Assembly: GCA_902536655.1 (NCBI GenBank)
Contig: CACAYF010000007.1
Span: forward strand, 1 to 64,000
Source of the DNA: an uncultured Alphaproteobacteria bacterium
GTDB taxonomy: Bacteria; Pseudomonadota; Alphaproteobacteria; Methylaequorales; Methylaequoraceae
Length of the DNA stretch: 64,000 nucleotides
Direction: 5' to 3'
Below the pieces are notes generated by a model. That model was given only the letters and a program-made list of their open reading frames with translations, did not search any database and was not told where the DNA came from. Position numbers and translations under genes: made by a program. This document shows positions 1 through 64,000 of the stretch, in pieces (the stretch's first letter is position 1; every line of letters starts with the position of its first letter).

Positions 1-11
1 TATAAATTAGT

Positions 12-704
12 TTATTCTTTTAAACAATCTATTTCTTCTGGACTCACTGACGTTAATACAACAGATGCAGAGTGTTTAGAAACTAACTCACATATTTTTT
101 TCTTAGAATTAACTGTAAATAAAAAGATTTGATTAGATTTAAAATATTTCTGAATAATATGAAAACTGTCAATTGAAACACTTACATACTCAAATTTTAA
201 AAAATTAGTTAAATAGCTCATTAATGATAAATAAATTTTATTTTTGAATACAATTGGGATATTGAAAATAATATTAATTTTTTCGCTTTGTAAAAATTTA
301 AGTTTTAAAAAATTTTGACTCTCAATAAATATTTCATTTTTATAACCAATTTGTTTTAACCTTTCTTTTAACTTTACAAGATTTGAAAACGGAATATCAG
401 ACAGATTTTTAAAATCTAACCATATTTTTTTATCACTTATTAAAAATATATCCTTTAAAGTTGGTAATGAATTATTTAATGGTAAATCATGTGTAATAAA
501 AAATTTATTATGTTGTTTGCTAAAAAAAATATCTATTTCTACACCATTCCACCTTTTATCATCAATTTTTGAAAAGATATCTCCAATATTATTGGAATAA
601 TTTTGGCCTCTATGTAACCATAATTCTGTATTATGAATTTTGTCAGCATATACCTTTACATCGTAAAAAAATAATATTAAAATAAAAGTAATTTTTTTTA
701 ACAT
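12..704 (-). CDS. glycerophosphodiester phosphodiesterase-like / PI-PLC-like protein
   Basis: ORF; N-terminal signal-like segment; LWLHRG, GVEIDIFF and FITHDL motifs resemble the GDPD HRG / E-x-D / H core. Confidence 0.6.
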   Translation of the reverse strand: MLKKITFILILFFYDVKVYADKIHNTELWLHRGQNYSNNIGDIFSKIDDKRWNGVEIDIFFSKQHNKFFITHDLPLNNSLPTLKDIFLISDKKIWLDFKNLSDIPFSNLVKLKERLKQIGYKNEIFIESQNFLKLKFLQSEKINIIFNIPIVFKNKIYLSLMSYLTNFLKFEYVSVSIDSFHIIQKYFKSNQIFLFTVNSKKKICELVSKHSASVVLTSVSPEEIDCLKE

Positions 705-2174
705 TTATTTTAATGTTTTATATTTAATTTGCTTGTTTAATCGTTTATTCAGATTACCATAAAATAATTTATTTTTTTTATTAATATTTGTTTCATTAGT
801 ATAGCCCATTTTATCTACTATAAAGTCGTATAAATGAAGATTACTTACAACATCAATAGGTTTATTTTTATTATTGATATAATATAAAAGAGGTATTTCC
901 CACTCCTGAATCTGTGGATTATTAGAATTACAGTGCGTAAGATTTTTTTTTTTTAATAACTGTCCATGATCAGATAGATAAATTATATCGCTTTCTTTTT
1001 TTAATTTTGATAAAAGATCCTTCAAAAAGTTAATGCTATTCTCTTTAATACTATAAGTATAAATCAAGTTTGCATCACTATTTTTTTTAAGATTAAACTT
1101 TTTTAGATCAATCTTATCAGAATAAGGAAAATGAGAGCCATTTTTTATTACAACAATAAACTGATTGTTATCTTTTGCAGCAACTTCAATTAATTTGTCT
1201 AATAATACTTTGTCTCTATCTTTATTTTTTATATGACTAAAAAAATACTTTTCGTCAATATTTGCAATCTCTTTTATATTTTGTAAATATTGATAATTTC
1301 CAGGTCTCTCTTGAGCTGAAAAATATAAAGTTCTATATTTAGCTTCTTTAGCTTGTAACCATAAACTTTTTCTTAGTACAATATTATCTTCAGCAACCTC
1401 TATTCCGTTCATTAATCCAAAAACAGCTTGGGCACTGCAATTATGAATAGAGTAAAATTTCTGTAAATGTTTGAAATATTTATTATTATCTTTTTCAATT
1501 TTTTTTGCTTTAACAAAATATTCAAACGAGACACTTTCATCAATTATAAGGATTATATTTTTTTTTTTTTTATTAATATTAAAAGTAAGTTTTTGTCTTG
1601 AAAGTTCAAAATTTTTACTATAAAAAATTAAGGGTAATGGAATCAAAGCTTGAAGTTGTGAGGGTAAGCCTTGGGTTGCAAATCCGCCTCTTGAAAAAGA
1701 AATTGAAAAAAGGGCAAAGAAAAATGCTAATGAAAAATAAATTTGTTTCTTATCAAAAAATTTAAAACCTCTGATCCCATTCACAATTAAACAAAAACCA
1801 AAAAAAAAGATCGAGAGGTTTGAAAAAAAATCCTTTCTATAATTTATTACTAAATCATAAAAAGAACTTTTATTCAGTATTGCAATCTCAATATCGTTAA
1901 TATTTATAATATTACCTGAGATGTCAAAAAAGAACTGACTAGCAAAACTTGATGTGAGGAAAATTAAACCTGTGGATACCCTTATGTAAGTGTTTTTAAG
2001 TGACGCAAATATTAAGAAAGATAAAAAAAAAAGAACTGTCACAGATAAAAAAAATAGGAGTTTAATTATACTATTATGACCAATATCAATAAAAAGAGTT
2101 TCATGTAAATTTTTATTGCTTACAAAAAAGTAAACAATAAGAAGAACTACAAGAATGTATTTATTCTTTAACAT
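705..2174 (-). CDS. membrane-anchored sulfatase/phosphoethanolamine transferase-like protein
   Basis: N-terminal TM segments, then alkaline-phosphatase-superfamily motifs IILIIDES, NCSAQAV (nucleophile region), SHFPY, YLSDHGQ. Confidence 0.7.
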   Translation of the reverse strand: MLKNKYILVVLLIVYFFVSNKNLHETLFIDIGHNSIIKLLFFLSVTVLFFLSFLIFASLKNTYIRVSTGLIFLTSSFASQFFFDISGNIININDIEIAILNKSSFYDLVINYRKDFFSNLSIFFFGFCLIVNGIRGFKFFDKKQIYFSLAFFFALFSISFSRGGFATQGLPSQLQALIPLPLIFYSKNFELSRQKLTFNINKKKKNIILIIDESVSFEYFVKAKKIEKDNNKYFKHLQKFYSIHNCSAQAVFGLMNGIEVAEDNIVLRKSLWLQAKEAKYRTLYFSAQERPGNYQYLQNIKEIANIDEKYFFSHIKNKDRDKVLLDKLIEVAAKDNNQFIVVIKNGSHFPYSDKIDLKKFNLKKNSDANLIYTYSIKENSINFLKDLLSKLKKESDIIYLSDHGQLLKKKNLTHCNSNNPQIQEWEIPLLYYINNKNKPIDVVSNLHLYDFIVDKMGYTNETNINKKNKLFYGNLNKRLNKQIKYKTLK

Positions 2175-2553
2175 TAATATTATTTTACAGAAAATTTATG
2201 TAGCTGTAAGTTGTTATTAGTATTTTTTAAATTTAATTTTTATGAATTATTATATCTCTGCTCTTTTTTTTATAACAAAGAAATATATCAAAAAATAATA
2301 ATTATTATTAGTGGACACAATGTCAAAGAATAATTTTGGGCATAGTGAATTAACAAATACCGAGGTGTAATGTAATGCTTATGATTGTTAATTAGTTACG
2401 TCTACCAATTCTTTACAGTAACTTTTTTATATTAATTTTTAAATAGAATCTGATTTCTTTTAAAATTTTCATGCCATATTTATTAGAATTAATAATGTTT
2501 ATTAATCAGATTAAACTTTTTAAATTAAATGAGAATAATGATAAGTTTAATTT

Positions 2554-3144
2554 GTGAAACAAACAATTTTAGTTTTTTATCAGAAATTGATTAAATTCTT
2601 TAGGAGTAAAAAAAGTAATGGAATACTTTATTTTATAGCTTTTATCGAATCAATTTTTTTTCCTCTTCCTACGGATCCCTTTTTTATACCCTATATAATA
2701 TCACAAAAAAAGTTTTATAAATTAGTTTTAATTACAACGGCTTTTTCAGTACTTGGGGGAATTGTTACCTATTTAATGGGAAGCTTCTTTTACCAAGAGG
2801 TTTTGAGTTTTTTATTTGCTCAATCACCTAAAATTGTGTCCTCTATTGACAGTTTTAGTGAAAAATTTGAGGAAATTGGATACATAATAATTCTTATTGG
2901 AGGTTTTTCTCCATTTCCTTTTAAGATAACTTGTTTTGCATCAGGAATTTTAGGTATTAATTTTTTTTCTTTTTTAATTCTGTCTTTAGTATCAAGATTT
3001 TCAAGGTTTTTTCTTGTAGGCTACCTTATTTCAAATTACGGGAATAAAGCTATAAATTTAATTAAAGATAATGTAAAAAAAATAACATGGATTCTTTTAA
3101 TGTTATTAATTATTTTAATTCTTTTAAACTTTTCCGAATTTTAA
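2554..3144 (+). CDS. YqaA/DedA-family (SNARE-associated) membrane protein
   Basis: ORF with GTG start; FIESIFFPLPTDPFFIPYI and GGFSPFPFKITCFASG motifs; multiple TM helices. Confidence 0.8.
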   Translation: MKQTILVFYQKLIKFFRSKKSNGILYFIAFIESIFFPLPTDPFFIPYIISQKKFYKLVLITTAFSVLGGIVTYLMGSFFYQEVLSFLFAQSPKIVSSIDSFSEKFEEIGYIIILIGGFSPFPFKITCFASGILGINFFSFLILSLVSRFSRFFLVGYLISNYGNKAINLIKDNVKKITWILLMLLIILILLNFSEF

Positions 3145-3325
3145 TGTATTTCTCAACGCAATAAAGCCAATTAGGTTTTGCTCTGTAAATAATTTTTTTT
3201 TTTTGAGATAATCTTTTTAAGGCATTCATTATTATATTTTTGGTATATTTGTTTAAAGAAGATTTACCAAAACTTATTTCGTAAAATATATAATTTTTAA
3301 TAACAATTGGTTTTAAATTATATTA
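3110..3325 (-). pseudogene. probable degraded gene remnant (C-terminal fragment)
   Basis: Hand translation gives an open frame NLKPIVIKNYIFYEISFGKSSLNKYTKNIIMNALKRLSQKKKIIYRAKPNWLYCVEKYIKIRKSLKELK*, with an adjacent out-of-frame fragment NVAIDAHLEILRINII*; no full-length start. Confidence 0.35.
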
Positions 3326-3403
3326 ATTCTTAAAATTTCTAAATGTGCATCAATAGCAACATTTTAACAAAAGAAGAATGTAAGATTTAAAATTCGTTAC
3401 TTA

Positions 3404-4123
3404 TTAGAGTGTTTCGATTTCAAACTCCACAGCTTTAAAAAAACAGGTATGGTAGTAATGCGAAATGAGCTCATATTTATTTTTATAAAGAATTTTAAAA
3501 ATTCTAGTTTTAAAAATATCTTCAGTTTTTTTTACATGAATTTCAATTGTAATAATTTTAGGTCTAAATAATTTAAAATCTGAGCCATTTAAAACTTCAA
3601 TCTCATGGCCTTCAACGTCAATATTAAGTAAATCAATTCTATTCTGGATTTTAAACTTTTTGACAACGCTTGTAAGAGTGGTTTTATTTAATTTTTGAAC
3701 GAAATAATCTTTACCAATCAATTTAGACCATTTTTCTGCCCAACTTCTTTCTAAAGTATTTAATCCAGATCCGGAGGTAAAAATGTATGAATTGACTTTA
3801 CCTTTACTTGAGGAAATAGCCATTCTAAAAGAAGAGTCGCGTCTTCTAAAAAGTTTAAAAAATTTAATATTTTTTTCATCAATATCAAAATTCAAACCGC
3901 TCCATCCTTTTTTGTACAAATTATGTGTTAAAGAACCATTTATAGGATGTAAAGCTCCAACATCAATGTAAAAACCTTTGTGATTTTTGAATATTTTATT
4001 TAAAAGAACATCTTCGCCAGTTGCACCATATGACTTAAAAAAAGAAAACTTATATTTTACAAATCTATAAATGTGATAAAAAAATAGATTTTTGATATAT
4101 TTCTCTTTAAAGTTTTTTATCAT
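3404..4123 (-). CDS. FkbM family SAM-dependent methyltransferase
   Basis: GFYIDVGALHPINGSLTHNLYKKGWSGLNFDID and DLLNIDVEGHEIEVLNG motifs. Confidence 0.85.
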   Translation of the reverse strand: MIKNFKEKYIKNLFFYHIYRFVKYKFSFFKSYGATGEDVLLNKIFKNHKGFYIDVGALHPINGSLTHNLYKKGWSGLNFDIDEKNIKFFKLFRRRDSSFRMAISSSKGKVNSYIFTSGSGLNTLERSWAEKWSKLIGKDYFVQKLNKTTLTSVVKKFKIQNRIDLLNIDVEGHEIEVLNGSDFKLFRPKIITIEIHVKKTEDIFKTRIFKILYKNKYELISHYYHTCFFKAVEFEIETL

Positions 4124-4171
4124 ATATGAATTTTATAATTTAACTCCAAAACTAATCAACCAAATAAAGAA

Positions 4172-4705
4172 GTGATGCTTTACTTATTAAAGAAAAATAA
4201 TAGAAAATATTTGATCAAGCTTGTAGAAAAATATTACTTTTTGATTGTATTTATAGCGTCTTCTTCTATTTTAATTTCTGCTTACGTTCTAGAGCTGTTT
4301 TTTAATCATCCTCCTTGCAATCTTTGTGAATACCAAAGAGTACCGTATTTCTTATTATTATTAATCTCATTGGTGTCTGTAAGAATAAAAAAAAATCAAT
4401 TAAAATTTATTGCTCTTATATGTTTTTCTTCAAGCTTTATTATTTCGGGTTTTCATTCTCTAGTTGAACGGAAACTTGTTGAATTTGATATCGGATGTAC
4501 GTCTACTGGTGGTGATATTGATAATATTGAAGATTTGAGAAATTTCCTCGAGCAAACACCATTAATTAAATGTGATGAAATATCTTTCTCAATTTTGGGT
4601 TTGTCTCTCGCAAATTTAAACTTAGTAATTTCAGCTTTACTAATTATTTTAAGTTATTATATTTTGACGAATCATGAAAACAAAACTTCAAAAAACAATA
4701 GATGA
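4172..4705 (+). CDS. dsbB: disulfide bond formation protein B (DsbB-like)
   Basis: Four-TM pattern; CNLC motif and second Cys pair CTSTGG...KCDE. Confidence 0.85.
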   Translation: MMLYLLKKNNRKYLIKLVEKYYFLIVFIASSSILISAYVLELFFNHPPCNLCEYQRVPYFLLLLISLVSVRIKKNQLKFIALICFSSSFIISGFHSLVERKLVEFDIGCTSTGGDIDNIEDLRNFLEQTPLIKCDEISFSILGLSLANLNLVISALLIILSYYILTNHENKTSKNNR

Positions 4706-5198
4706 GATTATAAGGGTCAACCATGCAGGAGAGTATGGGGCTCAAAGAATTTATTCTGGACAAATAAAGTTTTGTAAAAAAAAAGAGTTGAAGAAAAAAC
4801 TCGAAACAATGATTGCTGAGGAATTTGAACATTACGATTATTTTGACAAGGCAATGTTAAAAAAAAGAACCAGACCAACAGTATTAAGTCCAATTTGGCA
4901 TCATGGAGGATATTTCTTAGGTGCAGTAACGTCGCTTCTAGGAGAAAAATATGTTCACGCTTGTACAGAAGCAGTAGAGGAAGTTATTGTTGATCATTAC
5001 AATGCACAGATAAAATATTTGGAACGTCTGGGAGTGGAAAAAGAAATGCTTAAAAAAATAAAAAAATTTTGCGCCGATGAAGATGAACACAGATCATTTG
5101 CAGAACAATCTAACCGAAGTGACCAAAGTGTAAATCTTTTTAAAGGTTTTACAAAAAATTTGACTAAATTAGCTATCAGACTTTCAAAAAAAATTTAA
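4674..5198 (+). CDS. coq7: demethoxyubiquinone hydroxylase (COQ7 family)
   Basis: IIRVNHAGEYGAQRIY, EEFEHYDYF, EEVIVDHY and DEDEHR di-iron motifs. Confidence 0.93.
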   Translation: MKTKLQKTIDEIIRVNHAGEYGAQRIYSGQIKFCKKKELKKKLETMIAEEFEHYDYFDKAMLKKRTRPTVLSPIWHHGGYFLGAVTSLLGEKYVHACTEAVEEVIVDHYNAQIKYLERLGVEKEMLKKIKKFCADEDEHRSFAEQSNRSDQSVNLFKGFTKNLTKLAIRLSKKI

Positions 5199-5764
5199 GG
5201 TTCAAGCTCTGAATCCCAATACAAAAAATCGTTCCAGCTTTGATGAAGGAAATTGGGAGGAAACATCCTTCCAATTTCTTTGAGTTCGAAGTTATTTGGG
5301 GTGTGTGGATTAGATTTAAGTTTAATTCCAATCTTTTTTAAAGATTTATTTCCCTTCATAGTGTTGCAAATTCTACAAGACGTTACAACATTGTCCCATG
5401 TCGTTTTACCACCTTTAGATTTGGGTATAACATGATCAAAAGTTAATTCCTCAACTTTAAAACTCTTAGAACAGTACTGACATAAAAATTTATCTCTCAA
5501 AAAAACGTTAAACCTTGTAAAGGCTGCTTTTTCTGGAAGTGGAATATAGTCTTTTAAAGACACGACGCTTGGAAGTTTAAATGATGTAGAAGGGGATCTT
5601 ACTACTTGATTGTATTCAGATACGACATTTACTCTGTCTAAAAATACAGCCTTAAGTGCATTTTTCCATGACCAAGTAGATAATGGAAAATAGCTTAATG
5701 GCTGATAATCAGCATTAAGAACAAGGGCGGGACATTTATTAGGTACTAAATTCATAAGACTCAC
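5195..5764 (-). CDS. HNH endonuclease
   Basis: CQYCSKSF...LTFDHVIPKSKGGKTTWDNVVTSCRICNTMKGNKS HNH motif. Confidence 0.9.
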   Translation of the reverse strand: MSLMNLVPNKCPALVLNADYQPLSYFPLSTWSWKNALKAVFLDRVNVVSEYNQVVRSPSTSFKLPSVVSLKDYIPLPEKAAFTRFNVFLRDKFLCQYCSKSFKVEELTFDHVIPKSKGGKTTWDNVVTSCRICNTMKGNKSLKKIGIKLKSNPHTPNNFELKEIGRMFPPNFLHQSWNDFLYWDSELEP

Positions 5765-5795
5765 TTTAATACTATATTGTTAATAAACAAAGAAT

Positions 5796-6449
5796 TTAAA
5801 CTTTTAAAATTTTTTTTAAAAAATCATTTCCGAATTCTAGACCAAATCTATCAATGCCATGACCAAGGTTTTCTTGAATATGATGATCTACAGAGAAACC
5901 CATTTTTTTTAGTTTGTTATAAGAGTTTAATGAATTCTCATAATGTATAACTTCATCATCTTTGCCATGAAAAATTCTTACTGGAAATTTAGATGAAACT
6001 TGATTTTCAAACTCTTTATCTTCAAAAAGAAGTCCTGAGTAAGCTAATAAACCGGCACAACTTTTCTTTCTTTTGCATAAATGATACAAGCCCATCATCG
6101 CTCCCTGAGAAAATCCAAAAAAAGCAATTTGAGAATCAACTAAAGAATATTCTCTTTTAATATCCTCTATCAAATTGGTTAGATAAGGACCTGCTTTTTT
6201 TAAACCTTCACCAATTTTTTCAGGAGCAATTGATGTAAGATCAAACCATTGATAGGCATTTACTCCCCATTCACATTTAAAAGGTGCATTTGGAGAAATA
6301 AAAGCTGTGGATGTCAGTTCTTGTTTCCACTCCTGACCGATATTGATAAGATCTTCTCCATTCGCTCCATAGCCATGAAGGAATACGATTGCATTTTTAA
6401 CTTTATTTTCTTCTGGCAAGAGAATTTGTCCGTTAAAGTTTTCTTTCAT
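5796..6449 (-). CDS. phospholipase/carboxylesterase family alpha/beta hydrolase
   Basis: FLHGYGANGEDL, FFGFSQGAMMGLY, HGKDDEVIHY, GHGID; start placed at MKENFNGQ, where the upstream part of the ORF overlaps the nudix gene. Confidence 0.85.
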   Translation of the reverse strand: MKENFNGQILLPEENKVKNAIVFLHGYGANGEDLINIGQEWKQELTSTAFISPNAPFKCEWGVNAYQWFDLTSIAPEKIGEGLKKAGPYLTNLIEDIKREYSLVDSQIAFFGFSQGAMMGLYHLCKRKKSCAGLLAYSGLLFEDKEFENQVSSKFPVRIFHGKDDEVIHYENSLNSYNKLKKMGFSVDHHIQENLGHGIDRFGLEFGNDFLKKILKV

Positions 6450-7296
6450 TTTTTTTAAACAATCTTTTAATTTCAACGATAACGCTTTTTGGAATAAAAT
6501 CACTTTCTTTTAATATAAAAAAATCAATCAATGGAATCACACAATTTGCTTTCAAAGAATTTGTTTCTAAAATCTTGTAAAGATTGGCAAGTTCAATTGA
6601 AAGAAAACTTTCTACATCTCCGTCTTGATTTGAAAATTTCATATCAGCACATTTTTCTAAATGATAATTAAATATAATTGCTGAATTGAAATTAGTCCTT
6701 TCATTGTGTTGATAATGAACAGTGGTACTTTTTTTAGCGCGGGAAGCTTGTTTATAATTTAACCCAGCTTCTTCAAATGCTTCCTTACAAAAATTTTGCT
6801 CAATTGATAGTTCTATTGGTTGACCACCAGCAATTAAATTATCATAAAAGCCTGGGAACTTGTCTAGTTTATAAGATCTTTTTGCAAGATGAATAATTGT
6901 TGAATTCTTGAATCTACTCCAAACATTACAATGTACTCCGTATGCTGGAAATCCAAATTTTGATAGAAACTTTCTTGCAATAATGAATTTTCTTCCACTA
7001 CAAAATTTTTTTTTGTGATCAAACTTTAGCTTTGGTTTTAAAGATTCAAAATCAAAAATTGGACAATATTCAAATTCTTTCTTACTTAGCCTAAACTGAT
7101 TTGTAAAATCAATTATTTTACTAATATTAACATGTTTACACGGAACTTTAATGTCAGGAATGCTTTGTAATGTTGAGATGTGCACCCATCCAATATTTTT
7201 ATTATTAAACTTTATTGGGGTATATTCGGAAAGATCAAAATCATTAATCTGTCTTAATATATCAATAGATAAATCTAAAGTTTTTTTTTTACTCAT
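6433..7296 (-). CDS. NUDIX hydrolase (DUF4743/thiamine pyrophosphokinase-related type)
   Basis: Nudix box GGQPIELSIEQNFCKEAFEEAGL; N-terminal DUF4743-like region. Confidence 0.8.
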   Translation of the reverse strand: MSKKKTLDLSIDILRQINDFDLSEYTPIKFNNKNIGWVHISTLQSIPDIKVPCKHVNISKIIDFTNQFRLSKKEFEYCPIFDFESLKPKLKFDHKKKFCSGRKFIIARKFLSKFGFPAYGVHCNVWSRFKNSTIIHLAKRSYKLDKFPGFYDNLIAGGQPIELSIEQNFCKEAFEEAGLNYKQASRAKKSTTVHYQHNERTNFNSAIIFNYHLEKCADMKFSNQDGDVESFLSIELANLYKILETNSLKANCVIPLIDFFILKESDFIPKSVIVEIKRLFKKNERKL

Positions 7297-9279
7297 TTAG
7301 TAGTATGTCTCTTTAATAATTTTAGTTATTTGTTTCATTATTTCTTCAATTTTAAAATCCTTAGGCGTAAAAACTTCTTTTACACCAAAAGATTTTAATT
7401 TCCTTTCATCAGACGGAGGAATTATTCCTCCCACAATGACAGGAATTTTTGCAAAATTATTCTTTTTTAAAAGGTTCATTATTACTTTTACAAGATGAAT
7501 GTGCGATCCAGAGAGTATGGATAAGCCAATTATGTGAACGCCCTCTTCTACTGCGGCAACAACTAATTGTTCTGGTGTTGATCTTATTCCATCGTAAACC
7601 ACTTCCAAGCCGATGTCTCTTGCTCTAACTGCTATTTGTTCAGCTCCATTAGAGTGACCATCAAGACCGGGTTTTCCAACTAACATCTTAGGACGTCTTT
7701 TAAGTTTGGAAGTTATTTTACTAATCTCTTTTTGAATTTCATGTATTTCTGAGTCTTTCGATCTGGTTTTAGAAATATGAGAAGATACTATTCCTGTTGG
7801 AGCTCTGTATTCTCCAAATACTTCTCGCATAACATTTGACCATTCTCCTGTTGTTACACCATGATGAGCACAATCAACGGAAATCTTCATAATATTTCCG
7901 CCATCAGTGGCAACTTCCTGTAATTTTTTAAGACACAGTAGAACCTTTTTGTTATTTCTTTTTTCTTTCCAAACTGTTACATTATTAATTTGAGATTTCT
8001 CAGCTTCATCATTTACTTTCATGAATCCACCGTCCTTTTCATTTACTAAAGGTGAATTTTCTCCCTCTGAAAAACAGTTCACACCAACAACTTTTTGTTC
8101 TCCTTGCTCTATATTCTTTTGTCTGTTTGTTTGCGATTCTACAAGTTGACTTTTAAGATAGCCACTTTCAATGGCTGGAATTAATCCTCCGATTTTATCT
8201 ATTTTAGATAATTGATCGTTGGCAGATTTTTTCAAAAGTTTAATTTTTTCTTTTAACACTTTTGAGCCCTCAAATATATCTGAAAATTCCAACAAATCTG
8301 TTTCATATGCCATTATTTGTTGTAGCCTAAGACTCCATTGTTGGTCCCATGGTCGTGGAAGACCAAGAGCCTCATTCCAAGCTGGAAGTTGAACAGCTCT
8401 TGCTCTAGAATTTTTTGCTATAACAACTGGAAGCATTTGAATTAAAATTCTATAAACATTATTTTCAGGTTGTAATTCAGTTAAGCCGAGAGAATTTACT
8501 TGCATACCATACCTAAATCTTCTGTACTTTGGATCTGAAATCTTAAATCTTTTTAAACATATTTCGTTCCAAAGTTCAGTGAAACAAGCCATTTTTGCGG
8601 TTTCTGTAACGAATCGCATTCCTGAATTAACAAAAAAACTTATTCTACCAACAATCTTTTCGAACAGGGATTTTTCAATCTTTTCAGAATTATTTAAATA
8701 TTCTAAAACTCCAATTGCTGTAGCCAAAGCAAAAGATAATTCTTGTTCAGGCGTTGCTCCTGCTTCTTGCAGGTGATACGAACAAATATTTATTGGATTC
8801 CATTTGGGTATTTCTTTGGTTGTATATTTAATAACATCTGTTGTTAGCTTTAAACTAGGTTCAGGGGGAAAAATGTAAGTGCCTCTTGATAAATATTCTT
8901 TTGTGATATCATTTTGTGTGGTACCAGCAAGAAGCTTTTTATCAACACCCTGCTTCTCAGCTGTAGCAATATACAATGCAAGAAGCCATGGAGCTGGAGC
9001 ATTTATGGTCATTGAAGTATTCATTTTTTCTAAGGGTATTTTGTTAAAAAGAGTTTGCATATTTCCAACATGGCTTATTGGAACGCCTACTTTACCTACT
9101 TCACCTTTTGAAAGAATATGGTCTGAATCATATCCTGTTTGAGTAGGTAAATCAAAAGCAACAGATAATCCTGTTTGACCTTTTTTTAAATTTTCTCTGT
9201 AAAGTCTGTTTGATGCTGACGCTGAGGAATGCCCAGCATAAGTTCTAATCATCCATGGTTTGTCTTTAACTTTATTCAT
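7297..9279 (-). CDS. ecm: (2R)-ethylmalonyl-CoA mutase (methylmalonyl-CoA mutase family)
   Basis: KPWMIRTYAGHSSASASNRLYRENL, TTGEWSNVMREVFGEYRAPTG, and B12-binding GKPGLDGHSNGAEQIAVRARD; next to ccr, which supports Ecm rather than Mcm. Confidence 0.9.
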   Translation of the reverse strand: MNKVKDKPWMIRTYAGHSSASASNRLYRENLKKGQTGLSVAFDLPTQTGYDSDHILSKGEVGKVGVPISHVGNMQTLFNKIPLEKMNTSMTINAPAPWLLALYIATAEKQGVDKKLLAGTTQNDITKEYLSRGTYIFPPEPSLKLTTDVIKYTTKEIPKWNPINICSYHLQEAGATPEQELSFALATAIGVLEYLNNSEKIEKSLFEKIVGRISFFVNSGMRFVTETAKMACFTELWNEICLKRFKISDPKYRRFRYGMQVNSLGLTELQPENNVYRILIQMLPVVIAKNSRARAVQLPAWNEALGLPRPWDQQWSLRLQQIMAYETDLLEFSDIFEGSKVLKEKIKLLKKSANDQLSKIDKIGGLIPAIESGYLKSQLVESQTNRQKNIEQGEQKVVGVNCFSEGENSPLVNEKDGGFMKVNDEAEKSQINNVTVWKEKRNNKKVLLCLKKLQEVATDGGNIMKISVDCAHHGVTTGEWSNVMREVFGEYRAPTGIVSSHISKTRSKDSEIHEIQKEISKITSKLKRRPKMLVGKPGLDGHSNGAEQIAVRARDIGLEVVYDGIRSTPEQLVVAAVEEGVHIIGLSILSGSHIHLVKVIMNLLKKNNFAKIPVIVGGIIPPSDERKLKSFGVKEVFTPKDFKIEEIMKQITKIIKETYY

Positions 9280-9379
9280 GTTTTTTAAATAATATTATTT
9301 TTAACAGCTAACAAGAAATTATCATTTATTTTTTAATTTTAAGTGGTATAAATTATTTTAGAATATCATAGGATCCATT

Positions 9380-10609
9380 ATGACTGCAAAGAAAATTTAC
9401 GAGATTGGTGAAATACCAAATTTAGGTGAAGTGCCCGAAGAAATGTATGCATGGGTCATAAGAGAGAATAGATTAGGTGTGCCAGAGAATGCCATGCAAA
9501 TTGAGAAGATGCCAGTTCAGAAACCGGGTAAAGACGAAGTTCTTGTGATGGTTATGGCTGTCGGAATAAATTATAATAATGTTTGGGCGTCTCAAGGCAT
9601 TCCAATTTCAGTTATTGGAAAAGATACGGGGTATCACATAGGAGGTTCTGATGCATCTGGAATTGTTTGGGCAATTGGGGATAATGTTAAAAGATGGAAA
9701 GTTGGTGATGAGGTTATTATCCATTGCAACAGAGACGATGGAGACGATGAGGAATGTAATGGTGGTGAGCCAATGTATTCCAAATCTCAAAGGATATGGG
9801 GATACGAAACAAATGATGGCTCATTTGCTCAGTTTACAACAGTTCAGTCCCGACAATTACTAAAAAAACCTGACCATCTTTCATGGGAAGAAAGCGGCTG
9901 TTACACTTTAACATTAGCAACTTCTTTTAGAATGCTTTTTGGTCATCCACCTCACGCTTTGAAACCTGGGATGAACGTTTTGGTTTGGGGTGCATCTGGT
10001 GGTATTGGAAGCATGGCAGTGCAGATATGTAAGGCAGTTGGCGCTAATGCAATTGGAATAATTTCTGACGATGAAAAAATCCCATTTGTTAAGGAACTTG
10101 GCGCAGTTGGTGTGCTCAACCGAAAAAATTATAATTGTTTTGGTCAACTGCCAGATGTCAAAGATCAGTCTGAATATTCTAAATTTATTAAAAACTGCAG
10201 AGTTTTAGGAAAAGATATTTGGGATATCACTGGTAAAAAAGATGTAGATATAGTTTTTGAACACCCTGGAGAATCAACTTTTCCAGTGTCATGTTATTTG
10301 GTAAAGACAGGAGGAATGGTTGTAATTTGTGCTGGAACATCAGGGTACAATTTAACAATGGATGCACGTTATGTGTGGATGAGACAAAAAAGAATTCAAG
10401 GAAGCCACTTTGCGAACTTATTTCAAGCCAATCAAGCCAATGATATGATGATTAACAAGTTAATTAAACCTTTGATGTCTGAGTGTTTCGAATGGACTGA
10501 AATTCCTGCTGCTCACACCAAGATGATGAACAATAAACATCTTCCTGGAAATATGGCCGCTTTAGTTCAAGCAAAAAAGACTGGAATGAAAAGCTTTAAT
10601 GAATTATAA
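9380..10609 (+). CDS. ccr: crotonyl-CoA carboxylase/reductase
   Basis: MDR-family protein with CCR-specific features (IGGSDASGIVWAIGDNVKRWKVGDEVIIHCN, HPGESTFPVSCYLVKTGGMVVICAGTSGYN); divergent from ecm. Confidence 0.93.
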   Translation: MTAKKIYEIGEIPNLGEVPEEMYAWVIRENRLGVPENAMQIEKMPVQKPGKDEVLVMVMAVGINYNNVWASQGIPISVIGKDTGYHIGGSDASGIVWAIGDNVKRWKVGDEVIIHCNRDDGDDEECNGGEPMYSKSQRIWGYETNDGSFAQFTTVQSRQLLKKPDHLSWEESGCYTLTLATSFRMLFGHPPHALKPGMNVLVWGASGGIGSMAVQICKAVGANAIGIISDDEKIPFVKELGAVGVLNRKNYNCFGQLPDVKDQSEYSKFIKNCRVLGKDIWDITGKKDVDIVFEHPGESTFPVSCYLVKTGGMVVICAGTSGYNLTMDARYVWMRQKRIQGSHFANLFQANQANDMMINKLIKPLMSECFEWTEIPAAHTKMMNNKHLPGNMAALVQAKKTGMKSFNEL

Positions 10610-10651
10610 ATATACTTGAATAAGAAATAATAACCATTAAATATAAAGATT

Positions 10652-12337
10652 ATGGATAGCTCAGTTAATATAAATTCAGAGATAATTAATTTTAAACAAT
10701 ACCTTTTATCCAATACAGATATTTTAAAAGATATACTCTCTAAACTTGAAAAAGTTTCCACCAAATCAAGGGAAGCATTTAAATCTGCTTTAACAAAAGA
10801 CAATAGAATTGACAACCAGTTGTTAGAAATAAACCAGTCAAAAACACACGGATTTGCTTGGTTTGATACATACAGAATAGGTCTTAGAGAGACACTAAAT
10901 TGGTTTACTCGCTTAAACAACGATAATAAATCTTCAGAAATTGACGCCGCCGTCACACTTTTTGCATTCGCTGAATATTTAATGCAAATGAGAAATGGTA
11001 TTATGATGAGCCAATCGGAAATAGTTAGACCATCAGATCTTCATTTAGATGACAACGACTTTGAATTCATGAATGATGATTCAGTTAGAGATCTTTTAGA
11101 AATCGGCCTTTCTGACAAAATTAAAACCGTAATTGTTGATTCTCTTGATAAAGATATTCATCCAAGCTTAGGACTAAACGATGAGACTCTCGATATGATC
11201 CAAGATCAATTTAAAAAGTTTACAGAGGAAGAAATTTTACCTCATGCTAATGAATGGCATCTAAAGGACGCATTGATTCCTGATGATGTTCTTAAGAAAA
11301 TGGCTGAGCTTGGGGTATTTAGTATAGCAATACCTGAAAACTATGGTGGATTGGGAATGGGCAAAGTCGCAATGTGTGTTGTTACAGAAGAACTTTCAAG
11401 AGGTTTTCTAGCTGCAGGATCCCTGGGTACTCGTGCTGAAATTGCTGGTGAATTAATAAGGCTAGGTGGTACAGAAGAACAGAAAAAAAAATATCTACCT
11501 GAAATCGCTTCGGGAAACATTTTGACAACAGCCGTCTTTACCGAACCAAATACCGGATCAGATTTGGGTAGTCTTTCAACAAGAGCACAGCTACAAGGCG
11601 ATGATTATATTATTAACGGAAATAAAACTTGGATAACACACGGTGCAAGGTCAGATTTAATGACAGTGCTCGCTAGAACAGACATGAATCAGAAGGGTTA
11701 TAAGGGCTTGAGCATGTTTTTGGTTGAAAAACCAAGAGGGAATTGTGAAAAACCCTTCCCGATGGAAGGTATGTCAGGCAGTGAAATTGAAGTCTTGGGC
11801 TACAGGGGAATGAAAGAATACGAGATAGCCCTTGAAGATATAAAAGTTAGCAGGAAAAATTTATTAGGTGAACAAGAAGGCAATGGATTTAAACAACTTA
11901 TGGAAACCTTTGAATCCGCTAGAATCCAAACAGCTGCAAGAGCGGTTGGTGTTGCACAAAACGCTCTTGAGCTCAGCTTGCAATATGCAAAGGATAGAAG
12001 TCAATTTGGTAAACAAATTCTTAAGTTTCCAAGAATATTTAATAAGTTAGCATGGATGGCAATGGAAACGACTGTTGCAAGACAAATTACCTTATTTTCC
12101 GCGAGAGAAAAAGATAATGATGCCAGATGCGATATTGAGGCAGGCATGGCAAAACTATTGGCCGCGAGAGTAGCTTGGAGTAACGCCGATAGTGCTTTGC
12201 AAATTCACGGTGGAAATGGTTATGCTCTAGAATATCCGATTAGTAGAGTTTTATGCGACTCAAGAATCCTTAATATCTTCGAAGGAGCAGCTGAAATTCA
12301 GGCTCAAATAATCGTAAAAGGGCTTTTAGCCAGATAA
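10652..12337 (+). CDS. mcd: (2S)-methylsuccinyl-CoA dehydrogenase (acyl-CoA dehydrogenase family)
   Basis: Acyl-CoA dehydrogenase core (TEPNTGSDLGSLSTRA, QIHGGNGYALEYPISRVLCDSRI) with an extra N-terminal domain of about 170 aa; lies after ccr. Confidence 0.88.
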   Translation: MDSSVNINSEIINFKQYLLSNTDILKDILSKLEKVSTKSREAFKSALTKDNRIDNQLLEINQSKTHGFAWFDTYRIGLRETLNWFTRLNNDNKSSEIDAAVTLFAFAEYLMQMRNGIMMSQSEIVRPSDLHLDDNDFEFMNDDSVRDLLEIGLSDKIKTVIVDSLDKDIHPSLGLNDETLDMIQDQFKKFTEEEILPHANEWHLKDALIPDDVLKKMAELGVFSIAIPENYGGLGMGKVAMCVVTEELSRGFLAAGSLGTRAEIAGELIRLGGTEEQKKKYLPEIASGNILTTAVFTEPNTGSDLGSLSTRAQLQGDDYIINGNKTWITHGARSDLMTVLARTDMNQKGYKGLSMFLVEKPRGNCEKPFPMEGMSGSEIEVLGYRGMKEYEIALEDIKVSRKNLLGEQEGNGFKQLMETFESARIQTAARAVGVAQNALELSLQYAKDRSQFGKQILKFPRIFNKLAWMAMETTVARQITLFSAREKDNDARCDIEAGMAKLLAARVAWSNADSALQIHGGNGYALEYPISRVLCDSRILNIFEGAAEIQAQIIVKGLLAR

Positions 12338-12528
12338 TGGACTTCTTCCTTAACTTTATAATAGTAATATGTTTAATCACAACATTCATAGTACTTTTGA
12401 TAGGATTATTCCATACAGCAAGATCTAACGAAGAAAATAATAAGATTAATCTGTTCATGAGGTATAGAGTAGCAATACAATTCGTGACACTTACTATTTT
12501 AACGGTTGCCCTTTTCTTAAAATCCTAG
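12337..12528 (+). CDS. twin-transmembrane HIG1-domain-like small membrane protein
   Basis: 63 aa, two TM helices, ATG overlaps mcd stop (TAATG), MRYRVAIQFVTL motif; lies upstream of the cobalamin adenosyltransferase. Confidence 0.65.
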   Translation: MDFFLNFIIVICLITTFIVLLIGLFHTARSNEENNKINLFMRYRVAIQFVTLTILTVALFLKS

Positions 12529-12536
12529 GAGATATA

Positions 12537-13085
12537 TTGGTAAAACTTGACAAAATTTATACTCGCGGGGGGGATAAAGGTGTAACAAGTTTAGGGGACG
12601 GTTCAAGAGTTCAAAAGAGTAACATAAGAATTAAAGCTTACGGAGACATAGACGAAGCAAACTCATCATTAGGAATTTGCGTATCCTTCTCAAATAAAAA
12701 TTTAAAAAAAACACTTCTGGAGATTCAAAATCATCTTTTTGATATAGGAGCCGATTTATGTTTTCCTGAAAAATCAAAAAAATACGTTACAATATCAAGC
12801 GATAAGATTGATTTTCTAGAAAATGAAATTGATAATATGAACAGAGATTTAGATAAATTGCAGTCATTCATTCTTCCTGGAGGGAGTCAGATTTCCTCCT
12901 TTCTACATTTATCAAGATCTCACGTAAGAAGAGCAGAAAGATCAATTATAGAGTTAAATAATAAAGAAAAAGTAAGTACCGATATAATTAAATATGTAAA
13001 TAGGCTTTCCGATTTTCTTTTCGTAGCTGCAAGGTTTGAGAATAAAAAAGATGGTGATATACTTTGGATTCCAAATAAAAAGTAA
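12537..13085 (+). CDS. PduO-type ATP:cob(I)alamin adenosyltransferase
   Basis: IYTRGGDKGVTSLGDGSRVQKS, FILPGGSQISSFLHLSRSHVRRAER; TTG start. Confidence 0.92.
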   Translation: MVKLDKIYTRGGDKGVTSLGDGSRVQKSNIRIKAYGDIDEANSSLGICVSFSNKNLKKTLLEIQNHLFDIGADLCFPEKSKKYVTISSDKIDFLENEIDNMNRDLDKLQSFILPGGSQISSFLHLSRSHVRRAERSIIELNNKEKVSTDIIKYVNRLSDFLFVAARFENKKDGDILWIPNKK

Positions 13086-13099
13086 TTAAGGAAAAAGTT

Positions 13100-13855
13100 A
13101 TGAAAGCACTAGTTTGTGTAAAAAGAGTTATTGATTACAATGTTAAGATTAGAGTAAAATCTGATAAGTCAGGAGTTGAAACAGATAATGTCAAGATGTC
13201 TATGAACCCTTTCGATGAGATCGCAGTTGAAGAAGCTATAAGATTGAAAGAGAAAAATCAAATCCAAGAAGTAGTTATATTGTCAATAGGAACTGATAAA
13301 TCTCAAGAAACAATCAGATCGGGGCTTGCAATGGGTGGTGACAGAGGTATTTTAGTAAAAACGGAGAAAGATCAACTAGAACCTCTTACTGTCGGCAAAA
13401 TAATCAAATCTGTTTCCGATAAAGAGAAACCAGATCTTATAATACTAGGAAAACAAGCAATTGACGATGATTGTAATCAGACAGGTCAGATTGTAGCGAC
13501 CTTATTAGAATTTCCTCAAGCGACTTTTGCTTCGGAATTAAAAAAGAATAATGATAACACTCTTGAAGTTACAAGAGAGGTTGATGGTGGTCTAGAAACT
13601 GTAAAAATTAATATTCCGTGTGTAGTAACAACAGATCTTCGCTTAAACGAACCTAGATATGCATCTTTACCAAATATTATGAAAGCAAAACAAAAAAAAA
13701 TTGATGTTCTTGAAATTGGAAGCTTTGATATAGATATTAAAGATAGACTACAAATTTTGGAAGTAAACGAACCTCCGGAGAGAAAGCCAGGTATTAAGGT
13801 TGATGACGTTGACTCTCTTGTTGAGAAACTTAAAAATGAGGCAAAAGTATTATGA
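13100..13855 (+). CDS. etfB: electron transfer flavoprotein beta subunit
   Basis: MKALVCVKRVIDYNVKIRVK...NPFDEIAVEEAIRLKE. Confidence 0.95.
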   Translation: MKALVCVKRVIDYNVKIRVKSDKSGVETDNVKMSMNPFDEIAVEEAIRLKEKNQIQEVVILSIGTDKSQETIRSGLAMGGDRGILVKTEKDQLEPLTVGKIIKSVSDKEKPDLIILGKQAIDDDCNQTGQIVATLLEFPQATFASELKKNNDNTLEVTREVDGGLETVKINIPCVVTTDLRLNEPRYASLPNIMKAKQKKIDVLEIGSFDIDIKDRLQILEVNEPPERKPGIKVDDVDSLVEKLKNEAKVL

Positions 13856-14787
13856 AGGTTTTAGTAATAATAGAACATGATAATGAAACTGTAAAACAAT
13901 CCAGTTTTTCTACAATCTCTGCAGCTAAAGAGATAAGCGATTCGATTGAGGCGATAGTACTTGGTCAAGGGATAGACTCTGTAATTAATGAACTCAAAAA
14001 ATCTGACCATCTAAAAAAAATTTATAAAATAGATAACGAATTATTTCAAAATCCTTTAGCTGAAAACTTATCCAAAGCGATACATAAGTTTACAGAAGGA
14101 TCTGATTACACACACATACTTTCACCATCAAGTACTTTCGGAAAAAATATGTCGCCAAAACTTTCAGCTCTTATGGATGTTCAACAGATTTCTGATATTA
14201 CTAAAATTATTAGCGATGATACGTTTGAGAGACCAATTTATGCAGGAAATGCTATTGCCAAAGTAAAGTCTAATGATCCCATAAAGATTATTACTGTTAG
14301 ACCAACATGTTTTGAACCTTGTGCTTTAAATTCAAGCGTTGATGTTGAAAGTTTAGAAACTAATCTTGATAAAAATAACTTAATTAGTTTTGTTAGTTAT
14401 GACAAATCTAAATCAGACAGACCAGAATTAACAAGTGCCAAAATAGTAATTTCAGGTGGAAGAGGTATGCAAAATGGAGAAAACTTCAGACTTTTAGAGG
14501 GTATAGCTGACAAATTAGGCGCTGCTATGGGTGCTAGTCGAGCGGCAGTCGATGCTGGTTTCGTTCCTAATGATTGGCAAGTTGGTCAAACTGGAAAAAT
14601 AGTAGCACCAGATCTTTACATTGCTGTTGGAATTTCAGGGGCTATCCAACATATTGCTGGAATTAAAGATTCAAAATTTATTGCCTGTATTAATAAGGAT
14701 GAAGAAGCTCCAATCTTTAACTTTTCTGATTATGGGCTAGTAGGCGATCTTTTTGAGCTTTTACCTAAGCTAGAAGAGAAATTATAG
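13852..14787 (+). CDS. etfA: electron transfer flavoprotein alpha subunit
   Basis: C-terminal FAD domain [51 protein letters not shown]. Confidence 0.95.
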
Positions 14788-15297
14788 CAAGTTTTTAAGC
14801 TCTCTCAGAAGTTCTTCATTTAACCAATCGATATAACCTACTACTCTAGATAGTTCATAGGGACCTTCATTGATAATTAAAGTTGTTGGCATTACTTTGA
14901 CACCTAGTTGTTTTGTTAAATTAAGCTTTTTATCGATATATGTTTGAAAATCCTCTAGATTATTTTTTTTTAAGAAATTGGGGATAACTTTCGTTGGGTT
15001 TGCATCAACCGAAACAAAAATTACTTCTATTTCATTTTCAAATTTTTTTTCTAACTTAATTAGATCCGGGATTTCTTTAATACATGGTGGACACCATGTC
15101 GCCCAAAAGTTTATTAAAATTAGTTTTTTTGTTTTTAATTTATCCGCAACTTTAATTTTTTGACCATTCAAGGATTGTAAATCAAAAAAATTTATTTTTT
15201 TGGGCGGATTTTGTAATAATAGTTGATTGTTCTCATATGAATAAGATAGATTTGTAATAATTAAAAATATAATAAAAGTAAAATTTTTCATATACAT
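14782..15297 (-). CDS. TlpA/ResA-like thiol:disulfide oxidoreductase
   Basis: Signal peptide; LINFWATWCPPCIKEIPDLIKLEK thioredoxin motif; VMPTTLII cis-Pro. Confidence 0.9.
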   Translation of the reverse strand: MYMKNFTFIIFLIITNLSYSYENNQLLLQNPPKKINFFDLQSLNGQKIKVADKLKTKKLILINFWATWCPPCIKEIPDLIKLEKKFENEIEVIFVSVDANPTKVIPNFLKKNNLEDFQTYIDKKLNLTKQLGVKVMPTTLIINEGPYELSRVVGYIDWLNEELLRELKNLL

Positions 15298-15309
15298 ATA
15301 ATAACATAG

Positions 15310-16698
15310 ATGAAAAAAACGACAAATTTAGTTTGGGGTGGAAGATTTGAGTACGATTCATCGAACCTTTTAAAAAGAATTAATAATTCAATTAGCTTTG
15401 ATTATAACTTGGCTGATGAGGACATAAAATTAAATAAGTCATATGCTAAATCTTTATTTAAAGCAAAAATACTAAGTTTGAATGAATTAAAAAAAATCAA
15501 TGTTGCATTGGATGAAATACAGCTGGAAATAAAAGATAAAAAATTTAAGTTTGTCGATGATTATGAAGATATTCATATGAATATTGAAATGGCACTAAAA
15601 AAAAGAGTAGGAAGGTTAGCGGGAAAACTCCATACTGGAAAATCGAGAAACGACCAAGTTGCTACCGATGTAAAGCTTTGGACCAAAGAAAAGATAAAAA
15701 ATGTAATAAAAAAGCTAAAAAAAATTCAAAAAACAATTATTAAAAAATCCGAATCGAATCTAAATGTTATAATGCCAGGATTTACACATTCACAAAACGC
15801 TCAACCGATTTTATACTCTCATTATTTAATGTCTTTTTTTGAAATGTTTGAGAGAGACAAAAAAAGAGCTAAACACCTTTTGAAAAATATTGATGAGTGC
15901 CCCCTTGGATCCGGAGCATTGGCTGGTACAAACTTTTCTGAAATTGATAGGAAGGCTTTGGCCCAAAACTTAGGCTTTAAAAAACCAACTGAAAATTCCC
16001 TAGATAGTGTGTCAGACAGAGATTTTGTGATAGAGTTCTTATGTTTGTTATCAATCTTAAGTATGCATTTTTCTAGAATATCAGAAGATTTCATTATATG
16101 GTCAGGAAGTGCCTATGAATTTTTAAAGTTTCCGGAAAACTTGTGTACAGGATCGTCAATTATGCCGCAAAAAAAAAATCCCGATGCGGCTGAACTTGTT
16201 AGATCAAAGTGTGGACGAATTTATTCTTCACTATTAAATTTACTTATTATACAAAAAGGACTACCAAGTGGTTATAGCAAAGATCTTCAGGAAGATAAGG
16301 AACCATTATTTGATGCTTTCAGAACTATCGATTTACTACTTGATATTATTAATGAGATGATTGACTCAGTAACAATAAATAAAGTTAAAATGTATAATCT
16401 CTCCCAAAAGGGTTATATGACTGCCACAGATCTTGCTGATTGGATTGTAAAAAAAACAGACTACACTTTTAGAGAAGCGCATAATATAACTGGGAAGATA
16501 GTATTGATGGCAGAAAAGAAAAAAAAACTTTTAAGTGAGTTGTCTTTGGAAGAATTTAGACTTGTAGAACCAAAAATAAGTAAGGATATATTCAACTACG
16601 TGTCACTAGAAAGTTCTGTTTCAAGAAAAAATTCTTACGGTGGAACGAATATTAACCAAGTTTTAAAGGCAATTAAAAGAGCCAAAAAAAAAATCTAA
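15310..16698 (+). CDS. argH: argininosuccinate lyase
   Basis: WGGRFEYDSSNLLKRINNSISFDYNL; signature GSSIMPQKKNPD. Confidence 0.96.
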   Translation: MKKTTNLVWGGRFEYDSSNLLKRINNSISFDYNLADEDIKLNKSYAKSLFKAKILSLNELKKINVALDEIQLEIKDKKFKFVDDYEDIHMNIEMALKKRVGRLAGKLHTGKSRNDQVATDVKLWTKEKIKNVIKKLKKIQKTIIKKSESNLNVIMPGFTHSQNAQPILYSHYLMSFFEMFERDKKRAKHLLKNIDECPLGSGALAGTNFSEIDRKALAQNLGFKKPTENSLDSVSDRDFVIEFLCLLSILSMHFSRISEDFIIWSGSAYEFLKFPENLCTGSSIMPQKKNPDAAELVRSKCGRIYSSLLNLLIIQKGLPSGYSKDLQEDKEPLFDAFRTIDLLLDIINEMIDSVTINKVKMYNLSQKGYMTATDLADWIVKKTDYTFREAHNITGKIVLMAEKKKKLLSELSLEEFRLVEPKISKDIFNYVSLESSVSRKNSYGGTNINQVLKAIKRAKKKI

Positions 16699-16829
16699 TG
16701 CAGAATAAAGTTTTTGTTAAATTAATAATTTTTTTTTGTTTAATATTTTTTATGTCTTGCGGTAAAAAATCTAATCTAGAAAAATATCCTGGAAGTGAAA
16801 ATCCAAGAAACTATCCAAATGATGATTAA
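16698..16829 (+). CDS. lptM: small lipoprotein, LptM (YifL)-like
   Basis: 43-aa ORF below the track cutoff: MQNKVFVKLIIFFCLIFFMSCGKKSNLEKYPGSENPRNYPNDD; lipobox FMSC; TAATG overlap with argH; argH-lptM-lysA order. Confidence 0.75.
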   Translation: MQNKVFVKLIIFFCLIFFMSCGKKSNLEKYPGSENPRNYPNDD

Positions 16830-18051
16830 AGTTTCAGAATATAACAAATTTCTCTCTTACAATAAAAATAAACTCTTTTTGGAGGATATTCCCTTAGAAA
16901 ATTTGGGAGACAAATTTGATACCCCTTTATTTTGCTATTCCGTTTCACAAATTGAACATAACTTTATAGAATTGCAAAGAGCTTTTAAAAAAGTAAAACC
17001 TCTAATTTGTTATGCTCTAAAGGCAAATTTCAATAGTAACATTATAAAAATTTTGTCAAATCTAGGATGTGGAATAGATGTTGTTTCTAATGGCGAGTTG
17101 CAAAAATCTTTAAAAAATGGAGTTGATAATCAAAAAATTGTTTTTTCCGGTGTTGGAAAAACCAATAAAGAAATTGAAATAGCCATAAAAAAAAATATTA
17201 AACAAATTAATGTCGAAAGTATTGAAGAATTAGATGAAATTGCAATCATATGTAAAAGATTAAATAGAACAATAAATATTTGCTTAAGAGTAAACCCTGA
17301 TGTGGACGCAAAAACTCATGAAAAAATATCAACAGGTCGCTCTGAAGATAAATTTGGTATATCAGACAAAAAAGTTTATGAGATTTTTAAAAAGTATAAA
17401 ACAAATAAATTTATAAAAATTATTGGTTTATCAGTCCACATTGGTTCTCAAATTGTACTATTAGCGCCATTTTATAAGGCATTTAAAAAGATTAAATTAC
17501 AAATATTAAAACTAAAAAAAGAAGGATTTGAAGTTTCTTCACTAGATTTGGGAGGTGGTGTCGGAATAAAATATAACGATAAAAACAAAATTTTTGATAT
17601 TAGATCTTATGCTCAAGTTATAGACGAGTTATTTTCAGATTTAAATATAGAAATAATAATTGAGCCAGGAAGATATTTAGTGGGGGCCTCTGGAATAATC
17701 CTATCTAGAGTAATAAGAACGAAATCAGGAAAAAATAAAGATTTTGTTATTATCGATGCGGGAATGGATAATCTCATCAGACCGGCTTTGTATGGAGCAG
17801 AACATAAAATTATTCCAGTCAAAAAAAAAGCGGAAACAAATCTGAAAAGTTACGACGTTGTTGGACCTATATGCGAGACAAGTGATGTTTTTATTAAAAA
17901 AATGAAAATTCACAGATTAAATTCAGATGATTTAGTTGTAATATGTTCGACTGGAGCATATAGTTCTTGTATGGCATCAAACTATAATTTAAGAAAACCA
18001 GCAAAAGAAGTATTTATAAAAAAAAAGAAATTTATTCTTTCAAATAGTTAA
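16822..18051 (+). CDS. lysA: diaminopimelate decarboxylase
   Basis: PLP motif YALKANFNSNIIKIL; VHIGSQI; GGGVGIKY; EPGRYLVG; start at ATG 16822 (or 16819) rather than GTG 16795. Confidence 0.94.
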   Translation: MIKVSEYNKFLSYNKNKLFLEDIPLENLGDKFDTPLFCYSVSQIEHNFIELQRAFKKVKPLICYALKANFNSNIIKILSNLGCGIDVVSNGELQKSLKNGVDNQKIVFSGVGKTNKEIEIAIKKNIKQINVESIEELDEIAIICKRLNRTINICLRVNPDVDAKTHEKISTGRSEDKFGISDKKVYEIFKKYKTNKFIKIIGLSVHIGSQIVLLAPFYKAFKKIKLQILKLKKEGFEVSSLDLGGGVGIKYNDKNKIFDIRSYAQVIDELFSDLNIEIIIEPGRYLVGASGIILSRVIRTKSGKNKDFVIIDAGMDNLIRPALYGAEHKIIPVKKKAETNLKSYDVVGPICETSDVFIKKMKIHRLNSDDLVVICSTGAYSSCMASNYNLRKPAKEVFIKKKKFILSNS

Positions 18052-18053
18052 TA

Positions 18054-18686
18054 ATGAATGAAATTTTTTTCTTAAAAAACATTTCAATTTTTTCTAGAAA
18101 AAAAAAAATAGAAAATATAAATCTTAAAATTTTCCGCGGAGACTTTTTTGTAATAAAAGGGTCAAATTCAACTGGGAAATCGCTGCTACTTAAATTATTT
18201 TATTTAAAATTACTTCCTTCAAAAGGTTCTTTTTTTTTAAATGGAAAGAAAATAACAGAGAATTCTAAAAAAAAAATTATTGAAAATAGAAAAAAAATGG
18301 GAGTTATTCTTCAAAACGATTATCTAATACCTTTTTTTTCAGTCTATCAGAATATCGAATTAGCTAGTCAAATTCAAAACCTAAAAACAAATTTTGCTCA
18401 GAGAATGAATGAGATTTCCGAGTGGTTGGATTTAAATGACATCCAAAAAGAGAAAATTGTTAATTTATCTAACAGTCAAAAACAAAAGGTTGTAATTGCA
18501 AGAGCTTTAATAAATAATCCAAATATTATAATAGCCGATCAACCTGAAACTTTCTTAGATGAAGTATCTAAGAAAAAAATTTTCTATTTATTGGAGTATT
18601 TAAGTAAATTAGGATCAACAATTATTATAACTACAAATAAAGACATAAATATAAAAAAGTCTCATAAAATACTACAATTGAATTGA
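18054..18686 (+). CDS. ftsE: FtsE-like cell division ABC transporter ATP-binding protein with divergent catalytic motifs
   Basis: Walker A GSNSTGKS, Q-loop VILQNDYLIPFFSVYQNI, signature LSNSQ, Walker B IIIADQPE; immediately followed by ftsX. Confidence 0.8.
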   Translation: MNEIFFLKNISIFSRKKKIENINLKIFRGDFFVIKGSNSTGKSLLLKLFYLKLLPSKGSFFLNGKKITENSKKKIIENRKKMGVILQNDYLIPFFSVYQNIELASQIQNLKTNFAQRMNEISEWLDLNDIQKEKIVNLSNSQKQKVVIARALINNPNIIIADQPETFLDEVSKKKIFYLLEYLSKLGSTIIITTNKDINIKKSHKILQLN

Positions 18687-18692
18687 AAATTC

Positions 18693-19592
18693 ATGGTATA
18701 TTTTCAAGAAATTTTAAAAAAGACTCTTCTTAAGCAAGAAGAAAAATTTTTTCACGGCTTATCATTTATTATTATAAGTTTAATAGCTATACATATATCT
18801 ATTTATTTCAATTTTTATAAATTCTCAAGTAATTGGTTAGAGTTGGAATCAAAAAAAACTACATTTATTATCAGTAATTCAATTGACGAAAAAAAAATAC
18901 CACTTGATGTTACAGAACAAATAACCAGTTATCTTGCAAGTAACTCAGAGAAGGTAGAGTTCACTGTGATTGATAATAACCTTATTAAAGATAGCTTGGG
19001 ATTGACAAACTTTACAGATATGTCCGGACTAAGTCTACCATTCATCTTTCAAATAGTTACGGATGATAAATATGTTTTAGATGAAGTGTATACATCTGTA
19101 ATAAGTATTTCAGAAAATAGGTTAATAGAAAAATATTCTCATGAAGATCAGCTTTTTGAGATTTCATCTTTTATGAACAGAATTAAACTAATTATATTTA
19201 TGATGTGTCTAGTAATAATTACTCTATTTGCATTTTTGGTCATGAATATTGTAAAAGCTGCTCTGGTTAGCAATTTTAAATTTTTAGAAATGTTACAGAT
19301 AATGGGGGCAAGTAGCTTTGACTTATCAAAAAATATTTCACAAAGCATTGTAAAAAAAATAGTTCCAGGAGCTATTCTTAGTACAATATTTGTTTATTTA
19401 TTGAGTATTTTGCTAATAAAATTATTTGGCGTAAATTTTGATTTTTTTGATTCTTCATTTTTTATAGAAATAAATATTAGCACATTTATTATATTGATAT
19501 TGTTTATTGTGATATTTTTAATTTTATTACTATTTTTTTTAATGTCTTATTTGTTTTATTTTTTTGAGAAAAGATTTTTTGATAAATTTTAA
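18693..19592 (+). CDS. ftsX: FtsX-like cell division permease
   Basis: Four-TM topology with N-terminal periplasmic loop; EMLQIMGASSFDLSKNISQSIVKK; follows ftsE. Confidence 0.8.
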   Translation: MVYFQEILKKTLLKQEEKFFHGLSFIIISLIAIHISIYFNFYKFSSNWLELESKKTTFIISNSIDEKKIPLDVTEQITSYLASNSEKVEFTVIDNNLIKDSLGLTNFTDMSGLSLPFIFQIVTDDKYVLDEVYTSVISISENRLIEKYSHEDQLFEISSFMNRIKLIIFMMCLVIITLFAFLVMNIVKAALVSNFKFLEMLQIMGASSFDLSKNISQSIVKKIVPGAILSTIFVYLLSILLIKLFGVNFDFFDSSFFIEINISTFIILILFIVIFLILLLFFLMSYLFYFFEKRFFDKF

Positions 19593-20157
19593 AAAGATTT
19601 TTATTTTTTTGGTTTCTATCAAAGTGATTGCTTTGATTTGGTGGTTAATATTGATCTTCAATACGTTTCCGAAAAAATACTATTTTACAAATTTAGTATC
19701 AAGTAAATATAACTCGGCGATAATTGTATTAACGGGTGGAAAAGGAAGAATTGAAAAAGGAATTGATCTTTACAAAAATGGTCATGGTAGTTTTTTATTT
19801 ATCTCAGGCGTATTTCATGAATCTGAATTGGAAATAAAGCAACAAATTGAAAGACAGGTTTTTAACCATAACTGTTGTGTAGTTTATGATAAAAATGCAA
19901 CGAGCACACTTGAAAACGCACTTGAAGTAAAAAATTGGTTGGCAGAGAATCCAGAAATTGAAAATTTAATCTTGGTGAGTTCTTATTATCATCTCCCAAG
20001 AAGTTTTATAATTTTTAGCAATACTATAGGAGAAAAAAAAATTTTTCTTTCCCCAGCAGAATATAAATTAAAAGTGAATAATAATCTTTTTTTTCACATA
20101 AAATTAATATTTCTAGAATTCGTCAAAGTCATTTATACGATAATTTCTTTAATATGA
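19564..20157 (+). CDS. YdcF/ElyC-family DUF218 protein
   Basis: AIIVLTGGKGRIEKGIDLYKNG...LFISGV...NATSTLENALEVKNWL...ILVSSYYHLPRS; start may be TTG 19579. Confidence 0.85.
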   Translation: MRKDFLINFKKIFIFLVSIKVIALIWWLILIFNTFPKKYYFTNLVSSKYNSAIIVLTGGKGRIEKGIDLYKNGHGSFLFISGVFHESELEIKQQIERQVFNHNCCVVYDKNATSTLENALEVKNWLAENPEIENLILVSSYYHLPRSFIIFSNTIGEKKIFLSPAEYKLKVNNNLFFHIKLIFLEFVKVIYTIISLI

Positions 20158-20843
20158 GATTTTTAAGAAGCTTTACCTTTTATATTTTTTTTTATACTGG
20201 AACAATATTTTTTTTCTTAATTTTCTCACCTGTCTGGCTATTTACTAGAAACTTTGTTGTAACACTCTGTACTTTTTGGACAAAATCAGTAATAAAACTC
20301 TCAGAATTAATTCTAGGAATAAAATATGAAATAAAAGGGATTGAAAATATCCCTAAGTCTGGTTCTTTTGTTGTAGCAAGTAATCATCAATCAGCATGGG
20401 AAACCTTCTTTCTTGGCTCTCTTTTTCCAGGTTCAATTTTCATACTTAAAGATGAACTAAAGAAAATTCCAATATTTTCTCAGTACTTCAAAAAACTCGG
20501 ATTTATATTTGTTAAAAGAGAAAAGGCATTTGATTCGCTAAAGATTCTATTAAAATCTGTAAGAAAATTAATCTTACAAAATAATAGTATTTTCATCATT
20601 TTTCCTGAGGGAACAAGAATCAAGCCTGGAGACAGAATAAAATTAAATTCAGGAGTTTTTGCCATACACAAATTTTCAGGTTTACCTATTCTTCCAATCA
20701 AACTTAACTCTGGAAAGTATTGGATTAATAAAAAGTTTAATAAAAAGAAAGGTACAATTATGATTAAAATCTTTCCAACTATAAATAAAGAAGATGATAA
20801 AGAAAAAGTTATGACAAAACTTGCAAATTATTATTATCAATAA
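20154..20843 (+). CDS. plsC: 1-acyl-sn-glycerol-3-phosphate acyltransferase
   Basis: ASNHQSAWETF (HX4E variant seen in some PlsC), FPEGTRIKPG. Confidence 0.9.
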   Translation: MRFLRSFTFYIFFYTGTIFFFLIFSPVWLFTRNFVVTLCTFWTKSVIKLSELILGIKYEIKGIENIPKSGSFVVASNHQSAWETFFLGSLFPGSIFILKDELKKIPIFSQYFKKLGFIFVKREKAFDSLKILLKSVRKLILQNNSIFIIFPEGTRIKPGDRIKLNSGVFAIHKFSGLPILPIKLNSGKYWINKKFNKKKGTIMIKIFPTINKEDDKEKVMTKLANYYYQ

Positions 20844-20849
20844 ATAATT

Positions 20850-21716
20850 TCATATCCTTTTTTTAATAATAATATTTCTTATTTGTTTGGTTCTTTTGAG
20901 CAATCTAAATATTTGGGAATATTCTTCATCTTCTAACAGTTTTTTTATTTTTTCTATATCTTTTAAAAAAAGAGAAAGAGTATCTTTTAAAAATCCTTTA
21001 TTTTTTAGAAAAATATCAGTCCACATTTTTGGATCTGAAGAACCTATTCTTGTAAAATCTTTAAATCCGCCAGCAGCAAAATTTATTAATTCTTTCTTTT
21101 TCTTTATATTAAGATTGAAAGCTGTTCCTACGATTGTGAATGCAATTAAATGAGGCAAATGAGATGTTATTGACATTATCTTATCATGTTCATTTATTTT
21201 CATTGTAGCAACTTTCATCCCCACTCTTTTCCAAATTTGACTTATAATTCGCACTGATTTTTTATTACTGCCAATAGGCGTTAAAATACACCACTTATCT
21301 TCAAAGAGGCTATTGAAAGCATTTTTGGCTCCAGAATGTTCTGTTCCAGCTATTGGATGACCAGGAACTAGAGAAAATTTTTTATCGTTAAGTTTAAGAG
21401 TTTTTTTTTCAAAAATATTTTTTACAGACCCAACATCTGAAATAATTTGATTCTTTTCTGTATAGTCCGATAATTTTTTTACAATGTTATCGATTAAACT
21501 TACAGGAGTACAAATAAAAATAATAGAGCTTTCTTTTATTCTTTTATCTATTGTGGCTCTTCTTTCATCAATAGCTTTGAGTAAGTAAGCATTACGAAGA
21601 TTTTTTTTAGATTTATCAATACCAATGATCTTTTCACATATTTTTTTTCTTTTTAAGGCGAGTCCAAGTGAAGCTCCAATAAGTCCGGGGCCAATAATTG
21701 TGATTTCTTTATGCAT
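20850..21716 (-). CDS. tyrA: prephenate/arogenate dehydrogenase
   Basis: ITIIGPGLIGASLGLALKRK; PGHPIAGTEHSGAKNAFNSLFEDKWCILTP. Confidence 0.92.
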   Translation of the reverse strand: MHKEITIIGPGLIGASLGLALKRKKICEKIIGIDKSKKNLRNAYLLKAIDERRATIDKRIKESSIIFICTPVSLIDNIVKKLSDYTEKNQIISDVGSVKNIFEKKTLKLNDKKFSLVPGHPIAGTEHSGAKNAFNSLFEDKWCILTPIGSNKKSVRIISQIWKRVGMKVATMKINEHDKIMSITSHLPHLIAFTIVGTAFNLNIKKKKELINFAAGGFKDFTRIGSSDPKMWTDIFLKNKGFLKDTLSLFLKDIEKIKKLLEDEEYSQIFRLLKRTKQIRNIIIKKRI

Positions 21717-22821
21717 TTTTTTTGTTAATTGAATTTCTTAATTCCCTTAAGAACTTTTTTAGATCATTGTTTGACCCTATTGAAACTCTAAAAAACTGTT
21801 TCATTCCATAATTAGTTAAGTCTCTAACTAAAATTCTTTTCTTTTTTAGAAAACTTATAATGTCTTTTTTAGAGTATTTCTTTTCGTCGACCTTTATAAG
21901 AACGAAATTTGCAAAACTTTCAAATGATTCAAGACCAATCTTTTTAATTTCAGTAGGGAGAATTTTTCTCCATTTATCATTGTGAATTATGGACTTTCTC
22001 AAAAATTCTTTTTCTCTCAATATCAGAGTCCCTATATTTTGTGAAAGTGTATTAACATTAAATGGTCCTCTTACTTTTTCCAAAAGCTCAATTATTTTTT
22101 CATTTGAATACGCCCAACCCAGTCTCAGTCCAGCCAATGCAAAAATTTTAGAGAAAGTTCGAGTAACAATAATATTTGGAAATTTATTTATTAAATCAAT
22201 TCCATCTGTGTATCTTTTGTCTGTAATAAATTCAGAGTATGCACCATCTAAAACTACTATTATATTTTGAGGTACTTTGTGTAAAAATTTTAAGAGCTCT
22301 TCTTTGTAAATTATCGTTCCTGTTGGATTATTCGGGTTTGCTATAAAAATTATTCTTGTTCGCTTGGTAATTCTTTTAAGAATATTATTACATGAAATCT
22401 TGAGCTTTTCTGATTTTGCAGTAACAACATTGCAACCAGAAGCTCTTGCAATTATTGGATAGTACGTAAACCCAAACTCACTACAAATTACTTCTCCTCC
22501 TTCTTTTGAAAATGTTTGTGCAATTACTGCCAACACGTCGTCTGATCCGTTGCCACAAATTATATTTTTAACTTTCAATTTAAAAGTTTTTGCTAATTGA
22601 TTTTTTAATTGATTACAATCACCATCAGGATACAGATTTGATGAAAGAACTATATTATTTGCCCTAGTAATTACGTTTCTTGGAATTTTAAAAGGCGACT
22701 CATTTGAAGAAAGTTTAGATATTTTGTCTTCTTTGTTTATGCTTAATGATTCGCCTGGTATGTATTTTTCTATTTTATTTATTGAGGGTTTTACTATGTC
22801 CTTAAAATTAAAACTAACCAT
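21709..22821 (-). CDS. hisC: histidinol-phosphate aminotransferase
   Basis: KLSSNESPF, NGSDDVL, ANPNNPTGT, RTFSKIFALAGLRLGW. Confidence 0.93.
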   Translation of the reverse strand: MVSFNFKDIVKPSINKIEKYIPGESLSINKEDKISKLSSNESPFKIPRNVITRANNIVLSSNLYPDGDCNQLKNQLAKTFKLKVKNIICGNGSDDVLAVIAQTFSKEGGEVICSEFGFTYYPIIARASGCNVVTAKSEKLKISCNNILKRITKRTRIIFIANPNNPTGTIIYKEELLKFLHKVPQNIIVVLDGAYSEFITDKRYTDGIDLINKFPNIIVTRTFSKIFALAGLRLGWAYSNEKIIELLEKVRGPFNVNTLSQNIGTLILREKEFLRKSIIHNDKWRKILPTEIKKIGLESFESFANFVLIKVDEKKYSKKDIISFLKKKRILVRDLTNYGMKQFFRVSIGSNNDLKKFLRELRNSINKKNA

Positions 22822-22849
22822 AAATTTTTACTTTCAAAATAAAATTATT

Positions 22850-22877
22850 TTGACTACTTAATCAACATAGTTATGAT
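22850..22877 (+). promoter_or_regulatory. sigma-70-like promoter for metX
   Basis: TTGACT (22850-22855), 16-nt spacer, TATGAT (22872-22877), 34 bp before the metX ATG. Confidence 0.45.
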
Positions 22878-22911
22878 GCGTTTTAAGTCAAATAAATTAA
22901 TATAAAATTAA

Positions 22912-24033
22912 ATGAAATCTTTAATTCTAACTGATAAATTTAAAATTAAAAATTCAATTAAACTCGATTCTGGAGAATATATAGATTCATGCGAGGTTGC
23001 TTTTAAAACTTTTGGAGAATTAAATAAAAAAAAAACCAATGCAATTTTAGTTTGCCATGCATTATCTGGTGACCAGTTTTGTTCAGAAATCAATCCATTT
23101 ACAATGAAAAAAGGGTGGTGGAACATTTTAATTGGACCTGGAAAAGTTATAGATACGAACATCTTTTTTGTGATATGCAGCAACGTTCTTGGTGGATGCA
23201 TGGGAAGCACTGGTCCATCATCAATCAATCCTAATACCAAAACAAATTATGGATTAAAATTTCCAGTCATTACCATTTCAGATATGGTTAAAGTACAAGA
23301 AAAACTAGTTTCAGCACTGGGCATAAAAAAATTATTTGCAGTAATTGGTGGTTCAATGGGCGGTATGCAAACCTTAGAGTGGGCCACTAGATTTAGCAGT
23401 AAAGTTAATGTTGCAATTCCAATCGCTACATCTTACAGGCATTCTGCTCAAAATATAGCATTTCACGAAATTGGAAGACAAGCTATTATGGCTGATCCAG
23501 TCTGGAACAAAGGAAACTATTATAAAACAAAAAAGGAACCTAAAGGGGGATTGTCGGTTGCTAGGATGATAGCTCATATAACATATTTATCAGAGCATGC
23601 TCTTCAGAGAAAGTTCGGAAGAAACCTTCAAAATAGTAATTTCTTTTCTTTTAATTTTGATACTGATTTCCAAATTGAAAGCTACTTAAAGCATCAGGGA
23701 AGTTCATTTGTAGAAAGATTTGATGCTAATAGTTATCTTTATATAACGAAAGCAATGGACTACTTTGATTTGTCTGCAAGAAATGGTGGTCTTTCAAGAG
23801 TTTTTAAAAATTCAAATGTGAATTTTTGTTTTTTTACATTTACATCAGATTGGTTGTTTCCAACCTCGGAAACAAAGACAATAATAAAGTCATTAAACAG
23901 TTCAAACTCTTTAGTAAGTTTTGTGGAAGTTAAAACAGATAAGGGGCACGATGCATTTCTCTTAGAAGAACCAGAGTTTCACGCAACTCTTAAAGGTTTT
24001 ATAGAGGGACAGATTGGAAAGCATGGAATATGA
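22912..24033 (+). CDS. metX: homoserine O-acetyltransferase (or O-succinyltransferase), MetX
   Basis: CHALSGDQF, GGCMGSTGPSSINP, VIGGSMGGMQTLEWA, DKGHDAFLLE; followed by metW. Confidence 0.94.
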   Translation: MKSLILTDKFKIKNSIKLDSGEYIDSCEVAFKTFGELNKKKTNAILVCHALSGDQFCSEINPFTMKKGWWNILIGPGKVIDTNIFFVICSNVLGGCMGSTGPSSINPNTKTNYGLKFPVITISDMVKVQEKLVSALGIKKLFAVIGGSMGGMQTLEWATRFSSKVNVAIPIATSYRHSAQNIAFHEIGRQAIMADPVWNKGNYYKTKKEPKGGLSVARMIAHITYLSEHALQRKFGRNLQNSNFFSFNFDTDFQIESYLKHQGSSFVERFDANSYLYITKAMDYFDLSARNGGLSRVFKNSNVNFCFFTFTSDWLFPTSETKTIIKSLNSSNSLVSFVEVKTDKGHDAFLLEEPEFHATLKGFIEGQIGKHGI

Positions 24034-24659
24034 AAAAAAATTTAAGAAATGATCTATTCGTAATTTCTAAGTTGATAAATGATAAAGAAAAAATATTAGA
24101 TGTTGGGTGTGGAACTGGGAATCTTTTGGATTTTCTTTTAAAAACAAAAAAAGCTGACTGCAGAGGAATTGAGATAAGTCAATCAGGAGTAAATGAGTGT
24201 GTTAAGAAAGGATTGTCAGTTATCCAAGGAGACGCTAACTATGATTTAGATGATTATCCTAATAATGCATTTAGTACTGTGATTTTAAGTCAAACAATTC
24301 AAGCAATGATTTTTCCTGATGTTGTTATAAAAAATTTAATACGGATCGGAAGGAGAGCTATAATTTCATTTCCAAATTTTGGGTACTGGAAAGTTAGGAG
24401 AGATTTATTAGTAGGAGGCAAAATGCCAAAAAACAATATCCTTCCTTATGAATGGTTTGATACACCAAATATTCATTTATGCTCATCTAAGGATTTTCAA
24501 ATATTTTGTGAAAAAAATAAAATAATAATAGAAAAGTTTATTTGTCTTAGTGAAAAAGGAAATCAAATGAAAACAAATTATTTTTCAAATTTATTTGCGT
24601 ATCAAGTAATATTTTGTGTTTCAAAAAAAAAAAAAGTTGATAAAAATAAGTTGTGTTAG
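24030..24659 (+). CDS. metW: methionine biosynthesis protein MetW
   Basis: ILDVGCGTGNLLDFLL; SQTIQAM; SFPNFGYWKVR. Confidence 0.93.
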   Translation: MKKNLRNDLFVISKLINDKEKILDVGCGTGNLLDFLLKTKKADCRGIEISQSGVNECVKKGLSVIQGDANYDLDDYPNNAFSTVILSQTIQAMIFPDVVIKNLIRIGRRAIISFPNFGYWKVRRDLLVGGKMPKNNILPYEWFDTPNIHLCSSKDFQIFCEKNKIIIEKFICLSEKGNQMKTNYFSNLFAYQVIFCVSKKKKVDKNKLC

Positions 24660-25417
24660 AAATAATTCAAATTCCGTTATTATCAGATAACTATTCATAT
24701 ATAATTATAGACAAAAATACTAACACGACTGGTTGTATTGATCCGTCAGTTGCAAAGAACGTTGTAAATATATTAAAGAAAAAAGGAATTGGTCTCGATT
24801 TCATTTTGAATACTCATCATCATCATGATCACGTTGGTGGAAATAAAGAGCTCAAAGAAATCTATAACTGCAAAATTATTGGATGCTTCAATGATCAAAA
24901 AAGAATTCCAGGAATAGATATTAAATTGAAAGATAATGAAAATTATAATATTGGTGACAGCTTATTTAAAGTGATTAACACACCAGGTCATACAATTGGG
25001 CATATTTGCTTTTATTTTATGGATCAAAATTTTTTATTTTGTGGAGATACAATTTTCTCATTAGGTTGTGGAAGACTTTTTGAGGGTTCATATGAACAAA
25101 TGACAGAATCAATTTTAAAAATTCGTTCTTTGCCTGATTGTACTAAAATATTTTGTGGGCATGAGTATACGGAATCAAACGCAAAATTTGCAGAGTTTCT
25201 TGATTCTGGAGATGACTTGTTAAAAAAGAAAGTATCTCAAATAAAAAGAGATAGGTCGATGTCAAAACCAACGGTTCCAACATTACTGAAAGAAGAGAAA
25301 ATGTTTAATCCATTTATGAAGTTTGACAACTCACAGTATTTAGATTCTATAAAAATTGAAAACATTTCAGATGTAGAAAATTTCAAAAAGATCCGGATTA
25401 TGAAAGATAATTTTTAA
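24653..25417 (+). CDS. gloB: hydroxyacylglutathione hydrolase (glyoxalase II)
   Basis: NTHHHHDHVGGN, HTIGHICFYF, FCGDTIFSLGCGRLFEG. Confidence 0.94.
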   Translation: MLEIIQIPLLSDNYSYIIIDKNTNTTGCIDPSVAKNVVNILKKKGIGLDFILNTHHHHDHVGGNKELKEIYNCKIIGCFNDQKRIPGIDIKLKDNENYNIGDSLFKVINTPGHTIGHICFYFMDQNFLFCGDTIFSLGCGRLFEGSYEQMTESILKIRSLPDCTKIFCGHEYTESNAKFAEFLDSGDDLLKKKVSQIKRDRSMSKPTVPTLLKEEKMFNPFMKFDNSQYLDSIKIENISDVENFKKIRIMKDNF

Positions 25418-26136
25418 TCCATCCACAAGCCGCCATTTATAGATATAGTTGAACCATTAATATAATTTGCTTTATCTGAAACAAGATAACTTACCATTTC
25501 TGCGACTTCATCAGCTTCCCCTAATCTTTTATTCGGTATGGTTTCGATAATTGATTTTAAGATGTCTTCTCGGATGGCTGCGACCATCTCTGTATTGATG
25601 TAACCAGGACAGACTACATTAGAGGTAATACCCTTACTAGCACTTTCGAGTGCTAAAGACTTGGAGAAACCTATCAGAGCAGACTTTGTCGCTGCATAGT
25701 TCGTTTGACCAAACTGCCCCTTTTGTCCGTTCACAGATGAAATGTGGACTATTCTTCCAAAGCTATTTTCCCTCATTTTATTAATTACTAATGATGTCAT
25801 ATTAAAGACTGAATTTAAGTTAACATCAATAACTTTCTGCCAGTTATCTTTACTCATTTTATGAAGCGGTGCGTCTCTGGTTATCCCTGCATTATTGATT
25901 AGAATATCAACATTCTTATAATCCTCATAAATTTGAGAAATAGATTTTTTACATTCATCAAAATTACCAACGTCCCACTTAACTACTTCGATATTATTTT
26001 CTTTAGAGAACGATCTAGCAGCATCGTCATTGCTTGCATAATTAGCAATTACCTCAAAGTTTGATGACTTTAATTTTTTGGATATTGACGCACCTATTCC
26101 TCTAGTACCACCTGTTACAATAGCTATTTTTGTCAT
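25414..26136 (-). CDS. phaB: acetoacetyl-CoA reductase (SDR)
   Basis: VTGGTRGIGASIS; HISSVNGQKGQFGQTNYAATKSALIGFSKSLALE; downstream of the thiolase. Confidence 0.92.
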   Translation of the reverse strand: MTKIAIVTGGTRGIGASISKKLKSSNFEVIANYASNDDAARSFSKENNIEVVKWDVGNFDECKKSISQIYEDYKNVDILINNAGITRDAPLHKMSKDNWQKVIDVNLNSVFNMTSLVINKMRENSFGRIVHISSVNGQKGQFGQTNYAATKSALIGFSKSLALESASKGITSNVVCPGYINTEMVAAIREDILKSIIETIPNKRLGEADEVAEMVSYLVSDKANYINGSTISINGGLWMD

Positions 26137-27311
26137 TGTTTTCTTTCAACACACATTGCAACTCCCTGACCTCCTCCAATGCACAATGTTGCAATTCCCT
26201 TTGTTTTATTTTGTCTTTCAAGTTCGTGAATTAAAGTTACTAAGATTCTAGTTCCTGATGCTCCTATTGGGTGACCTAAAGCAATAGCTCCTCCGCTCAC
26301 ATTCACTTTATTCATATCCCATTTAAGTTCATTAGATACCGCTAAAGATTGGGCAGCAAAAGCTTCATTTGCTTCAATTAGGTCAAGATCATCCATAGAC
26401 CATTTAGCTTCTTCAAGAGCTTTTTTTACAGCTGGTACAGGACCAATACCCATAATGGATGGGTCTACTCCGATTGTTGAAGATGACACTATGCTTACAA
26501 GTGGTTTCAATCCTAATTCATTGGCTTTGTCTTTTTTCATAACCAACACGGCTGCTGCTCCGTCATTTAATCCAGATGCATTACCTGCTGTTACGGTTCC
26601 TTCCTTATCAAAGACAGGTTTTAAAGATTTTATTTTTTCAAGTGTAGTTCCATGTCGAGGAAATTCGTCCGTATCAAACAATATTTCTTCTTTCTTTGAT
26701 GTAATCTTTACTGAAGTTATTTCATTTTTAAAGTGATTGTTCTTTTGAGCATTTTCGGCCTTATTTTGTGAGTTTGTTGCGAATTTATCCTGTTCGTCTT
26801 TTGATATATTAAATTTTTCTGCAATATTTTCTGCAGTTGTTCCCATATGATAATTATTCATAGCACACCAAAGTCCGTCAACAATCATGCTGTCTTTGAT
26901 TTTACCATCTCCCATTTTTAGTCCATTTCTTAGGTTTATTGTATGATGAGCATTTGACATGCTTTCTTGACCACCAGCAATTACAATTTCACTTTGACCA
27001 GACAATATTGATTGACAAGCTATCATAACTGATCTTAATCCAGATCCGCAAACTTGATTTATTGTAAGAGCACTCACTTTTTCAGGGAGGTTTGATAGCA
27101 TGCATGTTTGCCTAGCAGGATTTTGTCCCGATCCACCTGTTAAAACTTGACCCATAATAATTTCATCAATTAAATCTTTTGAAATTTCTGACTCTGAAAT
27201 TATTGAGTCTATAACTGAACTACCTAATTGAGGAGCTGAAAAGTTTGATAAACTCCCCATAAATTTCCCAATAGGAAGCCTTTTAGCAGTAGTTATAACT
27301 ATTTCGTTCAT
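26133..27311 (-). CDS. phaA: acetyl-CoA C-acetyltransferase (beta-ketothiolase)
   Basis: NQVCGSGLRSVMIACQSI; GGQESMS; NVSGGAIALGHPIGASGTRI; CIGGGQGVAM. Confidence 0.93.
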   Translation of the reverse strand: MNEIVITTAKRLPIGKFMGSLSNFSAPQLGSSVIDSIISESEISKDLIDEIIMGQVLTGGSGQNPARQTCMLSNLPEKVSALTINQVCGSGLRSVMIACQSILSGQSEIVIAGGQESMSNAHHTINLRNGLKMGDGKIKDSMIVDGLWCAMNNYHMGTTAENIAEKFNISKDEQDKFATNSQNKAENAQKNNHFKNEITSVKITSKKEEILFDTDEFPRHGTTLEKIKSLKPVFDKEGTVTAGNASGLNDGAAAVLVMKKDKANELGLKPLVSIVSSSTIGVDPSIMGIGPVPAVKKALEEAKWSMDDLDLIEANEAFAAQSLAVSNELKWDMNKVNVSGGAIALGHPIGASGTRILVTLIHELERQNKTKGIATLCIGGGQGVAMCVERKQ

Positions 27312-27383
27312 ATGAATTACCGATATGTAAATTTAATAACATAATAAATAAATTTAACAACAAAAATTACTTAAAGTAATGAA

Positions 27384-27411
27384 TTGACAAAAAGTTCTTA
27401 ACAAATATAAA
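27384..27411 (+). promoter_or_regulatory. sigma-70-like promoter for the rplU-rpmA-obgE run
   Basis: TTGACA (27384-27389), 16-nt spacer, TATAAA (27406-27411), upstream of rplU. Confidence 0.5.
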
Positions 27412-27444
27412 TTAAAATAAAAAGAACAGATAATAAGTATTTTG

Positions 27445-27846
27445 ATGATAGCTATATTTGAAAATAGGGGCAAACAGTACAAAGCAAAAATAGGGGATTT
27501 TTTGAAACTTCCAAAAATCAGTACACTTAAAAAGAATGACAATGTTACTTTTGATAAAGTGATTTTTATTAAGGATGACAAAGGTCAAACAATTATAGGA
27601 TCACCGTTAGTGAGTGGAGTTCAAATTATTTGTCAGGTTATCGAGCAGATTAGAGACAAAAAAATCATTGTTTTCAAAAAAAAAAGAAGACATAACTACA
27701 GAAGAAAGATTGGTCATCGCCAAGATCTGACACTCATAAAAATTAAAGAAATTAAAATGGCTAATCAATCTACCACACCTAAGAAAGACATTACTTCATC
27801 TAAGGAGAAAGTTAAATCTACCAAAGGGGAATCAAATGGCCCATAA
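27445..27846 (+). CDS. rplU: 50S ribosomal protein L21 with C-terminal extension
   Basis: [47 protein letters not shown], then a Lys/Ser/Thr-rich tail. Confidence 0.93.
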
Positions 27847-28093
27847 AAAAGCAGGTGGAAGTACAAGAAACGGAAGAGATAGTGCAGGTAGAAGGCTTGG
27901 CGTAAAAAAATTTGGAGGCGAAGTCGTAGTACCTGGTAATATTATAATTAGGCAAAGAGGAACTAAATATCATCCTGGAAAAAACGTTTCCATTGGAAAA
28001 GATCATACTATTTTTGCAATTAAAGAAGGAGTGGTTTCTTTTGAAAAGAAATCTGGGAATAAATCCTTTGTAAATGTAGATCAAAAAAAATAA
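27836..28093 (+). CDS. rpmA: 50S ribosomal protein L27
   Basis: [29 protein letters not shown]. Confidence 0.97.
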
Positions 28094-29091
<998 letters not shown>

Positions 29092-29092
<1 letters not shown>

Positions 29093-30207
29093 TGAATAAT
29101 TTATCAATCTTAAATGCAAAAAAAGTGGTAATAAAAATAGGATCATCATTGTTAGTTTCTAATAGTAAATTTAATTCAAAATGGTTAGAGACGTTTATAG
29201 AAGATTTAATTTTCCTCAAAAATAAAAATATTGATATTCTAATTGTTGCATCCGGCTCAGTTTCATTAGGTAAGGTCTATTTGAATATAGAAAAAAAAAA
29301 GCTTAGGATTCATGAAAAACAAGCTTGTGCCGCATGTGGACAAGCAATTCTGATGAATAATTTCAAAAAAACATTTGAGAAAAAAAAGTTACCCGTAGCA
29401 CAAATCCTTCTTACCTATTCTGATACTGAAGACAGGAAAAAAAGTCTGAACTCAAAAGAAACCATCTTTGAATTGTTTAAATGTAATGTAATTCCAATTG
29501 TAAATGAAAATGATTCCGTTGCAGTAGATGAATTAAAATTTGGAGATAACGATAGACTTGCTGCAAGAGTTGCTCAGATAATAGATGCAAACGTTTTAAT
29601 ACTTCTTAGTGATGTGGACGGATTGTTCACCGTTAACCCAAAAAAAAACAATAATGCAATGCTAATTAGAGAAGTGGAGAAAATTAATAAGACAATATAT
29701 GACATGGCTAGTACAGAAACCAATAATCATGGAACTGGCGGGATGTATACAAAGATAGAAGCAGCCGAGATTGCATCTGAATCTGGCTGCGATACAATAA
29801 TTTGTAGAGGAACAAAAAAAAACCCAATTAGCGAATATTTAAAAAAAGAGATTGGAACAATATTTAAAGGAAAAGTTAATAATGATAAAGGTTTTAAAAA
29901 ATGGCTAGCTGGAACTATTAAAGTGGAAGGAGATATATTTCTAGACAATGGAGCTGTTGAGGCTGTTTCAAACGGTGCAAGTATTTTACCGAGCGGTATC
30001 CAAAAAATAACTGGAAAATTTTTTAAAGGTGATATAATTAACATTAAAAATAAAAACGGAAAAAAAATTGGAAAAGGGATTACTTATTACGATTCATTTG
30101 AACTTTTAAAGATATTGGGTAAAAAAACATCAGAAATAAAAAAATCATTGGGTTATGACGGTAGAAATGAAATAGTCCATAGAGATTATTTGACATTAAA
30201 TGAATAA
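29092..30207 (+). CDS. proB: glutamate 5-kinase
   Basis: KVVIKIGSSLLV; NENDSVAVDELKFGDND; GTGGMYTKIEAAEIA; start at ATG 29092 overlapping the obgE stop. Confidence 0.95.
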
Positions 30208-31468
30208 ACAAAAAAAAATTGAAGAAGAAGTATTAAAAATTGGGAGGAAGGCCAAAGAAGCGTCCTTAAAAATTTCTTTACTTTCTTCCAAAAAAAAAAA
30301 GAATATTCTATTAGATGCAGCTGAAAATTTAAAAAAAAATAAACAATTAATTATTGAACATAACGCAATAGATATTGAAGAAAATAAAAATAACTTAAAT
30401 TCGTCTCTTCTTGACAGACTGATGTTAGATTCCAATAGAATTGATAATATTTGTAAAGGTCTAGTTGAAATCTCAGAGTTAGACGATCCAATTGGTAAAA
30501 TTCTAGGAGAATGGACAAGACCAAACGGTTTAAAAATACAAAAAGTCTCAATTCCGCTTGGTGTTATAGGGGTGATATATGAATCAAGGCCTAACGTTGC
30601 TGCAGATGCGGCAGGCTTGTGTTTAAAATCTGGGAATCCACTTATTTTAAGAGGGGGGAGTGAAAGTTATCATTCTTCCTCAAAAATAGTAGAGATCATA
30701 AATCAATCTCTTAGAAAATTTGAACTTCCTGAAGGAACTTTACAGAATATTCCAACAAAAGACAGATTAGCCGTAGGAGCCTTAATCAAAATGGATGAAT
30801 ATGTCGATGTTATTATCCCTAGAGGTGGAAGATCCCTAATTGAAAGAGTGTCAGATGAAAGCAGAGTGCACGTTATCAAACACCTGGATGGCATTTGTCA
30901 TACTTACATTCACAAATCAGCTGACGAGGTAATAAGCAAGAACGTTACCTTAAATGCAAAAATGAGAAGACCTGGAATTTGTGGTGCAACAGAAACAATT
31001 CTTTGTGATAAAGAGGTGGTCAAAACCCATCTACCAAGATTGATTAAATCGTTATCTGACTCAGGTTGTGAGATTAGGGGGGATAGTTATGTAAAAGAAA
31101 TTAACTCAATTATAATTAAAGCAAAAAAAGAGGATTGGAAAACAGAATATTTGGATAAAATAGTGTCTATAAAAACAGTTAACGAAGGAGTAGAGGAAGC
31201 AGTTGATCACATAAATAATTATGGATCTGGACATACAGACGCAATTATTTCTAATGATAAAAAAGCTACAGAATTTTTTTTGAATAATGTTGATAGTGGT
31301 ATTGTAATGCATAATACTTCTACACAATTTGCGGATGGTGGAGAATTTGGAATGGGAGCGGAAATAGGAATTTCAACTTCAAAAGTTCACGCGAGGGGAC
31401 CAGTAGGAGTTGCCCAACTTACGAGTTTCAAATATAAAGTGAGAGGGAAAGGACAAGTTAGACCCTAG
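30200..31468 (+). CDS. proA: gamma-glutamyl phosphate reductase
   Basis: IPLGVIGVIYESRPNVAADAAGLCLKSGN; HNTSTQFADGGEFGMGAEIGIST. Confidence 0.96.
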   Translation: MNKQKKIEEEVLKIGRKAKEASLKISLLSSKKKKNILLDAAENLKKNKQLIIEHNAIDIEENKNNLNSSLLDRLMLDSNRIDNICKGLVEISELDDPIGKILGEWTRPNGLKIQKVSIPLGVIGVIYESRPNVAADAAGLCLKSGNPLILRGGSESYHSSSKIVEIINQSLRKFELPEGTLQNIPTKDRLAVGALIKMDEYVDVIIPRGGRSLIERVSDESRVHVIKHLDGICHTYIHKSADEVISKNVTLNAKMRRPGICGATETILCDKEVVKTHLPRLIKSLSDSGCEIRGDSYVKEINSIIIKAKKEDWKTEYLDKIVSIKTVNEGVEEAVDHINNYGSGHTDAIISNDKKATEFFLNNVDSGIVMHNTSTQFADGGEFGMGAEIGISTSKVHARGPVGVAQLTSFKYKVRGKGQVRP

Positions 31469-31469
31469 T

Positions 31470-32039
31470 TTGAATAAATCTACTAGAAAAATGATTGGAA
31501 TTTTAGGTGGATCTTTTGATCCACCTCATGATGGACACAAGTTTATAAGTCAATACGCATTGATGAGATTAAATCTGCAAGAAGTCTGGTGGATTGTTAC
31601 ATTTAAAAATCCTTTAAAAACAAAAAGTAATAGCTACGCAAAAAGACTTAAGAAGGTAAAAAAGTTTTTAAAACATAGAAGAATAAAAATCCTAGAAATT
31701 AGAGCAGACAAAAATATATATGCAATCGACACAATTTTATATATAAAAAACAAATTTAAGAACAAAAAGTTTATTTGGCTTATGGGAACTGATAATCTTG
31801 AAAATCTACACGAGTGGAAAGAATGGAAAAAAATATTTTATAATATTCCCATTGCAATTTTTGGTAGACCGTCTTACTCTTTAAATATTACAAAAAGTAA
31901 AGCGTTATTTTTTTTTAGGAAGGCAAGAATTAAAAATATTCTTTTTGAAAAGTCACATTCAATTTTACCTCCAAGTTGGTCTTTTATAAGTGGTTTGAAA
32001 AATCATTTATCCTCCTCATGTATAAGAAAGTCAAAATGA
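31470..32039 (+). CDS. nadD: nicotinate-nucleotide adenylyltransferase
   Basis: IGILGGSFDPPHDGHKFIS; WLMGTDNLENLHEWKEW; ISGLKNHLSSSCIR; TTG start, ATG 31491 is the alternative. Confidence 0.92.
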   Translation: MNKSTRKMIGILGGSFDPPHDGHKFISQYALMRLNLQEVWWIVTFKNPLKTKSNSYAKRLKKVKKFLKHRRIKILEIRADKNIYAIDTILYIKNKFKNKKFIWLMGTDNLENLHEWKEWKKIFYNIPIAIFGRPSYSLNITKSKALFFFRKARIKNILFEKSHSILPPSWSFISGLKNHLSSSCIRKSK

Positions 32040-32392
32040 AAGTAAATGTAGAAGCTGACACTCTCCTTAATAAAATCGTCAAAGATCTTCAAGATGTTAA
32101 AGCAAAAGATATTCAAATTATTGATATAAAAAATAGAAGTGCCTTAGGAGATTATATGATTATTGTTAGTGGAACATCGTCGAGACATATAAATTCTATT
32201 GTTGCCAATATTGTAAAATTGAATAAGAATCACATTCTGTCAACTGAAGGCATTAACTCTACAGATTGGTTAATAGTAGATTTTGGTGATATTATTTTGA
32301 ATGTTTTTAAACCGGAAACAAGGGAACATTATTCGCTCGAAAAAATTTGGAAAAACAATGATTTGGAAGATGAAAAATTTCGATTTGGATAG
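32036..32392 (+). CDS. rsfS: ribosome silencing factor
   Basis: GDYMIIVSGTSSRHINSIV; WLIVDFGDIILNVFKPETREHYSLEKIW; ATGA overlap with nadD. Confidence 0.95.
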   Translation: MKVNVEADTLLNKIVKDLQDVKAKDIQIIDIKNRSALGDYMIIVSGTSSRHINSIVANIVKLNKNHILSTEGINSTDWLIVDFGDIILNVFKPETREHYSLEKIWKNNDLEDEKFRFG

Positions 32393-32394
32393 AT

Positions 32395-32847
32395 ATGATT
32401 ATTAATATCTTATCTTTAGGTAAGTTTAAAATGAACCAAACTTATAAAAGTATTTTTGAATACTACAGAAAAAGAATTAAGTTTAAGACAGTTTTGATAG
32501 AATTAAAAACCTATAAAACAAACAAAAAGAGAGAATTAGAAAAACTAGAAATTCTCAAGTATTTGAAAAATCAAGATCACAACAATGTCTTAGTCTTGGA
32601 TACACGTGGAGAAAATTTATCAAGTTTAAAGTTTGCAAATTTCTTAAAAAACAAAATAAATTCAGGTTGTAAGAGGTTAGATTTTATAATTGGCAGCGAG
32701 GCAGGGCTCGACAATTTTTTTAAAGATTCATTTTCTACGATCTCATTTGGCAATCAAACCTGGCCACACCTTCTGGTTAGAGTTATGTTAATTGAACAAA
32801 TATACAGGGGTTTAGAAATTATAAAAAATTCTCGATACCACAAATAG
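32395..32847 (+). CDS. rlmH: 23S rRNA (pseudouridine1915-N3)-methyltransferase
   Basis: LDTRGENLSS; FIIGSEAGL; LVRVMLIEQIYRGLEIIKNSRYHK. Confidence 0.93.
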   Translation: MIINILSLGKFKMNQTYKSIFEYYRKRIKFKTVLIELKTYKTNKKRELEKLEILKYLKNQDHNNVLVLDTRGENLSSLKFANFLKNKINSGCKRLDFIIGSEAGLDNFFKDSFSTISFGNQTWPHLLVRVMLIEQIYRGLEIIKNSRYHK

Positions 32848-32854
32848 CCATAAA

Positions 32855-34360
32855 ATGAGAAAGAAAGTACTAATTTGCATCTTAGACGGTTGGGGATTGG
32901 GGAAGGAGAATTCCCATAATGCTATTTTCCTTGCAAAAAAAAAAAATTTTGATTATCTAACAAAAAAATACGGATATCTTAAACTAAAGGCCTCAGAAAA
33001 TGACGTAGGATTACCCACTGGTCAATTTGGAAATTCTGAAGTTGGACACACAAATATTGGAGCTGGAAGAATCATTCTTCAAGATGTAATGAGAATTTCA
33101 GAATCCTTTGGGAATGGAGAGATTAAAAATAAATCTGCCATAACAAATATTTTAGAAAATTGTAAAAGGATCCACATTGTTGGTTTGATTTCTGAGGGAG
33201 GAGTTCATGGGCATCAAGATCATCTTTTTGATCTAATAGAAATTCTTAATAGAAAAAAACCAATTATTTTTATTCATTGTATTTTAGATGGAAGGGATAG
33301 CTCCCCAATTGGGGGTAAAGAAAATTTACGCGTATTAATCGAAAAAATAGGCAAAAGGAAAAATATCAAAATTGCCAGTATTTCTGGTCGATTTTTTGCT
33401 ATGGATAGGGATAACAGATGGGAAAGAATTGAGAAAGCTTATAAAGCTATTATAGAAGGTTCTGGACCAAAAAAGAGAAATTATTTATCTGCAATAATTG
33501 ATAGTTACAACAAACACATCACTGATGAATTTTTTGAACCAACTAATTTTGGTGATTATAACGGAGCTCAAGACGGAGACGGGTTTTTTATTACAAATTA
33601 TAGAGCTGATCGGGTAAGAGAAATTTTATCTTCTATATTTGATGATGATTTTAATCACTTTAAGAGAACAAAAATACCAAAATTTTTAAATCCAATTAGC
33701 ATGGTTGAATATTCAAAAAGATTAAAAAAAAAAATTAAACCAATTTTTGAATCAATTCAAATAAAAGAAACATTAGGCGAAGTGGTCTCTTGTTTTGGAT
33801 TAAAGCAACTAAGAGTTGCTGAGACAGAAAAATATGCGCACGTAACATATTTTCTTAATGGAGGAGTTGAAGAAAAATTTGATGGAGAGGATAGAATTTT
33901 GATCCCATCCCCAAGAGTAAAGACTTATGATATGAAACCAGAAATGTCAGCTTTTGAGGTAAGAGATCATGTTATAGAAAATATTAAAAAAAAAAAATAC
34001 GATTTAATTATAACAAATTTTGCGAATCCGGACATGGTTGGTCATACAGGTAATATAGAAGCTACTATTAAAGCAATCGAGGTAGTAGATGAATGTATTG
34101 GAAAGATTTTTAAACAATGTAAAAACAATGGATATTCACTTATTCTAACTTCAGACCACGGTAATGCTGAAAACATGTTCGATGAGAAAAAAAATATAGT
34201 ATGTACAACTCACTCACTAAATTTGGTTCCTTTTACTATTTGTGAAAAAATAAATTATTCAATCAAAACAGGTAAGCTTGCAGATATCGCTCCAACAGTA
34301 TTAAAGCTTCTCGGTATTAAAATTCCAATTCAAATGAGAGGAAAGCCACTTATTAAATGA
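32855..34360 (+). CDS. gpmI: 2,3-bisphosphoglycerate-independent phosphoglycerate mutase
   Basis: ICILDGWGLG; GNSEVGHTNIGAGRI; HCILDGRDS; NFANPDMVGHTG; LTSDHGNAE. Confidence 0.97.
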   Translation: MRKKVLICILDGWGLGKENSHNAIFLAKKKNFDYLTKKYGYLKLKASENDVGLPTGQFGNSEVGHTNIGAGRIILQDVMRISESFGNGEIKNKSAITNILENCKRIHIVGLISEGGVHGHQDHLFDLIEILNRKKPIIFIHCILDGRDSSPIGGKENLRVLIEKIGKRKNIKIASISGRFFAMDRDNRWERIEKAYKAIIEGSGPKKRNYLSAIIDSYNKHITDEFFEPTNFGDYNGAQDGDGFFITNYRADRVREILSSIFDDDFNHFKRTKIPKFLNPISMVEYSKRLKKKIKPIFESIQIKETLGEVVSCFGLKQLRVAETEKYAHVTYFLNGGVEEKFDGEDRILIPSPRVKTYDMKPEMSAFEVRDHVIENIKKKKYDLIITNFANPDMVGHTGNIEATIKAIEVVDECIGKIFKQCKNNGYSLILTSDHGNAENMFDEKKNIVCTTHSLNLVPFTICEKINYSIKTGKLADIAPTVLKLLGIKIPIQMRGKPLIK

Positions 34361-35370
34361 TAAAGATTTCAATAATAATTGTAGTGTGTTTGAATTTATC
34401 TAATGCATTTGCAAAAAACACAGATTTGAAAGTTAAATTAAACAGTCTAAAAAAACAAACCGTAAAAATTCATAATGAAATTTTGCTTAATAACAAGGAA
34501 TTAAAAAAAATTAAAATTGATTTAGATAGAAATACGCAAAAGAAAATTATTATAAATAAATATATTAAAAATAAGGATCTTTTAGGTAGGAGAATTATTT
34601 TTTTATTACAAGATAAGTTTTATACAAATCAATTTACAAGAATTGTAAGGGATCTTGACAATTCATCGCAAGAATTAATAACAAAGCAGATAATAAGAGA
34701 ATTTTTTTTAAAGGATGTTAAAACTGGTATCAACGAATACTTCTTGAACTTAGAAAATTTAAAGTCACTCGATAGTGAATTAGCATTAGAATTAGAAAAT
34801 TATAAAACGAAAAAGAAAAATTTAAAAAAAAAATTATTTAAGCTTGAAAAAAAAATAAAAGAAGTTGCTACGGTTCAAAAGAAGGTGAAAACTAACAACA
34901 AACTCAAACAAAAAGCTAAAGATCTTAGAAAAAAAGCAAAAAATTTAAATGACTTAGTAAAAGCCGCTGAAACAAAAAGAAAAATAATTTCCAAAATAAA
35001 ATCGAGAATTAAAATGCCAGTCTCAGGTGAAATAATCTCAGACTATGGGGAAGGAAAAGACCAACATAAACTAAAAAACGGTTTGGTTTTCAAGGTCAAG
35101 GAGGATTCATTCGTTACATCTCCAATGGATGGTACTGTGGTGTATGCTAATAAGTTCAAGAGTTTCGGAAATTTAGTAATGATAAAAGATAATAAAGGGT
35201 TCACTTCGGTGTTGATAGGCATGAGAAATTTGTTAATTTCAACTGGAAACGAAGTTTTGGTTGGAGAACCAATTGCAAAAATTTCTTCAACGCTACAAAG
35301 TCAACTTTATTTTGAATTGAGAGAAAATGGTAAAATTGTTGATCCAAAATCAAAAGTTGAGATTTTATAA
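34357..35370 (+). CDS. envC: EnvC-like murein hydrolase activator (coiled coil plus degenerate LytM domain)
   Basis: Signal peptide, long K-rich coiled coil, C-terminal M23-like fold with metal ligands replaced (QLYFELR where catalytic LytM has HLHFE). Confidence 0.8.
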   Translation: MIKISIIIVVCLNLSNAFAKNTDLKVKLNSLKKQTVKIHNEILLNNKELKKIKIDLDRNTQKKIIINKYIKNKDLLGRRIIFLLQDKFYTNQFTRIVRDLDNSSQELITKQIIREFFLKDVKTGINEYFLNLENLKSLDSELALELENYKTKKKNLKKKLFKLEKKIKEVATVQKKVKTNNKLKQKAKDLRKKAKNLNDLVKAAETKRKIISKIKSRIKMPVSGEIISDYGEGKDQHKLKNGLVFKVKEDSFVTSPMDGTVVYANKFKSFGNLVMIKDNKGFTSVLIGMRNLLISTGNEVLVGEPIAKISSTLQSQLYFELRENGKIVDPKSKVEIL

Positions 35371-35402
35371 AAAAACTGCATAATCAACACTATATTATAA
35401 TT

Positions 35403-36656
35403 ATGAAAAATTTATTAATTTTTTTGACGCTATTGATTCTACCCTTTTCATTGAAAACTGAGGAAGAAAAGGATGTTTACAAATATCTCAACCTATTTGG
35501 TGAGGCGTTCGAGAAGATAAAAAATAATTACGTAGAGGATGTTACATCAAAAGATCTGATCGAATCAGCGATAGAAGGTATGTTAAGTTCACTTGATCCT
35601 CACTCCACCTATCTAAATTATGAAGAACTCAATGAATTGAAGGTTCAGACGAAAGGGGAGTTTGGAGGTTTAGGTATTGAAGTCACACTTGAAAATGGGT
35701 TTGTAAAGGTAATAGCTCCAATTGACGACACTCCTGCTGATAAGGCTGGAATTAAGTCAGGTGACCTAATAACACATCTAGATGATGAACCCGTTTTAGG
35801 TATGACACTGTCTGAAGCAGTATCTATTATGAGAGGAAAAGTTGGGTCTAAAATAAAACTAACCATTAATAGAAATGAAAATGAAAATCTTCAAATTTTT
35901 ATAACAAGAGCTATCATACAGTTAAAAGCTGTCAAAGCTAGACTTGAGAACAATATTGGATACATAAGAGTATCATCCTTCAACCAAAAGGTTGACAGAC
36001 AAATAATCGATTCAATAAAAAATTTTAAAAAAGACAAACTTATAGGTTACGTTTTAGATCTTAGAAACAACCCAGGTGGTCTTTTAGATCAAGCTGTTAA
36101 TGTTACTGATATATTCCTTGAAAAAGGGGAAATTGTCTCAACTAGAGGAAGAAATGGAAAGCAAGGAAGTAGATATAATGCTGTAAAAAATGATCTTACA
36201 GAGGGGCTACCCCTTATAGTTCTAATAAATCAGGGTAGTGCTTCTGCATCTGAAATTGTTGCAGGAGCACTTCAGGATCATAAAAGAGCAATTATAATGG
36301 GAACGAAATCTTTTGGTAAAGGTTCTGTACAGACGATAATTCCTTCGGGAGAGGACGTTGCGCTGAAGTTGACTACTGCAAAATATTATACGCCATCAGG
36401 CAGATCAATTCAGAAAACCGGAATCGATCCTGATATTTTGGTTGAACAAGCTGAACTTAAAAAGGTTGATGACCTTATTAGCAGAAAAGAATCAGATCTT
36501 AGAGGTGCGATAGAGAATGATCAAGAAAATTCCAATGAAGTAGAGGATGCGTCAAACTCTAAAAAAGACGAAGAAAATGTTGACGATTATCAACTTACAA
36601 GAGCCTTTGACTTAATACTTGCTATTAATTTGATAAATAAGAAAAAAGCAAATTAA
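35403..36656 (+). CDS. ctpA: S41 family C-terminal processing peptidase
   Basis: PDZ GLGIEVTLENG; GSASASEIVAGALQDHKRAIIMGTKSFGKGSVQ Ser/Lys dyad. Confidence 0.94.
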   Translation: MKNLLIFLTLLILPFSLKTEEEKDVYKYLNLFGEAFEKIKNNYVEDVTSKDLIESAIEGMLSSLDPHSTYLNYEELNELKVQTKGEFGGLGIEVTLENGFVKVIAPIDDTPADKAGIKSGDLITHLDDEPVLGMTLSEAVSIMRGKVGSKIKLTINRNENENLQIFITRAIIQLKAVKARLENNIGYIRVSSFNQKVDRQIIDSIKNFKKDKLIGYVLDLRNNPGGLLDQAVNVTDIFLEKGEIVSTRGRNGKQGSRYNAVKNDLTEGLPLIVLINQGSASASEIVAGALQDHKRAIIMGTKSFGKGSVQTIIPSGEDVALKLTTAKYYTPSGRSIQKTGIDPDILVEQAELKKVDDLISRKESDLRGAIENDQENSNEVEDASNSKKDEENVDDYQLTRAFDLILAINLINKKKAN

Positions 36657-36670
36657 TTGTTTAAAGTTTC

Positions 36671-37141
36671 ATGAAAAAAAAATATCGCAAAGGTGTTGGT
36701 ATTTTTCTCATAAATAAAAAAAATCAACTTTGGGTAGGAAAAAGATTTGATTATAAGAATGAATACTGGCAGATGCCACAAGGAGGAATAGATGAACTCG
36801 AATCTCCTGAAAATGCAATGAAAAGGGAATTAGCGGAGGAAACTGGATTAGAAAAAAATTACGAAATTATAAGTAAAACGAGTGAGTGGTTAGATTATAA
36901 ACTTCCTCAAGTATTGGTAGACGAGGTTTGGAATGGAAAATATATTGGACAAAAACAAATTTGGTTTGCTTGCCGATTTTTTGGTAATGACGACCAGATT
37001 GATATAAACTGCTTTAAAAATCCTGAGTTTTGCGAGTGGAGATGGATAGACCCAGTAGATTGTTTGGATTTAGTTGTCCCATTTAAAAAAAAATTATATA
37101 TAAAAGTACTTAAAAATTTTAAAAATCTTTATCATGAGTAA
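36671..37141 (+). CDS. rppH: RNA pyrophosphohydrolase
   Basis: RKGVGIFLINKKNQLWVGKR; WQMPQGGIDELESPENAMKRELAEETGL. Confidence 0.95.
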   Translation: MKKKYRKGVGIFLINKKNQLWVGKRFDYKNEYWQMPQGGIDELESPENAMKRELAEETGLEKNYEIISKTSEWLDYKLPQVLVDEVWNGKYIGQKQIWFACRFFGNDDQIDINCFKNPEFCEWRWIDPVDCLDLVVPFKKKLYIKVLKNFKNLYHE

Positions 37142-37494
37142 TAAAGTTTCTTCAATGCTTTATCTTTCATTTTTTTCAGGTTTGTGTCATCCTTATTAAA
37201 CGATTCATCAGTTACAGTTTCTGAACTAACTGAGTTAGTATTAATTATCTCTTCGGTTAGTAGTGAACACTTATTTCCTGAAACTTCAATGATTCCTCCT
37301 GTTACCAAAAAAGTTTCAATCAGTTTTTTGTCTAGATAAATGTATACTATTCCAACTCTTAAAGATGTTAAAAATGGCATATGATTTTTAAGAATACCAA
37401 AGTCACCTTCGCTTCCAGGAAAAATGACAAGATCAATTTCCTTTTCAAAGAAAATCTCATTGGGTGAGATTATTTCAAGTTTAAATTGTTTCAT
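37132..37494 (-). CDS. atpC: ATP synthase F1 epsilon subunit
   Basis: FPGSEGDFGILKNHMPFLTSLRVGIVYI; follows atpD. Confidence 0.93.
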   Translation of the reverse strand: MKQFKLEIISPNEIFFEKEIDLVIFPGSEGDFGILKNHMPFLTSLRVGIVYIYLDKKLIETFLVTGGIIEVSGNKCSLLTEEIINTNSVSSETVTDESFNKDDTNLKKMKDKALKKLYYS

Positions 37495-37498
37495 TTTA

Positions 37499-38929
<1,431 letters not shown>

Positions 38930-38932
38930 TTA

Positions 38933-39808
38933 TTAAACAGCTTCTGCACCTGAAATTATTTCAATTAACTCTTTTGTAATAAGAGCTTGTCTTGACCTAT
39001 TATAAAATAGTGTTAAATCGTCAATCATATCATTTGCGTTTCTTGTTGCATTATCCATAGCAGTCATTCTTGATCCTTGCTCACTTGCTAGGTTTTCAAG
39101 AAGAGCAGTGTGTATTTGTATTGCAATATTTTTAGGAATAATTTCATTTAAAATTTCCTCTTCACTTGGCTCAAAATCATAAGATCTATTTGAGTTGTTT
39201 TCACCGTTTGCATCTAATACATTTAAAGGAAGAAGTTGCATGGACTGAACAGTTTGGGAAATTGCACTTTTAAATTCAGTGTATATTAAATGGCATTCAT
39301 CCATTGAATTATTAAGAAATAGTTCTAAAATTTTATCTCGTATCGATTTGGCTAGATCAAATTTTATTGATGGGTTAGCAATATCATAAAAGAACTCTAA
39401 AATAGATTCACCGCAATATCTCTGAAGAGATTGATAAGCTTTCTTACCAACAAAAATATAGCTAACTTTGTATCCACTGCGAATTATTTTCTCTGATAGT
39501 TTTTTTGAAAATTTTATTATTGAACCATTAAATCCTCCGCATAATCCTCGATCAGCCGAACAAACTATAAGAAGTATGTTTTTGTTTTTTTTTGTTTTTT
39601 TTTCTGAATATTTAAATTCTTTTGATTTATTATTGTCAACTAAAGAGCTCACAATTTCACTCAATTTTCTAGCATATGGTCTGGTTTTTTCTGCATTATC
39701 TTGTGCTCTTTTTAACTTTGCTGCTGCGACCATTTTCATTGCAGAAGTAATTTTTTTGGTTGACTTAACACTTGATATTCGGTTTCTTAGATCTTTAAGA
39801 CTTGGCAT
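38933..39808 (-). CDS. atpG: ATP synthase F1 gamma subunit
   Basis: [53 protein letters not shown]. Confidence 0.97.
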
Positions 39809-41345
39809 TATGTTCCTCTAAGAATTTTTTTACTTCGTTTTCCACGAAATTACCCAACTTCTTGTCAAGTTCGTCGCTAATACTTTGTTCTTTTTTAAGA
39901 GATTCTAAAATTTGTTTTCCTTCATTTCTAATCTTTTCCAGAAGATATTTTTCAAATTTTGTTATATCGTTAATAGAAATTTTATCAAGATGACCTCTTA
40001 CCCCTGAAAATATCACAACAACTTGTTCTTCTACTTTTAAAGGAGTATATTGAGGTTGTTTCAGGATTTCCGTCAATCTTCTACCTCTTTCCAAAAGATT
40101 CCTTGTAGATTGATCTAGGTCAGAAGCAAATTGTGAAAAAGCTTCCATCTCTCTAAATTGTGCTAGATCAAGTTTAATTGAACCAGAAACTTGTTTCATT
40201 GCTTTTATTTGAGCCGCAGATCCAACACGGCTTACAGATAATCCCACGTTGACTGCAGGTCTGATGCCTTTAAAGAAAAGCTCGGTCTCTAGGAAAATTT
40301 GACCATCAGTTATTGAAATTACGTTGGTTGGGATATAAGCAGAAACGTCGCCTGCTTGTGTTTCAATAACAGGTAAAGAAGTTAAAGATCCTAAACCACT
40401 TTTTTCTCCCATTTTAGCTGCTCTTTCAAGTAATCTTGAATGAATGTAAAAAACATCACCAGGGAAAGCTTCTCTTCCTGGAGGTCTTCTAAGTAAAAGA
40501 GACATCTGCCTGTATGCCACTGCTTGTTTAGATAGATCATCGTAGAAGATTACAGCATGCATACCATTATCTCTAAAAAACTCCCCCATAGCGCAGCCTG
40601 TGTAGGGTGCAAGAAACTGAAGTGGTGCAGGGTCAGACGCGGTTGCAGCAACAACTATCGAGTATTTCATAGCATCGTTGTCTTCAAGTGTCTTTACTAT
40701 TTGTGCAACAGTAGACCTTTTCTGTCCTATAGAAACATAAATACAATACAATTTTTTTGATTCATCGTCTGAATTGTTAATCTCTTTTTGATTTATTATT
40801 GTATCGACAATTACTGATGTTTTTCCGGTTTGACGGTCGCCTATAATCAATTCTCGTTGACCTCGTCCAATTGGTATTAGGCTATCTATTGCCTTGATTC
40901 CAGTTTGCATTGGTTCATGAACTGATTTTCTAGGAATAATGCCAGGTGCTTTTAATTCTGCACGCCTATACTTGACGTCTTTAAGAGGACCCTTTCCATC
41001 AATAGGATTTCCAAGTCCGTCAACAACTCTTCCTAATAAACTTTTTCCTGTTGGTACCTCAACAATGGAATTTGTTCTTTTAACAACATCTCCTTCTTTA
41101 ATAGATTTATCACTGCCGAAAATAACAACACCAACATTATCATCTTCTAAATTGAGAGCCATACCCTTTACTTTTCCTGGAAATTCAACCATCTCTCCGG
41201 CTTGCACATTGTCTAACCCATAAACTCTTGCAATTCCGTCGCCTACAGTCAAAACAGTGCCAACTTCAGAAATTGTAGGTTCATCGTCAAGATTTTTAAT
41301 TTCAGATTTTAATATTGCTGAGATTTCAGATGCATCAATTGTCAT
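39795..41345 (-). CDS. atpA: ATP synthase F1 alpha subunit
   Basis: [56 protein letters not shown]. Confidence 0.98.
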
Positions 41346-41360
41346 TAATTTTACCTTTCT

Positions 41361-41903
41361 TTAAATTCCAAATTCTGTCAGTTTTGATTTAATTGAGTTA
41401 TCGATCATAATAGACCGAATCTTAATGATTATTCCACCTATAATGTCTTTATCTATTATTTTTGTTAGCTTAACTTTCAACTTTAGAGATTCAGATAGTT
41501 TTTTCTTTAATTTTTGCTCTAGATCTTTATTTAACGGCTCAGAGGTTGTGACAATTATTTCGGTAAAACCACCTTTAAAATCAATTATCCTCTTAAATTC
41601 ATTAAAGATTTTTTCTTGAAGATTTATTTTGCCATGCTTTGTTAGAACACATATAAAACCCTGAAAAAACTGATTATATGAAAAAGATTTACAAATTTTT
41701 TTCAAAACAAGTGATTTTTTTTGGGAGTTAACCAGAGGGTTTTTTATATAGTTGGATAAATCATTTGAGGTTTTTAATACTTTGTTGAAGTGTTCAAAAT
41801 TTTGAGTAATTTTTTTTAATTCGTTTTCCTCTTGAGATGACAAAATAAGTGCATTTGCATATCTTATACAAATTTCATTTATATTTTCCACGTTTTTAGT
41901 CAA
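41361..41903 (-). CDS. atpH: ATP synthase F1 delta subunit
   Basis: Position upstream of atpA; RYANAL; DKDIIGGIIIKIRSIMIDNSIKSKL C-terminus. Confidence 0.93.
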   Translation of the reverse strand: MTKNVENINEICIRYANALILSSQEENELKKITQNFEHFNKVLKTSNDLSNYIKNPLVNSQKKSLVLKKICKSFSYNQFFQGFICVLTKHGKINLQEKIFNEFKRIIDFKGGFTEIIVTTSEPLNKDLEQKLKKKLSESLKLKVKLTKIIDKDIIGGIIIKIRSIMIDNSIKSKLTEFGI

Positions 41904-41968
41904 GTCTATCTCTTAAATTAAAATTTGTTCTTAGCATAAGTAAAGTTTCTGATCAATATTTGAAATTA

Positions 41969-43948
41969 TTATACAAAGTTTATTGGATCAACATCAATAT
42001 ATAATTTTAGATTACTTGGACATTTAATATTTATAAAAAAGTTTTTAACTCTTTTTTGTAAAATTAAATTTTTATTCATTTTTATTAATATTTTATATCT
42101 GAAGAAAGAGTTTTTTTTATAAAGAATTGCTGGCGCAGGACCAAATATTTCTAAATTTTTAAACTGTTCATTAACTTGATCATAAATTTTACTTGAAAAA
42201 TTAATAACAAGTTTTTCGTTTTTTGAAGAAAAAATTAATGATGTATAATTGGAATAGGGAGGTTGATTATTCTCTTTTCTTGAAATAAGCTCCCAATCTA
42301 CGAAGTAGCTATTATTTTTTTCTGTACATAGTTTCATTACAGGATGATTGGGTTGTAAAGTTTGTATAAACACCTCACCCTGAAGATTTTTTCTTCCAGC
42401 TCTTCCTCCAACTTGAACAATTTGTTGAAAAGTTTTTTCATATGACCTAAAGTCGAAACCATTCATCAAATTATCTATATTAATGATTCCAACTGTTTTC
42501 AAGGATGGAAAGTTATGACCTTTTGATATTAGTTGAGTCCCTATTATTATATTTACCTTGTTTGAAACAATATCTGATACTATTTTTTGAAATTTGGACG
42601 AACTGTTTATGATGTCGCTTGATAAGATACATTTCTTTGCAAGTGGAAATTTGTATGCTATCTCTTCTGCGATTTTTTCAATACCCAGTCCTGGAAAAAT
42701 ATAAGTGTTTTCATGATCACAAGATTGACAAGAATTTTTAAATACTTCTCTATAATTACAGTGATGGCAAAGTAGATAACCTTTATTTTTGGAATGATTA
42801 TGAAGCGCTAGAGAAGTATTACATTTTTCACAAACTTTTGAAAAACCACATTTTTTGCATATTATAAATGAAGAATATCCCCTTTTATTAATAAAAATTA
42901 AAGTCTGATGATTACTATCAATGTTCCTTTTTATTGAATTTGTAAGTTCATTAGAAATAATACAATTTTCTTTTTTCATATCAATTATTTTAAAATTTGG
43001 AAGTTGAACATTGTTTACTCTTTTATGTAGTTTAAAATGTTTATATTTTTTTAACATTGTATTATGCGATGATTCCAATGAAGGAGTTGCTGAACTCAAT
43101 ATTACCAAACAACTTGCATTCTTCGCTCGTACAATTGAAAAATCTCTGGCATTAATGATTAGCTTTTCTTCTTGCTTATATGAACTGTCATGTTCTTCGT
43201 CAATAACTATTAAACCTAGTTTGCTGAAAGGTAAAAAGAGAGCAGACCTAGTACCTATAATTAACTTTTCCTGATTTAGGTTTATTTTTTTCCAAATTTC
43301 CTCTCTTTCCTTTTTTTTAATAGACGAATGATAGACGGTAGGTTCAATATCAAAATCATTTTTGATGTCTTTCACCCACTGTGTTGTAAGAATTATCTCA
43401 GGGACCAAAATTAGACACTGATATCCTTTGTTAATTACTTCTCTAACTTTGTGCAAATAAACTCTTGTTTTACCAGAACCCGTTACACCTTCTAAAAGAA
43501 TTACATTGAAATTTTTAAAAGATATTGCATCTAATTTGCCAACTACTTTATCTTGATCTGAATTAAGTTTTAATTTTTTTTCTTTAATTTTTTTGATGAT
43601 CTCATTCTTACCTAAAAGCGTTTTGGATTCTTTAGTTGGAAAGTTTGATAAGAACATTTTTAAAATCATTGAGGGTTTGTTGCAGCTATATTGTGAAATG
43701 AAATTAATACTTTCCATAATTTCACCATTAAAGAAAAAAGGATTAAGCACTTTATTTATTTGTTTAAGTGGTTTTCTAAAGGTAGTTGATTTTTTAGAAT
43801 GGACTACGACACCAACAATCATTTTTTTTTTAAACTCAACCTCAACAAGAGAACCCTTAGAGAGATCCTTATGTTCATTATTAAACTTTGCTCCTTCATA
43901 ATAAAAAGTTTTATTTATTGGAATGGGTAATAAAATTTCATAAATCAT
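41969..43948 (-). CDS. priA: primosomal protein N' (replication restart helicase)
   Basis: LLEGVTGSGKTRVYL; VIDEEHDSSYKQ; Zn-binding CKKCGFSKVCEKCNTSL...CHHCNYREVFKNSCQSCDH. Confidence 0.95.
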   Translation of the reverse strand: MIYEILLPIPINKTFYYEGAKFNNEHKDLSKGSLVEVEFKKKMIVGVVVHSKKSTTFRKPLKQINKVLNPFFFNGEIMESINFISQYSCNKPSMILKMFLSNFPTKESKTLLGKNEIIKKIKEKKLKLNSDQDKVVGKLDAISFKNFNVILLEGVTGSGKTRVYLHKVREVINKGYQCLILVPEIILTTQWVKDIKNDFDIEPTVYHSSIKKKEREEIWKKINLNQEKLIIGTRSALFLPFSKLGLIVIDEEHDSSYKQEEKLIINARDFSIVRAKNASCLVILSSATPSLESSHNTMLKKYKHFKLHKRVNNVQLPNFKIIDMKKENCIISNELTNSIKRNIDSNHQTLIFINKRGYSSFIICKKCGFSKVCEKCNTSLALHNHSKNKGYLLCHHCNYREVFKNSCQSCDHENTYIFPGLGIEKIAEEIAYKFPLAKKCILSSDIINSSSKFQKIVSDIVSNKVNIIIGTQLISKGHNFPSLKTVGIINIDNLMNGFDFRSYEKTFQQIVQVGGRAGRKNLQGEVFIQTLQPNHPVMKLCTEKNNSYFVDWELISRKENNQPPYSNYTSLIFSSKNEKLVINFSSKIYDQVNEQFKNLEIFGPAPAILYKKNSFFRYKILIKMNKNLILQKRVKNFFINIKCPSNLKLYIDVDPINFV

Positions 43949-43989
43949 ATAAAAATTATAACAAAATTTTTATCAATATATTGTTTAAT

Positions 43990-44676
43990 ATGTTGAATGA
44001 AATATTATTGTCTTTAATGATTAAAAAAAAAATAAAAAATGAACAAGTTGTTGATTTTCTCGAAAAAAACCCTGATTTTTTTATCAACAATCCAAACACA
44101 TTAAAAAAAGTAAACTTTCCAATAAAAAAAAATGAAGAATTCGATGAAAAATCAAAAGTTGTTCCTTTCAAAGATTGGATAATAGAAAGTTTAAAAAATG
44201 TTCAAAAAAATATAATTGATAACGCTCGCCATAACTTTTTAACCCAACAAAAGATACATGAGTCTGTTATTGATATTCTCAGAATTGATAATGTCAAAGA
44301 TTTACTTATCTTTATTAAAGATGTGTTACCAAGTAAATTTAATATAGAAGTAATTAATATCGTAACGAGCAATAAAACTATTTCAATAAAATATAATCTT
44401 ATTTTTAAAAACGAAATTATAATAAATAAAGTCTACGGAAAAAAAAATCAACTCATAATGGATGCTGTTGATAATCAATTAAAAATATTTGAAGGTTCTA
44501 ATCAAGAAATTTACTCTAATGCCATTTATTCTCTGGGTCAGGAATTTTTTTCGATTCCTTCTCTTTTAGTTTTTGGAAGTAAAGATAAACATTTTTTGAA
44601 TAATAAAGCTTATGATTTCATTTTATTTTTTTCAAATGTTGTCCAAGAAAAGCTGAAGCAATTTTCTAATGAATAA
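43990..44676 (+). CDS. DUF484 family protein
   Basis: VVDFLEKNPDFFINNPNTLKKVNFP and GSKDKHFLNNKAYDFILFFSNVVQEKL; directly upstream of xerC. Confidence 0.75.
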   Translation: MLNEILLSLMIKKKIKNEQVVDFLEKNPDFFINNPNTLKKVNFPIKKNEEFDEKSKVVPFKDWIIESLKNVQKNIIDNARHNFLTQQKIHESVIDILRIDNVKDLLIFIKDVLPSKFNIEVINIVTSNKTISIKYNLIFKNEIIINKVYGKKNQLIMDAVDNQLKIFEGSNQEIYSNAIYSLGQEFFSIPSLLVFGSKDKHFLNNKAYDFILFFSNVVQEKLKQFSNE

Positions 44677-45583
44677 ACAAATATTATTGATTTTTAATAA
44701 TTGGAAATCATGGATAGAAAATGAGAAAAGACTTGCTTTCAAAACCTCCCAGTCTTATTGCATTGATTTAAAATCTTTTTTACACTTCCTTAGTGATCAC
44801 AATAATTCAAATGTTGACCTAACAACAATCATTAATGCGGATGAAGATGACCTGTCTAGTTGGTTCTATGAAAGGTTGAAAAAAGGATTAAGCCATAGAT
44901 CTAACGCGAGAGCGTTATCCTCATTAAAAAGTTTTTTCACTTTTTTAATAACAAAAAAATTAATCCCAAGTTCAAAAATTTTAAAAATTAAAGGACCAAA
45001 ATTTTTAGAGTCTTTGCCAAGGCCTTTGACTGAGAGTCAAACATTGAAACTTTTGGATGATATAAAAACTGAGAAAGAAAGGTGGATTATGATGAGAAAT
45101 CTTTCAGTATTAATACTCATGTGGGGATATGGCATGAGAATAAGTGAAGTACTTAACCTTAAATTAAAAGATTTCTATATGGAGGACTTGAGAATAATTG
45201 GAAAAGGCGGCAAAATTAGATTAATCCCCATAGTAAACGAGATTAATATTTTTATTAAAAAAATGATAAAGGAATGTCCCTATGAGGTGAAATCAGATGA
45301 CTTTATTTTTTTAGGGAAAAAAGGAGGAAAATTAAAACCAGAAATAATTCAGAGACTAATTAGAAAAATTCGAAACAGGTTGATATTACCTGAGAATACT
45401 ACCCCTCATTCTTTGCGACATACTTTTGCTACAGAACTTCTACAAAATTTTGTGGATTTGCGGTCAATTCAAGAGCTTCTTGGCCATTCTTCATTATCTA
45501 CCACTCAAAAGTATACTTCTGTAAATAAGGATCACTTGAGAGAAATACTTGAAAAAAATCATCCAAGTACTGACGATTTATGA
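44669..45583 (+). CDS. xerC: tyrosine recombinase XerC
   Basis: LMWGYGMRISEVLNLKLKDF; HSLRHTFATELLQ; LGHSSLSTTQKYTSV. Confidence 0.92.
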   Translation: MNKQILLIFNNWKSWIENEKRLAFKTSQSYCIDLKSFLHFLSDHNNSNVDLTTIINADEDDLSSWFYERLKKGLSHRSNARALSSLKSFFTFLITKKLIPSSKILKIKGPKFLESLPRPLTESQTLKLLDDIKTEKERWIMMRNLSVLILMWGYGMRISEVLNLKLKDFYMEDLRIIGKGGKIRLIPIVNEINIFIKKMIKECPYEVKSDDFIFLGKKGGKLKPEIIQRLIRKIRNRLILPENTTPHSLRHTFATELLQNFVDLRSIQELLGHSSLSTTQKYTSVNKDHLREILEKNHPSTDDL

Positions 45584-46102
45584 CGTTTCGTATCTAAATG
45601 TAAGTTTCATTTCACCAGCAACTTTTACAATTTGTGATAAACAATGAGGAGCATTCTCATCTCTAATAGAGATAGCAAATCTGCATATATATTGAGTTTT
45701 TTCACTAAATGTTATTTTTTCGGTGTTCATTCTAATAATCAAAGCATTATTATCATTTAGCGTTTTTATTACTCTATTAAGAAGTCCTTTTTGATCTTCA
45801 CCTGACAACACCACACGATGAGTGATTTTTGTTGTCGGACCACCATCAGAGAAAACCTCCAGAGGCTTTACTTGAAAATCACCATTTCCCGCAGATTCAA
45901 GCTTTTCCAGCTCAGATTTAATTGTATTGATTTCTATTTTTTCTGATTTGTGATAAACCATTGTAAGTTCGCAGACCCTTCCAAGTGTAGCGAATGTTAC
46001 TCCAGAAAACTCTCCACCTTTATCTGTAAGGTAAGAAGTTATTTCTGAAATAAGGTTTGGTTTATTTTCACCAAGAAAAGAAATTATAGCACTTGAACTC
46101 AT
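45578..46102 (-). CDS. ACT-domain protein, GcvR-like
   Basis: Tandem ACT-like domains (IISFLGENKPNLISEITSYLTDKGGEFSGVTFATLG; VVLSGEDQKGLLNRVIKTL). Confidence 0.75.
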   Translation of the reverse strand: MSSSAIISFLGENKPNLISEITSYLTDKGGEFSGVTFATLGRVCELTMVYHKSEKIEINTIKSELEKLESAGNGDFQVKPLEVFSDGGPTTKITHRVVLSGEDQKGLLNRVIKTLNDNNALIIRMNTEKITFSEKTQYICRFAISIRDENAPHCLSQIVKVAGEMKLTFRYETS

Positions 46103-46104
46103 TT

Positions 46105-46980
46105 TTAAATTTTCATAGCCTTTCTCATGGCATCTCCGATAGTAGTAATGGTATCAGCGACGGTAACGCCTGCAGATTTTAAAGCTTCTTTTTTTGCATC
46201 TGCGGTTTCTGCTCCACTATTAACAATTGCCCCAGCATGACCCAACTTTCTTCCTTTTGGAGCAGCCGCACCAGCAACAAATGCTGCAACTGGTTTTTTT
46301 ATTTTTCCACTCCAAGATTTTATAAATTCTGCCCCATCGATTTCAGCTGTTCCGCCTATTTCTCCTATTAAAACAATTCCGTCTGTTTCGTCGTCATCTA
46401 AAAACAACTCTAAGGCATCAACAAAATTTGTACCATTAACGGGGTCTCCACCTATACCAATTATTGTTGATTGTCCTAATTCTGCTGTTTGAACAGCTGA
46501 TTCATATGACAATGTTCCAGATCTAGAAACTACCCCAATTCTTCCAGGTTTACAAATATGTCCTGGTATTATTCCAATTTTTCCAACTCCTGGAGTTAAA
46601 ACACCTGGGCAATTTGGTCCAACAAGCCTTGTTTGACAACCTTTCATTTCTCTCTTTACTCTTTGCATATCGCTTGTGGGGATTCCATCTGTGATACAAA
46701 CAACCAAATCAAGTTCTGCTTCAACTGCTTCAAGTATAGCATCAGCTGCAAAAGGAGGAGGAACAAAAACACCACTTGCATTACATCCAGTTTTTTTTTT
46801 GGCTTCTGCGACGGTATTGAACACAGGAACATTAAGGTGTTTGGTACCACCTTTTTCAGGTGTAACGCCACCAACAATGTTGGTGTTATAATCAATTGCT
46901 CTTTCTGAGTGAAATGTTCCCTGAGCTCCTGTAAATCCTTGACAGATAACTTTAGATTCTTTTGTGAGTAAAACAGCCAT
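46105..46980 (-). CDS. sucD: succinyl-CoA synthetase alpha subunit
   Basis: [35 protein letters not shown]. Confidence 0.97.
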
Positions 46981-48149
46981 TATTGATTTTCCTCGACCAT
47001 TTTTACAACATCTTGTGCAGCTTGTTCCATAGTATCAACAGGTTTAATTGGAAATCCAGAATTTATTAGTATTTCTTTACCAATATCGACGTTTGTTCCC
47101 TCAAGCCTTACAACAAGCGGTTTATTAAGTCCAACTTCTTTTGAAGCATTTACGAGCCCAGTTGCTATGTCGTTACATCTCATCATTCCACCAAAAATAT
47201 TGATTAAAATACCCTGAACATCTGGGTCTTTATAAATAAGTTTAAAGGCAGCTGCAACTCTTTCAGGTGTCGCAGCACCTGCAACATCCATAAAGTTTGC
47301 AGCTTCTCCTCCATAATATTTAATAATATCCATCGTAGCCATTGACAACCCCGCGCCATTAACCATTAATCCTATATTTCCATCCAATTTTACATAATTT
47401 AAATCATGACGTGCTGCTTCTAACTCTAACGGGTCATACTCATTTTCATCTTTCATTTCTGCTACAATTCTTTGTCTGTAAAGTGCGTTATCATCAAAAG
47501 AAGCTTTGCAATCTAGAATTACTACATCTTCATTTTTTGTAATAGCAAACGGATTTATTTCAATCATAGCAGCATCTAGTGATACGAATGCTTTATAAAC
47601 TGAGAGTATATTTTTTTGAGCTTTTTTAGCAACTGCTCCTTTAAGACCGAGGTTATAAACTATCGTTCTTGCATGATGGGTCAGTAAATCAGAACCTGGA
47701 GCAATTTTCATATTATGAATTTCATTAGGAGTTTTTTCTGATACTTCTTCAATATTTACTCCGCCTTTTCTGGAATAAATAATAGTGTTTCCTCCTGTTT
47801 CTCTATCAATAGTAATACATAGATAAAGTTCTTTTTGGACGTCATACCCTTTTTCTAAATAAACTCTTCTTACTGTTTTTCCTGATTCTGAGGTTTGGGG
47901 TGTGATAATTTTCATCCCAATCATTTTGTCAACTGTTTTTACAACTTGTTCGTCTCCAGAACATACTTTAATGCCCCCAGCCTTTCCTCTACCTCCAGCA
48001 TGAACCTGGGCTTTTACAACAATTTTATCCTCGTTGAGCCAAGATACTATATTCTCTGCTTCGTGCGTTTGATACACTACTTCGCCTGGAGGTACGTTTA
48101 CACCAAATTTAGAAAGAAGTTGTTTTGCTTGATATTCGTGAATGTCCAT
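46980..48149 (-). CDS. sucC: succinyl-CoA synthetase beta subunit
   Basis: [45 protein letters not shown]. Confidence 0.97.
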
Positions 48150-48229
48150 TCTTTAATTTCCAAAAAAGTTAAAAATTCAAAGCATATGAATTCATTACTT
48201 AAGCGGCGAGCATATATGAAATTAGTGGA

Positions 48230-49177
48230 TTACACCAGTAATTTTTTACATTTTCTAACTAATTGCTCAACTGCCTCAACTGATTTTTGAAATTCTTTTT
48301 TGGATTGATTTGATAAATCTAGTTCAATGATTTTTTCAATACCTTTTTTACCTATTATAACTGGCACACCAACAAATAGTCCTTTAACTCCATATTCCCC
48401 ATTTAAAAAAGCAGAACAAGGTAATATTTTTTTTTGATCGTAAAGATAAGATTCAAGCATTTCAACTGCACTACATGCAGGAGAATAGAAAGCTGAACTA
48501 TTTTTCATTAATGACACAACCTCCCCCCCTCCATTTCGTGTTCTATCAACAATTTGTTCTAATTTTTCTTTTTTAATATTACTTTTCTCAATAAATTTTT
48601 TAATTGGAATACCTCCAACAGAAGTAAAATCTAAAAGAGGTACCATCGTGTCTCCGTGTCCTCCAAGAACCATTGTTTGAATGCTTTCCACAGAAATATT
48701 TAACTCTTGTGATAAGAAAAACCTAAATCTGGCTGAGTCTAAAATTCCGGCCATCCCTGTGATCATGTTTGGTTGTATTCCTGAGATCTTCCTTAAACTC
48801 CATACCATCGCATCTAAAGGATTTGTTACACAAATAACAAATGACGATGGAGAAAATTTCTTTATAGCTTTTCCTATTTCATTCATGATAGAAAAATTTG
48901 TTTCTATTAAATCATCTCGGCTCATACCTGGTTTTCTTGCAATCCCAGCTGTTATAATGATTACTGCACTATCGTTAATTGCTGAAATGTCAGTTGTTCC
49001 CTCGATTTTTATGTTTAGATTCTCAATTGGAAGGCTCTGGGAGAGGTCAAGACACTTTCCTTTTGCAAGTCCCTCCACCACATCAACCATTGTTATAGGA
49101 CCAATTTGTTTGCGACTTAAGTTGTAGGCTAATACTGTCCCAATATTTCCGGCGCCTATCAGACTGATTTTGTTCAA
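48230..49177 (-). CDS. mdh: malate dehydrogenase
   Basis: ISLIGAGNIGTVLAYNLSRK; TAGIARKPGMSRDDLIETN; VLGGHGDTMVPL. Confidence 0.95.
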   Translation of the reverse strand: MNKISLIGAGNIGTVLAYNLSRKQIGPITMVDVVEGLAKGKCLDLSQSLPIENLNIKIEGTTDISAINDSAVIIITAGIARKPGMSRDDLIETNFSIMNEIGKAIKKFSPSSFVICVTNPLDAMVWSLRKISGIQPNMITGMAGILDSARFRFFLSQELNISVESIQTMVLGGHGDTMVPLLDFTSVGGIPIKKFIEKSNIKKEKLEQIVDRTRNGGGEVVSLMKNSSAFYSPACSAVEMLESYLYDQKKILPCSAFLNGEYGVKGLFVGVPVIIGKKGIEKIIELDLSNQSKKEFQKSVEAVEQLVRKCKKLLV

Positions 49178-49198
49178 AATTCCACCTTAAGTAAGATT

Positions 49199-50047
49199 TT
49201 ATATTATGTCCAAACCAATATCCACTGAATTAGCAGAATTGGTTATTTTTCCAGTTGAAATATAATCTGCACCTAAATTTGAAAATTTAGAAATATTATT
49301 AATAGAAATACCACCAGTAATTTCAAATTCAATATTCTTGTTATTTCTTAGTTTTATACAGTCTTGTATCTCTTTAGGCCTCATATTATCGAGAAGAATA
49401 TATTTGGCTCCCATACCAATTGATTTTTTAACTTCATCAATATTTTCGCATTCGATTTGAAATTTTTGTTTTTTTCCATTTAATTTTGATAGTGCAGTTT
49501 CAATTTTTCCTAATGCCTTTATATGATTATCTTTTACAAGAATCTGATCAAACAACCCCATCCTATGATCAATGGCCCCCCCAATAACTGTTGCATATTT
49601 TTCGAATACTTTTAATCCAGGAGTTGTTTTCCTAGTATTTTTTAATTTGGTTTTAGTTGAATTCATCGCCAAAATAAATTTATGTGTAAGTGTTGAAATG
49701 CTAGAGAGGTGTTGTAAAAAATTCAAAACTGTTCGTTCAGTTGCTAGAATAACTTTTGAGTTACCGGATATACTGAAAATTTTAGAATTTTTTTTTAATT
49801 TTGCTCCATCTTTATAAAAAGATTGAATTTTAATTTTTGGAAATTTCTTTTTAAAGAAGTATCTAACGAACTCTTCTCCACATAAAATAATTTTTTCTCT
49901 GTTCGATATTTCACATTTAAATTCAGACCTATCGTCTAGAAGATAATTTGAAGTAATATCATTTTTTATACTTTTTCCATTAAGATCATCTTTTAGTTCA
50001 TTGCAAAGTTTTTCAAAAGATTCTTTGAGAAGTTTCTTATTGGACAC
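49199..50047 (-). CDS. nadC: nicotinate-nucleotide pyrophosphorylase (carboxylating)
   Basis: RTVLNFLQHLSSISTLTHKF; TRKTTPGLKVFEKYATVIGGAIDHRMGLFDQILVKDNH. Confidence 0.95.
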   Translation of the reverse strand: MSNKKLLKESFEKLCNELKDDLNGKSIKNDITSNYLLDDRSEFKCEISNREKIILCGEEFVRYFFKKKFPKIKIQSFYKDGAKLKKNSKIFSISGNSKVILATERTVLNFLQHLSSISTLTHKFILAMNSTKTKLKNTRKTTPGLKVFEKYATVIGGAIDHRMGLFDQILVKDNHIKALGKIETALSKLNGKKQKFQIECENIDEVKKSIGMGAKYILLDNMRPKEIQDCIKLRNNKNIEFEITGGISINNISKFSNLGADYISTGKITNSANSVDIGLDII

Positions 50048-50053
50048 AATATC

Positions 50054-50998
50054 TTAGCTTAATTTTAACATTGTGTTTAAAGGTTTTTTAGCCTTCAAAA
50101 TTAATTCGTTATCAATATTAATCTCTGGTGATAAGTTTAGTAAACAATCTCTAAGTTTTTCTAAAGTATTAAGTTCCATGTAAGGACAATTTGAACAAGA
50201 ACATTTCCCATCATGACCTGGAGCTATTAAGAATTCTTTGTTAGGCTCATTTTTTTTCATCTGATGGATAATATGAGGTTCTGTTGCAACTATAAATCTT
50301 TTACTTTCGTTCGTTGAAATAAACTTGAGTAGGGAAGAGGTTGAACCAATAAAATCAGCATGATTAAGAATATTTTCAGGACATTCTGGATGGGCTATAA
50401 TTTTTGCATCATCTGCTCTAACTTTCATTTTGATTAACTCTCTTTCAGAAAATGTTTCGTGAACTATACAGGTGCCGTTCCAGAGCACCATATCTCTGCC
50501 TGTAATCTTGTTGAGGTATCCTCCAAGATGTTTATCTGGAGCAAAAATAATCTTTTGCTTAGCAGGTACGCTCTTTATAATTTTTCCAGCATTAGATGAT
50601 GTTACAATTATATCTGATTCAGCTTTTATTTCTGCAGAACAATTTATATATGACAAAACAATGTGATTTGGATACTTTTCTTTGAATTTTCGGAATTCCT
50701 TTACTTGACAGGATTCTTCTAAAGAACAACCTGCATTGATGTCTGGAAGAATAACTTTCTTATGAGGACTTAATATTTTTGCTACTTCAGCCATAAATCT
50801 AACTCCGCAAAAAACGATTACATCAGCATCATTTTTTTGAGCTTTTTTTGATAGATCAAGTGAGTCACCAATAAAATCAGCTATATCTTGTATATCTTCA
50901 TCTTGATAAAAATGAGAGAGAATAATGGCATTATTTTTCTTTTTTAAGAAATTTATTTCATCTTCAATATCTTTAAAATTTTGATGTAAAAATTCCAT
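50054..50998 (-). CDS. nadA: quinolinate synthase
   Basis: ILSHFYQDEDIQDIADFIGDSLDLSKKA; FCGVRFMAEVAKILSP; HPECP. Confidence 0.96.
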   Translation of the reverse strand: MEFLHQNFKDIEDEINFLKKKNNAIILSHFYQDEDIQDIADFIGDSLDLSKKAQKNDADVIVFCGVRFMAEVAKILSPHKKVILPDINAGCSLEESCQVKEFRKFKEKYPNHIVLSYINCSAEIKAESDIIVTSSNAGKIIKSVPAKQKIIFAPDKHLGGYLNKITGRDMVLWNGTCIVHETFSERELIKMKVRADDAKIIAHPECPENILNHADFIGSTSSLLKFISTNESKRFIVATEPHIIHQMKKNEPNKEFLIAPGHDGKCSCSNCPYMELNTLEKLRDCLLNLSPEINIDNELILKAKKPLNTMLKLS

Positions 50999-51006
50999 TA
51001 ATTTTA

Positions 51007-52041
51007 CTAATTTGTCATTAAATTTTTATTAATATATTTATTGGTTCCCATTTCTTTAAGCCTAGATATAGTTCTTTTAAATTCAGAGTCATTTGTATTT
51101 CCTATATATAATTCATCTAATCCTACATTGGAAGAGATAGAAAGTATATTTTTATTCTCATACAAAACGTCAATAAAAGAAATGAACCTTGCTAAAATAT
51201 TTTTTTTACTTTCATCTATTTGTATGATGTTTCTGAGTACAAAGATTTTAATCTTTTTTGCTATTAAATTATAATCTTGAAACACTAGATTTTTTTCAAA
51301 AAAATCATCAAATTCTAAATCTATCAGATTTCCATAAACTTTTGTTAATTTAAAAGAATTTCCTTTTCGCTTAAATTCAATCTGTTTTGATGATCTTTCA
51401 CTTGAAAATTTACTAACGATATAATTTTGTTTTACAATTTTATTTTTTTTTTTTATTAGAAAAAAATCATTATCTATATCTTTTCCAGCTCTGTAGTCAT
51501 TTCTTGATTTTACTTTGAAAATTAAAAAAAAAGTTTTTAATTCATTTTTTATTTTTTCACATAATTTAGGGTTTACAAGGTCATTGTAGACGGTTTCAAG
51601 GCTTTTATTTCCATTCATAATAATTTTAGTATTATTAAATTTAATTTCTTCTAAAAATTCTCTGAATAAAATAAAACTAGCAAGATTATTTATGAAGAAC
51701 TCGTCAATTAATATTAGCTTTTTTCTTTTGATATTTTTTAGATAACTTAAGTTTTTCTCACTTCTCGACTGAAGTTTAAAAATTAGATCATTGAAGTGTA
51801 ACATCTCTGATTGAGGATATATTTTTTTTAAAGCCTTAATAATTACAGATTTTCCTACCCCTACCGAACCATGAATATATAAACCGTTTTTTAAGTTTTT
51901 TTTTAATGTAAGAAGTCTGGGTTTTGAAAAATCAGAGATAAACTCTTGAATTTTTGAGACAACAGCTAACTGACAAGCATTCGGATGTATTTTAATTACG
52001 TTTTTTAAATGTGATATAAGTTTAGAACTTAGATTTTTCAA
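51007..52041 (-). CDS. zapE: AFG1/ZapE-family P-loop ATPase
   Basis: GLYIHGSVGVGKSVIIKAL; KLILIDEF; start placed at TTG 52041, directly after the sdhB stop; the longer ORF (to 52140) overlaps sdhB. Confidence 0.87.
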   Translation of the reverse strand: MKNLSSKLISHLKNVIKIHPNACQLAVVSKIQEFISDFSKPRLLTLKKNLKNGLYIHGSVGVGKSVIIKALKKIYPQSEMLHFNDLIFKLQSRSEKNLSYLKNIKRKKLILIDEFFINNLASFILFREFLEEIKFNNTKIIMNGNKSLETVYNDLVNPKLCEKIKNELKTFFLIFKVKSRNDYRAGKDIDNDFFLIKKKNKIVKQNYIVSKFSSERSSKQIEFKRKGNSFKLTKVYGNLIDLEFDDFFEKNLVFQDYNLIAKKIKIFVLRNIIQIDESKKNILARFISFIDVLYENKNILSISSNVGLDELYIGNTNDSEFKRTISRLKEMGTNKYINKNLMTN

Positions 52042-52043
52042 AA

Positions 52044-52802
52044 TTATGATGAGATTTGAAGCTTTTTTATTTCTGAGATAGCTTTTGCAGGATTCAGATT
52101 TTTCGGACAAGTTTTTGTGCAATTCATAATTGTATGACATCTATAAAGTTTAAATTTATCTTTAAGTTCATTAAGTCTTTGTTTTTTATTTTTGTCTCTA
52201 CTATCTACAATAAATCTGTAAGCTTGTAGCAATATGGCTGGACCCAGAAATTTGTCTCCGTTCCACCAGTAGCTTGGACATGATGTTGAGCAACAAGCGC
52301 AGAGTACGCATTCATATAATCCATCGAGTTTTTTTCGATCTTCGGGAGATTGCAAATTTTCTTTTTTTGAAGTTGTTTTATTTTTAAGCCATGGTTGGAT
52401 AGACTCATATTGTTTATAAAAGTCACTCATGTCCGGGATTAAGTCTTTTAGTACTCTCATATGTGGGAGAGGGTAAATATTAATTTCTTTACCCATAACT
52501 GGTTTTAAACAAGCTAGAGTGTTTGTGCCGTTTACGTTCATTGAGCATGATCCGCATATACCCTCCCTGCAAGATCTCCTAAATGTAAGTGATGGATCTA
52601 TCTTGTTTTTTATAAACATAAGAGCGTCTAAAACCATTGGCCCTAATTTTGACTTATCTATAAAAAATTTATCTATTTTTGGGTTTTCGCCAGATTCTCT
52701 ATTCCATCTATAAACATTGAATACGATTTTATTTTTTCCGTCTTTTCCGAAAGTTTTTCCTTCTGAAACCTTGGAGTGTTGAGGTAATGATAATTGTACC
52801 AT
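52044..52802 (-). CDS. sdhB: succinate dehydrogenase iron-sulfur subunit
   Basis: [60 protein letters not shown]. Confidence 0.97.
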
Positions 52803-52811
52803 GATTATAAA

Positions 52812-54593
52812 TTAGTAAACTCTTGCTTTTGGTTCAATAGTTTTTATTTCTTTAGAGTTAGTTTGAAGATTAACTTTTCTAAATCTAGTCTCTGTTTTTC
52901 CGTTTTTATTAGCCCAAATTAAAGAATGTTTAAGCCATTTTTTGTCGTCTCTTTTAGAAAAATCTATTCTTGAGTGGGCTCCCCTACTTTCTTTTCTAAT
53001 TAAAGCACTGTCTACGCTTACAATTGCTTGAGATAACAAGTTTTTTAATTCAAGGGCCTCTATCAATTCAGTATTCCATATTAAGCTTTGATCATTTATT
53101 TTTATATTTTTAAAATCGTTAAGAAGCGATAATAGTTTATTTTTGCCTTCTAGCATTTTTTCTTCTGACCTGTATACAGGGCAAAAGTTTTGCATAGTAT
53201 GTTGCATTTCAAGTCTTATAGAAGCAACACTCTTTCTTCCATTAGAATTCCTAATATTTTCGAAGTCTTCTATTAATTTATTAACTGTATGCTCTTTAAT
53301 TTCAGGATTTCCCTTTTTCCTATCAATTATACTATTACATCTGTTGGCTGCTGACTTTCCGAACACAACTAAATCCAGTAGAGAATTAGATCCCAATCTA
53401 TTCGCTCCGTGGACTGACACACATGCGGCTTCTCCAATCGACATCAACCCGGGCACAACTACTTCATTATCTTTAGAATCCAAATTCAGTACCTCTCCAT
53501 GAATATTGGTTGGAATTCCTCCCATATTGTAATGTACTGTAGGTTGAACAGGAATTGGTTTCTTTCGAACATCGACGCCGGCAAAAATTTTTGCTGATTC
53601 TGTAATTCCGGGGAGCTTTTCTTGAAGGACCTTAGGGTCGAGATGATGTAAGTTTAGATGGATATGATCTTTTCTAGAACCACAACCCCTTCCTTCCATT
53701 ATTTCTGTTGTCATAGATCGAGATACTACATCTCTACTGGCTAGATCTTTAGCATTTGGAGCATATCTTTCCATAAACCTCTCCCCAGCACTGTTTGTCA
53801 AATAACCCCCTTCTCCTCTAGCACCCTCTGTTATCAAAACACCAACACCATATATACCTGTTGGATGAAATTGTGTAAATTCCATATCTTGAAGTGGTAA
53901 GCCTGCTCTTAGAACCATCCCACCTCCGTCTCCAGTGCAGGTGTGAGCTGAAGTACATGAAAAATAAGCTCTTCCATAGCCACCAGTTGCTAAAATTACC
54001 ATTTTAGCTGAAAAAATATAAAACTCTCCATCATGCAAATTAAAAGTGAGCACCCCACAACATTCATTTTTGTCGTTCATAATTAGATCTATTGCAAAAT
54101 ATTCAATAAAAAAATCGGCATTATTTGAAAGGGATTGTTGATATAAAGTATGAAGCATTGCATGGCCCGTTCTATCTGCAGCTGCGCATGTTCTTTGAGC
54201 AATACCCTCTCCAAAATGAGTTGTCATACCACCAAATGGTCTTTGGTAAATTTTTCCTTTTTCTGTTCTGGAAAATGGGACACCAAAGTGTTCAAGTTCA
54301 ATCACTGCCTCTGGTGCTTCTTTACACATAAAAGCAATTGCATCTTGATCACCAAGCCAGTCCGAACCTTTGACAGTATCATACATATGCCATTTCCAGT
54401 CATCCTCACCCATATTGCCTAGTGCAGCACTTATTCCTCCCTGAGCGGCAACTGTATGACTTCTTGTTGGAAAAACTTTTGACACACAAGCAGTTTTCAA
54501 TCCATGAGACGCACATCCCATAACCGCTCTTAGTCCAGAACCGCCTGCACCGACTACAACAACATCAAAATTATGTGTTTTAATATTATTCAT
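52812..54593 (-). CDS. sdhA: succinate dehydrogenase flavoprotein subunit
   Basis: [49 protein letters not shown]. Confidence 0.98.
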
Positions 54594-54925
54594 AAACTCA
54601 ACTTTATTAAACTAAATATTGTTATAAAAAAAAGAACTACAAAGAAAAAGTTTTTAATTAAAATTATTTTTTGTTTTAAAGATTCTTCATGAATATAATC
54701 ATCTATTATTGAGGATAGCCCAATATTTGAATGCAATATGATTGCAGAAAGCATTACTAAAACCGAAAATGAATTTAAATAGTTTTTGAACCATCCCGTA
54801 ATCACTTCATAGTTTTGAAGTTCTAGGCCATATAAAGAATAGACTGTATAAGAGGACGCAATTAAAAACAAAATTGCAAAAATTTTTTGAAATAACCATT
54901 TTGATGTGTAAGTAAAATTCATCAA
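54590..54925 (-). CDS. sdhD: succinate dehydrogenase membrane anchor subunit D
   Basis: Three TM helices; [20 protein letters not shown] motif; sdhC-D-A-B order. Confidence 0.85.
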
Positions 54926-55305
54926 AACAACCCCAATAACTTAGAAATAAAAATGCTGGAAATGAAAGAAGTCACAATAATAATATATCCAAAAATTGCT
55001 GAAGATCTATTTCCAAGAAGAAAACCAAAGTCCCAAATTATATGACGAATACCATTTAAAAAATGGTATGAAAAACCTAGAATAGCTAAAAATGTTATAA
55101 TTTTTATTGGAAAAGAATTAATTAAAGAAATTAATAACTCAAAGTATCTCTCTCCCAAAGTAATACAGAGGAGACCAAGTACCAAAATTACCAACACCAA
55201 GTTTAATGCTACGCCAGAAATTCTATGAGTAATTGAGAGCAAAGACGTGATTTGCGGTTTGTAAATTTGTAAATGAGGTGAAAGAGGGAGGTCTTGTTTT
55301 TTCAT
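54922..55305 (-). CDS. sdhC: succinate dehydrogenase cytochrome b556 subunit C
   Basis: RPLSPHLQIY-like LPLSPHLQIYKPQITSLLSITHRISGVAL; FLNGIRHIIWDFG. Confidence 0.92.
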   Translation of the reverse strand: MKKQDLPLSPHLQIYKPQITSLLSITHRISGVALNLVLVILVLGLLCITLGERYFELLISLINSFPIKIITFLAILGFSYHFLNGIRHIIWDFGFLLGNRSSAIFGYIIIVTSFISSIFISKLLGLF

Positions 55306-56342
55306 TTTATAGGTATTAAAACAGAATATTCTAAGTCTAGAACAATATTATCAGGAAGATTTTTTTTGTCTGGAAAATTCATTTGTGAATCGTTTTTTGA
55401 CGCTAAAGTTCTTATCATCATCGCACCCACACTATCATGAATTATTTCTTTTTTTAGAATTTTTGACCATGCGTATATTGTATCACCAGCAAAGGTCGGA
55501 GCAGAATGTTTGCCTGAATGAATTGCTGCTAACTTAAAAGTATTTGCAAGACCATTACAACTTATAGCTCTAGCTAGAGAGATTATATAACCACCATATA
55601 TGATTCTCTTTCCAAATCTTCCAGATTTTTCAATATGTTGATTGAAATGAACTCTAGCATTATTTTGATAAAGACGAGTAGCCATTTGATGTTCTGCTTC
55701 TTCAATTGTTTGACCGTCCAAATGGTGAATTTCTTCTTCCTCCGCATAATCATTAAAATAACAATCACTTCCAGACACAGACGATGACCAATTATCAATG
55801 TTAAAATCTTCAATTAGATTAAAATCTTTGGTTTTAACTTTCTCTGGTAGATCGGGTATAGTATTTTGGAATGATTTTATCATACCCTCATCTCTTTTCC
55901 TCATCATTAACCATCTATAATAAGTTAAAACAATTTCATTGTTTTGATTTTTACCTTCTGATTTAACGTACACTGTACCAGTTTTTCCATTGGAGTTCTC
56001 TTTCAATCCAATAATTTTTGAACATGCATTTAATGTGTCCCCCACAAATGCAGGTTTATGAAATTTAACACCAGCGTAACCTAAATTTGCTATCGCATTC
56101 AGAGACAAATCAGGAACTGTTCTTCCAAAAACCATATGAAACAATAAAATATCGTCTATTGGAATTTTTTTAAGTCCTAATTTTCTTGAAAATTCAGCTG
56201 AATAATTTAATGGAAATCTGCTACCAGTCGTACTGAGGTAAATCGAAACATCACCATCAGTAATTGTTCGGGGTACGCTGTGATTAATTTCTTCATTCAA
56301 TTTGTAATCTTCAAAATATCTACTTTTAAAATTTTTTTTCAT
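55302..56342 (-). CDS. mch: double MaoC-domain hydratase, probable mesaconyl-CoA hydratase
   Basis: 346 aa, two hot-dog/MaoC segments (FVGDTLNACSKIIGLKENSNGKTGTVYVKSEG; FAGDTIYAWSKIL); adjacent to sdhC; ccr/ecm/mcd elsewhere in window. Confidence 0.75.
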   Translation of the reverse strand: MKKNFKSRYFEDYKLNEEINHSVPRTITDGDVSIYLSTTGSRFPLNYSAEFSRKLGLKKIPIDDILLFHMVFGRTVPDLSLNAIANLGYAGVKFHKPAFVGDTLNACSKIIGLKENSNGKTGTVYVKSEGKNQNNEIVLTYYRWLMMRKRDEGMIKSFQNTIPDLPEKVKTKDFNLIEDFNIDNWSSSVSGSDCYFNDYAEEEEIHHLDGQTIEEAEHQMATRLYQNNARVHFNQHIEKSGRFGKRIIYGGYIISLARAISCNGLANTFKLAAIHSGKHSAPTFAGDTIYAWSKILKKEIIHDSVGAMMIRTLASKNDSQMNFPDKKNLPDNIVLDLEYSVLIPIK

Positions 56343-56344
56343 GT

Positions 56345-57358
56345 CTATTTGATTTTATTTTTTATAATTAACTCTGCAATTTGCACTGTATTCAAAGCAG
56401 CCCCTTTACGTAAATTGTCTGCAACAACCCATAAACCAATGGTTTTTTTATTTGCTCCTAATCTTAATCTGCTGATAAATACATCATCCTCTCCAGCTGA
56501 TTCGTCAGGTGTTACGTATCCACCGTCTATTTTTTTGTCAACAATTGATAAACCAGGGAATTTTTTTATATTAGAAATAAGTTTTTTTAGATCAATTACT
56601 TTTTCTGTTTCCAAGTAAATAGCTTCAGCATGACCAACAAAAACTGGAACTCTCACGCAGGTTGCAAAAATTTCAAACTTATCTTTAAAAATTTTTTTTG
56701 TTTCCTCTATCATTTTTTTTTCTTCCTTTGTTGATCCATCCTCTAAAAAATCATCGATATGTGGAATTAAATTAAATGCAATTTTTTTGGTGAAATTTTT
56801 GGCAACAAGTGGTTTATTTTTATATACATCTAAAGTTTGGTGAAAAAGCTCATCCATTGCAGATTTTCCTGCTCCAGAGGTAGACTGATATGTTGCAACA
56901 ATAATTTTTTTTATTTTAAAAAGATCATGTATTGGCTTGAGAGCCATAACCATCTGAATCGTTGAACAATTTGGGTTGGAAACAATTTTTTTTTTTAAGT
57001 CAAATATATCCTTTGGGTTTACTTCTGGAACGATCAAAGGCACACCTTTTTTCATTCTAAAATAGGACGTGTTATCGATAACAATAGCACCATCTCTGGC
57101 CGCTTTAGGCACAAATTTTTCCGAAATTTTGGAACCAGGGGATGATAAAACTAATTCGGTTTCTTTAAAATTAAATTTGTCGAGCGACTGAACCTCTATT
57201 TCTTTTTCATTTCCGTATGATATTTTTAATCCCTCAGATTTTGACGATGCAACTGCATAAATTTTATTAATTGGGAAGTTTCTGTCATCAAGAATATTTA
57301 ATATTTCTCTCCCAACATTTCCCGTTGCACCAACAACTGCAACATTATATTTTTTCAT
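56345..57358 (-). CDS. asd: aspartate-semialdehyde dehydrogenase
   Basis: [33 protein letters not shown]. Confidence 0.96.
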
Positions 57359-58455
57359 TCTTTTATTTCCTCCAAGACTTTATCTCCCATTTCGTTAGTT
57401 GATAAAAGAATCTTATTATCACTGTATATATCTTTTGTTCGAAATCCTTTTTCTAAAACTGATCTAACTGCATCATTAATCTTTTCTGCAATGACTTTAT
57501 TATCAAATGAGTATTTAAACATCATCCCAACACTTAGAATCATTGCCAAAGGATTAGATATGCCTTTTCCTGAAATATCAGGTGCCGAGCCGTGAACTGG
57601 CTCATACATTGCTTTTTTTTGGCCCTTCGAATTGATGCCAATCGAAGCTGACGGCAACATGCCTAGAGATCCTGTAAGCATGGATGCGCAATCTGAGAGT
57701 ATGTCCCCAAACATGTTGGTTGTAACAATTACATCAAATTGTTTTGGGTTTCTTACTAACTGCATTGAGGCATTATCTACGTACATATGCGAAAGTTCAA
57801 CTTCGGGATATTTTTTGGAAGTTTCTATCATCACTTCCCTCCATAATTCAGTTGATTCCAGAACATTTGCTTTATCAACAGAACATAATTTTTTTGATCT
57901 AGACATGGCTGTTTCAAAAGCTACCTCTGCTATTCTCTCAATTTCTTTACTAGTGTATACAAGCGTATTATATCCCTTGTAGTTTTTATCATTAATTTTT
58001 TCAATTCCTCTTGGTTCTCCAAAATATATGCCGCTTGTCAATTCTCTTATAATTAAAATGTCTAAATCTTTAATTACTTCTGGTTTTAAACTCGATGAAT
58101 GAATGAGAGGTTCGAATACAATTGCAGGCCTATAATTTGCAAATAAATCTAATTCTTTTCTGATTTTCAGAAGACCTCTTTCAGGTCTTTTCTCAAAATC
58201 CATATTTTCCCATTTTGGTCCTCCAACTGCTCCCAATAAAATAGCATCAGATTGTTTTAGTCTTTTTAATGTTTCATCTGACAAAGGAGTTCCGTATTTA
58301 TCAATTGATGCACCACCAACATATTCTTCAACTAAATTTATATTTAAAGTTCCGCTGCTAGAAATCCAATCAATAAGTTTTCTTGCTTCTTTTGCAATTT
58401 CATTTCCGATTCCATCACCTGGAAGAATAGAAATATTATAAGATTCCGTTTGCAT
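57355..58455 (-). CDS. leuB: 3-isopropylmalate dehydrogenase
   Basis: [62 protein letters not shown]. Confidence 0.97.
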
Positions 58456-58480
58456 TTTATTTAAGAATTTTTTTTTAAGA

Positions 58481-59086
58481 TCAAATCATTAACCATGATC
58501 TGGATTTGTTGAGTTTCAGTTCATAATCGTCAATTTTTTCAGATTTTTTTAAAGTAAGCGCAATGTCGTCTAAACCCTCTAAAAGACATTTTTTTCTAAA
58601 AGGGTCTATATCAAAATTGATGTTGATTTCGCTACCACACGAAATTACTTGTTTTGGCAAATCAACGGTGATTAAATTTTTATTCTCTGCTTGTTTAATT
58701 AAAATATCATTTTCAGAATTATTTACTTTTATAGGCAAAATTCCATTTTTAAAGCAATTATTAAAGAAAATATCTGCGAAACTAGGGGCTATTATACATC
58801 TAAAACCAAAATCTAATAATGACCAAGGTGCATGCTCTCTACTACTCCCACAACCAAAATTATCTCCAGTAATTAGTATTCTGGCATTTTTATAAAACTC
58901 CCAATTAAGTACAAAATCATTTTTTAAATTACCATTGATGTCATACCTGAGTTCATGAAATAGATTTTTACCTAAACCTGATCTTTTGATAGTTTTGAGA
59001 AACTGTTTTGGAATAATCATATCTGTATCAACATTAATCATTGGAAGTGGGGCCGCAATTGCCTTTATTTTGTCAAATTTCTTCAC
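58481..59086 (-). CDS. leuD: 3-isopropylmalate dehydratase small subunit
   Basis: [62 protein letters not shown]. Confidence 0.97.
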
Positions 59087-60480
59087 TATATATCTTCTAC
59101 CAAGCTCAACCTACCCTTGAGAGCTGTGGCAGCTGCTATCGCCGGACTAACGAGATGAGTTCTGCCCTCTCTACCTTGCCTTCCTTCAAAATTTCTATTT
59201 GACGTTGAAGCACACCTCTCTTTTGGTTTAAGTTGATCGGGATTCATAGCAAGACACATCGAACACCCCGGTTCCCTCCAGTCAAAGCCAGCGTCTATAA
59301 GGATTTTATCGATTCCTTCTTGTTCTGCTTGTTGTTTAACAAGTCCAGAGCCAGGAACAATCATAGAGTTAACAATTACTTTTTTACCTTTAACAACTTT
59401 AGCAACTTCTCTTAGATCCTCTATTCTTCCATTGGTACACGATCCTATAAACACCCTGTCAATTTCAATGTCTTTAATCTTTTGATTAGGCGTTAACCCC
59501 ATGTAATCTAACGATCTTTGCACGGCACCTCTTTTTTTAGAATCTGAAATTTTTTTTGGGTCTGGAGTTTTACCGTTTATCGAAACGACATCCTGTGGAC
59601 TGGTTCCCCAAGTAACTTGAGGTTCTATAGAACTTGCTCTAATTTTTACTTCTTTGTCATAAATTGCATCCGGTTCTGATGTGAGACTTTTCCAATATTT
59701 GACTGCTTTCGTCCAATTCTCTGTTTTAGGAGCGTATGGTCTACCTTTAATATATTCAAATGTTTTCTCATCCGGCGCAATTAAACCAGCTCTCGCCCCA
59801 GCCTCAATGCTCATATTACAAATAGTCATTCTGCCTTCCATTGTGAGTTTTGAAATGGCTTCGCCAGAATATTCAATTACAAAACCTGTCCCGCCAGCAG
59901 TCCCAATTTCTCCAATTATTTTCAAAATGATATCCTTGGAAGTAATGCTTGGGCTCACATTTCCGGTAACGCTGATTCTCATATTTTTTGCTGGTTTTTG
60001 GATCAATGTTTGAGTTGCTAAAACGTGTTCAACTTCGCTGGTTCCAATACCGAATGCCAGAGCCCCAAATGCCCCATGCGTTGCAGTATGACTGTCACCA
60101 CAAACAATAGTCATGCCAGGTTGCGTTATTCCTTGTTCGGGACCGACTATATGAACGATTCCTTGTCGCTTATCCATTAAAGGAAAAAGGTTTACTTTGA
60201 ATTCTTGACAGTTTTTCTCTAAGGTTTCTACTTGAATTCTACTTTCTCTGTTCTCTATACCTTTGGATCTATCACTTGTAGGCACATTATGATCAGCAAC
60301 AGCAAAGGTATGACTGGGTTTTCTTACAACTCTGCCAGTATTTCTTAGTCCCTCGAAGGCTTGCGGGCTAGTTACCTCATGAACAAGATGTCTGTCAATA
60401 TAAATGAGGCATGTTCCGTCATCTTGTTTTTCAACTAAATGACTATCCCAAATTTTATCAAATAAAGTTTTAGGTTTCAT
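59086..60480 (-). CDS. leuC: 3-isopropylmalate dehydratase large subunit
   Basis: [57 protein letters not shown]. Confidence 0.97.
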
Positions 60481-60517
60481 ACAATAAATATATAACCCAT
60501 AAAAAGTCTAAAAAGTA

Positions 60518-61033
60518 TTAATTTTTTTCATCAACTTTTTCTTTTTCTTCTAAAGAAATATTGGAGTCAGTAACAATATCCTTAGTTGTCTTGTTATCAT
60601 CTGATACTTTATTTAAGTTAGCTTGTTTAGGAGAGGTATTATTATTTTTATCTAACTCTTTATCAATTGGAGTTGCAATGTTTTTTTCAGCTATCCTAGC
60701 TGATTTACCACTTCTTTTTCTAAGATAGTAAAGTTTTGACCTTCTTACACTACCAACTTTCACAACTTCAATTTTATTTATTTGGGGGGAAAATAGAGGA
60801 AGTATTCTCTCAATACCTTCACCATAAGATATTTTCCTTACCGTGAATGAAGAATTTAGACCCGCGTTTTTCTTGGAAATACAAACACCCTCGAAAACTT
60901 GAATTCTTTCCTTTTCGCCCTCTTTAATCTTCAAGTGAACTTTAATTGTATCACCAGAGCTAAATTTTGGTAATTTATTGTCAGAATGTAATTCTTTTAA
61001 GTGTCCTTTTTCAAATTTTTCAAGTGTATTCAT
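60518..61033 (-). CDS. rplS: 50S ribosomal protein L19 with extended C-terminal tail
   Basis: [50 protein letters not shown], followed by an acidic/low-complexity tail. Confidence 0.95.
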
Positions 61034-61737
61034 TTTCCCCCCTTATTCTTCTTACAGTATAGCTTGTACAAATCTGGTCTCACATTTTTAGTTTTTTCGA
61101 TTGATTTTTTCAACCTCCAATCTGAAATTTTTTTATGGTTTCCACTAAGAAGAACATCTGGAACATTAAGACCTTTCCAATTGCTTGGTTTGGTATACTG
61201 TGGATATTCCAATAAATGGTTTTGAAAACTTTCAAATTTTAAACTATTTTTATTACCTAATACTTCAGGAATTAATCTTACGCAAGTATCAATTAAAATA
61301 ATTGTAGGAATTTCTCCCCCAGATAGAATAAAATCACCGATTGAATATTCTTCTATGGCATTATGTTTTATAAATCTCTCATCAATTCCCTCATATCTTC
61401 CGCATATAATTATTAATTCATCAAACGTAACTAATTTATTGACTACGTTAGTGTTTACTGTTTGACCTCCTGGAGATAAAAATATAATTTTTTTCTTTTC
61501 AATATTATCTTTTGTCGCATAATCCAAAGCATTTTGCATAACATCAGGTTTAATTATCATTCCCGCTCCTCCGCCGAACGGCTTTTCGTCTACAGAATTT
61601 GATTTATTATCTGAAAAATCTCTGATATTTATAACCTCGAGCTCAAATAACTTTTTAGATAATGCTTTTCCTGAAATCGAGTGAGCTAATGGCCCAGGAA
61701 ACATTTCAGGAAATAAAGTAAGAATCTTAAATTTCAT
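61030..61737 (-). CDS. trmD: tRNA (guanine37-N1)-methyltransferase
   Basis: [63 protein letters not shown]. Confidence 0.97.
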
Positions 61738-62221
61738 AATAAGACGGATTTAGAAAAAGGAGTTTTTTTTTAATATCAATTTCTTCAATATGATCATCGT
61801 TGAATGGTACTAATATTTCCTTTTTTTTATCTAATATTTCTAAATAATCCCCAGCTCCATGGTTTTTAACGTTCATAACAACACCTACCTTTTTTTCTTT
61901 AATATATGCTTTCATATGCATTAGATCATTGTAATAAAATTTTTTTTTATCAAGTTTTGGTAATTCAATTCTATCTATAAAAATCATTCTTCCAGAGTAT
62001 TTCTTAGCCTCTTCTGGATTACTGACAGAATTAATTTTACATAAAATCTTATTTGATTTAACTACAAAACTAGCAATAATTTTTTCTTTTCCATCAACAT
62101 AAAAATTTTTATAGTTAACAATATCTTTTTTCACTGTTAAGTAGCTATGAATGATTATTGCTCCGTTAACGCCATAAGTTTTACCAAATCTTGCAACAAT
62201 TATTTTTGACTTTGAGGTGAT
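61727..62221 (-). CDS. rimM: 16S rRNA processing protein RimM, probable non-canonical ATC start
   Basis: The ORF track starts at GTG 62134, but the in-frame upstream translation TSKSKIIVARFGKTYGVNGAIIIHSYLT gives the conserved RimM N-terminus; in-frame stop TAG at 62242-62240; AGGA 9 nt before ATC 62221. Confidence 0.75.
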   Translation of the reverse strand: MTSKSKIIVARFGKTYGVNGAIIIHSYLTVKKDIVNYKNFYVDGKEKIIASFVVKSNKILCKINSVSNPEEAKKYSGRMIFIDRIELPKLDKKKFYYNDLMHMKAYIKEKKVGVVMNVKNHGAGDYLEILDKKKEILVPFNDDHIEEIDIKKKLLFLNPSYYEI

Positions 62222-62280
62222 GACTTGTGTTCCTAGATTCTATTTTTATTAATAACTAAAATTAAACTTACATTTAATGG

Positions 62281-62877
62281 CTATTTTGTGTCATTAGGTT
62301 TGTCTCCGGCATTTTCCGTTTTTTTTTCTTCAGAAGCATTTGGTTGTGGATCAGCAGGTTGTGCTGCTGCTTCTGGTTTTTTTTCTTCAGGAGCACTTGG
62401 TTGTGGATCAGCGGGTTGTGCTGCTGCTTCTGGTTTTTTTTCTTCAGGAGCACTTGGTTGTGGGTCAGCGGGTTGTGCTGCTGCCTCGTCTTTTGTAACT
62501 GAAGTTTCTTCAACTGCATTTTTTACTTCTTGTTTTGATTTAAGTTTTTCTTCTTTTGCCTTTAATTTTTCAAGTGTTTTCTTTTTTGGTTTGTCTTGTT
62601 TAGTTTGTTTCGGAATTGAAGGTTTTTTTGCTAATCCTTCGTTGGCTAAAAACTTTGTTACTCTATCTGTAGGTTTGGCACCCACAGAAAGCCAATATTT
62701 TATTCTTTCAATATTTAAACTTATTCTTTCAGGGTCGTTCTTTTGTTTCATTGGGTTGTATGTTCCTAGTCTTTCAAGATATCTTCCGTCTCTCGGCGAT
62801 CTTATATCTGCAGCAACAATTCTGTAATAGGGTCTTTTTTTTGAACCACCTCTTGATAATCTTAGTGAAACTGACAT
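62281..62877 (-). CDS. rpsP: 30S ribosomal protein S16 with long repetitive C-terminal tail
   Basis: [42 protein letters not shown]; tail with three [19 protein letters not shown]-type repeats; SD gaaaggag. Confidence 0.95.
62319..62487 (-). repeat. 57-bp in-frame tandem repeat, about 3 copies, within rpsP
   Basis: CTTCAG anchor recurs on + strand at 62328, 62385 and 62442 (exactly 57 bp apart); copies nearly identical. Confidence 0.9.
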
Positions 62878-62889
62878 TAATTCTCCTTT

Positions 62890-64000
62890 CTATTGTATTG
62901 GTTTATTTTTGTTAATTAAGCTTTGAATGTCGCCAAATTGACCACTATTCATAATACTATCCATGTTTTTATTTTTTCCCATTTTTTTCATCATTTGACT
63001 CATTTTTTTAAATTGTTTAAGCAATTTATTAATATCTTGAACATTGGTGCCGGATCCTTTTGAGATCCTCATTTTTCTTGAGGCTTTTACTAACTCTGGG
63101 TGTATTCTCTCTCTAGGAGTCATAGAATTAATAATCGCTTTTTGTTTTTTAAAAACATCATTATTTTCCATTTTTTCTTCCATCTTTTCTTTTAGTCCAG
63201 AGAGACCTGGTAAGTATTTTAACACACTCTGAATTCCTCCCATTTTAGTCAATTGATCAAGTTGTTTTGAATAGTCGAGTAAAGTAAATCTTCCTTTCAG
63301 AAATTTTTGTTGCATTTGTTTGGCTTCCTGTTCATCTATTTCTTCGGAAGCTTTTTCAACCAAAGTGACCACATCTCCCATTCCTAAAATTCTGTTTGCT
63401 ATTCTATCTGGATGAAATATTTCTATGTCGTCTATTTTTTCTCCAGTACCCATAAATTTGATTGGTTTTTGAGTAACATGTCTCATTGAAAGTGCAGCAC
63501 CGCCCCTCGAATCACCATCAATTCTTGTTAAGATTATTCCAGTTAAATTTACTTGCTCTGAAAAGTTTTTTGCCGTGTTAACTGCATCTTGCCCCGTCAT
63601 AGAATCAGAAACCAATAATATTTCAGAAAAATTGAATTTTTCTGAAATTTCTTTTACTTCATTCATCATTTCAATGTCTATGTGATTTCTTCCAGCGCTA
63701 TCTAGAATTAAAATGTCAAAGTTGGATTTTTTTGCAGATTCAAAAGCAATTTGAGCTATTTGTAATGGTGACTTATTTTCTTGAGTTTCTAATGTTGCAA
63801 TGTCGTTATCTGCTCCAAGTTTTATAAGTTGCTCTTGTGCAGCTGGCCTATATGTATCAAGAGATGCCATCATTATTTTTTTATTATTGTTTTTAGTTAT
63901 CCATTTTGCAAGCTTAGCAGACGTTGTTGTTTTTCCCGAGCCTTGAAGACCAACCATTAGAAAGAGCACTGGAGTTTTAGCGTTTAGTTTTAAACTATCG
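62890..64000 (-). CDS. ffh: signal recognition particle protein Ffh (partial; runs off the window)
   Basis: Frame continues to the window edge: DSLKLNAKTPVLFLMVGLQGSGKTTTSAKLAKW; GQDAVNTAK; Met-rich M domain. Confidence 0.95.
   Translation of the reverse strand, partial: DSLKLNAKTPVLFLMVGLQGSGKTTTSAKLAKWITKNNNKKIMMASLDTYRPAAQEQLIKLGADNDIATLETQENKSPLQIAQIAFESAKKSNFDILILDSAGRNHIDIEMMNEVKEISEKFNFSEILLVSDSMTGQDAVNTAKNFSEQVNLTGIILTRIDGDSRGGAALSMRHVTQKPIKFMGTGEKIDDIEIFHPDRIANRILGMGDVVTLVEKASEEIDEQEAKQMQQKFLKGRFTLLDYSKQLDQLTKMGGIQSVLKYLPGLSGLKEKMEEKMENNDVFKKQKAIINSMTPRERIHPELVKASRKMRISKGSGTNVQDINKLLKQFKKMSQMMKKMGKNKNMDSIMNSGQFGDIQSLINKNKPIQ

Follow-up and report, generated by a model that had tools for sequence, protein, structure and literature searches.

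RESULTS

A divergent ftsE paired with ftsX

The window, meaning the whole 64,000-nucleotide stretch of DNA analyzed, comes from a genome of 1.42 Mb in 32 contigs that belongs to the order TMED127. This order, for which the name Methylaequorales has been proposed, contains surface-ocean bacteria with streamlined genomes (~1.5 Mb) that are apparently obligate methylotrophs, in 1 family and 12 genera (PMC12542740). The relevant features of the window are these:

16795-18051, + strand: lysA, upstream neighbor of ftsE
18054-18686, + strand: ftsE, divergent, 210 aa, ATP-hydrolysis residues degraded (NCBIfam, Pfam ABC_tran, AlphaFold/Foldseek)
18159-18182, + strand: Walker A, GSNSTGKS; Lys42 and Ser43 retained, fourth Gly replaced by Ser39 (18168-18170)
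18465-18479, + strand: signature, LSNSQ (canonical LSGG[EQ]); Ser139 retained, Gly140 to Asn, Gly141 to Ser
18537-18548, + strand: Walker B end, D162-Q163-P164-E165 (IIIADQPE); catalytic Glu replaced by Gln (CAA, 18540-18542)
18636-18638, + strand: H-loop position 195 (TTN), Asn (codon AAT) in place of the switch His
18693-19592, + strand: ftsX, 299 aa, intact partner (Pfam, AlphaFold topology, Foldseek)
19564-20157, + strand: YdcF/DUF218-like gene, conserved downstream neighbor (sequence reading, synteny)
20154-20843, + strand: plsC-like acyltransferase gene, conserved downstream neighbor (sequence reading, synteny)
34357-35370, + strand: EnvC/LdpF-like coiled coil plus LytM protein, metal ligands replaced (NCBIfam EnvC, Pfam M23, reading)

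Among 175 matching NCBIfam families, TIGR02673 (FtsE) was the best for the product of 18054-18686, at 137.8 bits against a curated cut-off of 264.85. Pfam ABC_tran scored 93.7 bits. The AlphaFold monomer (pLDDT 89.9) gave a TM of 0.90 to the solved FtsE chains 8ymc/8hd0. The adjoining ftsX, the shared gene order (see below) and the top family mark the gene as an ftsE by descent. This assignment leans mainly on synteny and the partner, because the tree yields an order-specific branch facing the outgroup FtsE proteins. An Rfam scan of 15-23 kb of the window matched no family.

The elements of an ABC ATP-binding fold are all present: Walker A Lys, Walker B Asp, Q-loop Gln (Q87), signature Ser and D-loop Asp. 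Two residues of catalytic competence are missing, with the Walker B Glu replaced by Gln163 and the switch His by Asn195. Key positions carry the same numbers in E. coli FtsE, namely E163, S139, G141 and H195 (PMC11491553) and D162 (PMC7343993). An earlier note on this locus had reported the Gln codon, the LSNSQ signature and the H-loop Asn, and we read all three directly. Its statement that Walker A and the Q-loop Gln are kept holds for Q87 but not for Walker A. The ABC consensus there is GxxGxGK, and the fourth Gly is Ser39 in the window, as against Gly in 80 of 80 outgroup proteins. In addition, an acid (E165) replaces the otherwise invariant Thr at position 165.

The open reading frame at 18693-19592 bears out the claim of an intact ftsX. 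Its product scored slightly short of the Pfam FtsX cut-off (22.8 versus 25.5). AlphaFold (pLDDT 82) predicted four long helices, the first two separated by a periplasmic domain, which is the topology of the FtsX permease. The top Foldseek matches were solved FtsX chains (8ymc, 8tzk, 8i6o and 8w6i), at low TM values of 0.30-0.45. Compared with FtsEX of E. coli and other Proteobacteria (type VII ABC, TIGR02673), the window thus has the same ftsE-ftsX pair, the same fold (TM 0.90), the same Walker A Lys, Walker B Asp, Q-loop and D-loop, and an EnvC-type partner. It differs in lacking the catalytic Glu, the switch His, the fourth Walker A Gly and the signature Gly, and in scoring below the family cut-off.

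The EnvC and amidase module

The predicted EnvC-like protein was also found at 34357-35370. NCBIfam EnvC was its top family at 61.7 bits (below the cut-off of 270), and Pfam M23 scored 65.4 bits over residues 240-330. The coiled coil and the replaced metal ligands, judged by reading, are those of an EnvC/LdpF-type protein. EnvC-like M23/LytM proteins occur throughout TMED127. A protein with AMIN and Amidase_3 domains was present in 28 of 32 genomes, as one copy per genome except for one genome with two, and the active-site motif of the source-genome amidase is intact by reading. The source genome also encodes a LysM-LytM protein (C9:28294-29169) whose nearest models are DipM, ActS and NlpD.

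Distribution of the substitutions

The order was sampled by 32 genomes covering 12 genera and 1 family, all single-cell or metagenome assemblies. ftsE was present in 28; the other four are only 54-77% complete. ftsE and ftsX were open and adjacent in 27 of the 28, the sole broken ftsX (L024, on G015:C7) having one frame change within a T-run, possibly an assembly error. The comparison set was drawn from alphaproteobacterial families outside the order and comprised 80 class-level FtsE proteins, each from a different genome. Nearly all scored above 227 bits; a few of the lowest-scoring may be other ABC subunits. In this set, Glu163, Gly39 and Thr165 were each found in 80/80 proteins and His195 in 79/80. 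Thus, unlike TMED127, the surveyed families outside the order keep canonical residues. An unrelated alphaproteobacterial FtsE-like protein (L198, G154:C283:3106-3744) has Arg at the switch His position and the signature FSRGE, with the catalytic Glu kept.

Within TMED127, His195 was absent from 28/28 proteins, its place taken by N (16), S (7) or K (5). Position 163 was Q (22), Y (1) or E (5). At Walker A position 39 we found S (12), A (11) or G (5), Gly39 occurring in precisely the five proteins that have Glu163. The 23 proteins without Glu163, and no others, carry an acid at position 165, E in 22 and D in one; the five with Glu163 have M, I or T there. Both DQP and LSNSQ were seen in all 12 window-genus genomes that have ftsE. 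The earlier note had asked whether relatives restore DEP or the His. None did within the genus or the 23-member clade: DQP recurred in 11/11 further window-genus genomes and in 10/11 members of the clade from other genera, the remaining one being DYP. That protein (L022, G026:C38) reads DYPE, with Tyr at the catalytic position and the acid at 165 retained.

No second canonical FtsE turned up, another outcome the earlier note had wished checked; since none of the 32 TMED127 genomes has a gene above the TIGR02673 cut-off, the order has no canonical second copy. In a motif scan, the other readable ABC ATPases of the source genome ended Walker B with DE[PA], and most had a visible H-loop His; two or three were read only incompletely. 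One ABC ATPase gene (G000:C12:5499-5924, L230), probably ccmA by reading, has in-frame stops near Walker A, which may reflect a frameshift or a pseudogene in the source assembly. We found no previously described natural FtsE of this kind in the open-licence literature, which is not proof of absence.

Stepwise loss under purifying selection

In a maximum-likelihood tree, the 28 TMED127 proteins formed a single branch (support 100/100, stem 0.83), within which the 23 Gln/Tyr163 proteins formed a clade (support 100/97, stem 0.51). The simplest order of events would place the loss of His195 and of signature Gly140 on the stem of the order. Glu163 to Gln, Gly39 to Ala/Ser and the gain of an acid at 165 would then fall on the second stem. 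Under the same scheme, Gly141 gave way to Ser before genera g1 and g10 separated, and Gln163 became Tyr in one species.

The 23-member clade has a total length of 4.55 substitutions per site, with a mean of 3.05 parsimony changes per site. Against this background, positions 163 and 165 changed once each (at 165, a single E/D exchange), and Lys42, Ser139, Asp162, Pro164, Leu168 and Asp169 not at all. Among close Gln-type genomes, pairwise dN/dS was ~0.03-0.10 for ftsE, comparable to or below that of neighboring lysA, and 0.04-0.11 for ftsX. Pairs with saturated dS were left aside, and two values for the upstream gene (pairs L005-L008 and L025-L027) were discarded as misalignments or different genes. 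These data show that ftsE is under strong purifying selection, which answers the dN/dS question raised in the earlier note.

Correlated changes: a neighboring gene and an FtsA loop

The gene order argH-lysA-(TIGR02302)-ftsE-ftsX-ydcF-plsC is common to the window and to the genera with DEP-type FtsE. In each of the five Glu163 genera, ftsE is directly preceded by the TIGR02302/DUF4175 gene (L034:3554-5926, G013:C6, G015:C7, G016:C1 and G020:C7), and in SAT45 it sits between lysA and ftsE. No TIGR02302 gene separates lysA from ftsE in the window (18051-18054), and none of the 23 Gln/Tyr163 genomes had a TIGR02302 match. The gene was lost on the same branch as Glu163 to Gln. Elsewhere, among 41 alphaproteobacterial genomes with both genes on one contig, 33 have a same-strand TIGR02302 gene no more than 10 kb upstream of ftsE. 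AdvA, a DUF4175 protein, is an essential mid-cell division protein of Acinetobacter baumannii, a species without FtsEX (PMC7481262). This precedent and the linkage to ftsE make TIGR02302 a candidate FtsEX-associated factor in alphaproteobacteria. Its loss as the sole explanation, or as a simple switch, is ruled out, as 45 of 111 genomes with canonical FtsE have no TIGR02302 match.

The question of FtsA was raised from the literature ahead of the alignment. In E. coli, FtsE D162N stops septal synthesis via FtsA, and FtsA G366D uncouples FtsA from FtsEX (PMC7343993). The idea that TMED127 lacks FtsA, and hence a target for such a block, was rejected: FtsA scored above the cut-off in 23/32 genomes, and most of the remainder had weaker or partial matches. 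The TMED127 FtsA proteins examined were that of the source genome (L232, G000:C13:9123-10202) and L111-L122. The loop equivalent to the E. coli G366 site has 18-19 residues in 13/13 TMED127 proteins, versus 20-28 in 29/29 from other alphaproteobacteria. The TMED127 loop is 2-3 residues shorter, gap placement being approximate. By analogy with E. coli, the shortened loop may protect the divisome from a block by ATP-locked FtsEX. Each of the two changes, in FtsA and in TIGR02302, traces to one branch, so that each correlation rests on a single event.

DISCUSSION

Alternative explanations

Neither chance, sequencing error nor decay accounts for this FtsE: the substitutions are clade-wide, the module is retained, dN/dS is low, no genome carries an additional canonical FtsE, and those other ABC ATPases of the source genome that could be read look ordinary. 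Decay deserves a closer look. TMED127 genomes are streamlined, FtsE and FtsX fall below curated cut-offs, and four of 32 genomes have no ftsE match, though these are just 54-77% complete. If FtsEX were losing its function and the substitutions were neutral, however, one would not expect dN/dS of ~0.03-0.10, invariant Lys42, Ser139, Asp162 and Asp169, a Gln163 conserved across 4.55 substitutions per site, or a pair open and adjacent in all but one genome. We therefore consider decay very improbable, in agreement with the earlier view that the module is not simply decayed: ftsE is under purifying selection, and FtsX, EnvC, the amidase and FtsA are all retained. It is hardly credible that the gene encodes an ABC ATPase other than FtsE whose partner is a permease resembling FtsX. 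The score of 137.8 bits against a cut-off of 264.85 would fit such a protein, but FtsE is the best of 175 families, the top structural matches of the partner are FtsX, the argH-to-plsC order is shared with DEP genera, and the linkage of TIGR02302 to ftsE is widespread in the class.

The remaining alternatives retain some hydrolysis. The strict co-occurrence of an acid at 165 with the absence of Glu163 could mean that catalysis has been relocated, the acid of DQPE/DQPD serving as the general base so that ATP is still hydrolyzed in a rearranged active site. The acid is found in all 23 proteins without Glu163, even in DYPE, in 0/5 of those with Glu163 and in 0/80 of the outgroup, and it has varied only once, between E and D. 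Yet residue 165 comes after a Pro where the Walker B strand ends, and with the switch His missing and the Walker A and signature Gly changed, the site has lost several catalytic contacts. In our estimate, relocated catalysis is quite unlikely. Decidedly unlikely is the proposal that the clade rebuilt the ABC active site, with the carboxylate moved from 163 to 165 (DEPT to DQPE), the linchpin His dispensed with, and a new hydrolysis geometry in the homodimer. Alternatively, residual, very slow hydrolysis might set the lifetime of the closed state, with FtsEX cycling about once per division. Residues for ATP binding and dimerization are retained, Glu163 without His persists in five genera, and a slow cycle could suffice because TMED127 cells presumably grow slowly (oligotrophic, streamlined; PMC12542740). 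Losses on successive branches, on the other hand, are not obviously predicted by selection for one particular rate. Such a timer is unlikely.

FtsE as a probable ATP-bound scaffold

We consider it the best-supported reading, with moderate confidence, that TMED127 FtsE is a natural hydrolysis-impaired ('pseudo-ATPase') FtsE, an ATP-bound clamp or scaffold that recruits EnvC. From the residues retained and lost, FtsE would bind ATP, and the dimer would close and stay closed for long periods, holding FtsX in its ATP-bound shape. In this state FtsEX would serve at the septum as a static scaffold to which EnvC/LdpF and the single amidase are recruited. Other factors, the DipM/NlpD-like LysM-LytM protein for example, would supply timing and amidase activation.

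Glu to Gln at Walker B is the laboratory change used to jam ABC ATPases. In E. coli, FtsE E163Q traps ATP with the complex closed (PMC11491553). The residue and the change in the window are identical to those of E. coli FtsE(E163Q)X (PMC11491553) and P. aeruginosa FtsE(E163Q)X (8i6r/8i6s). Unlike the laboratory variants, the TMED127 change is natural, clade-fixed and tolerated in vivo, and Gln163 occurs together with an acquired acid at 165 and with the His and the Walker A Gly lost. Natural replacement of the catalytic Glu and/or His is familiar from the degenerate sites of heterodimeric or pseudo-symmetric ABC proteins such as CFTR, TAP and MRP1, which keep a second, unaffected site. FtsE, by contrast, is a homodimer, and both of its sites are affected together.

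Against this reading, E163Q or D162N disables or poisons division in E. coli (PMC7668044, PMC11491553, PMC7343993). E163Q supports neither low-salt growth nor antibiotic resistance (PMC7668044), and this single change is not tolerated (PMC7668044, PMC11491553), so the scaffold reading needs a permissive context. ATPase-dead E. coli FtsEX combined with FtsA G366D, however, still promoted EnvC-dependent cell separation, provided that NlpD was present, and the same study stated that the reason for ATP hydrolysis by FtsEX is not clear (PMC7343993). In Caulobacter, the EnvC-like LdpF recruits AmiC without activating it, activation being due to DipM (PMC10336132). Taken together, the E. coli and Caulobacter findings suggest that life with a hydrolysis-dead FtsE requires protection of FtsA and an activator independent of FtsEX. 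With the Caulobacter FtsEX-LdpF/DipM-AmiC system (PMC5607218, PMC10336132), TMED127 shares an EnvC-like recruiter, a single amidase and a LysM-LytM activator-type factor. Its DipM/NlpD-like protein and shorter FtsA loop therefore make a nucleotide-bound scaffold the best reading. The FtsA loop and TIGR02302 correlates may supply the permissive context.

The suggestion in the earlier note of an FtsE that binds but barely hydrolyzes ATP thus remains the best supported and agrees with E. coli genetics (PMC7343993), with the qualification that such a context is needed. That note did not include Ser39, the acid at 165 alongside Gln163, the loss of His before Glu, or the linked FtsA and TIGR02302 changes.

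These abundant ocean bacteria seem to have carried out the FtsEX hydrolysis experiment themselves: the residues for hydrolysis disappeared in a sequence that can still be traced, and the rest of the module stayed in place. The order offers natural intermediates, with His lost and Glu kept or with both lost, and candidate permissive changes in the FtsA loop and in the loss of the TIGR02302/DUF4175 neighbor. In TMED127 division, FtsE probably works not as a motor but as a static clamp, and these bacteria provide a direct test of whether FtsEX can function as a nucleotide-bound scaffold.
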